Shown here: positions 1-64,000 of the stretch, piece by piece
Numbering within the stretch: the stretch's first letter is position 1
Layout of the letters: each line of letters begins with the position of its first letter
Assembly (NCBI RefSeq): GCF_002288005.1
Contig: NZ_CP016771.1
Location: 1,116,001-1,180,000 of the forward strand
Direction of reading: 5' to 3'
DNA: 64,000 nt
DNA from: Candidatus Nanopelagicus hibericus
Lineage (GTDB): Bacteria > Actinomycetota > Actinomycetes > Nanopelagicales > Nanopelagicaceae
Translations under genes and position numbers: made by a program
The notes under the pieces: generated by a model
What the model was told of the DNA's origin: nothing
Seen by the model: only the letters and a program-made list of their open reading frames with translations
The model's database searches: none

Positions 1-1645
1 AACCTTCCTGGTAATATGCTTTTGCATTCAAGTATATTAAGTTTGTTGGGTCTTGCTCAAGAAGTTGGTCTAACAATGTTAAAGATTCTTTTGTAAACCC
101 AAAATCAAATAAAGTGAGACCAACTTTGAATTTATAAAATGGTTCTGCTAAAGGATTGTCGATCACTTTTTGAGCATAGTTCTTAGCAATTAAACTATTG
201 CTCTCATTTGGAATTATTGTCCGTGTAATGAAAGTATCTCGCTCGGCTCTATTCAAAAATACAGCGACAACCAAGATTGGTATTACAAAAATAATTGAAA
301 GTGCAGGTCGCACTAAACTCATCGAATTAGACTTAGATTGTATCTGCGAGTCAGATTTGTTGGCGAGACTATTTTCTACATTTTCACGGGCTAATGCAAT
401 TAACACTCCGCCAATTAGCCAACCCCAAATAGTTAGGCCAATATTGTCAATGGAAATGAAGGATTGAGCCTGAAACCCTACCCATACAGAGGTAAACAGA
501 ATTACTAGTACTTTCTTTTCTGACTCTATCGATTTTATCAATTTTATAGAACTTTTGAAAATAAAGAATAAAATTGCCAAATAACTTACTCCTAAGAGTA
601 ATCCCCCAGTAGCAAACATTTGCAATGTAGTGTTATGAGCGCTAGAGCTTGTTAAGGTATAACCATATCTAAGCGGATAATCTAATTCTCTGAACGCTTT
701 AAAAGCTCCTCCATAGTTATCTAAGCCAACCCCTGTTAAAGGTTTATCTCTAAACATTTCGTATGCTGCACGCCAGTAAAATCCACGCACACTGACCGAT
801 TCTTTGTATAAAATTCCTGAAAGTGGGCCTCGTTGAAGCATTCCAGCGATTGAAAGAATAACTGTTCCGGCTGAAACTAGGGTGAGCGCAATACCAATTT
901 TTTGGTTTTTATACAAATAAAATGTAGACACAAAGAAAAGATGAATAAACAAGAAGGTCACTAAACCTTGTCTTGATTCAGAGCGAATAATTGCAAATAA
1001 ACATAGTGCCACCGTTGGTAAAGCCAAGATCCTAACTGCTACTCCCAAATTCTTTATGAAGTAACTTAGGCTAGCAAATGATGAAAAGATTGCGAGAAGT
1101 GCTGAGGCGAAATTGGGGTTTCCAAGAGTTCCAATGATTGAATTGTAAGGATTTTCCCACTTAAAAAAATCATAACCTAATGTTTGTATTGTTCCATAAA
1201 TTGCCAATGCACACCCCGAAAATACAGTTATTTGTATTACTTTAATGGCATCTAGGTACTTTAAGAACTTAGCGCTATACAAAACTATTATTGAAAGGCT
1301 TAGGTAAGTTAAATAACCATTTTTTCTCTGGGTATCTCCAAATAAACCTGTGAATTTAACATGTGTGAAAGCTAAAGCTAGAGTCTGACTCAGTAGAAAA
1401 AAAATGACAATTAACAAAAATTTAAAATCAACTGACTTACGCTTTAAGCCTGATCTGTAATATTCATATATTAAGTGCCCAAGCAACCATCCAGCAGTTA
1501 GCATTAAGATTATAAACTTTGGGGTGTTGAATGGGTCTTCTGAAGTAGTGCTAATATAAAAAGTTGAGGAAACCACTCCGCTGAACAAAACCCATATTTG
1601 ATTAGATCTGTTATTTATCTTTGCCCGCTTATTACTTTTCTGCAT
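1..1645 (-). CDS. O-antigen ligase / Wzy-like polymerase, 3' end cut by window edge
   Basis: The frame stays open from an ATG at 1645 to the left edge (about 548 codons visible, no stop). The protein is a polytopic membrane protein: many hydrophobic helices, then a large loop and a conserved stretch PLTGVGLDNYGG followed by SSSAHNTTLQM, the pattern of the O-antigen ligase family (Wzy_C, PF04932). After the last helix a soluble tail (IIPNESNSLIAKNYAQKV, then FGFTKESLTLLEQ-like segments) resembles TPR helices, as in many bacterial ligase/polymerases. It would join or polymerise lipid-linked glycan outside the membrane, which fits the glycan genes across the window. It lies downstream of the S-layer-like gene on the same strand but behind a strong terminator, so it probably has its own promoter. 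Ligase versus polymerase cannot be told apart from sequence. Confidence 0.85.
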   Translation of the reverse strand, partial: MQKSNKRAKINNRSNQIWVLFSGVVSSTFYISTTSEDPFNTPKFIILMLTAGWLLGHLIYEYYRSGLKRKSVDFKFLLIVIFFLLSQTLALAFTHVKFTGLFGDTQRKNGYLTYLSLSIIVLYSAKFLKYLDAIKVIQITVFSGCALAIYGTIQTLGYDFFKWENPYNSIIGTLGNPNFASALLAIFSSFASLSYFIKNLGVAVRILALPTVALCLFAIIRSESRQGLVTFLFIHLFFVSTFYLYKNQKIGIALTLVSAGTVILSIAGMLQRGPLSGILYKESVSVRGFYWRAAYEMFRDKPLTGVGLDNYGGAFKAFRELDYPLRYGYTLTSSSAHNTTLQMFATGGLLLGVSYLAILFFIFKSSIKLIKSIESEKKVLVILFTSVWVGFQAQSFISIDNIGLTIWGWLIGGVLIALARENVENSLANKSDSQIQSKSNSMSLVRPALSIIFVIPILVVAVFLNRAERDTFITRTIIPNESNSLIAKNYAQKVIDNPLAEPFYKFKVGLTLFDFGFTKESLTLLDQLLEQDPTNLIYLNAKAYYQEG

Positions 1646-1660
1646 TAGGTCATTCTAACT

Positions 1661-1701
1661 AAATAACTTGGGCCCGTCTTCTGTTGAAGACGGGCCCAAG
1701 T
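1661..1701 (-). terminator. Intrinsic terminator after the S-layer-like gene
   Basis: A perfect 16-bp inverted repeat (1666-1681 with 1686-1701) encloses a 4-nt loop TGTT. On the minus strand the stem is GC-rich and followed by a T-rich run (TTATTTAGTT). It lies 29 nt past the stop of the 620-aa surface protein, as expected for a highly expressed gene. Confidence 0.88.
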
Positions 1702-1729
1702 CATTATTTGTTCAGATGGGTAAGGTTAT

Positions 1730-3592
1730 TTAAGCCTTAACCTTCTTCTGAATCTTTAGGACCAAGTTCGTAAGTGTTGTGATCAAGGTCTTTAGAGATG
1801 CAACTGTAGTTGCTAGTGCAGTAACAGCTGCAAGAGCTGCTGCACCATTATCAGTTACGGTTGCTGTAGCTGAAAGTGCTACACGACCGGCTGAAGGTAA
1901 TCCAGTTCCACCAGTGGCTTCAATCTTGACTGTTCCACCAGCAGCAGGCATGTACACCCTGTAGATAGCAATCGCAGTAGCTGATGCATATCCATCAATT
2001 GCTGCAACTTTGCTAGAAACAGCAGGTGAAAGAACTGCAGCTAGAGTTTCTGAAGCAGTTGAACCATTACCAAATGCAACGGTTGAAGTGATTCCAGCTG
2101 TTGTAAGAGCGTTAGTAACAGTTGTTGCGCCAACTGCAGCACCGGTTGCATCTAATGGGCGAACGATGATCCAAGCAGCTTCACCTGGAGCATAACTAGC
2201 CTTATCAAACTCTAACTTCACAGAGGCAACAGCAGCAGTATTAACTTTAATTGCTACTGCAGTTGAAGAAACTGTTGCAAGTGTTGAAGTTGATGCGTTG
2301 CGGATTGTGATATTTGCTGTTCCATTATTTGAACCTGTTAATGGACACAAGTAACCACCATAAGTCGAGCTATATGAACCGCAACTTGTACCTGCTGGGG
2401 CTGTACCTGTATTAATTATAGTAACAGCATCAGAGTATGCATAAACAGCATCGGCAGATCGAATATTTGTGCCTAAACTATCCTTCGCTACTGCCAAAAT
2501 TGCGTTAACTGAGCTTGAACCAATTGTGGTTGCAAGAACAGTTGCAGTAATTGTTGCAGCTGTAGTTCCGTAGAAGGTTACAGTTCTATTTGCGAACGTA
2601 ACACTTGCTGTCTTTAATGTGACTGCTGATGCTCCAGCAGTTCCATCTGGATAGATACAAACGTCATCTACACCATCTGAAGTTGCTTGAATAATAACAC
2701 TCTTACCAATTGTGCCACCACATAGACCAATGTTTCCAATGGTTGAGGTTGCAGTAATTGACTCTCGAGCAACAAGTCCTGCAGCAGTTAGCTGGGTTAC
2801 CCTAATTACAGCTGCGGCAGTTGAAGTCGATGGAGTGTTAACCGCAGTAACAGTAGTTGAATCAATCACAGTGCCTGTAGGGAACGTTGCTCCACCATAC
2901 ATTACAGCAGAAGATGTTGCAGCAGCTCCAACTACAGTTCCTGTTGTAGTTCCAGCAGTAGTTACAACAATTGACATAGTTCCTGACTTAGCAAGATCTA
3001 GTCGTTCGCCTGTAGCCGCTGATCCACCATTGCCGACTCCGTAAACCTGGATGGAGTAATCAATTGTGTAAGTACCAGCAGTTTTAACCATGGCTGAGTC
3101 TAGAAATACTCCAAACTTTCCACCTAAAGTTCCAACGCCAGCGTTAGTTAACAAACCAACTCCACCATTTCCGACTGAAGCTGAATCTGAACCATGGGTG
3201 TAAGTGCCAGTAACATCAACTGTTTGACCAGTACCTGAATTACCTTTAAGTGTGGTTACGACACCAGTTGCACTTGCTGTATCCAGGGCCACGATACGTA
3301 GTGATCTTGTATCAAATGTTGCTGAACCAGTTGGGAATGTACCAGGAGTGAATTTAACCAAAATAGTATCAATTGTTCCTGCATTCGTAAATGCACTTAG
3401 ATTGATAGTCGCAGCGGTAGTTGAATCTGACCGTGCATAACCTGCCGAGTTAACATCTATAGCACCATTTACTGTCGTTACTGCTACCGCGCCTACTACA
3501 GCTGCGTTAGAAGGAACTACAGAAACAATGCTTAGACCTAAAGCGGCAACAGCTACAAGCGCAATGCGCTTGAAGTTTGTCGTTGTAGACAT
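1730..3592 (-). CDS. Secreted S-layer-like surface protein, Ala/Thr/Ser-rich (620 aa)
   Basis: The N-terminus is a clear Sec signal peptide: basic FKR, a hydrophobic core (IALVAVAALGLSIVSVV) and an Ala-x-Ala-like end (PSNAA). The mature protein is dominated by Ala, Thr, Val, Gly and Ser, is poor in Lys/Arg, and reads as beta-sandwich-like segments. It ends in a short Leu/Thr helix (LITTLTNLVLKIQKKVKA) that could anchor or oligomerise. Start at 3592 is chosen because a good ribosome site (GAAAGGAAAC) precedes it and the signal peptide begins there; the frame is open for 43 more codons up to the sigma-factor stop, but that part has no signal-peptide character. Composition, secretion and the strong terminator suggest an abundant envelope protein such as an S-layer. 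No named domain was recognised, so the family is inference. Confidence 0.75.
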   Translation of the reverse strand: MSTTTNFKRIALVAVAALGLSIVSVVPSNAAVVGAVAVTTVNGAIDVNSAGYARSDSTTAATINLSAFTNAGTIDTILVKFTPGTFPTGSATFDTRSLRIVALDTASATGVVTTLKGNSGTGQTVDVTGTYTHGSDSASVGNGGVGLLTNAGVGTLGGKFGVFLDSAMVKTAGTYTIDYSIQVYGVGNGGSAATGERLDLAKSGTMSIVVTTAGTTTGTVVGAAATSSAVMYGGATFPTGTVIDSTTVTAVNTPSTSTAAAVIRVTQLTAAGLVARESITATSTIGNIGLCGGTIGKSVIIQATSDGVDDVCIYPDGTAGASAVTLKTASVTFANRTVTFYGTTAATITATVLATTIGSSSVNAILAVAKDSLGTNIRSADAVYAYSDAVTIINTGTAPAGTSCGSYSSTYGGYLCPLTGSNNGTANITIRNASTSTLATVSSTAVAIKVNTAAVASVKLEFDKASYAPGEAAWIIVRPLDATGAAVGATTVTNALTTAGITSTVAFGNGSTASETLAAVLSPAVSSKVAAIDGYASATAIAIYRVYMPAAGGTVKIEATGGTGLPSAGRVALSATATVTDNGAAALAAVTALATTVASLKTLITTLTNLVLKIQKKVKA

Positions 3593-3721
3593 TTGTTTCC
3601 TTTCGTTAGTCGTTACCAGGAATTTCCTAGTAGCGGCTTCGAGATGAGTCGCACGTGCTGACGCATCTCTTTCCCCCCGTGATATCCGGATCACAGGAGA
3701 AACCTGTTTGTTAGGTGTCAT
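3593..3721 (-). promoter_or_regulatory. Structured leader between sigma gene and S-layer-like gene
   Basis: The 129 nt between the sigma stop and the surface-protein start contain two good RNA hairpins read on the minus strand: an 8-bp stem (3690-3697 with 3676-3683, one G-U pair, 6-nt loop) and a longer imperfect stem (3664-3669 with 3641-3646, extended inwards by GTC/GAC and GC/GC pairs). A third short dyad lies at about 3616-3630. No match to a riboswitch class I know. It could stabilise the mRNA or control translation; role is inference. Confidence 0.45.
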
Positions 3722-5119
3722 TTATTTGACCCCTTTGGCGCCGATATTGATCGCCTGAGCAAGAATTGAGCTCTTGCTAGAGTTCAAAATTATACGGGTA
3801 GTTATCTCATTTGGAATCGCATCGACATCTAACCCAGCAGTAGCAGGCACAAATAGGGGTGAATCGATCGTGGAATCTATATATAGGGTGGCTGTCAGGA
3901 GGTAATTTCCGTTGGAAAGACGGGTAATGGCTGAGGCAGATCCAGTCTGAGTCAATGGGAACCATGAACCAGCCACTGTAATTGATGGGCTTGCATAGTA
4001 TGAGGTACCAGAGCCATCAACTGTGACTGATTGTGACATAAGCAAATTAACAACTGTATCCCCGTATGCCTGAAGGTATGAAACTAAAACATAACCATCT
4101 GGATTAATAATTATCGATTGAGTAGACAGTCCAACAGAGCCGACTTCGCCTGCTGAATCTGAAACAGTAAATCCTGTTGGTAGGCCATCTTTTGAAAGGC
4201 CAGCAAACAAAGATTTAGATGTACGGAAATTAATAGCTGAATTATCCTGAATTATCTTTTGTGCAGAAAGAATTTCTTCTGCTGAAGATTGTGATGAATT
4301 GTTATCAACCTCAGAGTTAACTGTGGATGGCAACTCTTGCTTAGCAGTTGCAGTAATAGTTGGTGTATTGAACTCTGAACCTGTCACAGAATTAAACCCA
4401 AGGAATGCAACCAATACAATAAGTAATGAGAGTGCTACCTTTGAAGATTTCTGTGCAAGCTCGGCTGCCTTTTTATATGATCCAGAAAGCGCATCAAGTG
4501 CGGTAGAACCAGTTTTCTCGTCCACTACCCATTCGGTAAGAACACGAATAAATGAAGCACGTGCACGTTGTACAACATGGCGAACATTTTTCTCAGAAGT
4601 TCCAATTGCTTGAGCAATCTCTTTGGTAGTACGGCCTTCAACCTCCCACATAACAAGTGCAGTCCGTTGTGTCTCAGATAAACGAGATAGGGCTTCACGG
4701 ATTACTGAAGCATCTTCTGCTGCGGCGAGTGTTGCATCCATTGGGATGTGATTCTCTGCTGCGATCTCAGCAAGGCGCTCTTGTGATGCATCTGAATCAA
4801 TTGCAACCAAGTTTGGGCGAGATCCGGTAGCGCGGATTGCGTTCAAGCACAGATTATTAACTGTTGTGCGCAGATATGCCATGGCACGGTCTGCTGAATC
4901 TAGTTCTGGAGCTGCCAAGATAAATTTAAGAAAAGCATCTTGAACAACCTCTGCTGCATCAGCATCGCTACGAAGAATTCGGCGGGCTTGAGCGATAAGT
5001 AATGAGCGATTTTGGGTATAAAGGGCGGATAAATCAGAAACAGACCACGCAGCAATAGTCGCTGGGGCCTGAGCCTTCTTTCGAAGTGACACTTTGATTT
5101 CCCGCTTTCGATGAGCCAA
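3722..5119 (-). CDS. ECF-type sigma factor with C-terminal membrane anchor and outer domain (465 aa)
   Basis: Residues about 34-97 match sigma region 2 (QARRILRSDADAAEVVQDAF, then AYLRTTVNNLCLNAIR). Residues about 137-193 match region 4 with its helix-turn-helix (LSRLSETQRTALVMWEVEG, TTKEIAQAIGTSEKNVRHVV). A single transmembrane helix follows at about 228-247 (VALSLLIVLVAFLGF), then some 215 residues predicted to lie outside the cell. Ordinary ECF sigmas end after region 4, so this is a fusion in which the sigma is tethered to the membrane with a possible sensor outside. Start is TTG at 5119 with GAGGGG upstream. The next gene downstream encodes a secreted S-layer-like protein, a likely target. 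How the sigma would be released, and what is sensed, is not shown by the sequence. Confidence 0.85.
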   Translation of the reverse strand: MAHRKREIKVSLRKKAQAPATIAAWSVSDLSALYTQNRSLLIAQARRILRSDADAAEVVQDAFLKFILAAPELDSADRAMAYLRTTVNNLCLNAIRATGSRPNLVAIDSDASQERLAEIAAENHIPMDATLAAAEDASVIREALSRLSETQRTALVMWEVEGRTTKEIAQAIGTSEKNVRHVVQRARASFIRVLTEWVVDEKTGSTALDALSGSYKKAAELAQKSSKVALSLLIVLVAFLGFNSVTGSEFNTPTITATAKQELPSTVNSEVDNNSSQSSAEEILSAQKIIQDNSAINFRTSKSLFAGLSKDGLPTGFTVSDSAGEVGSVGLSTQSIIINPDGYVLVSYLQAYGDTVVNLLMSQSVTVDGSGTSYYASPSITVAGSWFPLTQTGSASAITRLSNGNYLLTATLYIDSTIDSPLFVPATAGLDVDAIPNEITTRIILNSSKSSILAQAINIGAKGVK

Positions 5120-5276
5120 CGTCTTGACCCCTCTACCTACTAAGACACTAAAAGGGGTTAAATGTTGCCCCCATAAACTAGATATTCAAAGCCAGGTTTT
5201 TATGGTTAGGACCCGGCCTGAAGGGTCCTGCATCGGAGTCTATTTTAGAGGCTTCCCGCTGACCTAAACTGGGTGG

Positions 5277-6410
5277 GTGCTTATAAAAGTTGTATCAATT
5301 GTGTCCAGAATGAATCTAGGAGGAGTAGCCGTATTGCTGGTGGATTTACACCAGATGCTGCCGGGATCTGAGTTCACCCATACATTGGTCACTGGTGTAT
5401 GTGCCGAAAATGAGATCGATATCTTGGCTGGCAAGTATTCAGACCCAAATATCGTTCAGATAAAGAGTATGGGACGAAAGCCTTCATTGTTTGCTGATTT
5501 CTCGACCTTTCTAAAAATAAGAAAGGTTTTAAAAAATCTTGACCCTCAAATTGTTCATACCCACACCTCAAAGGCTGGAGTTTTAGGCAGGCTTGCGGCT
5601 ATTTCTTTGAGGAGAAAAATAAAAATAGTACATTCCTATCATGGTCACCATCTTTATGGTTACTTCCCAAAAACAATTGTTAGGGTCATTGTTTTCACTG
5701 AAAAATACTTGGCGTTTTTAACTCACCTTCTGATTGCAGACTCTGAGCAGGTAATGATTGATTTACAAAAAGCAAAAATTGGTTCAAAGGATAAATGGCA
5801 AGTTATTCCGCCAGGTATTCGAAAGTCAGAAAGTATTACGAAGGACATGGCTAGATTAAAAATTGGTACTGAAAAAAACTTATTCTTGATTACCTGGATA
5901 GGTCGTTTCACTGAAATAAAGGATCCATTTTTAGCTTTAGAGGCATTTAAGCGGTTACAAAAATTAGATAATTCAAAATTTTCTATGATCATGATAGGCG
6001 ACGGTGAATTGCTTGATACTTGCGAAGAATTCAGCGAGAAGAATCAATTAGGAGTAATTTTCCCTGGGTGGCAATCAAATGTTACTTCGTACTTAGCAGC
6101 AGCAGATATTTTACTTGTCACAAGTAAGAATGAGGGATTTGGTATGGTTATTGCTGAGGCAGGCTTACAAAACGTGCCTGCAGTATCAACAAATGTTGGT
6201 GGTGTTGGAGAATTTATCAAAGATCAAAGTAATGGGATACTCATACCTAATGATGCCGCTGTTATAGCAAGAACTATTTTTGGATTAGCAAAGAGTGGTG
6301 AGCAATTAGTTAAACTTGGTCTTATGGCCAGAGAAACTACGCTCGAAAAATTTACAATTGAGACTTTCGTTAATAACCACAAAATAGCCTACAAAAATTT
6401 ATTATCGTAA
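5277..6410 (+). CDS. Glycosyltransferase family 4 (377 aa)
   Basis: A GT-B fold protein. The N-terminal half opens with KVVSIVSRMNLGGVAVLLVDL and has IVHTHTSKAGVLGRLAA (about 93-108), the typical acceptor-side Rossmann domain. The C-terminal half has WIGRFTEIKDP (about 207-217) and the E-x7-E nucleotide-sugar signature at E286-E294 (EGFGMVIAEAG), followed by STNVGGVGEFI. It would transfer an activated sugar onto a lipid-linked or protein glycan at the inner face of the membrane. The start is GTG at 5277. It heads the plus-strand half of the nonulosonic-acid cluster, 49 nt before the dehydratase. Donor and acceptor cannot be predicted. Confidence 0.88.
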   Translation: MLIKVVSIVSRMNLGGVAVLLVDLHQMLPGSEFTHTLVTGVCAENEIDILAGKYSDPNIVQIKSMGRKPSLFADFSTFLKIRKVLKNLDPQIVHTHTSKAGVLGRLAAISLRRKIKIVHSYHGHHLYGYFPKTIVRVIVFTEKYLAFLTHLLIADSEQVMIDLQKAKIGSKDKWQVIPPGIRKSESITKDMARLKIGTEKNLFLITWIGRFTEIKDPFLALEAFKRLQKLDNSKFSMIMIGDGELLDTCEEFSEKNQLGVIFPGWQSNVTSYLAAADILLVTSKNEGFGMVIAEAGLQNVPAVSTNVGGVGEFIKDQSNGILIPNDAAVIARTIFGLAKSGEQLVKLGLMARETTLEKFTIETFVNNHKIAYKNLLS

Positions 6411-6459
6411 GATGTGTTTTATGGATCAATGCGTGCTAAAGGATTGAGAAGGGTCATAG

Positions 6460-7512
6460 ATGAATCAGTCATTTAATGATATAACTTTTCAAAGTATTAT
6501 TGGTCGGCAACCAAAGCCAATGGTCTTTGACTCAAGTGAAATTTCAAATCTTCAAAACGAGCGAATCTTAGTTACCGGTGCAGGTGGAAGTATTGGGTCA
6601 CAGATAGTAAAACTAATTGCGGGGCTTGAAGGGATAAGTTATCTTGCAACAGATCGTGATGAGGGTTCACTTCATTCACTTTCACTTGATTTAGATTCCA
6701 GAGCTTTATTTGAATCCCCACAGATTTCACTCTTGGACATCAGAGATATTCAAGGTGTAAAGAACATGATTGCCACCTTTAAACCAACCATGGTAATTCA
6801 TGCAGCTGCACTCAAGCACTTGAATGCACTTCAAAAACAGCCACGTGAAGCGATCTTAACTAATGTGTTTGGAACAGCTAATCTGATTGATGTATCTCGC
6901 ACAAACGGAGTAGAGAAATTCGTGAATATCTCTACCGATAAAGCCGCTGAACCAAGAAATGTGCTGGGTTACTCCAAGAAACTTGCAGAACTTTATGTTG
7001 CAAAATCTCGTTTAGAAGGCTTTAAGAACTATACATCCTGCCGTTTTGGAAATGTTTTCAACTCCAGGGGTTCAGTGATTGAAACATTTATTTATCAAAT
7101 ATCAAACAACAAGCCGATCACACTTACTCACCCAGAAATTGAGAGATATTTCATGTCGGTTGAAGAGGCTGCATATTTAACAATTAAGTCAGCCTTGATC
7201 AATTCAGGTGACGTACATATCTTTGACATGGGTCAGCCCGTAGCATTGAATGCAATAATTGAAAATTTGCAAAAATCACTTGGCCGAAGAAGCTCGATTA
7301 TCATCACGGGTTTACGGGACGGCGAAAAGCTCAGCGAGGATTTATTCGGCAAAGAAGAGAAGGCTAAATCTACTTCTGAGATTAGAATACAAAGTGCAAA
7401 TCTAGAGTTTGAGCTAAGTGAAAATTCCAAGGTAATTGAGCAAATTATGAATAGGGATGAAATTCAACTATTAGAAAAACTATCACGATATACCAATCTA
7501 AAAACTATTTAG
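6460..7512 (+). CDS. Nucleotide-sugar 4,6-dehydratase, CapD/FlaA1 type (350 aa)
   Basis: A short-form polysaccharide biosynthesis protein (CapD_like, PF02719). The NAD(P) site is TGAGGSIGSQIV (39-50). HAAALKHLNALQKQP (about 114-128) and NISTDKAAEPRNVLGYSK (about 156-173) are family hallmarks; in FlaA1/PseB the corresponding motif reads NVMGASK, so K173 is the catalytic lysine and the usual tyrosine/methionine position is a leucine. It likely converts UDP-GlcNAc to a 4-keto-6-deoxy sugar, the first step towards legionaminic- or pseudaminic-type sugars or bacillosamine. The neighbouring NeuB, aminotransferase and cytidylyltransferase support this. Retaining versus inverting activity is not decided by sequence. 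Confidence 0.85.
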   Translation: MNQSFNDITFQSIIGRQPKPMVFDSSEISNLQNERILVTGAGGSIGSQIVKLIAGLEGISYLATDRDEGSLHSLSLDLDSRALFESPQISLLDIRDIQGVKNMIATFKPTMVIHAAALKHLNALQKQPREAILTNVFGTANLIDVSRTNGVEKFVNISTDKAAEPRNVLGYSKKLAELYVAKSRLEGFKNYTSCRFGNVFNSRGSVIETFIYQISNNKPITLTHPEIERYFMSVEEAAYLTIKSALINSGDVHIFDMGQPVALNAIIENLQKSLGRRSSIIITGLRDGEKLSEDLFGKEEKAKSTSEIRIQSANLEFELSENSKVIEQIMNRDEIQLLEKLSRYTNLKTI

Positions 7513-7541
7513 ATGGTTTAACTCACTTCATTAGATTTTTG

Positions 7542-7614
7542 TGGGCCCTGTCGGGATCGAACCGACGACCCACGGATTAAAAGTCCGTTGCTCTACCGAC
7601 TGAGCTAAAGGCCC
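7542..7614 (-). tRNA. tRNA-Lys (anticodon TTT)
   Basis: A complete cloverleaf on the minus strand: acceptor GGGCCTT pairing with AGGGCCC, D-arm TAGCTCAGTCGGTAGAGC, anticodon stem ACGGA-CTTTTAA-TCCGT, T-arm GTCGGTTCGATCCCGAC. No CCA is encoded. It lies antisense between two genes of the nonulosonic-acid cluster. Confidence 0.96.
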
Positions 7615-7802
7615 TCATATTAAACTTCTTACGATGCAACCAAGTATAGTCGTTTACTTCCAATGACTACAAAACTAAAACCATTAAGTAAAGTTACAAA
7701 GTAACGCCTAGAGGAACTTTCAGGATGCCAGATTCTGCACATAAAGTTGATTTGACCCTTTTTTGCGTTAAACTTATTTTCAAAATGTGACTAGGGGCTT
7801 AA

Positions 7803-8417
7803 GTGCAAAAATATGTAGTGATAGGCACTGGTGGTCACGCAAATTCAATTTTGGATTTGATTCAAAGTTCTGGAGATACAGTCGAGTATTTTGTGGTTAT
7901 AAACAGTGAAAGCGTTCAGTATAAGGGAATTCCCACAGTTGATTTCTCCGAGGTTAACAACTTTTCATCCGAGTTAAAATTCGTTTTTGGGATTGGAGAT
8001 TATAAAATTCGAAATAGGGTGATAATGGAAATGAATTTATCTAACCAGATTTTAAGGTTTCCATCGCTGATTCATCCAACTGCTTACGTTTCAAAGTCGG
8101 CGACTATAGCCAATGGAACAGTTGTATTTGCAAATTCATACGTAGGACCTAATTCTAGAATTGGAAAATTCTGTATTCTTAATACCGGAGCAAGCGTCGA
8201 ACATGACTGCAGTATTGGGAATCAAAATTTTTTAGCACCTGGCACAATTCTTGCCGGCAGGGTGATAATTGGAGATAATTGTTTTCTTGGAATGGGTTCG
8301 CTAATTTCAGATGGTATTTCAATTGGAAGTGACTCAGTCATTGCCGCAAATAGTTTCGTGAATGAAAATATTCCTAGTAATTCCTTTGCTGCAGGCACAC
8401 CCACAAAATTGAGATAG
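7803..8417 (+). CDS. NeuD/PglD-like sugar O/N-acyltransferase (204 aa)
   Basis: The first 70 residues form a small Rossmann-like unit (YVVIGTGGHANSILDLI) and the rest is a left-handed beta-helix of hexapeptide repeats (for example ATIANGTVVFANSYVGPNS, then IGDNCFLGMGSLISDG). The histidine in SVEHDCSIG (about 139) is the expected catalytic base of PglD/NeuD enzymes, which acetylate the 4-amino group of nucleotide sugars or O-acetylate sialic acids. Start is GTG at 7803 with a GGGG stretch upstream. It lies 2 nt before neuB, a common pairing. Whether it acts on the UDP-4-amino sugar made by the downstream aminotransferase or on the finished acid is inference. Confidence 0.87.
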   Translation: MQKYVVIGTGGHANSILDLIQSSGDTVEYFVVINSESVQYKGIPTVDFSEVNNFSSELKFVFGIGDYKIRNRVIMEMNLSNQILRFPSLIHPTAYVSKSATIANGTVVFANSYVGPNSRIGKFCILNTGASVEHDCSIGNQNFLAPGTILAGRVIIGDNCFLGMGSLISDGISIGSDSVIAANSFVNENIPSNSFAAGTPTKLR

Positions 8418-8419
8418 TC

Positions 8420-9421
8420 ATGAAACCATTCATAATTGCCGAAATTGGCGTTAATCATGACGGTTCCGTCGAAAAGGCAATTAAGTTAGTTGATGCCGCA
8501 AAAAGTGCTGGTGCAAGTGCCGCTAAGTTTCAATCCTTTTCCGCTAATAGACTTGCGACCGAAGTAACGCCAAAAGTTGAGTATCAAAAAATTAGGGATG
8601 GACAAAGAACTCATTTTGAGATGTTGAAGCAACTTGAATTGAGTTTTTCAGATCAAACTAAACTCAAAAAGTATTGCGACTCCATTGGAATTGAGTTTAT
8701 CTCTACTCCATACGCAATTGAGGATGCCATCTTCTTGAATTCAATAAATGTTAATTGTTTTAAAATTGCTTCTGCAGACATTGTAGATTTGCCACTTTTA
8801 GAGTACGTCAGTAAAACCAAAAAACTTACATTGATCTCAACAGGTATGGCGAGTATCGATGAAATAAAGTCTGCTGTTAAATTCTTTCACTCTTCAAATT
8901 CTAATTTTATATTAATGCATACAACTTCCGAGTACCCAACTAAATTAGAATTTACAAATATATCTAGATTAAAGGCTTTAATTCAGTTTAATTCTAGCGG
9001 TATCGGGTTTTCTGACCACACAACTGATTCAATAGGTGCCATTATGGCAATAGCAATTGGGGCCACTTATTTTGAAAAACACTTCACGCTAAATAAAACT
9101 GATTCTGGACCAGATCATGCAGCATCGCTAGAACCAGAGGAATTCAAAAAGTACGTTTTAGACATCGAAACCGGTTTCAAAGCATTAGGCTCTGCAGAAT
9201 TTATTAGAACTGCTGGTGAAGAAAGTATGGCGAAAACATCTCGCAAAAGCTTGCATTATTCTCGTGACTTAGAGGTTGGTAATATTCTAGGTATAAGTGA
9301 TTTAGTCTTACTTCGCCCAGGTACTGGAATTATGTGGAGCGAATGTGAAAAATTTTTGGACAGAGCGCTTAAGCATAAGGTTGCACAAGGTACTATGCTA
9401 AGAATCCAAGATTTTGAATAA
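8420..9421 (+). CDS. neuB: N-acetylneuraminate synthase family protein, NeuB/LegI-like (333 aa)
   Basis: A TIM barrel begins with FIIAEIGVNHDGSVEKA and has AAKFQSF, FISTPYAIEDA, KIASADI and LISTGMAS, all NeuB signatures, followed by HTTSEYPT and GFSDHT. The C-terminal 60 residues form the SAF/antifreeze-like lid (SRKSLHYSRDLEVGNIL, LLRPGTGI). The enzyme condenses phosphoenolpyruvate with an N-acetylated hexosamine to make a nine-carbon nonulosonic acid. Neighbours (4,6-dehydratase, aminotransferase, acyltransferase) favour a legionaminic- or pseudaminic-type product over plain sialic acid. The expected UDP-hydrolysing epimerase (NeuC/LegG) is not in this window. Confidence 0.92.
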   Translation: MKPFIIAEIGVNHDGSVEKAIKLVDAAKSAGASAAKFQSFSANRLATEVTPKVEYQKIRDGQRTHFEMLKQLELSFSDQTKLKKYCDSIGIEFISTPYAIEDAIFLNSINVNCFKIASADIVDLPLLEYVSKTKKLTLISTGMASIDEIKSAVKFFHSSNSNFILMHTTSEYPTKLEFTNISRLKALIQFNSSGIGFSDHTTDSIGAIMAIAIGATYFEKHFTLNKTDSGPDHAASLEPEEFKKYVLDIETGFKALGSAEFIRTAGEESMAKTSRKSLHYSRDLEVGNILGISDLVLLRPGTGIMWSECEKFLDRALKHKVAQGTMLRIQDFE

Positions 9422-9446
9422 CGCAGAGTTTTACGAAATTTCATAA

Positions 9447-10307
9447 ATGAAAATCTATTGTTCAACTGGCGGGTTTGAAGATAAGCCATTTTATGAAGTT
9501 GCAAATTCATTTTTAAAATTAGGGATCAAACAGGTTGAATTGTCTTCCGGCTCATTGGTCGCAGGAGTACCGGAGAAACTCATTAGCTTAAGTCGAGAGA
9601 TTGATTTAATGCTGCATAACTATTTCCCGCCTCCAAAAAATCCATTCGTTTTAAATTTGGCTTCAAAGGATGTTCAAATATCTGAAAGAACAATGGAATT
9701 CTTTCAAAACGCAATTCAGCTATCGGCGTCAATTGGTGCAAAATACTATGGAGTGCACGCTGGATTTTTAACAGACATTTCGGTTTCGGAAATTGGCAAG
9801 ACAATTAACGCTAAATCTATACTAGGAAGAGATGAAGGGATGGAATTATTCATCTCAAACATAACTATCTTGGATAAGTTTGCTGTAAACCACGGCGTTG
9901 TACTTCTAGTTGAGAATAATGTCTTAAGTAAAAAGAACTTCATTAACAACACAACAAACCCACTTTTACTAACTTCTCCAGAGGAAATTAATCTATTTTT
10001 TCAATCTGTTAGCAAAGGAGTCAGATTATTACTAGATTTTGGTCATCTAAAAGTCTCTGCAAATACTTTAGATTTTGATTTAACTTCGGCGGTTTCAGAT
10101 ATACAGAAATGGGTGGGTGGATACCACATGAGTGAAAATCATGGCGAACTTGATGACCATCTAAACTTTGATTCAAGCGCTTGGTTTTTGTCTCACCTAG
10201 ACGCTACGGTTGACTTCGCCACTCTGGAAATCAAGAATTCAAGCCCCGAAGAAATTCTTGAAACCTGGAAAATGGTAAACGGAAAAGTGAATGCTAGGCT
10301 TGATTAG
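9447..10307 (+). CDS. Sugar phosphate isomerase/epimerase-like TIM barrel (286 aa)
   Basis: It looks like the xylose-isomerase-like TIM barrel / AP endonuclease 2 family (PF01261): MKIYCSTGGF at the start, LMLHNYFPPPKNPFVLNLAS (about 51-70), YYGVHAGF, LLVENNV and LLLDFGHLKVSA with metal-ligand-type Glu, His and Asp, then GGYHMSENHGELDDH near the end. Such proteins often sit next to neuB in nonulosonic-acid clusters, but their exact step is not known to me. It may act on the sugar precursor or replace a missing epimerase. It is 25 nt after neuB and 3 nt before the aminotransferase, so it belongs to the same operon. Confidence 0.75.
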   Translation: MKIYCSTGGFEDKPFYEVANSFLKLGIKQVELSSGSLVAGVPEKLISLSREIDLMLHNYFPPPKNPFVLNLASKDVQISERTMEFFQNAIQLSASIGAKYYGVHAGFLTDISVSEIGKTINAKSILGRDEGMELFISNITILDKFAVNHGVVLLVENNVLSKKNFINNTTNPLLLTSPEEINLFFQSVSKGVRLLLDFGHLKVSANTLDFDLTSAVSDIQKWVGGYHMSENHGELDDHLNFDSSAWFLSHLDATVDFATLEIKNSSPEEILETWKMVNGKVNARLD

Positions 10308-10310
10308 ATC

Positions 10311-11756
10311 ATGAAAAAAATGTTAAAAGAGCTGCCTGCCAATATCAAGGAATGTCTTGAACAAATTTCGTCTAATGGTGAAGGTTTAATTTTTCTCGTG
10401 CGGGATTCCATTTTGCAGGGATCCCTTAGTGACGGGGATATTCGTAGAGCTCTGCTAGAGGGGGCAGAACTAAATGACTCTGTCGAAGATTTCATAAATA
10501 AGAGCGTTCATTCTTTAACTGAGTTTAGTTCACCCATTGAAATTCATAAGGCTTTCTCACCAGGAATTAAATTTGTTCCTGTCATTAACATCGATGGATT
10601 AGTTATAAAAGTACTAAGGATTGGGGAATCTAGTTTCATACCACTTTCTGAACCAAATTTAAGTTTGAGAGAGAGTGAATATTTAAATGAGGCCATGAAA
10701 TCTGGTTGGATTTCTTCTGCTGGTAATTATGTTGAAATGTTCGAAAAATCTTTTGCTAACTATGTGGATTCAAAGTATGCAATTACAGTTTCAAATGGCA
10801 CATTAGGATTGGTTTTGGCATTAAAAATGTTGGAAATTGGGGTAGGCGATGAAGTAATTGTTCCAAATGTAACTTTTGGTGCAACAGCCAATGCAGTCTG
10901 TCAGGTAGGGGCCATCCCAATTTTTGCAGATATTGATCAGGATACGATGTGCATGGATTTGGAATCTTTCCGATCAAAAATTACCAATAAGACTCGAGCG
11001 GTGATTCCAGTCCATCTTTATGGAAATGCAGCAGATGTCGTAGAGATAAATAAAATCGCAAAAAATTCTAATTTTTATGTCATCGAAGACGCCGCGGAGG
11101 CAGTTGGTACACGTATTTCTGGTAAACACGTAGGAACATTTGGAGATATTGGTGTATTTTCTTTTTTTGCTAACAAAACCATTACCACTGGTGAAGGTGG
11201 AATGCTCGTATTAAATAACGAGCATTTGTATTCTAAAGGCAAAATGATGCGTAGTCATGGCTTTTCACCCAATAATAGGTATTGGCATGAAACTTGGGGA
11301 ACAAATATGCGGATGACCAATCTTCAAGCAGCAATAGGATGTGCTCAGATGGAAAGAGTGACAGAATTAGTAGAAATTAAGCAAAAAAATGCTGGAATTT
11401 ACAAAGAGTTTTTGTCAAGTTTATATCCTGCAAAAATCACTTACGTAAAGGAACATACTGATTGCGAGAATTCACATTGGCTTTTTGTGATTAAGTTAAA
11501 AGATAAAAACTTAATTCAAAAGTTAGAAACTCACTTAGTTTCAAATCAAATTGAAACTAGAAGGATTTTTTATCCGCTCAATATTCAACCAGCTTTTGAA
11601 AAATACAGTTCAAAAAATGAAATATTTAGTGGCTCTATAGCAGCATACGAAAATGGTATCTGTTTACCATCATCCACGCTATTAAGTTTAGAACAAATTC
11701 GCAAGATTACATCTGTGATCTCAAGTTTTTTTGAGTCTATTGCTGAGAAATCTTAG
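10311..11756 (+). CDS. CBS-domain pair fused to DegT/DnrJ/EryC1 sugar aminotransferase (481 aa)
   Basis: Residues 1-105 form a CBS pair: the first repeat has the hallmark LSDGDIRRALLEG (39-51), the second reads KFVPVINIDGLVIKV (87-101). From residue 109 a complete DegT-family PLP aminotransferase follows (IPLSEPNLSLRESEYL): SNGTLGLVLAL (161-171), VIEDAAEAVG with D260, and FFANKTITTGEGGM with the PLP lysine K289. The length beyond the usual 370-390 aa is explained by the CBS part. Aminotransferases of this kind (LegC, PglE) aminate the C4 keto group made by the 4,6-dehydratase. CBS pairs of this subtype normally precede a nucleotidyltransferase (PtmE-like), so the fusion is unusual. CBS domains bind adenine nucleotides, hence a regulatory role is possible. 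Confidence 0.88.
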   Translation: MKKMLKELPANIKECLEQISSNGEGLIFLVRDSILQGSLSDGDIRRALLEGAELNDSVEDFINKSVHSLTEFSSPIEIHKAFSPGIKFVPVINIDGLVIKVLRIGESSFIPLSEPNLSLRESEYLNEAMKSGWISSAGNYVEMFEKSFANYVDSKYAITVSNGTLGLVLALKMLEIGVGDEVIVPNVTFGATANAVCQVGAIPIFADIDQDTMCMDLESFRSKITNKTRAVIPVHLYGNAADVVEINKIAKNSNFYVIEDAAEAVGTRISGKHVGTFGDIGVFSFFANKTITTGEGGMLVLNNEHLYSKGKMMRSHGFSPNNRYWHETWGTNMRMTNLQAAIGCAQMERVTELVEIKQKNAGIYKEFLSSLYPAKITYVKEHTDCENSHWLFVIKLKDKNLIQKLETHLVSNQIETRRIFYPLNIQPAFEKYSSKNEIFSGSIAAYENGICLPSSTLLSLEQIRKITSVISSFFESIAEKS

Positions 11757-11759
11757 ATA

Positions 11760-12235
11760 TTAAAAATTGCTTAATTTAAGCCGCTTACGAGCGTTTACAA
11801 GTCCGTGATTGATAAAATTTAGCAAATTAGCCGTACAGACTGCATCAATTCTAGGGTGCGACAAACCAGTAAGCATGTGTTCACTCTTGCCAATTCCACC
11901 AGCAAAAATTAATGGTACTGTCAATAATCCATCAGGTATCAACTCAAGTAATTTCAAGTCTAAACCGTTACCTGTACCGTCATTGTCAAAAGACTGAATG
12001 AGAATTTCCCTGCACCCCAAGTTTTGTACCATACTTATATGGTCGAATAATTCTTGACCTTCAACATTTGATTCTTTGTTATAAATTTTATATTTAGATA
12101 TTTTCTCGCTAGATAAATTCTATAGTCAAAGCTGGCAGTAACTTCCTGAGATCCGCACTTCTCGCCTATTTTTGATGCAACTATATGGTTTTCTGATTAA
12201 CTGGTATTTAAAGAAATCTTATCTTTGCTAGAAGA
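11760..12235 (-). pseudogene. Decayed HisF-like (WbuZ/PtmG-type) amidation subunit
   Basis: The last 90 codons are open and clearly HisF-like: SFDNDGTGNGLDLKLLEL matches the DRDGT motif and VPLIFAGGIGKSEHM the second phosphate site. Reading further upstream, homology continues but is broken: an in-frame TAA at 12197-12199 (between KDKISLNTS and SENHIVASKIGEKCGSQEV), then a frameshift at about 12105-12125 (SFDYRIYL in one frame, KYKIYNKES in the next). The first third of a HisF is absent. HisF/HisH-like pairs in glycan loci supply ammonia to put acetamidino groups on sugars (WbpG/WbuX system). It lies just behind the SDR gene with 15 nt between. This modification seems lost here. Confidence 0.85.
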
Positions 12236-12250
12236 CTGAATTAATCATAT

Positions 12251-13048
12251 TTACCAAGCACTTAGACCTCCATCAATAAATAAGTTTTGTCCAGTGATAT
12301 AGGAGGACAAATCACTTAGTAGAAAAATTGGTAAACCAATTATTTCTTCTACATTGGCCATTCGCCCAAAAGGAACACGATTACTATATGCCCTCACAAA
12401 TTCTTTACTTTGGTTGTTAAAAACTCCACCTGGGCTAATAGCATTAACTCGAACCCCATTTTGCGCCCAGGAAGTTGCTAGGTGCTTGGATAGTGCTTGA
12501 ATTCCACCCTTGGACACAGTGTATGACACTGGAGTTGTCATTAATTTATTTTCCGTTGAAGTTTTCTCATAAATTCTTAAGTCTGGACCCATTTCTGCTC
12601 CATATATTGAGCAGAAATTTACTATCGACCCGGTAGATCTGCTTACCATTCTTAAACCTATCTCCCTGCACAATAAAAACGTGTTATGCAAATTTCCTTC
12701 AACAATCTCTTTCCAGGTTGATAGTGTGTAATCTGAAATAGCACTGAAATAAAGATTCTCGTCCTTTACTTTCGTGGTCATACAATTTATGAGTCCAAAG
12801 ACAGGGCCAAAGTTCAGTTCAATTGAATCTACAATTTTTTTAACACCATCTTGTGAGTAGCTTTGATTTATCTCAATGAAATGAACGTTTTTTATATCTA
12901 CTATATTGTTTTTACCTTGATCCAAAACTATAGAAGTAGCATTTAATTTGCTTAAAGCTTTAGTAATTGCACTTCCGATTAAGCCATTTCCTCCAGCAAC
13001 AACTATGACTTTATCGCTAAAATCTAACGCGTCCTTTAAATCATTCAT
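12251..13048 (-). CDS. Short-chain dehydrogenase/reductase (265 aa)
   Basis: A classical SDR: cofactor motif VAGGNGLIGSAI (17-28), a catalytic serine in NFCSIYG, YTVSKGGIQ giving the Tyr-x3-Lys pair, then GVRVNAISPGGV and the C-terminal GQNLFIDGGLSAW. It overlaps the cytidylyltransferase by 4 nt (ATGA), so the two are co-translated. An SDR next to a CMP-nonulosonate synthetase recalls the ptmA-ptmB pair of Campylobacter, where PtmA-like proteins have been linked to legionaminic acid metabolism. The substrate is not known; nothing in the active site is missing. Confidence 0.87.
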   Translation of the reverse strand: MNDLKDALDFSDKVIVVAGGNGLIGSAITKALSKLNATSIVLDQGKNNIVDIKNVHFIEINQSYSQDGVKKIVDSIELNFGPVFGLINCMTTKVKDENLYFSAISDYTLSTWKEIVEGNLHNTFLLCREIGLRMVSRSTGSIVNFCSIYGAEMGPDLRIYEKTSTENKLMTTPVSYTVSKGGIQALSKHLATSWAQNGVRVNAISPGGVFNNQSKEFVRAYSNRVPFGRMANVEEIIGLPIFLLSDLSSYITGQNLFIDGGLSAW

Positions 13049-13743
13049 TTATTACTATTTTCACTCAAGAATTTTACAATTTCGAAGTCTAGTTCTGTAT
13101 CTATATCTCGAGACCTTTTCTCCGGCATTTCATATATAAGCGAATCATTAAATATGACAATTGGGTTGCTTTTTAACGCTTGGGTATTCCAAACATGAAC
13201 CGCAGCATTCATGTCAAAACTTTTAGGCGATAATTGTCTACTTAAATAAGGTGGATTAACAGTTTTACTAACTGAGATTTTACCCTTCGAATCTATCTCT
13301 AGTATATTAAAATAGGGATTTCGATGCGATATGCATGCAGAAACAACTGATGAAACTTTATTAAGCTCCAACATGTCGATTGCCCCTTTAATATCTTCGA
13401 CTTTTCGCAATGGCGATGTCACATCAAGATCTACCACGACATCATAACTAATACCTAATTCTTTTTCAGTTTCTAACAATGCGTGTAAAATTGTTTCTGG
13501 TTTTCCTGCTTGATCAGTGGTTAAGATCGGTGGTCGATTAACCGTCAAGTCTGCGCCATATAGTAACGAATTCTCTAATATTTCTTCGTCATCGGTTGAG
13601 ACAGTGATCGAAGTAAAATATTCAGTTTTGACAGCTTGCGAAATAGCAATAGCATATAAAGGGGTACCATTCAACAATAATTTATTCTTCCCGGGTAAAC
13701 CTTTTGAATTTTTACGAGCGCAAATTGTTGCCAATCGTTTCAA
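13045..13743 (-). CDS. CMP-nonulosonic acid synthetase (acylneuraminate cytidylyltransferase family, 232 aa)
   Basis: Starts with RLATICARKNSKGLPGKN, the CTP-binding loop of NeuA/LegF/PseF enzymes. ITVSTDDEEIL and VVVDLDVTSPLRKVEDI (about 102-118, the metal/CTP aspartates) follow, and ERSRDIDTELDFEI-like residues (EKRSRDIDTELDFE) close the protein as in CMP-sialate synthetases. The length is normal. It would charge the acid made by the NeuB-like enzyme with CMP for transfer to glycan. The gene is 3 nt downstream of the oxidoreductase and overlaps the SDR. It is on the opposite strand to neuB, so the pathway is encoded in two convergent blocks. Confidence 0.92.
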   Translation of the reverse strand: MKRLATICARKNSKGLPGKNKLLLNGTPLYAIAISQAVKTEYFTSITVSTDDEEILENSLLYGADLTVNRPPILTTDQAGKPETILHALLETEKELGISYDVVVDLDVTSPLRKVEDIKGAIDMLELNKVSSVVSACISHRNPYFNILEIDSKGKISVSKTVNPPYLSRQLSPKSFDMNAAVHVWNTQALKSNPIVIFNDSLIYEMPEKRSRDIDTELDFEIVKFLSENSNK

Positions 13744-13746
13744 TTT

Positions 13747-14646
13747 TTATGCTCCATGACTCATCGATTCTATTTTATAGATTAATTCATCTACTTTCAG
13801 CGCTTCTTCAATTGTAGCAACTGATTCACCTTGGCGACTAATCAGAGCTGCATGCATTAAGCCATACGTATCGTCAATGCTACCTTCGCATTCAACTTGA
13901 ATACCAAATGATATTAACTTATTTTTTAGAAGATCTACCCAAATTGTACCTGAGGATGTGAGAATCCTAATTTCTCGTTTAGGCATAGTGTCTAAACTAT
14001 TTAATTGTAAACTAATTATTGGTACTTGCGGTGTGTTCATATAGACATGCCAACAGTCGTCAGAGTCAATCGTTACCTCCCCAATTTTCCCTCCAACGGC
14101 GTAGCTAACTTTTGGCTCCCCAAATAGCCAGATCAACAAATCTAATTCGTGCGAGAAGTCACGTAGAACTCCTCCGCCTTTCTTTTTTAAGGATGAATAC
14201 TGGGTTAAGTTTCTTTTGTCATCTCTCCAATTTGAATATAAATTTCCATAGTAAATTTCTGCTGAATAAATCTTGAATTTATCTTGGGCAATTACTGTTT
14301 TTAACTTAACAATTGAAGATAGAAACCTTAGGTTGTACCCCACCCCAATTCTTTCAAATTCAAAATTATCTTTTTGATGATTAAAATCTAGTGGTTTTTC
14401 AATTAACACTGTCCCTAAATATTTGTGTTTTTGTAATTCTTTTAATGTGTCTAAGTGTTCAAAAGTTTCATTGCAAATGATCACATAGTTTGGTTCTACC
14501 ACATTTAAAGCCTTGACCATTGAATGAAAGTTAAACTCAGATTGAAGAGTATGGCTGGAGACCGTAAATACTTGATGGCCTAAATCTTTTAGTATTTTTT
14601 GGTGCCTTATACCAACAGCGCCTAACCCGATCACCAGTACTTTCAT
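13747..14646 (-). CDS. Gfo/Idh/MocA family oxidoreductase (299 aa)
   Basis: The N-terminal Rossmann domain begins VLVIGLGAVGIRHQKIL. VVEPNYVIICNETFEHL, then VLIEKPLDFN gives the family EKP motif, with GVGYNLRFLSS after it. The C-terminal half is the usual beta-sheet dimer domain (LRDFSHELDLLIWLFGEP). These enzymes oxidise or reduce sugar hydroxyls with NAD(P). It is the first gene of a three-gene minus-strand operon with the CMP-sugar synthetase and the SDR, so a role in making or modifying the nonulosonic acid is likely. The exact reaction cannot be read from sequence. Confidence 0.87.
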   Translation of the reverse strand: MKVLVIGLGAVGIRHQKILKDLGHQVFTVSSHTLQSEFNFHSMVKALNVVEPNYVIICNETFEHLDTLKELQKHKYLGTVLIEKPLDFNHQKDNFEFERIGVGYNLRFLSSIVKLKTVIAQDKFKIYSAEIYYGNLYSNWRDDKRNLTQYSSLKKKGGGVLRDFSHELDLLIWLFGEPKVSYAVGGKIGEVTIDSDDCWHVYMNTPQVPIISLQLNSLDTMPKREIRILTSSGTIWVDLLKNKLISFGIQVECEGSIDDTYGLMHAALISRQGESVATIEEALKVDELIYKIESMSHGA

Positions 14647-14698
14647 ATGCGAATCTTACTTGCTTATTAGAAGAAACTTACTTAATTATTGGAAAAGC

Positions 14699-15664
14699 TT
14701 AATCGCTTTTGGAAGAAGCTTTGATTAACCTATCCTTTATGGCAACTTCAATTCCATATCCTTCCGGCAATATAGCGATTATTCGAGATAAATTCTTATT
14801 ATCTCCATCTCTTAGTGCTTCGTATAGGCACTGTGCATACTCAATTGAATTCTTTGGAGAGGCTAATCTGATTACACCCTTCGGAGTTTCAATTTCACTA
14901 AGGGCAATTAAGCCATCCCCTAAGCTTGGGAGAGAATTTAGTAAAACTCTTGCTTTCGGTGCATAGTGAGATTTGTGTGACCCGGAGAATTTAGGTGAGA
15001 TTTTATTTTGAACAGTTGAGAGAGGCAATCCTAAACACTCTTCAATCATTAATCTAGTTATTACTCCTGGACGTAAAATTCTTGGCAACGTACTTGTGCA
15101 ATCTAAAATTGTCGATTCCACACCAACAGCAGATGGACCGCCGTCCAAGATCAAATCACCTCTAATTAATTTGCCACCTAACTCTTGATTTACTGCCGGC
15201 GCTGAAGTTGGCGATACAGCTCCAAACCTATTTGCACTTGGTGCAACAACTCCAAACCCTCCAAGCAATTCAAACTCTTTCAATAGGGAGGAGGCTATGG
15301 TGTGATTAGGTGCCCTAACCCCAATTGAATCTTGATTACCCGTAATAAAATTTTTAGCTAACTCACTTCTCTTTAACACTAAAGTCATCGGCCCTGGCCA
15401 AAACTGGGTTGCAAGTTTCATTGCATATTCTGGAATGTTGACTGCCCATTTATCTACTAGATGAATTGATGAAACATGAACGATCAGTGGGTGATCAGAT
15501 GGCCTGCCTTTAACGCTGTAGATTCTGCCCACTGCTCGCTCATTTGTTGCATCAGCACCTAATCCATACACAGTCTCTGTTGGAAATGCCACAAGATGGC
15601 CAGCCTTCAAAGCCTTTGCCGCTTTTTTTATATCATCTTGCGTGCAGTTGGAGATAATTTCCAT
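14699..15664 (-). CDS. sua5: Threonylcarbamoyl-AMP synthase, Sua5 long form (321 aa)
   Basis: The YrdC/TsaC domain is complete: HLVAFPTETVYGLGADA (about 23-39), KGRPSDHPLIVHV (52-64), FWPGPMTLVL and VVAPSANRFGAVSPT. A C-terminal Sua5 domain (HYAPKARVLL onwards) makes it the long form. It produces L-threonylcarbamoyl-AMP from threonine, bicarbonate and ATP for t6A37 modification of ANN-decoding tRNAs, an essential cytosolic step. It sits near four tRNA genes, probably without functional meaning. It is transcribed away from the tRNA-Glu gene. Confidence 0.94.
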   Translation of the reverse strand: MEIISNCTQDDIKKAAKALKAGHLVAFPTETVYGLGADATNERAVGRIYSVKGRPSDHPLIVHVSSIHLVDKWAVNIPEYAMKLATQFWPGPMTLVLKRSELAKNFITGNQDSIGVRAPNHTIASSLLKEFELLGGFGVVAPSANRFGAVSPTSAPAVNQELGGKLIRGDLILDGGPSAVGVESTILDCTSTLPRILRPGVITRLMIEECLGLPLSTVQNKISPKFSGSHKSHYAPKARVLLNSLPSLGDGLIALSEIETPKGVIRLASPKNSIEYAQCLYEALRDGDNKNLSRIIAILPEGYGIEVAIKDRLIKASSKSD

Positions 15665-15728
15665 GCATAAATCATCCCATTTATTTAGTTTTGAGATGAT
15701 GTGGTTGACCGATACCCTTCTCCTTCAG

Positions 15729-15801
15729 GTCCCCATCGTCTAGTGGCCTAGGACGTCGCCCTTTCACGGCGTTAACACGGGTTCAAATCCCGTTGGGGAC
15801 G
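15729..15801 (+). tRNA. tRNA-Glu (anticodon TTC)
   Basis: Acceptor GTCCCCA pairs with TGGGGAC, D-arm TCGTCTAGTGGCCTAGGA, anticodon loop CTTTCAC giving TTC, T-arm CGGGTTCAAATCCCG. No CCA is encoded. First of three clustered plus-strand tRNAs. Confidence 0.96.
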
Positions 15802-15806
15802 CGTCG

Positions 15807-15829
15807 AAGTTGAGTTAAATTCTCAACTT
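15807..15829 (+). other. Hairpin in the spacer between tRNA-Glu and tRNA-Asp
   Basis: A perfect 8-bp stem (AAGTTGAG with CTCAACTT) and 7-nt AT loop fills the 37-nt spacer. It lacks a T tract, so it is more likely a processing stem of a joint tRNA precursor than a terminator. Confidence 0.4.
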
Positions 15830-15838
15830 TGAAGGTAA

Positions 15839-15912
15839 GGCCCAGTAGCGCAGTTGGTTAGCGCGCCGCCCTGTCACGGCGGAGGTCGCGGGTTCAAGTC
15901 CCGTCTGGGTCG
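15839..15912 (+). tRNA. tRNA-Asp (anticodon GTC)
   Basis: Acceptor GGCCCAG pairs with CTGGGTC (one G-T pair), anticodon stem CCGCC-CTGTCAC-GGCGG, T-arm GCGGGTTCAAGTCCCGT. No CCA is encoded. Confidence 0.96.
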
Positions 15913-15936
15913 CAAGTGCTTCACTGCACTTTGATT

Positions 15937-16013
15937 GGCTGAGTAGCTCAGTTGGTATGAGCGAACGACTGAAAATCGTTAGGTCGCCGGTTCGATCCCG
16001 GCCTCAGCCACCA
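15937..16013 (+). tRNA. tRNA-Phe (anticodon GAA), CCA encoded
   Basis: Acceptor GGCTGAG pairs with CTCAGCC, anticodon stem ACGAC-TGAAAAT-CGTT region giving GAA, T-arm GCCGGTTCGATCCCGGC. The 3' CCA is encoded in the DNA (16011-16013), unlike the other tRNAs here. Confidence 0.95.
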
Positions 16014-16039
16014 TTAGAAGGAGTTCAAGATAGGAATTA

Positions 16040-16447
16040 ATGACTTCAAAAGTTAGTGTGCTTAAAGCTAAATACTTTCAGTACTCAATGATTAGATGGG
16101 GAATGGTCGGCATAACCACCACATTAATTGACTACTTACTATTTATTTCACTTTATGGACCTATTAGCTCCGTATTCCTAGCCAACCTAATTTCAGCATC
16201 GGTTGCAACTTGTATTAACTATTTAACTCACCATAGATGGACTTTTAGAAGTGAACAAACTCATTCAAGATCAGGTTTTAGATACCTAATAAACCTTATG
16301 TTTTGGTGGTTGGTTTCAACCTCAATAATCAAAATTCTCCTAGTATCTGGGCTTGATCCAAAAGTAGCTAAATTAGTTCCGCTACTTTTGATAGTGCCCG
16401 TCAATTACTTTGTTTTAAATCACTTAGTGTTTAAGAAAAAATCTTAG
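16040..16447 (+). CDS. GtrA-family membrane protein (135 aa)
   Basis: Four hydrophobic helices with the family marks YSMIRWGMVGITTTLIDYLLF at the start, CINYLTHHRWTFRS in the middle (the N-x-x-x-x-x-x-W-T-F motif of GtrA) and PVNYFVLNHLVFKK at the end. GtrA proteins (PF04138) are thought to flip undecaprenyl-phosphate-linked sugars across the membrane. It ends tail-to-tail with the WecA-like gene, sharing 4 nt (TTAG), which suits a joint role in lipid-linked glycan export even though they are convergent. Confidence 0.88.
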   Translation: MTSKVSVLKAKYFQYSMIRWGMVGITTTLIDYLLFISLYGPISSVFLANLISASVATCINYLTHHRWTFRSEQTHSRSGFRYLINLMFWWLVSTSIIKILLVSGLDPKVAKLVPLLLIVPVNYFVLNHLVFKKKS

Positions 16448-17481
16448 TTATCTTTAGTTCTAAAAAAAACAATAAACAGACTAAACCAAGTCAATCCTGC
16501 CCCAATTAAGAAGTAATTTGTAGAACTTTGGGATGCATTTGGTAGCAAAACTGAAACTCCGGCAAATAGCCCAGATAAGCTCCACAAAATTATTGCAGAT
16601 GTCTTCCTGGTAAGGCCTGATCTGATTAATCGATGAGATAGATGATCTTGTCCACCTTGAAAGGGTGAAAGATGTCTTCGTATTCTAGAAAGTACTGCAA
16701 CAGTTGTATCAAGTATTGGAATTGCAAGCAGGAATACTGGAATCAAAAATGAGCCCATTTGTGTTTGGGCGGTTGGTTCAAATCGAACAGTTAATGTTGC
16801 TAGCAGCACCCCTAGAAATAAAGCTCCGGCATCACCCATATAGATTTTAGCTGGACTCTTATTCCAGACTAAAAATCCTAAGGTAGAACCAGCTGTAACC
16901 ACGGAGAGTGCTGCGATCAAATACTGGTTACCGTTAAGAGCTAAGTAAGCGAGTGCAATAGATGAAATTGCAACAGTTCCAGCAGCACCACCATCTAAAT
17001 TGTCAAAGAAATTTATTGAATTACAAATTCCAACAATCCAAACAACTGTAATTATTGAATCAAAAATAGAAGATCCTGTCGGATTTCCAATACTGTCTGT
17101 AATGATCAAAATACTTGCAGTAAATACACCAGCAAAGGTTTGGGCTATAAATCTTGGTAGGGGAGGTAAGTTTTTTATGTCATCCCATAAACCAATAAGC
17201 CCTAGCAATAATGCAGGGCCAAGTAATGATGTAGCAAGCCAGAAAGTACTTGATGTGAATTGTGAGAAAAGGGAAGCGGAGTAAGAAACTGTAATTACCC
17301 CAATAATTATTGCTACCCCGCCTAAATATGGGACTGGTTTTTTATGGGATTTATGGGAGGAGTTAGGTCGATCGACCACATCTGTGGCAATGGCAATCTT
17401 TCGCATTACCGGTGTCAGAACTCCCACAAATAAATAGGAAATTACAAACAGTAAGAAGTACTCAGTATTTGTTATTCCCAT
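16444..17481 (-). CDS. Polyprenyl-phosphate sugar-1-phosphate transferase, WecA/TagO-like (345 aa)
   Basis: A polytopic MraY/WecA family enzyme (PF00953). DVVDRPNSSHKSHKKPVPYLGG (about 34-55) is the cytoplasmic substrate loop, NSINFFDNLDGGAAG (about 155-169) carries the catalytic aspartates, KIYMGDAGALFLG follows, and RRHLSPFQGGQDHLSHRLI gives the HIHH-like histidine motif in the WecA form. It moves GlcNAc-1-P (or a related sugar) onto undecaprenyl or decaprenyl phosphate, starting envelope glycan or linkage-unit synthesis. This provides the lipid primer for the glycan islands in the window. Confidence 0.92.
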   Translation of the reverse strand: MGITNTEYFLLFVISYLFVGVLTPVMRKIAIATDVVDRPNSSHKSHKKPVPYLGGVAIIIGVITVSYSASLFSQFTSSTFWLATSLLGPALLLGLIGLWDDIKNLPPLPRFIAQTFAGVFTASILIITDSIGNPTGSSIFDSIITVVWIVGICNSINFFDNLDGGAAGTVAISSIALAYLALNGNQYLIAALSVVTAGSTLGFLVWNKSPAKIYMGDAGALFLGVLLATLTVRFEPTAQTQMGSFLIPVFLLAIPILDTTVAVLSRIRRHLSPFQGGQDHLSHRLIRSGLTRKTSAIILWSLSGLFAGVSVLLPNASQSSTNYFLIGAGLTWFSLFIVFFRTKDN

Positions 17482-17499
17482 TTGGCTAGATAAAGTTAA

Positions 17500-17682
17500 T
17501 TAAGCTGAACCAGATTTGCGTCTATGCATCTTTGGAGCAGAGCCACCGGTTTGCCCTGAGCCAACCTTGGATCCTGAAGTAGGCCCTGCGCTTTTGCCTG
17601 AGTTACTACCTTTTTGCTTTTTTGCAAGAGCTGCCAGCATTTTAGCTTTTGCATCTTCACCAGTGTTTTTTTCTTCACTCAT
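17500..17682 (-). CDS. DUF5302-type small protein (60 aa)
   Basis: A short, charged protein: MSEEKNTGEDAKAKMLAALA, then a Gly/Ser/Lys-rich linker, ending PKMHRRKSGSA. Small actinobacterial DUF5302 proteins have the same plan, with an acidic start, a lysine-rich helix and a terminal RRKSG. Function unknown. It lies 18 nt upstream of the WecA-like gene and 20 nt after bldC. A second frame covering the same bases gives no protein-like sequence. Confidence 0.75.
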   Translation of the reverse strand: MSEEKNTGEDAKAKMLAALAKKQKGSNSGKSAGPTSGSKVGSGQTGGSAPKMHRRKSGSA

Positions 17683-17702
17683 AGTTAATCTCTATCCATT
17701 CT

Positions 17703-17891
17703 TTAACTGTTGCAAGTTGTTTTAAGGAGAAGTGCTTTAACCTCAGACTCTTTATATCTTCGATGTCCACCCAATGTTCTAATTGAGGTTAACTTGCCAG
17801 ATTTTGCCCATCTGGTAACAGTCTTTGGATCTACTCTAAATAATGATGCAACCTCAGAGGGAGTCAATAAGACCTCATGATCTGAGTTCAT
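17703..17891 (-). CDS. bldC: BldC-family MerR-like DNA-binding protein (62 aa)
   Basis: LLTPSEVASLFRVDPKTVTRWAKSGKLTSIRTLGGHRRYKESEV contains a complete winged-helix MerR-type reader with the GGHRRY wing, and no effector domain. This is the whole of BldC, the actinobacterial developmental regulator that binds DNA repeats cooperatively. In streamlined non-sporulating relatives its targets are unknown. A ribosome site (AAGGAG, 8 nt spacing) precedes the ATG at 17891. Confidence 0.92.
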   Translation of the reverse strand: MNSDHEVLLTPSEVASLFRVDPKTVTRWAKSGKLTSIRTLGGHRRYKESEVKALLLKTTCNS

Positions 17892-17920
17892 TTACATTGC
17901 TCCTTGTGAGTTAGTTGGTG

Positions 17921-17950
17921 AGTATGTCCGATTTAAACCTTATGAGGCAA
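17921..17950 (-). promoter_or_regulatory. Candidate promoter of bldC
   Basis: On the minus strand TTGCCT (17950-17945), an 18-nt spacer and CATACT (17926-17921) give a sigma-70-like promoter about 24 nt upstream of the start codon's ribosome site region. Judged by eye. Confidence 0.35.
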
Positions 17951-17989
17951 GTATTGTGGTTTGGGTGAGTAAATGACAAGTATTTGAAA

Positions 17990-18805
17990 TTACATAGCTT
18001 GCTCAAAGGCAGCAACCCTTCGCCAGCGAGTAACTAGTCGCTCATAACCCTGGCCTGCGAGTGCGCCATCTCCCGCCGCTAAGCCGGCGAGTGATCTAGC
18101 AACATCCTCTATTGAAGTATCGGCGTTTAATCCAGGTTGACCATTTTCAATCAAAGATTTCTCTAAGTAAATAGCTAACCCTCCGTAGTCACATTCCACA
18201 ATTGAGTTAGTATCAAAAATTGATAGCCATTCAAGTAAATCTGTAATCTCCTGCTCAATTGGTCCATTACCAAATGCATTTACCACTGCTTGATGGGCGA
18301 ATAAACATCTTTGCTTTGCATTTGATATTGAGGTTCGAAGAATTGTGTAAGCACCATCATCATTGGTGCCACTAATTCGATCGGAAGGCTCAAAGAGTGC
18401 AAACCAACGTGGTGGAATACTCCAGGTTGCAGTAATGATGTGAGAGACCTTATCTTCAATACTTTCAGAGTTTAGAGAAAGTGCGTTTTCAATTTCTTTA
18501 GGCAGAAAAAAACTACTTATTGTAAATGGCATTGAAGATTTGAAATCATCCAATGCTGCCCAGCACCTAGCTGCTGTTGACCAAGGAGCTATGTATTTCT
18601 TTTTATCAACTTCTAAAAAATGTGCGCCATCTAATTTAAGCGCAGGTGGTTCTGTAATGATTGTGCGACGCAGCGCTCTATTTTGTTCATCTCTGCCTGT
18701 TGGAGTTGAAACTGGAATTTGACTCCACCTATTTTGATTCTCTTTATCAAAAGTTGTTAAAGGTTCATAAACCCTAAGGGATGCAACATAAGGTGTTGGT
18801 CGCAT
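17990..18805 (-). CDS. Conserved actinobacterial protein of unknown function (271 aa)
   Basis: Starts MRPTPYVASLRVYEPLTTF, a beginning I recall from uncharacterised actinobacterial proteins encoded near bldC or DUF3073. No signal peptide or membrane segment. The sequence looks soluble and mixed alpha/beta, with IPPRWFALFEPSDRI in the middle and a helical C-terminus (ARSLAGLAAGDGALAGQGYERLVTRWRR). No catalytic motif is evident. It is encoded between DUF3073 and bldC on the same strand with modest gaps. I assign no function. Confidence 0.7.
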   Translation of the reverse strand: MRPTPYVASLRVYEPLTTFDKENQNRWSQIPVSTPTGRDEQNRALRRTIITEPPALKLDGAHFLEVDKKKYIAPWSTAARCWAALDDFKSSMPFTISSFFLPKEIENALSLNSESIEDKVSHIITATWSIPPRWFALFEPSDRISGTNDDGAYTILRTSISNAKQRCLFAHQAVVNAFGNGPIEQEITDLLEWLSIFDTNSIVECDYGGLAIYLEKSLIENGQPGLNADTSIEDVARSLAGLAAGDGALAGQGYERLVTRWRRVAAFEQAM

Positions 18806-18815
18806 TAGTAACTAA

Positions 18816-18986
18816 TTAATTACGAGGTGTGTAATTATCTTTGGAGGATTCATCATTAAAATCCTTATCTTCACTTACCTCACCATGCAATTCTTTTGCT
18901 AAGCGCTCTAGATCCATATCTTGATTTGAGTACTTAAGATCTCTTGCTACTTTAGTTTGTTTTGCTTTTGAACGGCCACGTCCCAT
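18816..18986 (-). CDS. DUF3073 family small protein (56 aa)
   Basis: Reads MGRGRSKAKQTKVARDLKYS at the start and continues DMDLERLAKELHG, then an acidic tail. This is the strongly conserved DUF3073 family of actinobacteria (about 55-70 aa), basic at the start and acidic at the end, function unknown but often near purine genes, as here with purB and purA. The ATG at 18986 and TAA at 18816-18818 are clear. Confidence 0.92.
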   Translation of the reverse strand: MGRGRSKAKQTKVARDLKYSNQDMDLERLAKELHGEVSEDKDFNDESSKDNYTPRN

Positions 18987-19030
18987 TATCGGCCCTCCCT
19001 CAATATATCTGCGCTGTCAGGTGAGGTAGA

Positions 19031-20410
19031 TTATCGTAAAGATGGGCCTTCAACCATTGGAGGTTTAAAACCGCTGAATAAAGTTCGAAGCCCCACAGCC
19101 TGCAAGAAGAGGCTCATACCCATAATGGGCAACCTAAATCTATGGTCTCCAATAGATAGTAATGAAATCAACCAATTGGTACTAATTATTATTATTGCGA
19201 TCACCGCAATAACCCTCTCTAAATGTTTTTGACGCCATAGAATCGCAAAACCATAAATTAGAAGAAATAACCCTCCTAATAACCAGAGCCATGAAACCAG
19301 TTGCCCAAAGCCACCTACAACAAGATTTAAACCTTCTTGATTTGAGGTGATGTTTTTTACTGGATTAATCGTTAACCATGGATTTCTTGCCATAGTTCCG
19401 TTTGCTAACGGCCCATACCAAGGAGACCAAAAATATTGTGTTTTGTTGTAAAACAACTTCAATGATTTGGTTGGATTACTTACGTACCATTGAAGAACAC
19501 ATTTTATCCGTTGATTATCTTGTTGTGCCTCAGTTCCGGATAAATTGCACGGTACGCCATCCCATTTGCTTGCATACCCGCCTGACGCAGTGTCACCCGC
19601 GCCAATGTTCATTGTCGCCCCAAGATTTGTAGAAACAGAATTTGTGCCAGTTGACACATGATTTCGATAAATCAGTGAAGCAGGGAAAAACAGAATTATA
19701 ATTAAGCTAAATACCGTTAATAAAGCACTAACCCGAATTCGCTTTCTCGAAAAGATCCAGACCAAGTTAACTAAAATTCCAGCAATAATGAGTCTAGGCT
19801 GCATAAAAACAAGTAGCCCGAAAATTACCGAGTTCAAGGATAAGTACCAAATGAAACTTTGTTCATTTCTTTCTAGTAAATCCTTAATTATCAGCGCAAC
19901 TGCAATCAAAAAGCCTGATGCTGTCAAACTCTCATATCCAACAGCTATAGAATTTAATGAAAGCGTTGGATTAAGAAGAATTAGGAAAAATACAAATCCG
20001 GCAAATTTTCTTAATCTAGTTCGTGATAGTTGTAACGCAAAGTAGTAAACCGCCCATGAAAAAATTGCTGACTGCAATATTGAAAGTAAGGTTAATGTGA
20101 ATCCCTTACCCATTAAGGAAATTAGATAAATTATTAGTGGGTATCCGGCGGGCCAATAACTTAATAAAATCTCCTTTGCAAAGATTCCTTCCTTACTTAA
20201 TGCTTCAAACCCTTTTAGATAGTTTTCACCGTCAGCGCCTAACCATATGCCGTCAAGAAAAAATGGCTGCGCATAAATTTCTATATTGCCGGCCTGTATA
20301 TTAAAAATGACTAACAGTTTGATGACAAAAATTGCGGCAGCCCAATGCATAAAGTTCTTAGCTTGATTATGAGCAGGTGCCATTCGAGCACGTTTAGATT
20401 TGCTAGCCAT
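19031..20410 (-). CDS. Membrane glycosyltransferase-like protein, GT-C fold (459 aa)
   Basis: About ten hydrophobic helices. After the first helix a loop carries GIWLGADGENYLKGFEAL, and later SYWPAGYPLIIYL; an acidic residue in the first extracytoplasmic loop is typical of GT39/GT83-type (GT-C) enzymes that use polyprenyl-phosphate sugars. NPTLSLNSIAVGYESLTASG and MQPRLIIAGILVNLVW match the same broad family. It may add a sugar to surface protein or glycan outside the membrane. The start codon ATG at 20410 overlaps the stop of the SCP-like gene (TGATG), so it is translationally coupled. Donor and acceptor unknown. Confidence 0.72.
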   Translation of the reverse strand: MASKSKRARMAPAHNQAKNFMHWAAAIFVIKLLVIFNIQAGNIEIYAQPFFLDGIWLGADGENYLKGFEALSKEGIFAKEILLSYWPAGYPLIIYLISLMGKGFTLTLLSILQSAIFSWAVYYFALQLSRTRLRKFAGFVFFLILLNPTLSLNSIAVGYESLTASGFLIAVALIIKDLLERNEQSFIWYLSLNSVIFGLLVFMQPRLIIAGILVNLVWIFSRKRIRVSALLTVFSLIIILFFPASLIYRNHVSTGTNSVSTNLGATMNIGAGDTASGGYASKWDGVPCNLSGTEAQQDNQRIKCVLQWYVSNPTKSLKLFYNKTQYFWSPWYGPLANGTMARNPWLTINPVKNITSNQEGLNLVVGGFGQLVSWLWLLGGLFLLIYGFAILWRQKHLERVIAVIAIIIISTNWLISLLSIGDHRFRLPIMGMSLFLQAVGLRTLFSGFKPPMVEGPSLR

Positions 20411-20729
20411 CACTTCCCTAATCTTAAGCCTAAATCTAGTTTACTTGCCTCGGCAACAACTGCATGTAAGTTAGCATTTGTACCAGACGCGCTTATCAAA
20501 CCATTAAGGCAAAACTTATCCCAGAGGTCAGGGTTCTGGAATAACTCAATAAGAACTTGTCCTTCCATTTCCACCACATTTGGTGGAGTGCCTCGTGTAT
20601 GAACTAATCCCGTCACACATTGAATTGCAGCATATGGTGGTATTCGAAGTTCAACCGACTTACCCGGGGCAACTTGTTTGATAATTCTAAGGATTTCTTT
20701 CACTTGGCTTTTTGCTTCAGAATCTTGAA

Positions 20730-20733
<4 letters not shown>
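20410..20733 (-). CDS. SCP-2-like (sterol carrier family) small protein (107 aa)
   Basis: The sequence, with VELRIPPYAAIQCV, HTRGTPPNVVEM, and LWDKFCLNGLISASGTNANL, matches the bacterial SCP-2-related proteins encoded next to purine genes in actinobacteria. The family binds hydrophobic ligands in other organisms, but a bacterial role is not established. It overlaps purB by 4 nt and the GT-C gene by 1 nt, so it is a co-translated member of the purA-purB operon. Confidence 0.75.
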
Positions 20734-24306
<3,573 letters not shown>

Positions 24307-24424
24307 AAAAAAATTTCGAAGAATTCGCCAAGTAGTTCATCAAGTTTCTCCCTTGGTCATCTGTTAAATCAATGATTAAACAGGTAATTTCCTTACGGGA
24401 TTACGACCAATTCCACCACATTTA

Positions 24425-24448
24425 GGGCGGTTTTAGAAATCACCGCCC
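24425..24448 (-). terminator. GC-rich hairpin, weak terminator candidate
   Basis: GGGCGGT (24425-24431) pairs with ACCGCCC (24442-24448) around a 10-nt AT loop. It lies 22 nt past the possible 40-aa frame on the minus strand, but no clear T run follows. Confidence 0.3.
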
Positions 24449-24470
24449 CAATGCCTGCGCTAAATCTGCT

Positions 24471-24593
24471 CTAGTAGGCACCAAGCAGAAGCAACGCCTT
24501 TTTAAACAACGCCGATAGGGCCATGGTTAATGTGCCAGAGGCGAGTAGCCGCTCCAGCAGGGTAATTAAGGTGATTAAAGTGCCAGTTAACAT
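24471..24593 (-). CDS. Possible 40-aa hydrophobic peptide
   Basis: The frame ATG 24593 to TAG 24471 encodes a Leu/Thr/Ala-rich peptide (MLTGTLITLITLLERLLASG, then TMALSALFKKALLLLGAY) with one likely membrane helix and two lysines. A ribosome site GGAG stands 7 nt before the ATG and a hairpin follows. It occupies the otherwise empty gap before acs. Short hydrophobic frames also arise by chance; no homologue is known to me. Confidence 0.35.
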   Translation of the reverse strand: MLTGTLITLITLLERLLASGTLTMALSALFKKALLLLGAY

Positions 24594-24724
24594 AAAGCTC
24601 CATTTCTTTTTGTTTTAATTGCATGGGCTTTATCAGATTCATCTAGCATATCTAAAGGCTGGCACTAAATGTTTTTATCTGCTTCTAGTGGGGAAAACTT
24701 ATCGCTGATAACCTCAGCCTTACT

Positions 24725-26683
24725 ATGAGTAGTGAATCTTTTGAAAACCTATCTTATGAAGATCGCACCTTTCTTCCTTCACAAACATTTATAGATAATG
24801 CAAATGCAAAAAGTGATATTTATAAGGAGGCAGATACAGATCGCTTAGCCTTTTGGGAAAAACAAGCAAATAGATTGCATTGGAATCAAAAATGGAATCA
24901 GGTTGTTGATTGGCAACTACCTTTTGCTAAATGGTTTATCGGTGGGAAATTAAATGCCTCATATAACTGCCTGGATCGACATGTAATTGAGGGCAGGGGC
25001 AACAGAGTTGCTTTCTACTTCGAAGGTGAACCAGGAGATACTCAAACAATCACCTACGCCGATCTTTTATCAAAGGTTTGCAAGGCTGCAAATGCTTTAA
25101 AAGAGCTCGGAATTAAACAAGGAGATCGGGTTGCGATCTATATGCCAATGATTCCAGAGGCAGCAATTGCAATGCTTGCATGTGCAAGGTTGGGCGCTAT
25201 GCACTCCGTAGTCTTTGGTGGATTTTCAGCCGACTCATTGTTATCTCGAATTCAAGATGCTGATGCTTCTTTAGTCATTACCGCCGACGGTGGCTTTAGA
25301 AAAGGCGCGCCATTTGCACTAAAGCATGCAGTTGATGAGGCACTTAAGGGTGAAACAAATGTTAAAAATGTTTTAGTTGTTAAACGAACTGGACAAGAAA
25401 CTAAGTTTGATGCTTCAAAAGATATTTGGTGGCATGAGCTTGTTGATAAGCAATCTGATAAGCATGAGTGTGAGTTCTTTGATTCAGAAAATGGCTTATT
25501 TATTCTCTACACCTCAGGAACTACTGCAAAACCAAAAGGTATTTATCACACCACAGGTGGTTATTTAACTCAGGCAGCTTTCACCCATCATGCAGTATTT
25601 GATTTAAAACCTGAGAAAGATATCTACTGGTGCACCGCAGATATTGGTTGGATTACCGGCCACTCATATGTGGTTTATGGCCCACTGATTAATGGTGCAA
25701 CTCAGCTTATGTATGAAGGAACACCTGACACTCCAAGTAAAGGACGATTATTTGAATTAATTGAAAAATACAAAGTCAGTATTTTATATACCGCGCCTAC
25801 TTTGATAAGAACCTGGATGAAATGGGGAGATGAGTTTCCAAACAAATCTAATCTTTCATCCCTTCGCTTGCTTGGTTCAGTTGGTGAGCCAATTAATCCT
25901 GAAGCATGGATGTGGTATCGAGAGGTGATTGGAAAAAACAACTGCCCAATTGTTGACACTTGGTGGCAGACAGAGACTGGCGCAATCATGATCTCGCCAT
26001 TACCTGGAGTTACTGCAACAAAACCAGGCAGTGCCATGAAAGCCCTCCCTGGAATTTCTGCTGAGGTTGTTGATGATGAAGGTAAAGCTGTTGGCAATGG
26101 CAGAGGTGGTTATCTTGTCTTAACAAAGCCTTGGCCATCAATGATGCGTGGTGTTTGGAATGAACCCATTCGCTATAAAGAAACTTACTGGTCACGCTTT
26201 GCTGGAGTTTACTTTGCAGGAGATGGCGCGAAGTTAGATAAGGATGGCGCGATCTGGTTACTTGGCCGAGTTGATGATGTTATGAATGTTTCAGGGCATC
26301 GCATCTCAACAACAGAGGTTGAATCGGCATTAGTTTCTCATGATGTGGTTGCCGAGGCTGCAGTAGTTGGCGCAAAGGATGAAATGACTGGGCAGGGCAT
26401 TGTTGCATTTGTAATTCTAAGAGGCGGAATTGAATCAGCCACAGGGGATGCTTTAGTTAAAGAGCTACGTGATCATGTGGCAAAACAAATTGGCCCAATT
26501 GCAAAACCTCGCCAGATTATGGTTGTTGCAGAATTACCAAAGACAAGAAGCGGCAAAATTATGCGCAGGCTATTACGGGATGTGGCAGAAAATAGAGCAG
26601 TTGGAGATTCCACAACCCTTGCTGATCCAAATATAATGAAGTTAATCTCTGAAGGTTTAAAAACTGGAAAGAGTGAGGATTAG
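24725..26683 (+). CDS. acsA: Acetate-CoA ligase (652 aa)
   Basis: An AMP-forming acyl-CoA synthetase of the Acs subfamily by length and motifs: YTSGTTAKPKG (262-272), ADIGWITGHSYVVYGPL, DTWWQTETG, and GRVDDVMNVSGHR at the hinge. The C-terminal lysine of KTRSGKIMRR (K611) is the residue acetylated in other Acs enzymes, so activity may be controlled by acetylation. It turns acetate, ATP and CoA into acetyl-CoA in the cytosol. It ends tail-to-tail with cvpA, sharing 4 nt. acs next to tlpA-nth-crp is a mycobacteria-like arrangement. Confidence 0.96.
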   Translation: MSSESFENLSYEDRTFLPSQTFIDNANAKSDIYKEADTDRLAFWEKQANRLHWNQKWNQVVDWQLPFAKWFIGGKLNASYNCLDRHVIEGRGNRVAFYFEGEPGDTQTITYADLLSKVCKAANALKELGIKQGDRVAIYMPMIPEAAIAMLACARLGAMHSVVFGGFSADSLLSRIQDADASLVITADGGFRKGAPFALKHAVDEALKGETNVKNVLVVKRTGQETKFDASKDIWWHELVDKQSDKHECEFFDSENGLFILYTSGTTAKPKGIYHTTGGYLTQAAFTHHAVFDLKPEKDIYWCTADIGWITGHSYVVYGPLINGATQLMYEGTPDTPSKGRLFELIEKYKVSILYTAPTLIRTWMKWGDEFPNKSNLSSLRLLGSVGEPINPEAWMWYREVIGKNNCPIVDTWWQTETGAIMISPLPGVTATKPGSAMKALPGISAEVVDDEGKAVGNGRGGYLVLTKPWPSMMRGVWNEPIRYKETYWSRFAGVYFAGDGAKLDKDGAIWLLGRVDDVMNVSGHRISTTEVESALVSHDVVAEAAVVGAKDEMTGQGIVAFVILRGGIESATGDALVKELRDHVAKQIGPIAKPRQIMVVAELPKTRSGKIMRRLLRDVAENRAVGDSTTLADPNIMKLISEGLKTGKSED

Positions 26684-27174
26684 TTCACTTTCTCAAGTAA
26701 CTTAACAATCTCACTCTTTACCTCATTCATTACTGAGGGTAGATGAGAATCTACATAATCATAAAGTTCTGAAGGCTTTATGTATTTATCTGCGATACCC
26801 CAAGTTGAAAACACCAACAGTGTTGCAACTAAATACAAAATAAAGGCTGCGCGAAGTGTTGAAATGGCCGCCCCTACCAGTGAATCAATAAGTTTAAAGG
26901 GCGGTACAAAAAGAATCTTGCGAAATAATGAGCCAATCTTGCCTAGTAAAAAATCACCTATAGAGGCTCCAACAAAAACTGCTAGTAATGCCAAAACAAC
27001 TTTCTGGCTCTGACTATCCCAAGTGGCAAGATATTTAACAGCCAAGGCCAATCCCGCTACACCACCTGCAATATAACCAGCAGTTCTAAAAATCGTTTTG
27101 ATCAAACCATTTTTATATCCACTATAAAAAGCGATCAGAAGAACTAAAACTATTAATAGATCAAAGTAATTCAT
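26680..27174 (-). CDS. CvpA-family membrane protein (164 aa)
   Basis: Four transmembrane helices with the CvpA plan: NYFDLLIVLVLLIAFYSGYKNGLIKTIF at the start, GDFLLGKIGSLFRKI and KLIDSLVGAAISTLRAAFILYLV later (PF02674). In mycobacteria the protein at this position (MarP) has the same membrane part followed by a periplasmic serine protease; here the protein stops after the membrane part and a short acidic tail. Role unknown, perhaps envelope homeostasis. It overlaps the TlpA-like gene by 4 nt. Confidence 0.85.
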   Translation of the reverse strand: MNYFDLLIVLVLLIAFYSGYKNGLIKTIFRTAGYIAGGVAGLALAVKYLATWDSQSQKVVLALLAVFVGASIGDFLLGKIGSLFRKILFVPPFKLIDSLVGAAISTLRAAFILYLVATLLVFSTWGIADKYIKPSELYDYVDSHLPSVMNEVKSEIVKLLEKVN

Positions 27175-27713
27175 AACTTAACTCCAAAAGCTTTTTCAAC
27201 TTGATTAAATAATTGCTTTTTATTTGTGTAAGCTCCTATTTTAGTTTCGACAGTTTTGCCATTTTCATCGATAAACCAAGTGACCGGAACTCCTGGTCCA
27301 AATATAGATTTTGAAATTCCACTTGCATCTTCAAGATTTGGCCAACTCATCCCACTTTTTTGAATGTAATCAATAGCATCCTCTTTAGATTTTTCCTCGA
27401 CATTTACGCCAAGCATCTGGATCTGCCCGTTTTTAAATAGTGGATTTTGATACAGCTCAACAAAATAAGGCATCTCCTGCTTACATCCTTCACACCATGA
27501 TCCCCATACATTTATAAGCAAGGGTCCTTGTAATTGATGAAAATTTATTTCCGCCGACCCATCTAAACATGGCATCAAAACGGATTTATCGACGCTCTCT
27601 AGTAATTTGATTTGATCACAAGATGCAACAATGCCCGGTGCACTTACCTTGGTTGGTGATGTGCAGCTAGAAATTAGCAAAGTGGTGATTAATAAACTTA
27701 AAAGTTTTTTCAT
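27171..27713 (-). CDS. TlpA-like thioredoxin-fold lipoprotein (180 aa)
   Basis: A lipoprotein signal peptide (MKKLLSLLITTLLISSC, lipid on C17) is followed by a thioredoxin fold: INVWGSWCEGCKQEMPYF with the CxxC pair C74/C77, MLGVNVEEKS, and GVPVTWFIDENGKTV carrying the cis-proline. It would act as a thiol-disulfide reductase or oxidant on the outer face of the membrane. It overlaps nth upstream by 4 nt and cvpA downstream by 4 nt, a three-gene operon also seen in mycobacteria. Confidence 0.92.
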   Translation of the reverse strand: MKKLLSLLITTLLISSCTSPTKVSAPGIVASCDQIKLLESVDKSVLMPCLDGSAEINFHQLQGPLLINVWGSWCEGCKQEMPYFVELYQNPLFKNGQIQMLGVNVEEKSKEDAIDYIQKSGMSWPNLEDASGISKSIFGPGVPVTWFIDENGKTVETKIGAYTNKKQLFNQVEKAFGVKL

Positions 27714-28411
27714 TTGAAATCTGCCTCAACTTTCACCATTAGCTTTGCCTTTATTGGATCCATCTCACCTATTCCAAATGATGGACAGTACTTGGCGATT
27801 GGACAAGCACCACATGCTGGCTTTCTTGAATGGCACACTCTTCTGCCATGCCAGATTAAGCGCTGCGACAAATTGGTCCATTCTTTTCTTGTGATTAAAT
27901 CAGCAACCTCAAACTCAACCTTTACCGGGTCCATAGATTTACTCCACTTAAATCTTCTACTTAATCTGCCAAAGTGAGTATCAACAGTTAAGCCTGGAAT
28001 ACCAAATGCATGACCCAAAACAACATTGGCTGTCTTTCGGCCAACTCCAGGAAAAGTGATCAAACTTTCTAATTTGCTTGGTACCTTGCCATCATAATCT
28101 GTAACTATCTTGCTACTAAGTGACTTTATATTCTTAGCCTTTGCCCGGTAAAAACCAGTTGATTTAACCAATCTTTGAATATCTTTAACATCAGCCTGTG
28201 CCATCTTTGCCGGATTTGGATATTTCTTAAATAAGGCAGGCGTTGTTTGATTCACTCGCTTATCGGTGCATTGCGCCGATAAAACAGTTGCAACTAGTAA
28301 TTGAAAAGGAGTTTTATAATCTAATTCACACCTAACATTTGGATAGCTTTTACATAAAATTCGATAGATCGCCCTTGCTCGAACTTTCTTTTGAGCCAAA
28401 CTCTCTCGCAT
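27710..28411 (-). CDS. nth: Endonuclease III (233 aa)
   Basis: A HhH-GPD DNA glycosylase/AP lyase: VATVLSAQCTDKRVN (40-54), helix-hairpin-helix TFPGVGRKTANVV with catalytic K126, and VDTHFGRLSRR with D144. The [4Fe-4S] ligands are C193, C200, C203 and C209 (C-x6-C-x2-C-x5-C). It removes oxidised pyrimidines. The gene starts inside the divergent crp promoter region. Confidence 0.96.
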   Translation of the reverse strand: MRESLAQKKVRARAIYRILCKSYPNVRCELDYKTPFQLLVATVLSAQCTDKRVNQTTPALFKKYPNPAKMAQADVKDIQRLVKSTGFYRAKAKNIKSLSSKIVTDYDGKVPSKLESLITFPGVGRKTANVVLGHAFGIPGLTVDTHFGRLSRRFKWSKSMDPVKVEFEVADLITRKEWTNLSQRLIWHGRRVCHSRKPACGACPIAKYCPSFGIGEMDPIKAKLMVKVEADFK

Positions 28412-28430
28412 TTGCCCAAGATTACGCTGA

Positions 28431-28461
28431 TTGGAGTTGTACTACCTCCCAGCAGTATCCT
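28431..28461 (+). promoter_or_regulatory. Candidate promoter of crp, leaderless
   Basis: TTGGAG (28431-28436) and TATCCT (28456-28461) put the likely transcript start at about 28468, directly at the ATG of 28469. No ribosome site lies upstream. An ATG at 28463 would fall before the transcript start. Confidence 0.5.
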
Positions 28462-28468
28462 TATGGCT

Positions 28469-29158
28469 ATGCCCGCCAAAAATGAAGATGAGGTTGTTAG
28501 AAAAGCCCCGCTTTTTAGTGCTTTAGATGATGCCTCCGCTGCCAGCTTGCGAGCATCCATGAATGGTATAAAGATTTCAAAGGGTCAGGTTTTATTTAAA
28601 GAGGGTGACCCAGGAGATAAGTTATTTGTGGTAGTTGAGGGCAAGTTAAAGCTTGGCACATCCTCCGGTGATGGCAGAGAAAACCTTTTGTCAATTTTAG
28701 GACCTGGTGACATGTTTGGTGAGTTATCACTCTTTGATCCAGGACCAAGAACAGCAACTGCAACCGCAGTAGTTGACTCTAAGTTACTAGCCCTTGCTAA
28801 TGATCAGGTTATTGGCTGGGTAACAGCCCACCCACATGTTTCACTTCAACTACTAAAAAGACTCTCACAACGATTAAGAAGAGCCAATGATGTTTTATCT
28901 GATTTAGTCTTTGCTGATGTACCCGGCCGAGTTGCTAAGGCAATTATTGAATTAGGTGAGCGATTTGGAACCAAAAAAGATGATGGTCTGCATGTTAACC
29001 ATGAGCTAACCCAAGAGGAGCTAGCCCAATTAGTTGGGGCATCAAGAGAAACTGTTAATAAAGCATTAGCTGATTTTGCATCCCGTGGTTGGGTAAAACT
29101 TGAACCACGCGCAGTAATTATTTTAGATTATGAAAGATTAGTTAAGCGCGGGCGTTAA
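28469..29158 (+). CDS. crp: Crp/Fnr-family regulator, mycobacterial Crp/GlxR-like (229 aa)
   Basis: The cNMP-binding domain has GDPGDKLFVVVEGKLKLG and GPGDMFGELSLFDPGPRTA (the cyclic-nucleotide pocket with FGELSLFD and the following R-T). The HTH is TQEELAQLVGASRETVNKAL. Segments such as DVPGRVAKAI and ASRETVNKALADF are almost identical to mycobacterial Crp, so it is a global cAMP-responsive regulator. An upstream extension is possible in frame, but the promoter position favours ATG 28469, which gives the length of mycobacterial Crp. It is divergent from nth, as in mycobacteria. Confidence 0.94.
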   Translation: MPAKNEDEVVRKAPLFSALDDASAASLRASMNGIKISKGQVLFKEGDPGDKLFVVVEGKLKLGTSSGDGRENLLSILGPGDMFGELSLFDPGPRTATATAVVDSKLLALANDQVIGWVTAHPHVSLQLLKRLSQRLRRANDVLSDLVFADVPGRVAKAIIELGERFGTKKDDGLHVNHELTQEELAQLVGASRETVNKALADFASRGWVKLEPRAVIILDYERLVKRGR

Positions 29159-29616
29159 TTCTTTAATTGCACAATCAGTTCAATTTCAACTGGTGCATTC
29201 AGTGGCAATTCAGCAACCCCAACTGCAGTTCTTGCGTGTTTGCCATTTACATCTCCAAAAATCTTAATCAATAATTCACTAGCACCATTTACTACTCCTG
29301 GTATTGCCATGAAGCCGGGTGCGCAATTAACAAAACCGCCAATCCTGACCACTCTTTCAACTTGATCAAGATCTGTAACTAATGAAATTGCTGCAAGTGC
29401 GTTTAGCGCACAAATTTGGGCCAGCTCTTTCGCATCCTCTGCGCTGACATCACTGCCGACCTTGCCCTCTTTAACTAATTTGCCATCAATTACTGGAAGC
29501 TGTCCGGCCGTGAAAATGAGATTGCCACTTTTAACTGCCGGCACATATGCAGCAACTGGAGCTGCAGCAGTTGGAAGTGTTAGGCCAAGTGCGGAAAGCT
29601 TTTCTTTAGTACTCAC
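29155..29616 (-). CDS. ridA: RidA-family protein (153 aa)
   Basis: YVPAVKSGNLIFTAGQLP (about 26-43), ALNALAAISL, and VERVVRIGGFVNCAPGF with GKHARTAVGVAELPLNAPVEIEL at the end fit the actinobacterial long RidA group. RidA proteins hydrolyse reactive 2-aminoacrylate-type enamines; the catalytic arginine of HARTAVGV is present. The start is GTG at 29616, overlapping the upstream small gene (GTGA); the frame is open further but the extra residues (WWW, Cys-rich) are the other gene's shadow. It ends tail-to-tail with crp, overlapping by 4 nt. Confidence 0.9.
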   Translation of the reverse strand: MSTKEKLSALGLTLPTAAAPVAAYVPAVKSGNLIFTAGQLPVIDGKLVKEGKVGSDVSAEDAKELAQICALNALAAISLVTDLDQVERVVRIGGFVNCAPGFMAIPGVVNGASELLIKIFGDVNGKHARTAVGVAELPLNAPVEIELIVQLKN

Positions 29617-29768
29617 GCAATCACTCTCTTCATATATGCAACTAATTGATCGCCACCACCAGGGGCAGGAACAACTTGCACTAAATCCCAACCTTCAGAG
29701 CCCCAGGTATCTAGGATCTGCTTTGTTGCATGAGTTAGTAATGGCACAGTCACATATTCATATTTCAT
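29613..29768 (-). CDS. DUF4177-like small protein (51 aa)
   Basis: Encodes MKYEYVTVPLLTHATKQILD followed by TWGSEGWDLVQVVPAPGGGDQLVAYMKR. The GWELV-like GWDLVQVV core is typical of DUF4177 proteins, and a similar small gene sits beside ridA in mycobacteria as I recall. Start ATG at 29768; stop TGA overlaps the ridA GTG start, so the two are coupled. Function unknown. Confidence 0.85.
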   Translation of the reverse strand: MKYEYVTVPLLTHATKQILDTWGSEGWDLVQVVPAPGGGDQLVAYMKRVIA

Positions 29769-29786
29769 TTAGTAATCCTTAACTTT

Positions 29787-30239
29787 TTATTGAGAAAGTG
29801 CTGCTTTAACCAATGATGAAACCACTCCACCATCAGCTTTGCCAGCAATCTTAGGTTGTAAAACTTTCATTACTAATCCCATGCCAGCAGGGCCTGCTGC
29901 ATTTGTTTCAGCAATTGCATCTGCTATTAATTTCTTGATATCCGCCTCACTTAATTGCTCAGGTAGGTAGAGAGCAATAACTGCTGCCTCTTCTTTTTCC
30001 TTGTTGGCTAAATCATCACGCTTCGCGTTTGTGTAAGCCTCAACAGCCTCACGGCGCTTTTTAGCCTCCCTGGATAAAACTGTAATCACTTCCGCGTCAA
30101 TCAATACCTTTGCGCTCTTACCCGCAACCTCTTCATTGGTAATAGCAGCAAGCAGCATTCTGATGGTGCCGCTTTTGACCGCATCTTGAGAGCGAATCGC
30201 ATCGGTTAAATCTGACTGTAGTTTTTCTTTTAGTCCCAT
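29787..30239 (-). CDS. GatB/YqeY domain protein (150 aa)
   Basis: MGLKEKLQSDLTDAIRSQDAVKSGTIRML, then VLSREAKKRREAVEAY and LPEQLSEADIKKLI, ending VMKVLQPKIAGKADGGVVSSLV: a complete YqeY-like helical protein (PF09424), related to the tRNA-binding tail of GatB. Its role is unclear, perhaps in tRNA-dependent amidation. It is divergent from the phosphoesterase with only 14 nt between start codons. Confidence 0.92.
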   Translation of the reverse strand: MGLKEKLQSDLTDAIRSQDAVKSGTIRMLLAAITNEEVAGKSAKVLIDAEVITVLSREAKKRREAVEAYTNAKRDDLANKEKEEAAVIALYLPEQLSEADIKKLIADAIAETNAAGPAGMGLVMKVLQPKIAGKADGGVVSSLVKAALSQ

Positions 30240-30253
30240 AGCGGTATCTTCTC

Positions 30254-31072
30254 ATGCCTATGGCATACAAAGTGCGCACCTCTACCTTGCCCCTGCTCCC
30301 TAAGGGTGCTAAACCAATTAAAGTCCTGCATTTTTCTGATCTTCATCTGCACCCTAGAAAAAAGCGTGAGATTGCAGATATCAAAACCTTTATTGATTTA
30401 AAACCTGATTTAGTGATTAGCACAGGTGATTTTCTTGCCCACAAAGATGGGGTCGATATCGCACTTAACGCACTAGGTGAGCTTCTTGATCTGCCAGGTT
30501 TATTTGTCTTTGGTTCTAATGATTACTACGCACCTAGTTTTAAAAACCCCTTTTCTTACTTAAGAAAAGATAATGGAGAGCGCAAGCTAGGTGAGAAGTT
30601 GCCTTGGCAGAGATTGCAAAAACAGTTAACAAAGCGAGGTTGGCAAGATTTAAATCACAATAAAGTTAAGTTAAAGGTAAACGGAGTAGTAATTGAAGCA
30701 CGTGGTACAGATGATGCTCACTTAGAGTTAGATGATTATCGTAAGGTTGAAGGAAGAGTGAGTAATACTGCAGATATTGCAATTGGTGTAACTCACGCGC
30801 CATATGAACGAGTGCTCGCTGGGATGGCGCAGGATAAATTAGATTTAATATTTGCAGGTCATACTCATGGTGGTCAGATTAGATTGCCTTGGCCGGGGGG
30901 GAGTAAATCACTTACTACAAATTGTGATTTAGAAAATTGGCGATCTCGCGGAGTTACTAAGGTAAATGATGAACCTTGGCTTAATGTCTCAGCCGGTATG
31001 GGCATGAGCCCTTTTGCGCCAATTAGATTTGTATGTCCGCCTGAAGTCTCCCTAATCACATTAACTGCTTAA
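30254..31072 (+). CDS. Calcineurin-like metallophosphoesterase (272 aa)
   Basis: The metal-binding motifs are in order: FSDLHLH (about 28-34), STGDFLAH (about 57-64), GSNDYYA (asparagine ligand with Asp in place of the usual His, about 86-92), GVTHAPYE and FAGHTHGGQI (about 205-214). This is the YkuE/YaeI-like group, often membrane-associated phosphodiesterases. A homologue stands near crp in mycobacteria. Substrate unknown. Confidence 0.9.
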   Translation: MPMAYKVRTSTLPLLPKGAKPIKVLHFSDLHLHPRKKREIADIKTFIDLKPDLVISTGDFLAHKDGVDIALNALGELLDLPGLFVFGSNDYYAPSFKNPFSYLRKDNGERKLGEKLPWQRLQKQLTKRGWQDLNHNKVKLKVNGVVIEARGTDDAHLELDDYRKVEGRVSNTADIAIGVTHAPYERVLAGMAQDKLDLIFAGHTHGGQIRLPWPGGSKSLTTNCDLENWRSRGVTKVNDEPWLNVSAGMGMSPFAPIRFVCPPEVSLITLTA

Positions 31073-31086
31073 GGTAGGCTTTAATA

Positions 31087-32091
31087 ATGAATCTAATTTC
31101 AAATAAATTACATCGCCTGTATTTAGTAATCACTCTGCTTTTAGTAATTCCAGATACCTTCTATTGGTACACACTTAATGATTACTCCAATTACCAAGAT
31201 GCCTTGACTGCTATCACTAGCTCAACTGGACTTACCTGGTTAATCGTTAGCTACTTAGCGGTATTTTTTGCAATCTTTGCTCAAAACCTTGAGATGCGAG
31301 CCTTTTTAACAGTTGCTGCTTTTGTTACCCGTATTTTCTTCCTGGTTTGGCTAACTGATATCTGGCGTTCTAATGAGGTCGGCTTTACCCAGGTAATTAA
31401 AAATGTTTTTGTTAAAACTGGTGAGGCTCCATATGTTGAAGCTTTTGCAACAGTTGCACTGATTCCAATGGTTTTATCTTTAATTGTTCAAAAAACTCAA
31501 GTGGCAAACCTTCTTACTGGTTTAGTTAATTTCCTAAAGGCACCATCGAATAAAACTCACCAAGTTGTCTTTTACACAGCTTCAGCAACAATCTATCTGT
31601 TAGCACTAATTGGAATGGTTAGATCACTATTAGATAATTATGATCTGGCGGCCTCTGATCTGCCATCAGGTGTTACTCAGAGTTTAATTTGGTTAGTTGT
31701 ATTGGGTGTAATTCAAATTGCTTTGAAATTGCTAATTCTAGGACTTGGACTTCTTGCTTCACTTTGGGCATGGATTAGTTGGCAGGCAGATATTAAAACT
31801 GTTCTTGGACACATGAAAGATTTTAAATTATCTGAGTATCTAACTAGAAAAGTTGCCTCCTACCTATACACCTTCTACTTTGTATTTATCATTGGGTTAG
31901 CCGCTGTTGGTATTCCAATTTATGCTTCAACTACATATGGCATAAATCAAGATTATGCAGCATTTCCAATGGTGGTATTAGCTGGAGTAATTGTTACTTT
32001 CTTAGTAATTCTTGCAATCCGCTTAGTATTTGAGTTAGCGGTTGCAGTGGTTCATATTGCTGAAAATACAAAAGGTGGATTAAGAAAGTAA
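31087..32091 (+). CDS. Multi-pass membrane protein, unknown (334 aa)
   Basis: Roughly eight hydrophobic segments, two near the N-terminus (LYLVITLLLVIPDTFYWY; LTWLIVSYLAVFFAIF), others around 120, 160, 200-235, 260 and 295. Short charged loops (DIWRSNEVG; SWQADIKTVLGHMKDFKL). No family motif recognised. Lies 14 nt after the phosphoesterase, so it may be co-transcribed, although TAGGCT sits 6 nt before its ATG as in other leaderless genes here. No function assigned. Confidence 0.7.
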   Translation: MNLISNKLHRLYLVITLLLVIPDTFYWYTLNDYSNYQDALTAITSSTGLTWLIVSYLAVFFAIFAQNLEMRAFLTVAAFVTRIFFLVWLTDIWRSNEVGFTQVIKNVFVKTGEAPYVEAFATVALIPMVLSLIVQKTQVANLLTGLVNFLKAPSNKTHQVVFYTASATIYLLALIGMVRSLLDNYDLAASDLPSGVTQSLIWLVVLGVIQIALKLLILGLGLLASLWAWISWQADIKTVLGHMKDFKLSEYLTRKVASYLYTFYFVFIIGLAAVGIPIYASTTYGINQDYAAFPMVVLAGVIVTFLVILAIRLVFELAVAVVHIAENTKGGLRK

Positions 32092-32092
32092 A

Positions 32093-33085
32093 TTAGTTAG
32101 ATTTTGATTTAGCCTTTTCTAAATCAGCATCCACCATTAACTTTGCTAACTCATTCCAGTGTGTTTTCGCCTTCCAGCCAAGTACTTTTTCAGCCTTTGA
32201 TGGGTCACCGATTAACGCGTCAACCTCAGTTGGTCTTTCATAACGCTTATCTACTTCAACATGATCTTTGTAATCAAGTCCTACATGTTCAAAGGCTGCT
32301 TGAGCGAAATCTTTAACAGTGGCGCCAACCCCGGTAGCAACTACATAATCACCGGGCTTATCTTGCTGAAGCATCAACCACATTGACTCCACGTACTCCT
32401 TTGCATATCCCCAGTCACGCACAGCATCTAAATTACCTAGATATAACTTGTCTTTGCCACCGGTTGCAATCTTGGTAACAGCTCTTGTTATTTTTCTGGT
32501 AACAAATGTTTCACCTCGCCGAGGTGATTCATGGTTAAACAAAATTCCATTTGTGGCATGCACTCCATATGCCTCACGATAATTAACTGTTGACCAGTAA
32601 GCCATTAACTTTGCTGCTGCATAAGGGCTTCTTGGCCTAAATACTGAATCTTCATTTTGTGGTGGTGGAGTTGATCCATAAAGCTCACTAGTGCTTGCTT
32701 GGTAATAACGACATATAATTCCTGATGCTCGAATTGATTCAAGGAGGGCAACTGCACCTACCGCATCAACTTGGGCTGTGTATTGAGGCATAGTGAATGA
32801 AACTTGAACGTGAGATTGTGCGCCCAAGTTATAAACTTCAGTTGGCTGAATCTGATGAATCAAATTAGTCATATTTACACCATCAGTTAAATCACCATAA
32901 TGCAGGATCAATTTTGGATTTGGAGTGTGAGGATCTTGGTAGATGTGATCTATACGAGCGGTATTAAATGAGCTAGAGCGGCGAATAAGTCCGTGTACTT
33001 CATATCCTTTTTCAAGGAGAAACTCTGTCAGGTATGAACCATCTTGTCCGGTGATACCGGTGATAAATGCAATCTTCTTAGACAA
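32093..33085 (-). CDS. gmd: GDP-mannose 4,6-dehydratase (330 aa)
   Basis: [18 protein letters not shown] (9-26), then [31 protein letters not shown], and [12 protein letters not shown] with the Tyr-x3-Lys pair, [17 protein letters not shown]: all diagnostic of Gmd. It makes GDP-4-keto-6-deoxymannose for GDP-fucose. It is downstream of fcl with 9 nt between. The pair supplies fucose or a related deoxy sugar to surface glycan. Confidence 0.95.
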
Positions 33086-33094
33086 AATGGCTCC

Positions 33095-34006
33095 TTACTT
33101 ATTTTGTAGATACCACTCTACAGTGGATGCGATGCCTTGATCTAATGAAATTAATGGTTTCCAGCCTAAATTAGCAATCTTTGATGAATCTAGAACTTTT
33201 CTCATCGTGCCATCGGGTTTATTTGCATCCCAACTAATTTCACCACTGAATCCAACAGCTTTGGAAATCTTGCCTGCCAAATCCTTAATGGATACCTCTT
33301 GGCCTGATCCAACATTGATTTGCTTGGAATCATCGTATTTATCCATACAAAACACCACCGCTTTAGCAAAGTCATCTACGTGCATAAATTCACGAAGCGG
33401 TGCACCACTTCCCCATAAAATTACCTGGCCATTACCTGATCGCTTTGCCTCAATAAACTTTCGAATAAGAACCGGCAGCACATGCCCATTTTCTAAATCA
33501 AAATTATCATTTGACCCATACATGTTTGTTGGCATTACCGAAATCCATTTATATCCATACTCTTTGCGATAAGACTTGACTAATTCAATACCAGCAATTT
33601 TTGCCACTGCGTAAGCTGAGTTTGTCTGCTCAAGCTCGCCTGTAAGTAAATACTCCTCTTTTATTGGCTGGGCACAATCCCTTGGGTAAATACAACTAGA
33701 ACCTAGGAAAACGAATTTTGAAACCTTAGCTGCATGAGCCGCGTCCATAAGGTTAGATTGAATTTGTAAATTCTGGGATAGAAATTCAACTGGATAGGAG
33801 TTATTGCCACCGATCCCACCGACTTTGGCCGCAGAATCAATAATGGCTGTTGGCTTAAGATCCTTTATAAATTCAAAAGTTTTATCTCGATCTAGTAAGT
33901 CAACATCTTTACTAGATACACCAATCACTTCTTGATTTAATCGATTGAGCTCTCTGACAATTGCTGAGCCAACTAAACCAGAGCCGCCAGCTACCAAAAT
34001 TGTCAT
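33095..34006 (-). CDS. fcl: GDP-L-fucose synthase (303 aa)
   Basis: An extended SDR epimerase/reductase: AGGSGLVGSAIV (6-17), FLGSSCIYPRDCAQPI (the SSCIYP active-site motif), NSAYAVAKIAG (Tyr-x3-Lys), PTNMYGSNDNF, and WGSGAPLREFMHVDD. It epimerises and reduces the Gmd product to GDP-L-fucose. First gene of the two-gene fcl-gmd operon. Confidence 0.94.
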   Translation of the reverse strand: MTILVAGGSGLVGSAIVRELNRLNQEVIGVSSKDVDLLDRDKTFEFIKDLKPTAIIDSAAKVGGIGGNNSYPVEFLSQNLQIQSNLMDAAHAAKVSKFVFLGSSCIYPRDCAQPIKEEYLLTGELEQTNSAYAVAKIAGIELVKSYRKEYGYKWISVMPTNMYGSNDNFDLENGHVLPVLIRKFIEAKRSGNGQVILWGSGAPLREFMHVDDFAKAVVFCMDKYDDSKQINVGSGQEVSIKDLAGKISKAVGFSGEISWDANKPDGTMRKVLDSSKIANLGWKPLISLDQGIASTVEWYLQNK

Positions 34007-34030
34007 GTACTTAGCCTAGCGTTAGGTTTT

Positions 34031-35077
34031 TTAAAACTCGGCCGCAACCAACTCTGCAATTTGAGCAGTATTAAGCGCTGCCCCCTTTCGCAGGTTATCG
34101 CCGCAAACAAATAGGTCTATTGCATTTGGATCATCTAGAGATCTTCTAACCCGGCCAACCCAAGTGGGATCAGTACCCACAACATCTACTGGCGTTGGAA
34201 ACTTATAGTTTTCTGGATCATCAACTAATTCAACTCCTGCTGCATTTCTTAATACCTCTTGAGCTACAGAGCGTGAGACTTCCTTATCAAAAATTGCATG
34301 AACAGCTAGCGAATGAGTTGTTAGCACTGGAACTCGAACACATGTGGCTGAAACCTTTAAATCAGCTAGCCCTAGTATTTTTCTGGATTCATTTCTAACC
34401 TTTAACTCTTCAGATGAGTAACCATCCTCCTTTAGTGAGCCTGCCCAGGGAATTACATTAAGTGCAAGGGGATCTGAAAATGGGCCAAAGTCTTTCACAA
34501 CTTTTCTAATATCTCCTGCTTCATCACCTAAACTTTTATTTGCAACTAAATTTATTTGCTCTCGCAAAATATCTAAGCCACCTTGGCCAGCACCGGAAGC
34601 GGCTTGGTAGGAGGCAACAACTAATTCCTTTAATCCATACTCTTTGTGCAAAGCACCCATAGCTACGATCATGGAAAGGGTGGTGCAATTCGGATTAGAA
34701 ATTATTCCTTTTGGTCGATTCTTTATCTCTTGTGGATTTACTTCTGGCACAACCAATGGCACATCTTTATCCATTCGAAACGCGCCGGAGTTATCAACTA
34801 CTACAGCTCCATTACTTGCAGCAATTGGCGCCCACTCTTTAGAAACCTCGTCCGGCACATCAAACATTGCAATATCAATTCCCTCAAATGCTTCAGGAGA
34901 TAGAGCAACAACTGTTAACTCTTCACCGCGACAAGTAAGTTTTTTACCAGCACTTTTTGCAGAGGCAATTAATCTGATCTCACCATAAACATTTTCTCGC
35001 TTAGATAAAATATTAAGCATTACTGTGCCAACAGCTCCAGTGGCGCCAACTACAGCAAGGGATGGTTTATTACTCAT
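34031..35077 (-). CDS. asd: Aspartate-semialdehyde dehydrogenase (348 aa)
   Basis: [16 protein letters not shown] (9-24) binds [12 protein letters not shown] follows, and the nucleophile is C131 in [23 protein letters not shown] and [12 protein letters not shown] complete the family pattern. It reduces aspartyl phosphate to the semialdehyde, leading to lysine, diaminopimelate, threonine and methionine. It overlaps lysC by 4 nt, the standard actinobacterial lysC-asd operon. Confidence 0.97.
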
Positions 35078-36345
35078 CGACCACTTCCTCCATAAACAAC
35101 TGCTTCAATTTGATCTGCATCTAAATCAAAAGCGGTATGTGCTGCTTTAACACCCTTTTCTAAATCAGAGCTTCTGCAAACAATTGAGATTCGAATCTCT
35201 GAGGTTGAGATCATTTCAATATTTACGCCAGATTCTGAAAGACAGGCAAAGAAGGTGGCAGTGACCCCTGGATGACTTCGCATACCAGCGCCAATTAATG
35301 ACAATTTACCTATCTGATCATCATATTGAATTGAGGCAAAACCAATCTCACCTTGAATACGCTTTAAAACAGCAGTCGCATTAGCACCTTCTGTTTTTGG
35401 TAAAGTAAATGAGATATCTGTTAAGCCAGTTGCAGCCGCTGAAACATTTTGCACAATCATGTCGATGTTTATGTCAGCGTCGGCTATGGCTTGAAATATT
35501 GCAGCTGCCATACCGGCCCTATCTGGCACACCAACTATGGTTACCTTTGCCTCACTTTTATCATGAGCTATTCCTGCGATTATTGCTGCTTCCATTTCGC
35601 CCCCTTCTGGATGATCCTTAACCACCCAGGTTCCTTCCTTGTTGGAAAAAGATGATCTAACATGAATTGGTAGATCAAAACGCCGCGCGTACTCAACGCA
35701 ACGTAGGTGTAACACTTTGGCACCACTTGCTGCTAGCTCTAACATTTCATCATATGTAACAGTTGATAATTTCTTTGCTGCTGGAACTACTCTTGGATCA
35801 GCGGAGAAAATTCCATCAACATCTGTGTAGATCTCACAAACATCTGCTTCAAGTGCTGCAGCAAGCGCTACTGCAGTTGTGTCAGATCCACCTCTACCTA
35901 AAGTAGTGATGTCATTTGTATCCTGTGAGACTCCTTGAAAGCCTGCAACAATTGCAATCGCACCTTCTTTAAGTGCTTCTTGAATCCTGCCTGGTGTCAC
36001 ATCAATAACTCGCGCCTTGCCATGAGTTGATGTTGTAATAATTCCTGCTTGAGAACCAGTAAATGATCTTGCTTCATGACCTAAATTTGAGATTGCCATT
36101 GCAAGCAGTGCCATAGAGATTCGCTCACCTGCTGTTAACAACATATCTAGCTCACGCCCATTTGGAAGTGGGGAAACTTGATTAGCTAAATCAATTAATT
36201 CATCGGTGGTATCTCCCATGGCAGAGACCACAACTACGACTTGATGGCCTGATTTCTTGGTGGCAACGATGCGGCTTGCAACCCGCTTTAGCCCCTCAGC
36301 ATCGGCCACCGATGAGCCGCCAAACTTCTGCACGATTAAACCCAT
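35074..36345 (-). CDS. lysC: Aspartate kinase (423 aa)
   Basis: The kinase domain opens with [18 protein letters not shown] and has [35 protein letters not shown] and [13 protein letters not shown]. Two ACT domains occupy the last 160 residues ([28 protein letters not shown]), for feedback control by lysine/threonine. An internal start making a regulatory beta subunit is possible, as in corynebacteria, but I did not find a decisive site. Confidence 0.97.
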
Positions 36346-36429
36346 GGTGTAAGTGTGAAGGATGGGCTTAAGAATTTGGGAATTATCTCAAATATTAAGA
36401 CGGCTAAACATCTTAAATAGTGAGATTAA

Positions 36430-37029
36430 TCAGTTATCGTAGGATCTGCGGCCCTCAAAAGCTCTGCCAAGGGTAATTTCATCTGCATATTCCAGATCTC
36501 CACCTACTGGAAGGCCAGAGGCAAGACGGGAGACTTTGATCCCTAAAGGTTTGATCAGCCTAGTCAAATAAGTGGCTGTTGCTTCACCTTCAAGGTTTGG
36601 ATCGGTAGCAATAATTATTTCACCAATTGTTGTTTCAGATAATCTAGTCATTAACTCTTTAATTCTTAAGTTCTCTGGTCCTACTCCATCTATTGGTGAG
36701 ATCGCCCCACCTAACACGTGATACGTGCCTTTAAATTCTCTAGTTTTTTCAATAGCTAACACATCTTTACTTTCCTCAACAACACAAATAGATGTTTTAT
36801 CTCTTCTTGGATCCCTGCATATCTTGCATAACTCTTCCTCTGAGATATTTCCACAAATTGTGCAAAACTTAACTCGCTCCTTAACTGTCTTTAAAACCTC
36901 AGCAAGGCGAGTGACGTCAACGCGATCTGATTGAATGATGTGAAAGGCAATACGTTGAGCACTCTTTGGTCCAACACCAGGAAGACGTCCTAGCTCATCA
37001 ATTAAGTCTTGAATTATTCCTTCATACAT
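36430..37029 (-). CDS. recR: Recombination protein RecR (199 aa)
   Basis: Starts [31 protein letters not shown] (helix-hairpin-helix), has the zinc ligands [16 protein letters not shown] (C55-C72 region), and a Toprim domain ([28 protein letters not shown]). It works with RecF/RecO in loading RecA at gaps. It is 22 nt downstream of dnaX, the usual dnaX-recR pairing. Confidence 0.96.
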
Positions 37030-37051
37030 AAATCATCAACTAAGAAAGAAC

Positions 37052-38734
37052 TTAGTCTGACTCCTTAATAACTTTAGCGCCTAATTTACTAGCTAAAAGA
37101 TCAGCACCGGTCAGCATATTAGCATCGCTTGGATCTTCATCACTTCTTGCCATAGTAGTGGTAGCAACTGAGGTATCAACTGTTGCAACTATTTTTCTTC
37201 TAACCCCTGCAACCTCTTCAAAGGCATCAGATAAAATCACATCACTCTCTGATCTAACAAATGAATCACGTGCTCCTGCGTTAACAATTCCAATGCTTAT
37301 GCTCTCATCATCTACGGAGAGTATTTGAGCACTTGTTGCAAGTAATGACCACGTTAGACGGCGCTTGCCTTTAACATTTTCAATTACTTGCGGCCACAAT
37401 CTACGCAGGGTAGCAATGTCTGCAACACCACTTGGCTTGTGGTTAGTTGGCTTGCTCTCTACCTTAACTGGTTCAGTTTTAACTGCTACTACTGGTTTTA
37501 CTTCAATCTTTGGTTCGGCCCTTAAAATGTTTTGAACCGGCTCACTCGTTGCAGCTTTAACTTCAACAGTTGGCGCAGCACTAATTACCCCGCGCTCTAG
37601 TTTTTCAAGTCGAGCAGAAACAGCTGCATCATTTGCTTGCGGCAGCATCATCTGTCCACAAACTAACTCCAGAATCAATCTAGGCGGTGTTGCACCGCGC
37701 ATCTGAGTCAACCCATTGGCAAGTAAATCAGCTGATCTAATTAGATTTGCAATGCCAATTAACTTTGCCTGTGTTCGCATCCGATCTAATTGATCCATTG
37801 GAATTTGAACGAGTACCTGGGAGTTATTCTCATCAACTGCGCCCACAATTATCAAATCACGTAAGCGCTCAAGTAGATCTTGCGCAAATCTTTTCGGATC
37901 TTGCCCTGATTCAACTACGCGGTCTACTGTGTTAAACAGGGAGGCAGAGTCTGATGCAGCCAGTGAATCAATTGCTTCGTCCAGTAGGGCTGAGTCGGTG
38001 TAACCAAGGAGAGCCACGGCAATCTCATATGTAACACCTTCGCTACCAGCACCAGCTAGTAATTGACCGAGGATTGATTGCGCATCTCGAACTGATCCAC
38101 CGGACGCTCTAACAACTAGTTGAATGACACCCTTTGCCACCTTAATACCTTCAGATTCACAAACTTTCTCTAGGTGTGTAGAAAGAATTGCAGGTGGAAC
38201 TAATCTAAATGGATAGTGGTGGGTTCTTGATCTAATTGTTGAAATTAACTTTTCGGGTTCAGTTGTGGCAAAGATAAACAAAACGTGTGCTGGTGGCTCT
38301 TCAACTACTTTAAGTAAGGCGTTGGCTGCTCCTGGCCCTAGTTGATGAGCCTCATCGATAATGTAAATCTTGTAGCGAGATTGAACTGGTGCAAAAAAAG
38401 CTTTATCTCTTAAATCTCTAGCATCATCTACTAATCCATGTGTTGCAGCATCTAACTCAATTACATCAAGTGAACCTGGGCCATTAGCAACTAAATCCTT
38501 ACAAGATTGACAGGTTCCACATGGGTTTGGTGTTGGGCCTTTTTCACAATTTAAAGATCTAGCCATAATTCTGGCACTTGATGTTTTACCACATCCCCTT
38601 GGACCGCTAAATAAATATGCGTGATGGATTTGCCCTGAGATTAAAGCATTACTTAATGGAGTTGTTACATGCTCTTGACCAATGACATCTACAAAAGTTG
38701 ATGGGCGATACTTGCGGTATAGAGCTAATGACAT
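37052..38734 (-). CDS. dnaX: DNA polymerase III subunit gamma/tau (560 aa)
   Basis: MSLALYRKYRPSTFVDVIGQEHV, Walker A GPRGCGKTSSARI (44-56), a zinc module CEKGPTPNPCGTCQSC, DEAHQLGPGAANALLK (Walker B/sensor) and FATTEPEKLISTIRSR. After residue 370 a variable linker rich in Val, Lys and Pro leads to a C-terminal domain V-like segment (LRRLWPQVIENVKGKRRLTW). Clamp-loader ATPase. A very strong ribosome site, AAAGGAGG, lies 6 nt before the ATG. Confidence 0.96.
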   Translation of the reverse strand: MSLALYRKYRPSTFVDVIGQEHVTTPLSNALISGQIHHAYLFSGPRGCGKTSSARIMARSLNCEKGPTPNPCGTCQSCKDLVANGPGSLDVIELDAATHGLVDDARDLRDKAFFAPVQSRYKIYIIDEAHQLGPGAANALLKVVEEPPAHVLFIFATTEPEKLISTIRSRTHHYPFRLVPPAILSTHLEKVCESEGIKVAKGVIQLVVRASGGSVRDAQSILGQLLAGAGSEGVTYEIAVALLGYTDSALLDEAIDSLAASDSASLFNTVDRVVESGQDPKRFAQDLLERLRDLIIVGAVDENNSQVLVQIPMDQLDRMRTQAKLIGIANLIRSADLLANGLTQMRGATPPRLILELVCGQMMLPQANDAAVSARLEKLERGVISAAPTVEVKAATSEPVQNILRAEPKIEVKPVVAVKTEPVKVESKPTNHKPSGVADIATLRRLWPQVIENVKGKRRLTWSLLATSAQILSVDDESISIGIVNAGARDSFVRSESDVILSDAFEEVAGVRRKIVATVDTSVATTTMARSDEDPSDANMLTGADLLASKLGAKVIKESD

Positions 38735-38778
38735 TTATCGCCTCCTTTGCTTATTTAATTTAAAACGCTTGCAAATAA

Positions 38779-38872
38779 TAGGATCCCCCGTACACCCACT
38801 AGAGCGCACCTACCCTTGCTGCATTCCTGCCCTGGGGGAGTTCGGCACGTTAATGCCGCACGGGGGATCTAA
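38779..38872 (-). ncRNA. ffs: Signal recognition particle RNA, small bacterial type
   Basis: On the minus strand the RNA starts GATCCCCCGTGCGG and ends with GTACGGGGGATC, which pair end to end. The apical part holds the universal SRP motif CAGGGCAGGAATGCAGCAAGGG region (split here as CCCAGGGCAGGAATG and AGCAAGGGTAGG). About 90-95 nt, the usual short form. Upstream of dnaX as in other actinobacteria. It pairs with Ffh to target membrane proteins. Confidence 0.95.
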
Positions 38873-38878
38873 CGGTAA

Positions 38879-38907
38879 ATCTTAGTCATCACCACCGATA
38901 CCCTTAA
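38879..38907 (-). promoter_or_regulatory. Promoter of the SRP RNA
   Basis: On the minus strand TTAAGG (38907-38902), 17 nt, then TAAGAT (38884-38879), giving a start at about 38872, right where the RNA's closing stem begins. Confidence 0.5.
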
Positions 38908-38924
38908 GCCTTGTAAGTAATAAT

Positions 38925-39009
38925 GGAGGATTCGCATAGCGGCCGAGTGCGCACGCTTGGAAAGCGTGTGTAGGGCAACCTACCGAGGGTTCAAATCCCT
39001 CATCCTCCG
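38925..39009 (+). tRNA. tRNA-Ser (anticodon GGA)
   Basis: Acceptor GGAGGAT pairs with ATCCTCC, anticodon stem CACGC-TTGGAAA-GCGTG, a long variable arm (TGTAGGGCAACCTACC) as in class II tRNAs, T-arm GAGGGTTCAAATCCCTC. No CCA encoded. Confidence 0.97.
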
Positions 39010-39030
39010 CGGTTTATGCCCACTTTTTAG

Positions 39031-39061
39031 TTGAAGCACGCTTAGAAATAATGTATATGAT
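39031..39061 (+). promoter_or_regulatory. Candidate leaderless promoter of the 208-aa methyltransferase-like gene
   Basis: TTGAAG (39031-39036), 19 nt, TATGAT (39056-39061). The next 6 nt lead straight to the ATG at 39068, so the transcript would have no leader. Confidence 0.45.
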
Positions 39062-39067
39062 TTCATA

Positions 39068-39694
39068 ATGTCCTTTTCATTAGATACCCAAAAACTTAGG
39101 TTGAAGCGTTTGAAAAGAGTTTTAACCCATATGTTTCTTGGACACATAAAGTGGAGATCTAATAACTATAGACCTCCAAGTCCATACAGCATCAAGAAAA
39201 AGATACTTCAAAATAATGCTTTCCCGAATGTTGGATGGATCGAAACTGGAACTTATCTAGGTGAAACTACCAAATTCTTATCTAAGAAATATTCAAGTGT
39301 TATCACTGTCGAACCGAGTAGGCCTCATTTCAACTATGTTTCAAAGAGATTCAAGAAAATTAGTAATGTGAGGGTGATTAATGCGACCTCGGAAAATTCG
39401 TTCAGTGAGCTTTTGGGAAATTCAAAAGATGAATTGAATATATATCTGGATGGACATTATTCGGGTGATGGGACATTTGGGGAGAATAAAATCACCCCTG
39501 TTAAAGAGGAGTTGGATTCTATTGAAAAATCTCTTGCTAGGTTTAAGAAGCTTTTTGTAGCAATAGATGACTTTCGAGTTTTTGCAAATTATGATTCCGC
39601 ATATCCGAGCAGATATTACTTAATTGATTTTTGCAAAAGAAATAATCTGATTTGGAATATAGAACAAGACATCTTTATGTTTTGGAAAAAATAA
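39068..39694 (+). CDS. Methyltransferase-like protein (208 aa)
   Basis: A Rossmann-type core begins at about residue 56: GWIETGTYLGETTKFLSKKY, then SVITVEPSRPHF (motif II with acidic residue), and NIYLDGHYSGDGTF at motif IV. The rest fits class I SAM-dependent enzymes of glycan loci, related to FkbM or TylF. The N-terminus is rich in Arg and Lys. It stands alone between tRNA-Ser and gabD and is AT-rich, hinting at a transferred glycan gene. Substrate unknown. Confidence 0.65.
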   Translation: MSFSLDTQKLRLKRLKRVLTHMFLGHIKWRSNNYRPPSPYSIKKKILQNNAFPNVGWIETGTYLGETTKFLSKKYSSVITVEPSRPHFNYVSKRFKKISNVRVINATSENSFSELLGNSKDELNIYLDGHYSGDGTFGENKITPVKEELDSIEKSLARFKKLFVAIDDFRVFANYDSAYPSRYYLIDFCKRNNLIWNIEQDIFMFWKK

Positions 39695-39696
39695 AA

Positions 39697-41121
39697 CTAT
39701 ATTTCTACTCCGATGTACTTCGTCTCTAAAAACTCTTCAATTCCAGCAAAGCCACCCTCACGCCCTAGGCCTGATTGCTTGAAGCCTCCAAATGGTGCGG
39801 CCGGATCTGAAATAACACCTTTATTAATTGCCACCATGCCTGACTCCAAAGATTCTGCCACCCTTATGGCTCGTTTTAGATTAGAAGAGTAAACATATGC
39901 AATTAAGCCAAACTCTGTTGCGTTAGCAAGTTCGATTGCTTCTTCATCTGAATTTGTAATAACAATTGGCGCTACTGGCCCAAATATCTCCTGCTGCAAT
40001 ATTGGATTATTGTTTTTGACAGATAAAACCGTTGCAGGATAAAAAGCACCGGTACCTGCTGGCGATTTTCCACCAGTTTTAACATCACCACCTGCAGCAA
40101 CAGATGATTCAACTAACTCTGCAATTTTATTGCGCTCTTTAACTGAAACACTTGCCCCTAGTTGGGCGCCAGCTGATGTACCAGGTGCCATCTTTAAACC
40201 ACCCATTGCTTTAGTGAGTTTTTCAGTGAAATCATTTGCAATCTCTTTAGCAACATAAAATCTATTTGCAGCTGTACAAGCAGCACCGCCGTTACGCATT
40301 TTTGCTAGAAGTGCGCCAGCGACCGCATCATCAACATTAGCGTCCGATAAAACTAGGAATGGCGCATTTCCACCCAACTCCATTGAGCATCTAATAACAC
40401 GATCAGCTGCCTCTTTAAGAAGTACTCGACCAACCTCAGTTGATCCCGTGAAAGATAAGTTAACAACCCTTGGATCTTTTAAAATCTTTGCAATTGCTGG
40501 ACCAGTTGGGGAAGGTAAAATTAAATTAACAACACCTGCTGGAACTCCAGCACGCTCTAAGATTTGAATTATTGCTAGAGCAGTCAGTGGTGTTTCACCT
40601 GCTGGCTTAAGAATGACTGTGCAGCCTGCAGCGAGCGCCGGACCAATCTTTCTAGTCGCCATTGCAGCTGGAAAATTCCAAGGTGTAATTAAAAGAGAGA
40701 CCCCAATTGGTTGTTTTGTAACAATAATTCTTTTGTCTCCACTTGGCGAAGTTCTAAACTCACCATTTATACGCACTGCCTCTTCTGAGAACCATCTAAA
40801 AAACTCTGCGGCGTACAAAACCTCACCCTTAGCATCACTTAATACTTTGCCATTTTCTCTTGAAATAATCTCAGCCAATCGATCAGATTCTGCAACCATA
40901 ATTTCAAATGCTTTGCGAAGAATTTCACCACGCACACGAGGCGCCGTCTTTGCCCAACTTTTAAATGCCCTGTGGGCTGCATCCACTGCCTGGATGCATT
41001 GTTCTTCGGATGAAATCTGCACATTAGCAATAACTGATTCATCAGCTGGATTTGTAACTGGCATAGTTGATACGCCATTAACCCACTTGCCATCAATATA
41101 GAGCTGGGTAGAAAGTTGCAT
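39697..41121 (-). CDS. gabD: Succinate-semialdehyde dehydrogenase, NAD(P) type (474 aa)
   Basis: An aldehyde dehydrogenase: TPWNFPAAMATRKIGPALAAGC (NAD site), FTGSTEVGRVL, the general base glutamate in MELGGNAPFLV and the nucleophile cysteine in NGGAACTAANRF, then QEIFGPVAPI and PFGGFKQSGLGREGG. The ELGGNAPF and NGGAACTAANRF forms are those of the GabD subfamily. Start at 41121 is preferred because a TATGCT box (41129-41134) lies 7 nt upstream, making an ATG at 41133 unlikely. It feeds succinate from GABA or semialdehydes to the TCA cycle. Confidence 0.92.
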   Translation of the reverse strand: MQLSTQLYIDGKWVNGVSTMPVTNPADESVIANVQISSEEQCIQAVDAAHRAFKSWAKTAPRVRGEILRKAFEIMVAESDRLAEIISRENGKVLSDAKGEVLYAAEFFRWFSEEAVRINGEFRTSPSGDKRIIVTKQPIGVSLLITPWNFPAAMATRKIGPALAAGCTVILKPAGETPLTALAIIQILERAGVPAGVVNLILPSPTGPAIAKILKDPRVVNLSFTGSTEVGRVLLKEAADRVIRCSMELGGNAPFLVLSDANVDDAVAGALLAKMRNGGAACTAANRFYVAKEIANDFTEKLTKAMGGLKMAPGTSAGAQLGASVSVKERNKIAELVESSVAAGGDVKTGGKSPAGTGAFYPATVLSVKNNNPILQQEIFGPVAPIVITNSDEEAIELANATEFGLIAYVYSSNLKRAIRVAESLESGMVAINKGVISDPAAPFGGFKQSGLGREGGFAGIEEFLETKYIGVEI

Positions 41122-41128
41122 AAAGATA

Positions 41129-41134
41129 AGCATA
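41129..41134 (-). promoter_or_regulatory. -10 element of gabD, leaderless
   Basis: TATGCT on the minus strand with a TTTTAA box 17 nt further upstream places the transcript start at the ATG of 41121. Confidence 0.4.
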
Positions 41135-41208
41135 CGCTCAGTTTTTACTGCTTAAAAATCAAGATTTAAACAGGCGTATACTTACTTCTCTCAACTTCTA
41201 CTTGGAGC

Positions 41209-43575
41209 GTGTTTTCAACTTTGCCTAACTCTTGGAGTGATAACGCACCAGCGCCAAAGGTGCTCAAAGAGCATGCTCATCTAAAAGATCCATTCTCCTA
41301 CAAAATCAAGCGGCGCCTTTTAGGCAATCCTTTAAATCGCCACACCTTAAGCCACCAACGTCTTGATAAGAAGTATGCGTTAGGAATTTTATCCTCTGAT
41401 TGCATCTCAAGCTCTGCCTATGGCTCAGAACAAATCTTGCTCGCCTTAGTACCAGCTTTTGGACTTGCTGCCTTTGCAATGTTGATGCCGATGACCATGA
41501 TTGTTTTACTAATTCTCTTAATTGTTACCTTGTCATATCGAAATGTAATTTCTGTTTACACAAAAATTGGTGGGGCATACATAGTCTCCCGCGATAACTT
41601 TGGACCAGTAGTTGCTCAGGTTGCAGCAGTTGCGCTAATGCTTGATTACATAGTGACTCTGGCAATTCAATCAGCTGCAGGAGTTGCAGCAATTATTTCA
41701 ACCTTCCCAGAGCTTTCTCCTTGGAAGATTCATATGACTCTTGCAATCATTGTTTTACTTACCTACGGAAATTTAAGAGGAGTAAAAGAGGCTGGCAAAG
41801 CTTTTGCTCTTCCTACATATCTTTTCGTTGGCTCAATGTTCACAGTCTTTGCAATTGGTGTTTACCGAGAAATTTCTGGAACGCTGCCAACCTTAGATAT
41901 CAACCAACCAGGAGCAGTTGAGATCGGTCAGGAGCAAGGATTGCTAACCTTTGCTGCAATCTTTATATTACTTAGAGCATTCGCAAATGGTGGATCATCT
42001 TTAACCGGCCTTGAAGCAATCTCAGATGGTGTCTCTTTGTTTAAATCACCAGAGCACATAAATGCCAGAAGAACTCTTGTAATCATGAGCACGCTGCTTG
42101 GTTCTTTAGTTCTAGGTGTTTCCTACTTTGCCCACAAGATTTATGCCATGCCGTATGAGTCAGGAACACCAACAGTTATTTCTCAGATTGCAAAAACAAT
42201 ATTAGGAGATGGCGTCTTTGGTAGTGCATTTTTCATAATTGTTCAGGCTGCAACAATGTTGATTTTATTTGCAGGTGCTAACACAACATATAGCGCGTTT
42301 CCAATGGTGGTTAACTTTGTTGCCCAAGATGGATACCTACCTAACTGGCTGACCAAACGAGGACATAGGCTTAACTTCTCAAATGGAATTTTAGTTTTAA
42401 CTGCAGCTGCGATGATTTTGATATTAGTAACTAGAGCATCAGTAGAGCATTTAGTTGCTTACTACGCACTGGGAGTATTCACCGCATTCACACTCTCAGG
42501 TCTTGGTATGGCTAAGTATGCAAGAACCCATAAGAAAGGTGCTTGGAAGATTAATTATGTAATAAATGGTTTATCTGGCTCAATCTCACTATTAGTAGTT
42601 TTAATCTTTGCGGTAGTTAAATTCAATCAAGGAGCTTGGGTAGTTGTAGTTGTTACGCCATTTTTAGTGATGGCATTTTTAAGATTGCGCAAGCAGTACA
42701 CAAGTGAACAAGATGCACTTAATATAACCATTCAGTCTTCAAGAGCCACTTCAATGACTAGACATGATGTGACAGTTCTAATTGATAGCTTTGATCTTGC
42801 CACAATAGGCGCCATTCGATATGCCAGAAGTTTAAATCCAAGAAATCTTTCGGCCGTACATTTTGTAATTGATGACAGACGAGCAGAAATGTTAAGCAAA
42901 GAGTGGGCAAAAAATGAGGCTTGTGCTGATGTGCCACTTGAATTAATTGATTGCCCTGATAGACGTCTTGCAAATGCTGCAGTTGATTATGCAATTAGAG
43001 CAACAGCCGGCAATGATGTTGAGTTAACACTTCTCCTACCTCGTCGTTCTTATTCTAAGGTTTTAGGCTGGCTGCTTCATGATCAAACAGCTGAAGATAT
43101 TGCTCGTCCTATCTCTCAACTAGAAAGAGTTGTTGCAACCATCATTCCGTTTGATGTTGAAAAAATTATCTCTGGCCAAAGCAGCTGGAAAGCACCATTA
43201 GATAAGAAAAGTGAATCAAAACAAGAAGTGCCTGTAAGAACACAGAGTGCGTTTACTAAAGCATCTGTTGCAACTAAATCAAATGAACCAATAAGCCATT
43301 ACGCTGAAAATATAATTCCGATTGGCAATATCACTTGGCGAAAACGAGCGCATGTTCAAGGAAGAGTTAACTCAATAAAGTCAGCCCCCTCTGGTTCCTC
43401 CCCATTAGTTGAGGTTGAGATGTGGGATGAAAGCGGCGGCGTTACTTTGCAATTTTTAGGTAGACGTGAAATTACGGGTCTTGAGGTTGGATCACAGTTA
43501 AAGGCAGAAGGTATGGTGGGTGAGAATAATGGTCAACTGATTATTTTAAATCCATCATATGAAATTATTGTTTAA
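41209..43575 (+). CDS. KimA-like APC potassium transporter with USP-like and OB-fold domains (788 aa)
   Basis: Residues about 55-500 form a 12-helix APC permease very like KimA: YALGILSSDCISSSAYGSEQ, LSYRNVISVYTKIGGAYIV, DYIVTLAIQSAAG, NGGSSLTGLEAISDG, and GHRLNFSNGILVL. Residues about 520-640 look like a USP-type alpha/beta domain (TVLIDSFDLATIGAIRYA, LLPRRSYSKVLGWLL). Residues about 705-788 form an OB fold (RAHVQGRVNSIKS, VEMWDESGGVTLQFLG, LKAEGMVGENNGQLI). KimA proteins import K+ and are inhibited by c-di-AMP in Firmicutes. The OB fold in the same chain is unusual. It shares 4 nt tail-to-tail with tadA. Confidence 0.85.
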   Translation: MFSTLPNSWSDNAPAPKVLKEHAHLKDPFSYKIKRRLLGNPLNRHTLSHQRLDKKYALGILSSDCISSSAYGSEQILLALVPAFGLAAFAMLMPMTMIVLLILLIVTLSYRNVISVYTKIGGAYIVSRDNFGPVVAQVAAVALMLDYIVTLAIQSAAGVAAIISTFPELSPWKIHMTLAIIVLLTYGNLRGVKEAGKAFALPTYLFVGSMFTVFAIGVYREISGTLPTLDINQPGAVEIGQEQGLLTFAAIFILLRAFANGGSSLTGLEAISDGVSLFKSPEHINARRTLVIMSTLLGSLVLGVSYFAHKIYAMPYESGTPTVISQIAKTILGDGVFGSAFFIIVQAATMLILFAGANTTYSAFPMVVNFVAQDGYLPNWLTKRGHRLNFSNGILVLTAAAMILILVTRASVEHLVAYYALGVFTAFTLSGLGMAKYARTHKKGAWKINYVINGLSGSISLLVVLIFAVVKFNQGAWVVVVVTPFLVMAFLRLRKQYTSEQDALNITIQSSRATSMTRHDVTVLIDSFDLATIGAIRYARSLNPRNLSAVHFVIDDRRAEMLSKEWAKNEACADVPLELIDCPDRRLANAAVDYAIRATAGNDVELTLLLPRRSYSKVLGWLLHDQTAEDIARPISQLERVVATIIPFDVEKIISGQSSWKAPLDKKSESKQEVPVRTQSAFTKASVATKSNEPISHYAENIIPIGNITWRKRAHVQGRVNSIKSAPSGSSPLVEVEMWDESGGVTLQFLGRREITGLEVGSQLKAEGMVGENNGQLIILNPSYEIIV

Positions 43576-44021
43576 CGCTTTGTTGTAAAGAACTCACCTA
43601 ATAACTGCCCACACTCATCTTCTAGCACTCCACTTATTACCTCTGGTTTATAGATAGCACGGGTATCCCGAAGTAAATCCCATACAGATCCAACTGCGCC
43701 GTATTTTTCATCAAATGAACCAAAAACTAATCTTTTAATCCGACTTTGCGCGATCGCCCCAGCACACATCCCGCATGGCTCAAGTGTTACTACCATAGTT
43801 AGCTCATCTAATCGGTAATTGCCTTGTTTCTTTGCAGCATCTCTAATGGCAACAATCTCAGCATGAGCGGTTGGATCATTATCTTGCTCTCTTAAGTTTG
43901 CGCCCATTCCAACTATGGTGCCTGTATCATCAACAACTAAGGCACCAACCGGCACATCACCTTTTAGCCCAGCCTCTTTAGCAAGTGAAATTGCCTGCTG
44001 CATTAAAGATTTGTAATCCAC
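43572..44021 (-). CDS. tadA: tRNA adenosine(34) deaminase (149 aa)
   Basis: A zinc deaminase with H53-A-E55 (PTAHAEIVAIRDA) and EPCGMCAGAIAQSRI (C83, C86). GDVPVGALVVDD at the start and FFTTKR at the end fit TadA. It makes inosine at the wobble position of tRNA-Arg(ACG), and such a tRNA is encoded at 62703-62775. It overlaps the associated-protein gene by 1 nt. Confidence 0.95.
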   Translation of the reverse strand: MDYKSLMQQAISLAKEAGLKGDVPVGALVVDDTGTIVGMGANLREQDNDPTAHAEIVAIRDAAKKQGNYRLDELTMVVTLEPCGMCAGAIAQSRIKRLVFGSFDEKYGAVGSVWDLLRDTRAIYKPEVISGVLEDECGQLLGEFFTTKR

Positions 44022-44479
44022 TAATTACTTTCTATTACCTGATTGAATTGTTCACCAAAACCTAATCTGCTGGCTATGGCTTCTAATTGTTCATCAGGAT
44101 ATAACTCTGTGTCATCTAGAATAGTTAACAGCTCCATCTGACTTACCCCTAAATCATTTAGTAGATCTAGATCCCCACCAGGTTGGGCCTCATCATCCTC
44201 CTCTGGAAACTCAAGATCTAATACCTCAATTAGCTCTGCTGCGACCTCATAATCTAATGCGTAGGTGAGATCTGAGATCATCATCTGCATTTGATCACCT
44301 AATGCCCTGGCAATAATTACAAACTCATCCTCTATCGCAATTAACGCAATTGCCCCGCCATTGGTTTGTTGCGCTTTTAGTGAATCAATTACTGCGCCAA
44401 TATCTCTAGTTGCAACTAGTTGGGTGGCATCCCACCTGCCATCTTCATGCCAGGCGATGATTCCAAAATCTACTGACAT
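44021..44479 (-). CDS. Putative tRNA adenosine deaminase-associated protein (152 aa)
   Basis: An acidic protein (AWHEDGRWDATQL, SLKAQQTNGGAIALIAIEDEFVIIAR, EFPEEDDEAQPGGDL) matching the actinobacterial family regularly encoded directly upstream of tadA. Possible partner or chaperone of TadA; function not shown. Overlap of one base (TAATG-like) with tadA implies coupling. Confidence 0.9.
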   Translation of the reverse strand: MSVDFGIIAWHEDGRWDATQLVATRDIGAVIDSLKAQQTNGGAIALIAIEDEFVIIARALGDQMQMMISDLTYALDYEVAAELIEVLDLEFPEEDDEAQPGGDLDLLNDLGVSQMELLTILDDTELYPDEQLEAIASRLGFGEQFNQVIESN

Positions 44480-44550
44480 TTAGATCACACCCTTTCGCCA
44501 ACCTTATGCTCAAGATCTGCCCTTCTTATTCTCCCTTTATTCTGTGCTAA

Positions 44551-44579
44551 TTGGTAGTAGGGCTTACTCCTTGTAGAGT
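44551..44579 (+). promoter_or_regulatory. Leaderless promoter of upp
   Basis: TTGGTA (44551-44556), exactly 17 nt, TAGAGT (44574-44579), then 6 nt to the GTG start at 44586. No ribosome site precedes the GTG. Confidence 0.55.
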
Positions 44580-44585
44580 GATTAT

Positions 44586-45224
44586 GTGAAAATCCATATC
44601 GCAGACCACCCACTGATTACACACAAGTTAACGGTGCTGCGGGATGAAAAAACAGATTCACCAACCTTCAGGCGTCTAACGGAGGAGATTGTCACTCTGC
44701 TTGCCTATGAGGCAATGCGTGAGGTGAAGACTCAAACGGTAACTGTTAAGACACCAGTTGCGATGGCGCAAGGTGCTCACCTGACAAAACCAAAACCTGT
44801 AGTGGTGCCAATACTTAGAGCAGGACTTGGCATGTTAGAGGGAATGTCTAGATTAATTCCAACAGCTGAGATTGGCTTTCTTGGCATGGTAAGGGATGAA
44901 AAAACTTTAAAAGCAACAACTTATGCGAATAGATTGCCGGAAGATCTAACTGGCCGCCAGTGTTACATCCTAGATCCAATGCTTGCCACTGGTGGCACAT
45001 TGGTTTCTGCCATTGAGTTCTTAGCTGCAAAGGGTGCAACTGATATAACTGCGATTTGTATCTTGGCAGCTCCTGAAGGAGTAGCGGTATTAGAAAAAGC
45101 ATTTGCATCAAGTAAGTTGCAATTAAAACTTGTAACTGGTGCGCTAGATGAGCGATTAAATGAAAAGGGCTACATAGTTCCAGGATTAGGTGATGCTGGT
45201 GATCGTTTATATGGTGTGGTTTAA
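44586..45224 (+). CDS. upp: Uracil phosphoribosyltransferase (212 aa)
   Basis: [20 protein letters not shown] at the start, [13 protein letters not shown] (PRPP loop 1 region), [16 protein letters not shown] (the PRPP-binding signature, about 129-144) and [30 protein letters not shown] at the end. It salvages uracil to UMP. The first gene of an operon with the malic enzyme, whose ATG follows the upp stop with no gap. Confidence 0.97.
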
Positions 45225-46601
45225 ATGGCAAGTACATCCCCAGGTTATGGCATCACAATCCGTGTTGATGCCCCTGCCTCTGCCCAACCAGTCTCTGAAA
45301 TCACACAGGCGATCTTGGCAGCCGGGGCTAGCATTACAGCCCTTGATGTTGTTGAATCAGTATTAGATCGGGTGGTAATTGATGTTACATGTGATGCTAT
45401 TGATGCCGAACATGCGGAGGCGATTACCGCTGCCTTATCTGAAAATAAAAATTTGAATGTCAGAAAGGTCTCAGACCGAACATTTCTATTGCACCTTGGT
45501 GGAAAAATTGAGATTGCCTCCAAAGTCCCACTTAAAACCCGTGATGATCTCTCCCGCGCCTACACACCAGGAGTTGCCAGAATCTGCCAAGCAATTGCTA
45601 AGGATCCATCTGACTTAAGAAGATTAACAATTAAGCGAAATACTGTTGCAGTTGTAACTGATGGATCAGCTGTTCTTGGCCTTGGAAATATTGGTCCAGG
45701 GGCTGCACTTCCTGTAATGGAGGGAAAGGCAGCCTTATTTAAGAGATTTGCCGATGTTGATGCTTGGCCAGTTTGTCTTGATACTCAAGATGTTGAAGAG
45801 ATAATTCGGACGGTACAAATTATTGCACCAGTTTATGGTGGTATTAATCTTGAGGATATCTCAGCACCTCGTTGTTTTGAAATTGAAGCCCGCCTTCGCG
45901 ACTTACTTGATATTCCAGTTTTCCATGATGATCAACATGGCACCGCAATTGTCGTCTTAGCAGCGCTAACAAATGCGTTAAAGCTTGTGAAAAAAGATTT
46001 AAAATCAACCAAGATTGTATTAAGTGGTGTTGGAGCTGCCGGAACAGCGGTTGCTAGGTTACTAATTGCAAATGGAGCTAAAAATATTATTGGTTTTGGA
46101 AAAGATGGACTTATCTTTGAAGATAAGGGTGAATCTGATCCAATGCGCAAATGGTTTGTTGAAAACTGCTCACCTGGTGCTTTTAGAGGAGATTTATCTG
46201 CTGCCATGAAAGGTGCTGATGTTTTTATAGGTTTAAGTGCGCCAAATGTTTTGGTTGAGGCTGATATTAAATCAATGGCAAAGGATGCGATCGTATTTGC
46301 TTTAGCTAACCCAGATCCAGAGATTGATCCTGCGCTGGCTAGAAAGCACGCTGCAGTTGTGGCAACAGGGAGAAGTGATCACCCCAATCAGATTAATAAT
46401 GTTTTGGCTTTTCCTGGCATATTTAGAGGCTTACTTGATGCTCACATCACCAAGATTACCGACAATATGTTGGTACTAGCAGCTGAAGCGATTGCATCTT
46501 GTGTGAGTAGCGAACAATTAAATGCCAATTTTATAGTGCCCAGTGTTTTTGATCCAACTGTTTCACAAAAGGTAGCGGCAGCTGTAAAGAAATCGGTTTA
46601 A
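45225..46601 (+). CDS. NAD-dependent malic enzyme with N-terminal ACT domain (458 aa)
   Basis: Residues 1-85 form an ACT domain ([21 protein letters not shown]), then malic N- and NAD-binding domains: [69 protein letters not shown] and [15 protein letters not shown]. It decarboxylates malate to pyruvate. ACT-fused short malic enzymes are common in actinobacteria; the ACT part may bind an amino acid effector. The start is immediately after upp. Confidence 0.94.
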
Positions 46602-46605
46602 ATTA

Positions 46606-47214
46606 ATGCTCAGCTTTGCCGCCTCATTTAATGATCAACTATCCCCAGTTGCCCCCTTTTTATTTTATGTAGTAGTTGCAGGGATTATCTTTGTTGAAAC
46701 TGGATTACTTTTAGGTTTCTTTCTGCCAGGTGACTCTCTGCTATTTAGTGCAGGTCTAGTTGCTGCAGCAAGAGATGACATAAATATTGTATTTTTGATC
46801 TTTGCAGTATTTCTAGCAGCCTTTGTAGGTGATCAGGTTGGGTATGTAATTGGGCGAAAGGTAGGTAGGCCCTATCTTGAAAAACATAAATCAAAGCGGA
46901 TGCAAAAAATGCTGGCTAGATCTGAAAAATTTTACGCCCGATATGGTTGGTGGTCGGTAGTAATTGCCAGATACATCCCTTGGGTTAGAACCTTTGTGCC
47001 ACCAATTGCAGGCACTGTAAAGATGAATTACTACAAATTCCTATCTGCAAATGCATTAGGTGCTTTTTTATGGGGAGTTGGAATTACCTTAGCTGGTTTT
47101 TACTCTGGCTCAATCTCTTGGGTGGAAGATATCTCATACGCTCTCGCCGCATTTTTTATCACTGCATCTTTGGTTTCAGCTTTTATTAATTACCGCCGGG
47201 ATAGGCGAGATTGA
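46606..47214 (+). CDS. DedA family membrane protein (202 aa)
   Basis: ETGLLLGFFLPGDSLLFSAGLVAA (the re-entrant loop with E and FLPGD), GDQVGYVIGRKVGRPYLEKH and RYIPWVRTFVPPIAGTVKM with the conserved arginines, ending in a helix. DedA/VTT proteins move lipids such as undecaprenyl phosphate or phosphatidylethanolamine across the membrane. It is 4 nt behind the malic enzyme, and its 3' end overlaps the convergent DMT gene by 25 nt. Confidence 0.93.
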   Translation: MLSFAASFNDQLSPVAPFLFYVVVAGIIFVETGLLLGFFLPGDSLLFSAGLVAAARDDINIVFLIFAVFLAAFVGDQVGYVIGRKVGRPYLEKHKSKRMQKMLARSEKFYARYGWWSVVIARYIPWVRTFVPPIAGTVKMNYYKFLSANALGAFLWGVGITLAGFYSGSISWVEDISYALAAFFITASLVSAFINYRRDRRD

Positions 47215-48116
47215 CCATTTGCAACAACACCTAAGTAGGTGAGTGCAATACCCACAATTAGGTAAGGTGAGACAACAGTTCCAGGGGTTGGAAAAACTAA
47301 ATCAATTAGTAATGACCCTATTAGCATTCCACCCACACTAAACAAGGTGAATTCAAGTACTCCAAGGTGTTGGACAATATGGGCAGATAATGCGATATAA
47401 ATTACTCCGACTGTGCCACCTAAAAACATCCACCAAGGAGCTGATGTGAAGTTATTAATTGAGTGATCAGTAAATAAACTTCTTAGTAAGAGCAGAAAGA
47501 GTAGGAAGCTAGTTCCAGTTATAAAGTTTAAAAGTGAGGTTGCAAAACTTTTATTTGAAAAAGAGTTAATCCTGCCATTTAGTGCCCGCTGCACACCGAC
47601 CCAACTGCCAGCAAATAATGCCAGGCCAATTGCAGTAATTGAAAAATCACTCATTGAAAATCTATCCCAGGCCGAGACCACCACCGCAATTACGGTAATG
47701 AGCGCTGCAATTACTCGGCGCTTTGTAATTAAAGATTTAGCACCGCCACTTAAACCTAATTTATCTACCCACAAGGAAATGCCAGTTTGTCCGGCAAGGG
47801 ATGCAACAGTAAATAATGCCACTCCAGCAATTGGCACCACATAGGTTTGCATTGCCACAAAGGAGGCGCCGAGTACACCTGCTGCCAGAGTCAAAGGTGG
47901 CAGCTTTACCTGCTTAACTGCAATAAAAATTGCTTTAAACCCATCTCTAACATCCTTGCGAGATAGCGCAATTAAACTGACAAAAAGTAAACCGGAGGAG
48001 AATGAAACAATCGCAGCCTCAAGTGAGTCACCCATCTGCTCAGATAGCGCACCGTTTATTCGAGATTGCGCCGCAATTAAAACCCCAGAAAGTGCTGATA
48101 ACAGCTCAAGGCGCAC
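47190..48116 (-). CDS. DMT-superfamily transporter, tandem YdcZ type (308 aa)
   Basis: Ten hydrophobic helices in two similar halves: ELLSALSGVLIAAQSRINGALSEQMGDS opens the first, AGSWVGVQRALNGRINSFSNKSFATSLLNFITG the second. The small-residue-rich start with SRINGAL/GVQRALNGRIN is typical of DUF606/YdcZ drug/metabolite transporters, normally encoded as two halves. Substrate unknown. The start is GTG at 48116. Confidence 0.85.
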   Translation of the reverse strand: MRLELLSALSGVLIAAQSRINGALSEQMGDSLEAAIVSFSSGLLFVSLIALSRKDVRDGFKAIFIAVKQVKLPPLTLAAGVLGASFVAMQTYVVPIAGVALFTVASLAGQTGISLWVDKLGLSGGAKSLITKRRVIAALITVIAVVVSAWDRFSMSDFSITAIGLALFAGSWVGVQRALNGRINSFSNKSFATSLLNFITGTSFLLFLLLLRSLFTDHSINNFTSAPWWMFLGGTVGVIYIALSAHIVQHLGVLEFTLFSVGGMLIGSLLIDLVFPTPGTVVSPYLIVGIALTYLGVVANGQSRLSRR

Positions 48117-48178
48117 TACCTTTTCACTGCTTTTAATATCAACTCTCCCTTAATTGCTTAATATAAGGAGTATAGAAC

Positions 48179-49291
48179 TTATGGAAGTGCGGGAGCAGAA
48201 CCTAGCGTGATATTTAATGTTTTAGATTCACCAGCTGGTGTTTGTATCACCATAACTACTTGATCTCCTGGCACACGGCTTCTTACTCGAACAATTGCGC
48301 TGACTGCATCATTTATCTTGAAACCATCAATGCTTTTCAAAATTGTTCCAACGGTAAGCCCTGCTTTATCTGCAGCTTGACCTGGTGTGATCATTGCAAT
48401 TCGAGCGCCAACTCCGGTATAGGTAGTATCAAATAAGACACCAAGAAATGGTTTGGTTGATTTTCCAGTTGCAATTAACTCATCTGCAATACGCACTGCT
48501 TGATTAAATGGTATTGAAAAACCTAAACCGATATTTCCAGATGGACCAAAGGAGGAACCAAGGGTTGCGATAGCTGAGTTAACACCAACTGCTCTGCCCT
48601 GTGAATCAACTAATGGCCCACCAGAATTACCTGGATTAATCGCCGCATCAGTTTGAATAGCATCCATATAACTCTCAGCTGTGGTTGAACCAGTAGTCAC
48701 TGGACGATTTAACGCTGAAACAATTCCACTAGTTACTGTGCCAGATAAACCAAGGGGTGAGCCAAAGGCAATTACCACATCCCCTATTGCTAGAGATGAT
48801 GAATCTCCTTTTGGAATTTCAGGCAGATTACTTTTATTGATTGAGACAACAGCTAAGTCATACTCTGAGTTTCTACCCACAATTGTTGCAACATAAATAT
48901 CACCGTTATTTAACTCAACTTCTATCTTGCCTGTAGTTGCAGCACTTTCAATCACATGGTTGTTGGTGATGATGTAGGAAAGGGAGGAGGTGGATTTATA
49001 GATTGATCCAGAACCAGAGCCACTACCAAGGGTGGATGTAACCTTGATGGAAACAACTGAAGGAGATACTGACTGGGCAATACTTTTTACATTAGCCCCA
49101 GTTGCGCCAATATCTACTGCGCTGCGTCCTTTTGGACAGCTGCCATTACTTGAGACATAAAGAGCTTTAGTTTTGTTATCAATACACGCTTTGACCACCG
49201 GCACATTATTTGGGATCGCAATGGCGTATCCACCCACAGTGACTGCGCCAATAATAAAACCAATTAATAACTTAAACGATGTGCTCTTCAT
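48179..49291 (-). CDS. HtrA/DegP-like serine protease with PDZ domain (370 aa)
   Basis: An N-terminal anchor (LLIGFIIGAVTVGGYAIAI) leads to a short Cys motif (CIDNKTKALYVSS, then GSCPKGRS). The trypsin-like domain has the triad H112 (ITNNHVIES), D145 (SEYDLAVVS) and S223 (NPGNSGGPL). A PDZ domain fills about 275-365 (GVGARIAMITPGQAADKAGL). It should degrade or refold damaged envelope proteins outside the membrane. The CvpA-linked protease of mycobacteria is missing in this window, so this is the only envelope protease seen here. Confidence 0.94.
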   Translation of the reverse strand: MKSTSFKLLIGFIIGAVTVGGYAIAIPNNVPVVKACIDNKTKALYVSSNGSCPKGRSAVDIGATGANVKSIAQSVSPSVVSIKVTSTLGSGSGSGSIYKSTSSLSYIITNNHVIESAATTGKIEVELNNGDIYVATIVGRNSEYDLAVVSINKSNLPEIPKGDSSSLAIGDVVIAFGSPLGLSGTVTSGIVSALNRPVTTGSTTAESYMDAIQTDAAINPGNSGGPLVDSQGRAVGVNSAIATLGSSFGPSGNIGLGFSIPFNQAVRIADELIATGKSTKPFLGVLFDTTYTGVGARIAMITPGQAADKAGLTVGTILKSIDGFKINDAVSAIVRVRSRVPGDQVVMVIQTPAGESKTLNITLGSAPALP

Positions 49292-49371
49292 TTGATCCTT
49301 TGATATCTGTGATTAATAAGCCTGCTAAGAGTAGGTAGTTTACTTGAGATTTTTCTGAGAAACTCCTGCAG

Positions 49372-49377
49372 TAAAGT
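49372..49377 (+). promoter_or_regulatory. -10 element of the GNAT gene, leaderless
   Basis: TAAAGT followed by exactly 6 nt and the ATG at 49384; no ribosome site between. No convincing -35 box at 17 nt. Confidence 0.35.
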
Positions 49378-49383
49378 TGAGTA

Positions 49384-49950
49384 ATGGACCAAAATATGAT
49401 GATCACCACAAAGCGACTTCACCTTCATACCGTTCTGCCTGATGAGTACCTCCTGCTGCAACAAGATCTCACCCACCCAGATTTATGGCTAAAACGTGGC
49501 TTCACCGATCAGATTAAATATTTTGCTACAAATCCAAATCCACTTGAGTATCGCACTCCAAGAGTTGCAATGAATCCCGAATGGGCAAAATATCTTCTTC
49601 GAGTTGCTGTCTTAAAGCAGAGTTCAATAATTATTGCCTCTGCTGGCTTTCATAATGCACCAGATTCAGCCGGCATGATTGAGATCGGTTTTGGGGTTGA
49701 TAAGGCATATCAAAACTTAGGGTATGGCCAAGAGATTCTGCATGGGATGTGGAGTTGGATAGTTAATGACCCACAAGTTAAAACACTTCGTTATACCGTT
49801 TCACCAGATAATTTAGTATCTCAACACATAATTAAAAATCTAGGATTCAAATTAGTTGGAGAGCAGATGGATGAAAGAGATGGCTTAGAGCAAATCTATG
49901 AATTATCTAGTGAAAATTACCTAGCTAATTTTTTGGGTAAATCGTCATAA
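49384..49950 (+). CDS. GNAT-family N-acetyltransferase, RimJ/RimL-like (188 aa)
   Basis: TTKRLHLHTVLPDEY at the start, GMIEIGFGVDKAYQNLGYGQEIL with the acetyl-CoA loop (QNLGYGQ in place of Q/R-x-x-G-x-G/A), VKTLRYTVSPDNLVSQHIIKNLGFKLVGEQ. Acceptor unknown: small molecule or protein N-terminus. Its 3' end overlaps the convergent MFS gene by 34 nt. Confidence 0.87.
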   Translation: MDQNMMITTKRLHLHTVLPDEYLLLQQDLTHPDLWLKRGFTDQIKYFATNPNPLEYRTPRVAMNPEWAKYLLRVAVLKQSSIIIASAGFHNAPDSAGMIEIGFGVDKAYQNLGYGQEILHGMWSWIVNDPQVKTLRYTVSPDNLVSQHIIKNLGFKLVGEQMDERDGLEQIYELSSENYLANFLGKSS

Positions 49951-51149
49951 CCCATATTTCTAACCTGCGGATCAAGCAATGGCACAATAATTGCCACCAC
50001 GGTAATTGCTGCAAGTATCTGTAGAAAGTTTTCAATCCCGAGCAGGGTTGAAAAGGGCGCAGCAATTGCAAGCCCAATTGGTCTAAACATCATCGATCCC
50101 ATCGCATCAAAGGATGAGACTCTAGATAAGGAATCTCGTGGCACCTTTCGTTGAAGAGCTGTATTCCAAAGTGTTCCCCAAAGATCTAAGGTGATCCCAA
50201 ATAAAAAAGCACCAAATGCAATCATCAAAAGTGATTGAGGTTTGGCAAGTGACCAAATATAGAAAGTGATAGTAAAAGATGAGAGCATTAAGAAGCGCAA
50301 TGGATACTTTGGCTTAACTTTAATGGCAATGATGGATCCAACAATTAATCCAGCGGATTCTGCAGTTATTACAAATGACCAAGATTTTGGGCCATTGAAG
50401 TGTTCAAGTGCAATTAGTGGACCTAAAACATTTTCAGCAGCAGCCCAACACATTACAATAAATGAGAAGGCGCCAACAATAATAACAATCCAGCGAAATG
50501 ATAGAAATACTCTCCAGCCATGAAGTAGGTCATCCAGCATTGTATTTTCTGTGTGTTCAGCCCTTGGCGTTAAGTGACGAAAAGTGAAAATCATTACCCC
50601 TGAGATAAAAAAGCTTGCCGCATCAATTGCTAAGGTGAAGGCCACACCAAAAAATTCAATCAATAGTCCAGCAGCCGCAGCCCCCAAAATGACCCCGCCA
50701 TTAGTCATAAACGCATTCAAAGCATTTCCTTTTTGAAGTCCAGCCTCTGGTAATACCGCTGGCATAAGACCTGAGAATGCTGGCCAAAAAATTCCCCACA
50801 TCAAACCAAAAAAACCATTTGTAATTAGCAGTACTGCAATTGGAACACTCCCATTAGCAAAGTAAAAAACTTGGATGAATAGAACTAAACCAGCTGCCAT
50901 ATCGGTTAAGCCAACCATTCTGGCTCTGCCATATTTATCTGCAATTACTCCGCCAAAGGGCAGCATAATTAAAAACAGAACAGTGGTTACACCCAGTACC
51001 AAGCCCAACATATTTGCAGAACCATTTGGTAGGGCTAATATTCCAAAAGCTAGAGCAATTGGACCCATACCATTACCAAAGTTAGAAATAAAGCGCGCAA
51101 GAAATAATCTTTTGACATACTTATGAGCTAAGACCTCTTTGGTTAACAC
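49917..51149 (-). CDS. MFS transporter (410 aa)
   Basis: Twelve predicted helices, with the MFS loop 2-3 motif FGGVIADKYGRARMVGL (about 75-91), NGFFGLMWGIFWPAFSGLMPAVL and a second-half motif around LFGITLDLWGTLWNTALQRKVPRDSLSRVSSFD. This is the enterobactin-exporter/MFS_3-like type, probably a drug or metabolite exporter. It lies 4 nt after a second MFS gene, an uncommon tandem. Start GTG at 51149. Confidence 0.88.
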   Translation of the reverse strand: MLTKEVLAHKYVKRLFLARFISNFGNGMGPIALAFGILALPNGSANMLGLVLGVTTVLFLIMLPFGGVIADKYGRARMVGLTDMAAGLVLFIQVFYFANGSVPIAVLLITNGFFGLMWGIFWPAFSGLMPAVLPEAGLQKGNALNAFMTNGGVILGAAAAGLLIEFFGVAFTLAIDAASFFISGVMIFTFRHLTPRAEHTENTMLDDLLHGWRVFLSFRWIVIIVGAFSFIVMCWAAAENVLGPLIALEHFNGPKSWSFVITAESAGLIVGSIIAIKVKPKYPLRFLMLSSFTITFYIWSLAKPQSLLMIAFGAFLFGITLDLWGTLWNTALQRKVPRDSLSRVSSFDAMGSMMFRPIGLAIAAPFSTLLGIENFLQILAAITVVAIIVPLLDPQVRNMGYDDLPKKLAR

Positions 51150-51153
51150 CCAT

Positions 51154-52386
51154 CTATCTTTGCATATCAGCGGTTGGCCGATCAGGTAGTTTTAAACGGG
51201 AAGCGGCAACACTTATGACTATAAGACCAGTAATTAAGCCACCAAGCCAATACCAATGGGCACCAAAGCCAAGCATGGTGCCAGCAATAGATGGACCGGC
51301 AATCAGTGAGATCTGCCAGGCATTTGTCCCAGCTGCGTTATATCGCCCCCGTAGATGATCAGGTGCTAATTGATTAACAACTGATGGCAAAATTGGCGAC
51401 CAAATCATCTCACCAAAGGCAAAGATGAATTGGCATAAAATCACAAAAAATAAAGCATTACCTTTAAATACACCACTTGCAGCCAGGGCAACCCAGGCTA
51501 GCGCCCACAGTAGAACTGCAACAGAGATCGCTGACTTACGTTTTACTAACAGTAATTTTTTATTTACCCAAAGTTGAAAAGCGGCAATTATAAAAGTATT
51601 TAGCGCATATGCCCAAGCTAAATCTCTTGGCGCAAGCCCTGAAATCGATGTTGAAAAAGCGGTAAAGCCCACCTCTAATTGGCTGTAACTAAATAAGACA
51701 GCAAACATTGCAACAAACCAAAACTTTACAAATGTTTTATCAGCTATTACATCAGCCCAGCCACCAGCAAGCTTGGCCCGTTCAATCCTCTCACTAACAC
51801 TTCGCCTACCAACATCCTTCAAGGTTAAAACCACCGCTAAATAGATGAGGTAGGAGATACCATCTCCAATAAAAAGTAATTCAAAGGTCCTTGGATTATC
51901 TAGTGTGACCACCAAAGATGACACTAGGCCGCCGATTCCAATACCTAGATTTAACATGGCAAATTGGGCGCCGTATATTCGCTCTCTTAAATGCTCTGGT
52001 GTTAACTCAGTTGAGATTGCACTTTGCGATGGCCACATTGCAGATTGGCCCATCGCACACACTGTTGTGACTAAAAAAGCCTGCGGTATTGTTTTCACCA
52101 AACTTAGCGAGCAGTAACCAACTGAACTCACTAATAGTGAGGTTATTAGCACCGGCTTTGGACCCCATTTATCAATTAAATTACCAACCAAAGGTGAGAT
52201 AGCAAGGGCGGAGAGTGCACCATAACTTGCGATGAAACCAGCCACAGCAATTGGAAAGCCTCTTATATTATGAAAATATATAAATGTGTAAGGAAGCACT
52301 AAGCCATTACCCAGTGCTGATAACGCTATGCCCAGCAACATTACCCGCGCTTTTTGAGGTAACTTATCGTTCGTTGTATTACTCAC
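51154..52386 (-). CDS. MFS transporter (410 aa)
   Basis: Twelve helices. SPLVGNLIDKWGPKPVLI (about 62-79) is the loop 2-3 signature, MGQSAMWPSQSAISTELTPEHLRERIYGAQ and LPSVVNQLAPDHLRGRYNAAGTNAW are the repeated half motifs. Likely an exporter of the MdtH-like kind. It is sandwiched without gap between the enolase-superfamily gene and the other MFS gene, so the four genes form one minus-strand operon. Confidence 0.88.
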   Translation of the reverse strand: MSNTTNDKLPQKARVMLLGIALSALGNGLVLPYTFIYFHNIRGFPIAVAGFIASYGALSALAISPLVGNLIDKWGPKPVLITSLLVSSVGYCSLSLVKTIPQAFLVTTVCAMGQSAMWPSQSAISTELTPEHLRERIYGAQFAMLNLGIGIGGLVSSLVVTLDNPRTFELLFIGDGISYLIYLAVVLTLKDVGRRSVSERIERAKLAGGWADVIADKTFVKFWFVAMFAVLFSYSQLEVGFTAFSTSISGLAPRDLAWAYALNTFIIAAFQLWVNKKLLLVKRKSAISVAVLLWALAWVALAASGVFKGNALFFVILCQFIFAFGEMIWSPILPSVVNQLAPDHLRGRYNAAGTNAWQISLIAGPSIAGTMLGFGAHWYWLGGLITGLIVISVAASRLKLPDRPTADMQR

Positions 52387-53490
52387 TTAAAGAATTATCT
52401 CTTTGAAGATAGTAATTAAATCTAAAAAGTTCATATCAGGAGTAACACCAATTCCATCCCCAGTTGGCACAGTCAAATAACCATCATCCATCACAAATGG
52501 TGTTGTTATATCTTGTTTAAAGTATCGAGCAGAGGCTGATGTATCCCCTGGTAATGTAAAACCAGGAAGAGCAGCAAGAGCTAAATTGGCAGCTCTACCA
52601 ATACCTGTCTCTAACATTCCACCACACCAAACTGGAATCTTACTTTTCACACACAAATCATGAATCTTCACCGACTCTAAGTAACCACCAACCCTGCCCG
52701 GTTTAATATTGATAACAGTTGTAGCTTGAAGAGCTAACGCATCTTGGGCAGATTGCAATGAGATTATTGATTCATCAAGGCAGATTGGTGTCTTAACCTC
52801 TTTAGCAAGGAGTGCGTGTCCCAAAATGTCATGCTCATCCAATGGTTGCTCAATTAGTAATAAATTAAACTCATCAAGTTTTGCTAAATGTTTGCCATCA
52901 TCTCTTGAATAAGCCTGATTTGCATCAACTTGTAATGGAATTTCTGACCAAATCTTTCGAATAGTTTTGACTGCTTCTATATCCCAACTTGGTTCAATCT
53001 TTAATTTAATTCTTCGATACCCTGCGTCAACATAAGACTTAACCTCTTCAACTAGAGTATCTAAATTATTTGCAATCCCAACCGATACACCGCACTCCAC
53101 CTTACTTTTTGTAGCGCCAAGGTATGCAGCAAGTGATCTTTTCTCATCTCTTAGTTGCGCATCTAAAATTGCTGTTTCAAGTGCAGCTTTTGCCATCTGA
53201 CCACCCAAGAATGGTTTTAAAATCGTTGCCACATCTTCGGCCTTAAAATCGCCAGCCTTTTTTAGTGCTGGAAGTAAGAATCTTTTAATTAGATCAATGC
53301 AAGCGAATGTGTACTCGGGTGAATAAAGAGGCTCAGACATTGCCACGCACTCAGCCCATCCAGTTGTGCCATTCTCATTCACTACCTTCACAATCAAAAC
53401 TTCACGCGAAGTTTGGGTGCCAAATGAGGTTCTAAAAGGCCGCACTAGCGGTAGTTGAATAATTCTTAATTCAATATCTTTAATTCTCAT
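52387..53490 (-). CDS. Enolase-superfamily o-succinylbenzoate synthase / N-succinylamino acid racemase (367 aa)
   Basis: The catalytic set of the muconate-lactonizing subgroup is complete: K162-x-K164 (RRIKLKIEP), metal ligands D189 (VDANQAY), E214 (IEQPL) and D239 (LDESI), and K263 (INIKPGRVGG). The N-terminal lid is LPLVRPFRTSFGTQTSREVL. Family members do either the menaquinone step (MenC) or racemise N-succinyl amino acids, and many do both. No other menaquinone gene is in the window. The upstream gene is a GNAT that overlaps it by 4 nt, the arrangement reported for D-to-L amino acid conversion. Confidence 0.88.
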   Translation of the reverse strand: MRIKDIELRIIQLPLVRPFRTSFGTQTSREVLIVKVVNENGTTGWAECVAMSEPLYSPEYTFACIDLIKRFLLPALKKAGDFKAEDVATILKPFLGGQMAKAALETAILDAQLRDEKRSLAAYLGATKSKVECGVSVGIANNLDTLVEEVKSYVDAGYRRIKLKIEPSWDIEAVKTIRKIWSEIPLQVDANQAYSRDDGKHLAKLDEFNLLLIEQPLDEHDILGHALLAKEVKTPICLDESIISLQSAQDALALQATTVINIKPGRVGGYLESVKIHDLCVKSKIPVWCGGMLETGIGRAANLALAALPGFTLPGDTSASARYFKQDITTPFVMDDGYLTVPTGDGIGVTPDMNFLDLITIFKEIIL

Positions 53491-54188
53491 ATCCGCACAA
53501 CATATTCATTATTTTCTGAAAAGCCAATAACTTTGCCATTTTTCTCAAAAGCAGCCATGAATTTTTCCCGAACCTGCCTGCGCCATTTCATACTTTCACT
53601 TTGATCCTTAGATCTAATCGCAACTATATCTTCTGGAATTTCAATCAAAATATCACCTAGCTCCGGGTTTGTAATTAACTCTCTTGCCCTTGGTGCATCT
53701 ATATCTGTGCGCCATGAAACCATCAAACGATCTGATTCATCCCCTGCATTTAGCGCATCAGGCATATCACCATAAAAATTAGGAAAGTAACCTGAGATAT
53801 CAACCCCAAGCTTTGCAATATTTAATTTTGCATTTCTCCTTACCAATGGGTCAAAGGTCCAGGAAAGATGAGAATAATTCTTTTTCTTTGCCCAGTTCCA
53901 TTGATCAATCTTTAAAGCGTAACCAACACCTTTGTCTCGAAACTCTGGCAAGACTGCAGTCATGTGTGAATGAAGATGCAAACCACCATTTGTTGCAGGG
54001 AATGCAAAAGCTGCCCCAACAATTTTGTGATCAATAAATGCACCAGAGAGGTAAGAACCACTGTTAACCATTGCCTGTAACAAGTTTGGTGTTATTTCAG
54101 TACCTGAAGTCCCTGCCCAGGTTTTATCAAATATATCACGCGCCAGTTTTTGCTCGGTTAAAGTCAAAATCTTTCGTATAAGAATCAT
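53487..54188 (-). CDS. GNAT-type acyltransferase of COG3375 kind (233 aa)
   Basis: The acyl-CoA fold is visible in LHLHSHMTAVLPEFRDKGVGYALKIDQWNWA (about 70-100; RDKGVGYAL is the cofactor loop), followed by SWTFDPLVRRNAKLNIAKLGVDISGYFPNFYG. This W-T-F-D-P-L pattern belongs to the COG3375 group found with OSBS/NSAR enolases, in which characterised members N-succinylate D-amino acids. It has a perfect TATAAT (54197-54202, minus strand) close upstream. Start codon ATG at 54188; overlap of 4 nt with the enolase gene. Confidence 0.8.
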   Translation of the reverse strand: MILIRKILTLTEQKLARDIFDKTWAGTSGTEITPNLLQAMVNSGSYLSGAFIDHKIVGAAFAFPATNGGLHLHSHMTAVLPEFRDKGVGYALKIDQWNWAKKKNYSHLSWTFDPLVRRNAKLNIAKLGVDISGYFPNFYGDMPDALNAGDESDRLMVSWRTDIDAPRARELITNPELGDILIEIPEDIVAIRSKDQSESMKWRRQVREKFMAAFEKNGKVIGFSENNEYVVRI

Positions 54189-54368
54189 GTATCTCTATTA
54201 TACTTAGTTAATGCCTTCAAAACAGATATTTTCCTAACAACCCAAGCATATTTCTTTAACATAATTATATAATTTAAAGTTCACCTAAGCTTTGTTAAAT
54301 GTAACAAAAACTTTGAAAACCAGGCATTAATCAGGAAATTTAAGAAATAAGTATGATAATTTCGTTTC

Positions 54369-55964
54369 ATGAAATTTAGGTTTTTACCACAGTGGTTACA
54401 TGTATTTTTAAGTCGTAACATTAAATATTTTGAGACTACCATGTTTCAGAATTTTCAACTCATAGTTAATCAAGGCGAATTAATAAGGTTGCGTAAAATC
54501 ATGAATGAAATAATCTTTTATGAATCTAGTTTAATCTCTACAATTGCTAGTACAGGTAACGGTTCAGGTTTAATTCAATCAATGAAAATATTTAGATCTT
54601 GTAACTTAATAAGCACTCTGATATTCAATGAGCATCTGGTTAGAAATTACACTTTATCTAGCGTTTATCAAAAAAGTATAAGTTATCCACTTCCGCCTCA
54701 CTATTGGAATTTCTTTGAAAACAATGGAGTGAAAATCAACAAATATATGAGTTTTTTCTTATGGACGGTTTATGAAGTTCTGAGTTCTTTCAAACAGATT
54801 TATAGCACTATAAGAAAATGTTTTACGTGGAACTTGCGACAAGATATTCCCCCAAGATCTATTCTCGTATTTGGGTTAAATGAAAAAGTTTTGACCAAAA
54901 CTTCAGAAGATGAAAAATGTTTTGAAGTTTGGTTACAGAGAAACTTGAATTTTACAGGGAATATCTATGGTCTAAATCTCAATAACATTGATTCTCTTAA
55001 AACAAAAATTTCTAATATACCAGATGCAAACTTGTTTGATTACAGGCCTAGAAATTTATTGATTGCATTTAGTGCCATATTTAAGTTTAGATTTTCGGCG
55101 GGTGAATTAATCCTTATATTTAGATATTTCCTAGAGGCGTATAAATTTAGATTCCTGAATAAAGCAAATATTCAGAACATAGAAATATTTATTACTCTTG
55201 CATCTGAGAGTTGGGTAAAGCCCGTTTGGTTTAGTCAAGTGAAATTGGATTCCTCCAGAATTATTTATGTTAATTTAAGCGCCTCATCTTCTCCAACAAT
55301 TCTTAACGAAATTGAATTATTTGGTTGGGATCGTTTAAATCAGTGGCATGAAGTTTGGGCACTAGATGCTCACCAAAAGTATTTGTTTTCAACGCGCTCC
55401 ATACAGTCAGATTCCAAAGCAATTGCAGTGGGGTGCCCTTTTTGGACCGACAGGCTGGAACCATTCATCGATTCGAAAGATAAAGGCAATTACATAGCTA
55501 TTTTTGATATTCAACCAACACGAAAATTCTTAGGTTGGTCAAGCTTGTATGACTGTGGGTATTTTGATACATCCTCTATCCTAAAATTTATTACAGACAT
55601 TGTAGAAGTTTCGGCAAGGTTGGGAAAGATTTGTGTTTTAAAGTCGAAAAGAAATAGTCCGAGATATTTTGATGCTGAGTATTACCAAGGAATTGAGTTT
55701 TTAGGAAAGGAGTATAAAAATTTCATCTACGTCGATGCAGATATCGCGCCTCATAGAATTATTCAGGACTCTCTTGTGACTATATCTGTTCCCTTTACAT
55801 CAACGGCAATAATTGCTTCAGAACTTGGAGTTCCTAGTCTATTTTACGATCCAATTGGTAAAGTTTTAAGAAATGATCCAAGTGCACGAGGAACTCATGT
55901 TGTTAGTGGGCAAACTAACCTCTATACCGAACTTTGTGATTTGTTTTCAAAGAAATTACCATAA
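54369..55964 (+). CDS. PFTS-motif polysaccharide biosynthesis protein (531 aa)
   Basis: The C-terminal part has SVPFTSTAIIASELGVPSLF with the PFTS motif at 475-478, the hallmark of a family of surface carbohydrate proteins with a glycosyltransferase-like (GT-B) end. EALIASE-type helix and YDPIGKV follow. The first 170 residues are basic and aromatic with a hydrophobic patch (YMSFFLWTVYEVLS). Exact role unknown, likely a sugar transferase in surface glycan assembly. It opens a very AT-rich island of six glycan genes. Confidence 0.75.
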   Translation: MKFRFLPQWLHVFLSRNIKYFETTMFQNFQLIVNQGELIRLRKIMNEIIFYESSLISTIASTGNGSGLIQSMKIFRSCNLISTLIFNEHLVRNYTLSSVYQKSISYPLPPHYWNFFENNGVKINKYMSFFLWTVYEVLSSFKQIYSTIRKCFTWNLRQDIPPRSILVFGLNEKVLTKTSEDEKCFEVWLQRNLNFTGNIYGLNLNNIDSLKTKISNIPDANLFDYRPRNLLIAFSAIFKFRFSAGELILIFRYFLEAYKFRFLNKANIQNIEIFITLASESWVKPVWFSQVKLDSSRIIYVNLSASSSPTILNEIELFGWDRLNQWHEVWALDAHQKYLFSTRSIQSDSKAIAVGCPFWTDRLEPFIDSKDKGNYIAIFDIQPTRKFLGWSSLYDCGYFDTSSILKFITDIVEVSARLGKICVLKSKRNSPRYFDAEYYQGIEFLGKEYKNFIYVDADIAPHRIIQDSLVTISVPFTSTAIIASELGVPSLFYDPIGKVLRNDPSARGTHVVSGQTNLYTELCDLFSKKLP

Positions 55965-56166
55965 TTAGTAAGTGCCTTTTGGTTAAATGTATCTATACTA
56001 AGTTGATGATTACTGCGGGTGCTGATCGAGGATATTTGTCCAATTCTCCTGTGAATAATATGTGGCAACACTGGAATTTCAAACTAGTACACGTAAACCA
56101 TCGACTACCCCATAACTTTCTGAATTACAACTACGTCGGTTTTAATCTATCTTTAATATATTAAAT

Positions 56167-56172
56167 AGGAGG
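56167..56172 (+). promoter_or_regulatory. Strong ribosome site deciding a GTG start
   Basis: AGGAGG lies 8 nt before the GTG at 56181 and fixes the start of the GT8-like gene. The 200 nt before it carry no convincing gene. Confidence 0.7.
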
Positions 56173-56180
56173 TTATATTC

Positions 56181-57140
56181 GTGGAGAAAGGTTGTTCGGA
56201 AGAGTTAATTAAGGGTAAAAGAGACTACATAGTCACAATTGCAATAGGTGACAAGTACTTAACTGATTGGGAACAATTCGCATTACCTTTTTGGACAAGT
56301 TATTGCAAAAAATATGGATTAGGACTTATAGTAATTTGCAAAGATTTAATTGAACCGGGCGATGTTACTTGGAAGAAAGCAACTTGGCAGAAATTTCTGA
56401 TTGGAGAATATACAAAAAAATTCTATCCGCACGTTGAACGAGTATGTTATTTAGATACAGATATTTTGATCAGCCCATTAGCGCCAAACGTATTTGATTT
56501 TCACAAAGATGGAAGCATGAGTCTTGTCTCACTATTCCACCGATTGCCATATAGCCGGACCACCACTCTAGAAAAACTAACGTGGTTCAGGAATCAAAGT
56601 AGTGAAGGTCGTTATCCACTAGATTCTGCAATTTATATGGGGATCTCAGACCTATTTAATTATCATGGACTTGCAGCACAAGAAGATTATGCCTGCGCAG
56701 GTATGTTTATTATGGATACTTCAATTCACTCTAAAACTATGCATCAATTCTTTTTGACCGTTGATAGTAGTATTCACACAATTACGAATGGAGGAGATCA
56801 AACTCATTTCAATTTTCTCGCTCAAAATAGCTTTCTAATTAACTGGCTATCTTACAAATTTCAATCCATTTGGAGCTACGAAGCGGCAAATTATTATCCT
56901 TCTGTATTTTTTGATTGCTACTCGGATCACACCTATTTATCAATTCAGAATGCACTCATAAACAATTACTTTCTTCATTTTGCTGGTGGTTGGAGTGAAT
57001 GCCAGCAATGGAAAGATCCCAAAGTATTTCAAGAGAATATAACTTTGGGAAACATCTCAAATTTAATTGAATACCAGAATAAAGCTCTCAAAAGCGGAAA
57101 GCCGGTAGGGCATATTAAATTTCTAAACGGTATGGGGTAA
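56181..57140 (+). CDS. GT-A glycosyltransferase, family 8-like (319 aa)
   Basis: YIVTIAIGDKYLTDWEQFALPF starts the nucleotide-sugar fold. VCYLDTDILISPLAPNVFD carries the metal-binding D92-x-D94. CAGMFIMDTSIHSKTM (about 176-191) and GGDQTHFNFLAQ (about 209-220) match the acceptor side of GT8-like enzymes. Near the end, NYFLHFAGGWSECQQWKD would be the H-x-x-G metal/sugar loop. It adds a sugar, donor unknown. It is 5 nt before the AsnB-like gene. Confidence 0.8.
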   Translation: MEKGCSEELIKGKRDYIVTIAIGDKYLTDWEQFALPFWTSYCKKYGLGLIVICKDLIEPGDVTWKKATWQKFLIGEYTKKFYPHVERVCYLDTDILISPLAPNVFDFHKDGSMSLVSLFHRLPYSRTTTLEKLTWFRNQSSEGRYPLDSAIYMGISDLFNYHGLAAQEDYACAGMFIMDTSIHSKTMHQFFLTVDSSIHTITNGGDQTHFNFLAQNSFLINWLSYKFQSIWSYEAANYYPSVFFDCYSDHTYLSIQNALINNYFLHFAGGWSECQQWKDPKVFQENITLGNISNLIEYQNKALKSGKPVGHIKFLNGMG

Positions 57141-57145
57141 GAATA

Positions 57146-58930
57146 ATGTGTGGAATTATTTTTGAAATGGATAACAAAATATGCGATGAAGTGAATTTCA
57201 AATACGCTCTTGAATCTCAGCACCATAGGGGTCCAGATGGTTCGAATTACAAGGTTTTGCAATCAGGAAAGGTGATAATTGGAAACAATAGATTAGCAAT
57301 AATAGATAAGAGTGGTGGTAGCCAGCCAATTACCAGCTCAGATGGTCAGGTGGTTATCACATTTAATGGTGAAATTTTCAATTCCCGCGACCTAAGAAAT
57401 GGCTTGGAAAAAGCAGGAATGAAATTTAATTCTAGCCATTCAGATACTGAAGTGATTTTACAAATGTACTTAAAATTTGGGATTAAGTTTATAGAGCAAA
57501 TAAATGGAATGTTTGCGATAATAATTGTAGATTTGAAGACTCAGCATACCTTTGTTATTCGAGATCGCTTCGGAATGAAACCAATATATTTTAAAATTAA
57601 TGGCAGTAGATATGTTTTTGCTTCTGATCTAAGAGCAATTAAGATTTTATCAAAAAATAATGAGATATGCCAAGATTCTGTAGCGGAGTTCATGGGACTA
57701 GGGTTTATCACTAGTCCCAATACAGTTTATCAAAACATTATTTCTCTTCAAGCAGCTTGTTATATGGATATTGACATGATTTCGGGGAAATCAACCATCA
57801 ATAATTGGTGGACCCCACCGGTCGATGAATTTGGGGACATTAATTTCGAAGAATCCGTTAATTTAGTTCGTAAAGAATTTACAAGCGCTATTTCAAGGTG
57901 GACTACTTCTGATTATCCAATTGCGCTTTCACTTTCAGGAGGGGTTGATTCATCATCAGTACTCATCGCGTGTCTCGAAGCTAAAATTGAGGTCAATCCC
58001 TTTTTTATGGGGTTTAAAGGCTTCTCTCTATCCCGCTGGGATGAAAGTAGTGTAGTTAAAGGTTTCACTGAGGTTTTCGGAATTAACTACAACAATATTG
58101 AAATGACTCCTCAAGATTTAGTTCTTAATCTAAATAATATCGTAAGCCACCTCGAACAACCATATGGTGGAGGTATTCCTTCATGGAAGATTTTTTTGGA
58201 AATGAAAAAATTTGGCTATAGAGTAGCTTTAAATGGTACGGGTGGGGATGAACTATTTGGAAATTATAACAGAGCTACAGACCTACCTTCAAATGTATTT
58301 GACGATATAGAAAGTTTCAAACTAAATTATTTGAATAAATTCTATAAAATCTACCCTTATGAGATTAATGATCTGCTTATGGATAACACTAGTGAGCGGT
58401 ATATAGATAAATTGTTTCATAAAGCTCAAAGATACCAGGATTTAGAAATAGAGAAAAGAAGTGCACTTTTTGACATGGAAACACAATTGACTGATGAATT
58501 TCTCATAATGATAGATAAACTTTCAATGATGAATTCTATAGAAGCTAGAACTCCGTTTCTAGACCATATCTTCTTTGAACAAATCCATAGAATACCAAAT
58601 AGAGTTAAAAACATTGAAGGCTCTTATAAACTTCTACTAAAAACTGCTTTTGGTGATTCTTTGCCCACATTTCTAAAACAAGCACCTAAAAAAGGGTTTT
58701 CCTTACCTTTATCTATTTGGTTTAGGGGAGAATTGAGAGAACTATTGATAAGTAAAATTCTAGACGAAGAATTTATCGAATGTTTTCATTTAAACAAAGT
58801 TATAATTGCTCAAACTCTTGATCAATTTCTCGCTGGAGATAATTCCCGAGTTTTATTCATATGGAGGTTATTCATGCTTTCCTTTTGGTTGAGGTCTGTT
58901 CATCTGAATCAATCGTTTGAAAAACAATAA
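57146..58930 (+). CDS. Asparagine synthetase B-like amidotransferase (594 aa)
   Basis: The glutaminase domain begins MCGIIFEM with the nucleophile C2, HHRGPDG (26-32), NNRLAIID and NGEIFN. The synthetase domain has the ATP-pyrophosphatase loop SLSGGVDSSSV (262-272), GTGGDELFGNYNR and NSIEARTPFLD. In glycan loci such enzymes amidate uronic acids or other sugar acids instead of aspartate. The neighbours are all glycan genes, so a sugar-carboxamide role is likely. Residue set is complete. Confidence 0.9.
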   Translation: MCGIIFEMDNKICDEVNFKYALESQHHRGPDGSNYKVLQSGKVIIGNNRLAIIDKSGGSQPITSSDGQVVITFNGEIFNSRDLRNGLEKAGMKFNSSHSDTEVILQMYLKFGIKFIEQINGMFAIIIVDLKTQHTFVIRDRFGMKPIYFKINGSRYVFASDLRAIKILSKNNEICQDSVAEFMGLGFITSPNTVYQNIISLQAACYMDIDMISGKSTINNWWTPPVDEFGDINFEESVNLVRKEFTSAISRWTTSDYPIALSLSGGVDSSSVLIACLEAKIEVNPFFMGFKGFSLSRWDESSVVKGFTEVFGINYNNIEMTPQDLVLNLNNIVSHLEQPYGGGIPSWKIFLEMKKFGYRVALNGTGGDELFGNYNRATDLPSNVFDDIESFKLNYLNKFYKIYPYEINDLLMDNTSERYIDKLFHKAQRYQDLEIEKRSALFDMETQLTDEFLIMIDKLSMMNSIEARTPFLDHIFFEQIHRIPNRVKNIEGSYKLLLKTAFGDSLPTFLKQAPKKGFSLPLSIWFRGELRELLISKILDEEFIECFHLNKVIIAQTLDQFLAGDNSRVLFIWRLFMLSFWLRSVHLNQSFEKQ

Positions 58931-58965
58931 ATGACATTATCATCGAAGCAATGTAAGGTTTGCTT

Positions 58966-59778
58966 ATGCTTTCAATAGAGGTCGTTTTTAGTAGAATGCA
59001 TTCACTCTACAGAAATTTGGGTTTGCAGATTTTGGGCGGGTACTCAAATTATCTTGTGCAACCAACAAATGGAGCTCAGTTTAATTTTGTGGCTGATGAT
59101 ACATTTCTAAAGTCTACAAGTGGTGGGATTGCTAATGATGAAGCAACTTTTTTGTATGGGATTTGCCGATTTTTACAGCCAAAAAAAATCTTAGTTATTG
59201 GTAATTCGTATGGCGTGAGCACCTTGTTTTTATCATTAGTAAATCTAGAATCAGATTTAGTTGCGCTTGATAAATTTCGTGTTAATGGGAATGCTGTAAC
59301 GCGGGAGTTGCTAAAAGACATGCACCATAAAACTGTGATTGAAGGATCTACTCCCGAAGATTTAATCGCAATTATTGATAGGTATTTAGGAGGAGCCGTT
59401 GATTTTTGTCTAATTGATGCAGTCCATACAGATGAAGTACAAACTGCTGAATTCAAAATTCTTCAACGCTACATGTCAGCTAAGTCTGTTATTGTATTTC
59501 ACGATGTGATTAGTACAGATTTGATGAAATCTTTCAATCAATTGAGAGATTTAGATAATACATTCGATTTTAAATTAGCTACAAAAACGAGTTCAGGTTT
59601 AGGTTTGGCAATTAAAGGTGACTTAGAGCCAGAATTTGAGAGCTATCTTGCATATTTCACTCAAAATTTAGATACTGTTTCTAGATTTAGTTTAGCTATT
59701 GACACGCTTAATCTGTCAAGATATTTTCCTGCCGAATCAATAAAAGCTTTTAAAATTCCGCCTCACCCTCAAACTTGA
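58966..59778 (+). CDS. Class I SAM methyltransferase, Methyltransf_24-like (270 aa)
   Basis: The core runs ILVIGNSYGVSTLFLSLVN (motif I, about 76-94), LVALDKFRVNG (motif II), and DFCLIDAVHTDEVQTAEFKIL with VIVFHDVIST (about 143-180), the L-I-D-x-x-H and FHD pattern of the TylF/Methyltransf_24 group. Start ATG at 58966 is preferred to the TTG at 58960 because AAGG stands 7 nt before it. Last plus-strand gene of the island; likely O-methylates a sugar. Confidence 0.8.
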   Translation: MLSIEVVFSRMHSLYRNLGLQILGGYSNYLVQPTNGAQFNFVADDTFLKSTSGGIANDEATFLYGICRFLQPKKILVIGNSYGVSTLFLSLVNLESDLVALDKFRVNGNAVTRELLKDMHHKTVIEGSTPEDLIAIIDRYLGGAVDFCLIDAVHTDEVQTAEFKILQRYMSAKSVIVFHDVISTDLMKSFNQLRDLDNTFDFKLATKTSSGLGLAIKGDLEPEFESYLAYFTQNLDTVSRFSLAIDTLNLSRYFPAESIKAFKIPPHPQT

Positions 59779-59855
59779 TTAGAGCTACTATTAGACATTT
59801 GACTTTATTTGCAAAGCCCTTAAAAGGCATATGACTTAATTCTTTAAAAATAGTT

Positions 59856-60647
59856 TCAAAAATTATTATTCACAAATAAAAAGCGATTGCCAGGAGAATT
59901 CTTAATTACAGTGAAACCTACTCCGTATAGTAGGTTTAATACTTCTGGAAAAGTCGAATCCTCAGTGATTCCTTTTTCAAAACCTAAGTCCACGGTTATG
60001 TAATGAATTTTTTCAAACAACTTATCACAACCCTTAAGAACTTCAAACTCTGCACCCTCAGCGTCAATTTTTATCAACCCAATTTTTTGCTTAACTAGAG
60101 TGTCAATTCTAGATACCTGAACATCTATTACTTGTTCTACTTTTAATGGCTGATAAATTGAAGAATCTGAAGACTCTGTTGAAATATAAAATTTGACCAC
60201 TCCGTCAAAATCGCTAATGCAAGTATTATAAATGGAAGAACTAGTCAATCTGTTTAATTCTAAAATTTCATAATCTAGAGGTGATGGTTCAAACCCAATA
60301 TAATTATTTTTTGGAAAGCAAAATTGGAATTCACCAGCATTAGCACCTACATCGACTATAAGTTCATCTTCAGATAGCTCTACAAAATCACAATTATATG
60401 AATTGCTTAATCCTTTAATCCTTGCATCAAAACCAAGATGATATAAATCCACTCTTGACCGCAAAAAATAAAATTTTTTGTTGTTAACTACCATATAGTA
60501 TCGATGATCCTTAAACTCATACTTAAATTCTTTATTCAGAAATAAATTCATGAACTTGCAATAATTTTTTCCCATTAACTTCGACTGCATATAGCGCAAT
60601 AAATGCACTTTGTTATGATTTGTCAATTTATTCAAATATAAAAACAC
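59856..60647 (-). CDS. FkbM-family methyltransferase (263 aa)
   Basis: VDVGANAGEFQFCFPKNNYIGFEPSPLDYEIL (about 99-130, motif I and the E-P-S that binds SAM), SRIDTLV and LIKIDAEGAEFEVLKGC (about 196-212) are the classical FkbM marks, with VDLGFEKG near the end. FkbM enzymes methylate sugar hydroxyls. It faces the plus-strand island tail-to-tail across 77 nt with no clear terminator. The Phe/Tyr/Lys-rich N-terminus and high AT fit a transferred gene. Confidence 0.9.
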   Translation of the reverse strand: MFLYLNKLTNHNKVHLLRYMQSKLMGKNYCKFMNLFLNKEFKYEFKDHRYYMVVNNKKFYFLRSRVDLYHLGFDARIKGLSNSYNCDFVELSEDELIVDVGANAGEFQFCFPKNNYIGFEPSPLDYEILELNRLTSSSIYNTCISDFDGVVKFYISTESSDSSIYQPLKVEQVIDVQVSRIDTLVKQKIGLIKIDAEGAEFEVLKGCDKLFEKIHYITVDLGFEKGITEDSTFPEVLNLLYGVGFTVIKNSPGNRFLFVNNNF

Positions 60648-60719
60648 CTTTGGATTGTACTCTGATAAAGGGTTGTATAAATCAAATTTTTTGAATTCTG
60701 GATTTGGACATCAAGTTAT

Positions 60720-60765
60720 AAGTGCGCCCGCAGGGATTCGAACCCCGAACCTTCTGATCCGTAGT
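60720..60765. repeat. 46-bp direct repeat, distal copy of tRNA-Arg 3' half
   Basis: Identical to 62700-62745, which is the 3' half of the tRNA-Arg gene (anticodon arm 3' side, variable loop, T-arm, acceptor 3' strand). Same orientation. The identity stops abruptly at the anticodon loop, as expected for a site-specific integration duplication. Confidence 0.93.
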
Positions 60766-60779
60766 TGGCCAGTAAATCT

Positions 60780-60802
60780 GAGCTTTTAGTTCCCTAAAAC
60801 TC
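60780..60802. other. Hairpin inside the split tRNA remnant
   Basis: GAG and TTTTAG pair with CTAAAA and CTC around TTCC, with one unpaired C. It lies in the 83 nt between the two parts of the tRNA-like remnant. Function unknown. Confidence 0.4.
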
Positions 60803-60848
60803 ACCTTTACTTGCCTATCTTTCCGACTGTGCTTACGCCCAATCAGAA

Positions 60849-60870
60849 AGTCAAATGCTCTATCCAGTTG
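60849..60870 (-). other. Remnant of a tRNA D-arm
   Basis: On the minus strand CAACTGGATAGAGCATTTGA matches the tRNA-Arg D-arm CAACGGATAGAGCATCTGA apart from one substitution and one inserted base. With the 60720-60765 copy it makes a split, non-functional tRNA-like pair: there is no 5' acceptor strand. The TAG stop of the secreted-repeat gene lies 6 nt upstream of it. Confidence 0.6.
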
Positions 60871-60875
60871 TCCTT

Positions 60876-62414
60876 CTACTTAACCTTATCACTATCTAAT
60901 GTTTCACTTCCAGCCTTTAATGAAACTGTATAACCAGAAAGATTTGTTTTTACATTTAGTTTGGCATCACCCTTGCTATTAGTTTGTACAGGTAGAGTTA
61001 TGGTTTTAGCACCTTTTTTAGTAGCTGTAAGTTGAAGTAGGGAGTTAGCAAATTCAGTATTAACTGATACTGATGATTGATTCTTACTTGTTTTGTTTGT
61101 GACTAATTGACTCTCTTTCTCGACAGGTGTAAGTATTTGTTGCGTTTGCAGAACTGTAGAAGACATAGGAATCAGTAATACCCCATTTGATTGCTGAGGA
61201 GTGGTGGAAGTTGCCCCTGCAGCTCCACTGGTTGCAGTTCTAGTGTCAGTTGTTGGACTTTGCGTAGTTGCCGATACTGTTTTGGTGTCAGTAATAGTTG
61301 GATTTTGGTTTGCTGGTTGAATCCAGGTCTTTACACAGTAAGCAAACCATCTGTCATCACTTCGTGTAGTTGTGAAGTTCATATCAACACCTACAGCTTT
61401 TCCGGAGCCAGTAGGGCAAACAAAGGATTTATAGGTATTAGTTGCCTCCCATTGAGCTTGAGTTATTCCCGCTGAGCTTGTAATTCTTGATCCTGGCAAT
61501 TCTGCCCCGTTGGATGCTCCAGGTATTGGGTCTGCTGTTTGAATAGTTATAACTGTTTTTGTGTCGGTATTTGTGGTGCTAACGGTGGCTGTTTTAGTAT
61601 CACTATTTTGAGGGACAGTTTCTTGTACTGTTGATGGATTAAAGGTTTTGACACAATAAACATATCTCACGTGCTTGCTTCGATCAGTAGTAAAAGCTAA
61701 ATCAACACCAATACCTCTACCAGAACCAGTTGGGCAAGTATGAGATTGATAAGCACTTGATGCCTCAAAATCTACCTGAGATTGACCAGGTGCACCTGAA
61801 ACTCTAGTTCCAGGAACTTCAGCACCATTAGTAACACTTGGCAATGGATCGGGAACGGTTGCCGTTGGTGTCGTGGTGGCTGTTTTAGTATCAGATGTGG
61901 AACTTGTTGTTCCGCCTGAGGTTGTTGGAGTCGTGGTAGCGGTTCTAGTTTCAGATGCAGGAGTTGAACCTGTACTTCCAGAGGAAGATGGCGCAGTTCC
62001 AACTGGGTTTGCGCAAACTCCACCGCTGGATGTTCCACCACTTGGACTAGTAATTGGTCCCCATTGAAAACATTTTTGCTGGCCAGGGTTTGCTGTGTTC
62101 CAAGCTAGTGATTGCGCAAGTGCTGCTGCTTGAGCTGCTGCTAAATCAGCACGATATTTTGCCTCCGCATCAATTGCTGCTGATGGTCGCCAAGTTTTAA
62201 CACAGTAAGTAAACGTCTGTTTTGTCGTTGCATTAACTTCAATTCCACTGCCTGATCCACTTGGGCAACTAATTGCTTGCTGACCTGAAACTCTAGTTCC
62301 AGGAATTTCCGCACCATTTGCCACACCCGGGAATGGATCAGTATCTGCACTTGCAAAAGGCACAACAATTGAAAAAGATATTGTTAACAAAATGACCTTA
62401 ACAATCTTGATCAT
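60876..62414 (-). CDS. Secreted three-repeat protein of unknown family (512 aa)
   Basis: A signal peptide (MIKIVKVILLTISFSIVVPFASA) is followed by three copies of a domain of 50-75 residues, at about 26-77, 189-260 and 295-367. Each opens DPxPGxxNGAExPGTR, has a CPxGSGxGIxVD core with one Cys and ends YCVKTW with the second Cys, so one disulfide per domain is likely. Between them lie Thr/Ser linkers with DTKTAT-type hexapeptides (ETRTAT, DTKTAT, DTKTVS, DTRTAT). A helical segment (80-103) and a C-terminal beta-rich domain (about 440-512) complete it. Ribosome site AGGAGG precedes the ATG. It lies between the two tRNA-Arg repeat copies. I do not recognise the repeat; surface adhesion or wall binding is a guess. 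Confidence 0.8.
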   Translation of the reverse strand: MIKIVKVILLTISFSIVVPFASADTDPFPGVANGAEIPGTRVSGQQAISCPSGSGSGIEVNATTKQTFTYCVKTWRPSAAIDAEAKYRADLAAAQAAALAQSLAWNTANPGQQKCFQWGPITSPSGGTSSGGVCANPVGTAPSSSGSTGSTPASETRTATTTPTTSGGTTSSTSDTKTATTTPTATVPDPLPSVTNGAEVPGTRVSGAPGQSQVDFEASSAYQSHTCPTGSGRGIGVDLAFTTDRSKHVRYVYCVKTFNPSTVQETVPQNSDTKTATVSTTNTDTKTVITIQTADPIPGASNGAELPGSRITSSAGITQAQWEATNTYKSFVCPTGSGKAVGVDMNFTTTRSDDRWFAYCVKTWIQPANQNPTITDTKTVSATTQSPTTDTRTATSGAAGATSTTPQQSNGVLLIPMSSTVLQTQQILTPVEKESQLVTNKTSKNQSSVSVNTEFANSLLQLTATKKGAKTITLPVQTNSKGDAKLNVKTNLSGYTVSLKAGSETLDSDKVK

Positions 62415-62699
62415 CGCAGGACCTCCTAAGATTTAGGTAATTTAAAGAATTCTTAAGTCTCAACTATCTCATTTGTTGTGCAAAATGGGTATATAAACTT
62501 GTAAGTATTACTGTATTTAATTGAAAGCTCTGCAAACTGAGCGTGAGGCAAAGTTAACCAACCCCACCTTGTTCAATTTCTCTTAACCCCTAGTTAATAC
62601 ACCCCAGCTAGAAATATCTCCTAAAGTGGACTGATTACTAGATCAGTAAGTTGCTTCTGATTAGGAATAAGAAAGTCAGTAGTTTTATACTGAAACGTA

Positions 62700-62745
62700 A
62701 AGTGCGCCCGCAGGGATTCGAACCCCGAACCTTCTGATCCGTAGT
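62700..62745. repeat. 46-bp direct repeat, copy within tRNA-Arg
   Basis: The 3' half of the intact tRNA-Arg gene, identical to 60720-60765. Together they bracket 1.93 kb holding one gene. Confidence 0.93.
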
Positions 62746-62775
62746 CAGATGCTCTATCCGTTGAGCTACGGGCGC
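62703..62775 (-). tRNA. tRNA-Arg (anticodon ACG)
   Basis: Acceptor GCGCCCG pairs with CGGGCGC, D-arm TAGCTCAACGGATAGAGC, anticodon stem TCTGA-CTACGGA-TCAGA, T-arm CGGGGTTCGAATCCCTG. Anticodon ACG is the substrate of TadA, encoded at 43572-44021. The gene is intact, but its 3' half is duplicated about 2 kb away. Confidence 0.97.
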
Positions 62776-62808
62776 AAAGTATTAAGCGATCGGAAGTCTA
62801 GCGATTTA

Positions 62809-64000
62809 TCAAGACCTACCCAAACTTATTAACTGCTTCCAATCCACTTCTTTTACTCGTGGTTTTCCAGCAATTTCACCTGAAATGACCTCTGAGGCAT
62901 TTATTTTCTCCCAAGCAATTTGATCAATTACCTCATGCCCTGATTTTAATAACCCAGTAATTCCTTCACTTGTCTTTGGCTCCTTAAGATTTTCAATGAT
63001 TAAATCAACTACATCATTTGAATCACTTTTATTTGTGCCAATCACTCCCGTTGGTCCGCGCTTTGCCCAACCTACTGCATAAACATTGTGTTCCACATGT
63101 CCTGCAATATTTGTAATCTGCCCATTTTCAATACTTATGCCAGGATATTCAATTGAGTTATAACCGATGGCTGTAATAACCAATCCGGTTTTGACTGAAA
63201 ATGTCTCACCAGTTGCAACCACTTTACCGTTTTTAACCTTATTTTTCTGAAACACAATCTCTTCAACTTTGCCACTACCCTTAATTTCAAGTGGTGTTGA
63301 TAAAAACTTTATTTCTAGCTTTCTCGGTACGCCTTTTTTCTCATGCTCTGCAATAGTTTTCATTGCTTCGATATTGTTTTTTAAATCTTTCTCAACATCA
63401 TCCATTTCTTCAATGTGTTTAATCGCCTCTGTTATTTGCTTTGGGTCAATAAAGACATCAGTGTTTTCAAGTTTTGGAAGATCTCGAAGCTCAGGGGCGG
63501 TAAAGGCTGCGTGCTCGGGACCTCGTCTGCCACAGATAATCACAGTTCGGATATTGCTTTGCTTTAATTTTATAAGTGCGTGTTCTGCCACATCGGTTGA
63601 ATCAAGTTCACTTGGATCAATTGCAAGTATTCGGGCCACATCCATTGCCACATTTCCAGCGCCAATTACTACTGCTGTATCGGAGGATAGATCTACCTCA
63701 ACATCAACGTAATCTGGGTGTGCGTTATACCAAGGAACAAACTCGGCAGCAGATAATGAGTTTTTTAACTCTTCACCTGGAATCCCAAGTTTTCGCCCCT
63801 TTGACGCACCCGTTGCTAAAACCACAACATCATATTGATCCCGTAAGTCCTTTAGCGAGACATCTTTACCCAACTCTACATTGGCAAATAATCTAAAGTT
63901 TGGCTCCTTGGCAATCTTTTCAAATACCTTAGAAACTGTTTTTATCTTTGGATGATCTGGTGCAACACCACTTCGAACCAAACCCCAAGGAGTTGGCAAA
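62809..64000 (-). CDS. FAD-dependent ferredoxin-NADP+ reductase, FprA/adrenodoxin-reductase type, N-terminus cut by window edge
   Basis: The frame runs off the right edge; about 397 residues are visible. LPTPWGLVRSGVAPDHPKIK, VVLATGASKGRKLGIPG, the NADP site VVIGAGNVAMDVARIL, ICGRRGPEHAAFTAPELRDL and GWAKRGPTGVIGTNKSDS are marks of the FprA family. The missing N-terminus should hold the FAD GxGxxG. It transfers electrons between NADPH and ferredoxin. The first complete codon visible could be misread as a TTG start; it is internal. Confidence 0.93.
   Translation of the reverse strand, partial: LPTPWGLVRSGVAPDHPKIKTVSKVFEKIAKEPNFRLFANVELGKDVSLKDLRDQYDVVVLATGASKGRKLGIPGEELKNSLSAAEFVPWYNAHPDYVDVEVDLSSDTAVVIGAGNVAMDVARILAIDPSELDSTDVAEHALIKLKQSNIRTVIICGRRGPEHAAFTAPELRDLPKLENTDVFIDPKQITEAIKHIEEMDDVEKDLKNNIEAMKTIAEHEKKGVPRKLEIKFLSTPLEIKGSGKVEEIVFQKNKVKNGKVVATGETFSVKTGLVITAIGYNSIEYPGISIENGQITNIAGHVEHNVYAVGWAKRGPTGVIGTNKSDSNDVVDLIIENLKEPKTSEGITGLLKSGHEVIDQIAWEKINASEVISGEIAGKPRVKEVDWKQLISLGRS

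Follow-up and report, generated by a model that had tools for sequence, protein, structure and literature searches.

The CIMEs of streptococcal ICEs carry cargo between recombination sites, have no recombinase and possess ends like those of integrase-bearing relatives. The same organization is seen in CALINs and hitcher elements, in which cargo without a recombinase lies between recombination sites at ends shared with integrase-bearing relatives (PMC11389934). Islander-type tRNA islands have a regenerated tRNA at one end and its displaced 3′ fragment at the other, with a tyrosine integrase in the full members (PMC4383910). Tycheposons, which measure 4–200 kb and carry a tyrosine recombinase, and additive islands occur in streamlined plankton including Methylophilaceae, and like the element described here they combine streamlined aquatic hosts, tRNA borders, repeated tRNA ends and delivery of cargo (PMC10872708). 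Attachment sites of the Int-Y tyrosine integrases of actinobacteriophages also lie in tRNA genes, with cores at the anticodon loop and a common core of 30–45 bp that rebuilds the tRNA (PMC10865867). Finally, integron attC sites are recombined by IntI, an arm-less tyrosine recombinase, and conserve site structure over sequence (PMC2727003, PMC11641012).

The locus considered here lies in a 64-kb stretch (G000:C1:1116001-1180000, hereafter the window) of a complete 1.22-Mb genome. We consider it highly probable that window positions 60720-62700 (∼1.98 kb) are a non-autonomous integrative element that entered tRNA-Arg(ACG) at its anticodon loop, a cargo-only derivative of an integrase-bearing family, presumably moved in trans. 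As in tRNA islands, an intact tRNA and a displaced 3′ fragment border DNA that is absent from close relatives; unlike the Islander-type islands, this islet has no integrase, spans only ∼2 kb with one gene, and carries at its left end a tRNA mimic and two hairpins that do not figure in the abstract on those islands (PMC4383910). At 1.98 kb and without a recombinase it also falls outside the tycheposons. In contrast to CALINs, hitchers and CIMEs, it targets tRNA genes with an end structure of its own, and its mobilization in trans is putative. The Int-Y integrases described so far possess an arm-binding domain and recognize arm-type sites (PMC10865867), whereas the integrase of the present family is predicted to be arm-less. 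In contrast to the attC system, the target here is a tRNA gene with the anticodon arm as its core, and a role for folded DNA is only putative; moreover, the relatives' integrase scored 29.4 bits against the integron integrase profile (cut-off 265), which places it outside IntI and the integron/CALIN integrases. The attC site may serve as a working analogy for the folded left end and not as a claim of membership.

The islet and its site in congeners

An exact 46-bp direct repeat (60720-60765 and 62700-62745, minus strand, spacing 1980 bp) brackets the islet and corresponds to the 3′ half of tRNA-Arg(ACG) plus 2 bp, beginning in the anticodon loop. No third copy of its 32-bp core was found in the window at up to three mismatches (chance expectation 0.00). 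ARAGORN called a tRNA at 62702-62775 (minus strand) only, the intact tRNA-Arg(ACG) that is the insertion target and is also recognized by the Rfam tRNA model; the distal copy at 60720-60765, which matches the tRNA exactly over 44 nt starting in the anticodon loop, was not called. This distal copy would be the 3′ half that the host tRNA had before the insertion displaced it, and the 3′ half of the intact tRNA would derive from the element. The interval between the repeats is filled by a single ORF (60876-62414, minus strand) encoding a 512-aa, secreted-looking protein with a signal-peptide-like N-terminus and internal repeats, and neither the ORF list of the islet nor a protein-family search revealed an integrase between the repeats. 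The preliminary description, a 46-bp duplication of the tRNA-Arg 3′ half broken at the anticodon loop around a one-gene islet with a secreted repeat protein as sole cargo and no integrase, is borne out in each of these points.

Across the genus, the interval from a GNAT gene (53487-54188) to tRNA-Arg is variable. It holds a glycosyltransferase-like gene in the closest relative (G013), three genes in G014, two of them dehydrogenase-like, a lipoprotein gene in G015 and one other gene in G016, while in G021 the site is empty, with a few bases between GNAT gene and tRNA. Beyond the 3′ end of the tRNA, each congener compared has a different sequence. The cargo gene was found in none of 24 other congeners, with G010 showing a weak C-terminal match only. 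Because the cargo gene is absent from these 24 congeners and the contents of the interval vary, the islet is a gain and not a fixed feature; an arrangement fixed in all relatives, which the preliminary description had named as evidence against an integrated element, is thus not what these genomes hold. The empty site that it had proposed to look for exists in G021, but no empty site carrying the window's own left flank was found among the congeners.

The window also contains, from behind the core GNAT gene up to the islet, a cluster that includes genes for an asparagine-synthetase-like protein, a glycosyltransferase-like protein and an FkbM methyltransferase (54369-60647). The cluster is a second, larger variable block beside the same tRNA, since it has no homologue in the compared loci at the tRNA-Arg site.

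The element family, its ends and its integrase

Streamlined freshwater actinobacteria are very abundant in lakes, and their gene acquisition is poorly known. Judged by homology, the islet is an integrase-less member of a tRNA-targeting family with conserved ends and swapped cargo: elements of 0.5–6.3 kb in freshwater Nanopelagicales-like actinobacteria, each of which duplicates the 3′ half of its target tRNA. Sixteen elements, the window's included, have the tRNA on the same contig together with an exact 40–45 nt copy of the 3′ half starting at tRNA position 29–33; ten are at tRNA-Arg(ACG), five at tRNA-Lys(CTT) and one at tRNA-Arg(TCT). The family offers a concrete vehicle for gene gain: its elements are small, sit at tRNA genes, often lack an integrase and for the most part bring in secreted proteins. 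Searches of the literature on tRNA islands of these actinobacteria and on hairpin-bearing attP sites in tRNA genes, conducted mostly outside subscription journals, returned no description of it.

The window's left end and its right-end palindrome are both homologous to the ends of integrase-bearing relatives. The left end (60722-60876) is 97 per cent identical over 155 bp in G012, where adjacent core DNA is 75 per cent identical, and the same genome has the window's right end and a noncoding module (62551-62628) around other cargo; the module is shared at 84–91 per cent identity with elements in G012, G001 (at tRNA-Lys) and G015. The right end (62631-62699, minus strand), which over 62630-62698 shows 93 per cent identity to G012 and 80 per cent to G224, contains the palindrome CTGAT-N6-ATCAG at 62631-62646, +56 from the tRNA. 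This deviates from seven relatives, integrase-bearing and integrase-less Arg elements alike, in which CTGAT-N5-ATCAG stands exactly at +52 (shuffle rate 0). G282 retains the right end up to about +66, with a cargo gene beginning after it in the place expected for the integrase, which suggests that the right end needed in cis is at most ∼66 bp.

A search of 296 genomes of the window's bacterial family with R1, a covariance model built on the left end, gave 25 loci of at least 41 bits, against a background of ∼21–28 bits from intact tRNAs; the E-values are rough. In a class-wide sample of 395 genomes, matches to R1 were confined to that bacterial family, and a search of 84,980 species genomes with an exact left-end pattern matched six contigs only. 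Five of these are titled actinobacterial assemblies (one a single-cell genome), and the sixth (CAMCXZ010000012.1), titled a Bifidobacterium breve MAG, is probably a mislabelled freshwater actinobacterium. Most of the relatives are draft assemblies.

Full members encode a tyrosine integrase of 248–255 aa that starts 92–98 bp past the tRNA (6/6 members with the tRNA on the contig), and the distal 3′-half copy is perfect in all five integrase members whose contig reaches that far. Carriers are G248, G159, G157, G001 and G034, the last at tRNA-Arg(TCT); G201 also has the integrase, with the tRNA off the contig, and in G176 it is broken at 200 aa. The catalytic R, H..R, H and Y are invariant in the alignment, and the protein is ∼24 per cent identical to phage integrases. 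Since its structure model (pLDDT 84.8, pTM 0.60) is closest to arm-less constructs of lambda Int (residues 75-356) and Tn1549 Int (residues 82-397), the integrase is, as modelled, without an arm-binding domain. An origin from a phage, phage satellite or plasmid found no support: there are no phage genes, and neither integrase nor left end was found in viral collections.

Several further loci were noted in these genomes. G012 holds two tandem elements (L034:2585-5184) in which the inner copy of the tRNA 3′ half has decayed and the distal copy is exact, an order not accounted for by accretion in simple steps. A 0.47-kb islet at tRNA-Arg(TCG) in G006 (L043:94-637) has a 34/37-nt copy of the 3′ half and one small lipoprotein-like gene. 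Two integrase-bearing elements (L033:3390-6817 and L092:1135-3287) also encode a helix-turn-helix protein with weak similarity to replication initiators, as well as a zinc-ribbon, GIY-YIG-like endonuclease. A 21-bp motif, CTAGAAATATCTCCTAAAGTG, at 62608-62628 of the window recurs in small islets at tRNA-Leu(TAA) (L090, L097, L098, L102) that duplicate the 3′ end of tRNA-Leu and carry secreted cargo but lack the double-hairpin end.

The structured left end

Read in the sense of the tRNA (minus strand of the window), the left end begins with a conserved AGGAC (60870-60874), defined by alignments, and continues through a tRNA mimic (60851-60869), hairpin 1 (60819-60850) and hairpin 2 (60766-60818) to the displaced 3′ half. 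The mimic copies the D-loop, the 3′ strand of the D-stem and the 5′ strand of the anticodon stem of the target. Together with the two hairpins, which occupy the anticodon loop, it makes the distal end a ∼110-nt structure. The window's stretch folds at −44.4 kcal/mol (z = −7.2), and when several of the elements are folded in full, both hairpins end up enclosed by a re-formed anticodon stem. The D-arm piece and the hairpin previously noted at this end were real, the first being the mimic and the second hairpin 2 (60767-60815); hairpin 1, the better conserved of the two, had escaped the preliminary description. Rfam 15 gave no family match over the structure, only tRNA fragments and chance hits.

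In all 16 elements the mimic matches its own target tRNA better than the two other targets, with anticodon-stem pairing imperfect in some relatives (e.g. G224 and G260). Hairpin 1 has 82.5 per cent of its cells paired and double changes in 11 of 14 pairs, with a covariation score of 0.411 against 0.187 ± 0.020 for shuffles and at most 0.14 when partners were slid by 1–3 columns; alignment A5 was fitted to the modelled structure, and the unfitted MAFFT alignment A4 also exceeded every shuffle on covariation. Its loop, GUAA in the window, is GUAA, GAAA or GCAA (GNRA) in 21 of 23 distinct sequences, and tandem G.A/A.G columns lie beneath it. The excess of G.U over A.C, 29 to 3 in this hairpin (in seven and two pair columns, respectively, the cell counts not being independent events), marks the tRNA-sense strand as the folded one. 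Hairpin 2 keeps its structure (a hairpin in 16/16 elements, z from −3.8 to −6.3) and a near-constant length of 42–43 nt (13/16) while its sequence differs between element types; in the window it is 53 nt.

The structure is more likely to have a role in cis in recombination or maintenance than to control a neighbouring gene, since a 565-bp element in G016 with no ORF of at least 60 aa retains it. An intrinsic terminator for the cargo gene was rejected (the hairpins lack a following T-run, and conservation extends to the tRNA mimic), as was a group I intron in the tRNA (an insert of ∼80 nt, no acceptor 5′ strand and no Rfam match). A remnant of an interrupted tRNA lies immediately behind an FNR gene in G288 (L171:8360-8505, minus strand): the 5′ half of a tRNA-Arg, with its acceptor strand, is joined to both hairpins and to a 3′ half that has decayed. 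A spliced insert was rejected here, an intact tRNA-Arg(ACG) being present elsewhere in the genome.

The structured left end is probably part of the attachment site, either as a folded DNA strand or as RNA. In the duplex, elements that hit the same tRNA differ in the bases to the left of the anticodon-loop crossover, and the half-site that matches is part of the mimic, at a distance of ∼75 nt. A fold would restore it beside the crossover, and a folded attachment site is therefore favoured. The likeliest form of this role is a folded tRNA-sense strand, with an RNA role nearly as likely. An RNA, transcribed from about AGGAC and comprising the mimic, hairpins and 3′ half, might aid the integrase in finding or synapsing the tRNA gene, or might form a leader that regulates the integrase in the circle, and the islet would still be non-autonomous. 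We regard this as a possibility short of a preference: the GNRA loops, the excess of G.U and the tandem G.A/A.G columns are all in keeping with RNA, as are −10-like hexamers about −15 from AGGAC in several elements, but a TANNNT box upstream of AGGAC, present in 9 of 16 elements, is not enriched (73 of 500 shuffles reached nine), and a leader function alone is at odds with the retention of the structure by integrase-less and ORF-less elements. A tRNA-mimicking double hairpin beside the crossover raises the testable question of whether a tyrosine recombinase can use a structured copy of its target. Somewhat less probably than not, the family may represent a class of tRNA-targeting element that is apparently undescribed. 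To choose its tRNA and recombine with it, the arm-less tyrosine integrase would rely on a structured end that mimics the target, be it a folded single DNA strand or an RNA with a copy of the D-loop and anticodon stem of the tRNA, and specificity would reside partly in this mimic and partly in the protein.

Mobility and cargo

As a non-autonomous element, the islet would have arrived as a circle joined to the tRNA by an integrase acting from elsewhere. The tRNA-sense strand would fold, loop out the two hairpins and re-form the anticodon stem as the recombination core, and the tRNA would be rebuilt with the element's 3′ half while that of the host was displaced to the far side. Action in trans is suggested by the relatives at the same tRNA that have both of the same ends and carry an integrase, a result that agrees with the preliminary choice between a mini-element served by an integrase in trans and a shrunken island.

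The islet may nevertheless be stranded, in that the complete window genome contains no relative of the element integrase; PF00589 is represented there by just two proteins, of 306 and 310 aa, which are regarded as XerC and XerD from their lengths and their counterparts in congeners. This absence of a helper counts against mobilization in trans, and it fits an immobile island that lost its integrase by deletion and was inherited vertically in the lineage, a history that is compatible with a non-autonomous element and is itself unlikely. The integrase of G176 is broken, and the clean loss of an integrase behind the right end in G282 shows how such a shrunken element can arise. Against it, the ends of the islet are intact, its repeats are exact and its left end is near-identical in the distant congener G012, and because of these features recent movement of the element is suggested. 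Tandem duplication of the tRNA with decay of the distal copy to a half, the other source of repeats raised in the preliminary description, can be dismissed: a tRNA-like D-arm piece does lie near the second copy, but that copy lacks the acceptor 5′ strand and has two covarying hairpins in its anticodon loop, and the same architecture occurs at three different tRNAs in many species.

A profile search placed the 512-aa cargo protein in no protein family above the cut-off. Its C-terminal domain matches the cargo of the G176 element in a direct local alignment, a match that BLASTP missed. Unrelated secreted cargo ORFs at other loci (L088, L090, L091, L098, L101, L102, L167, L169 and L176) share a common tail of approximately ITCxKGKxTKKVTAxxPKCPxGYKKK, which is possibly a surface-retention signal.
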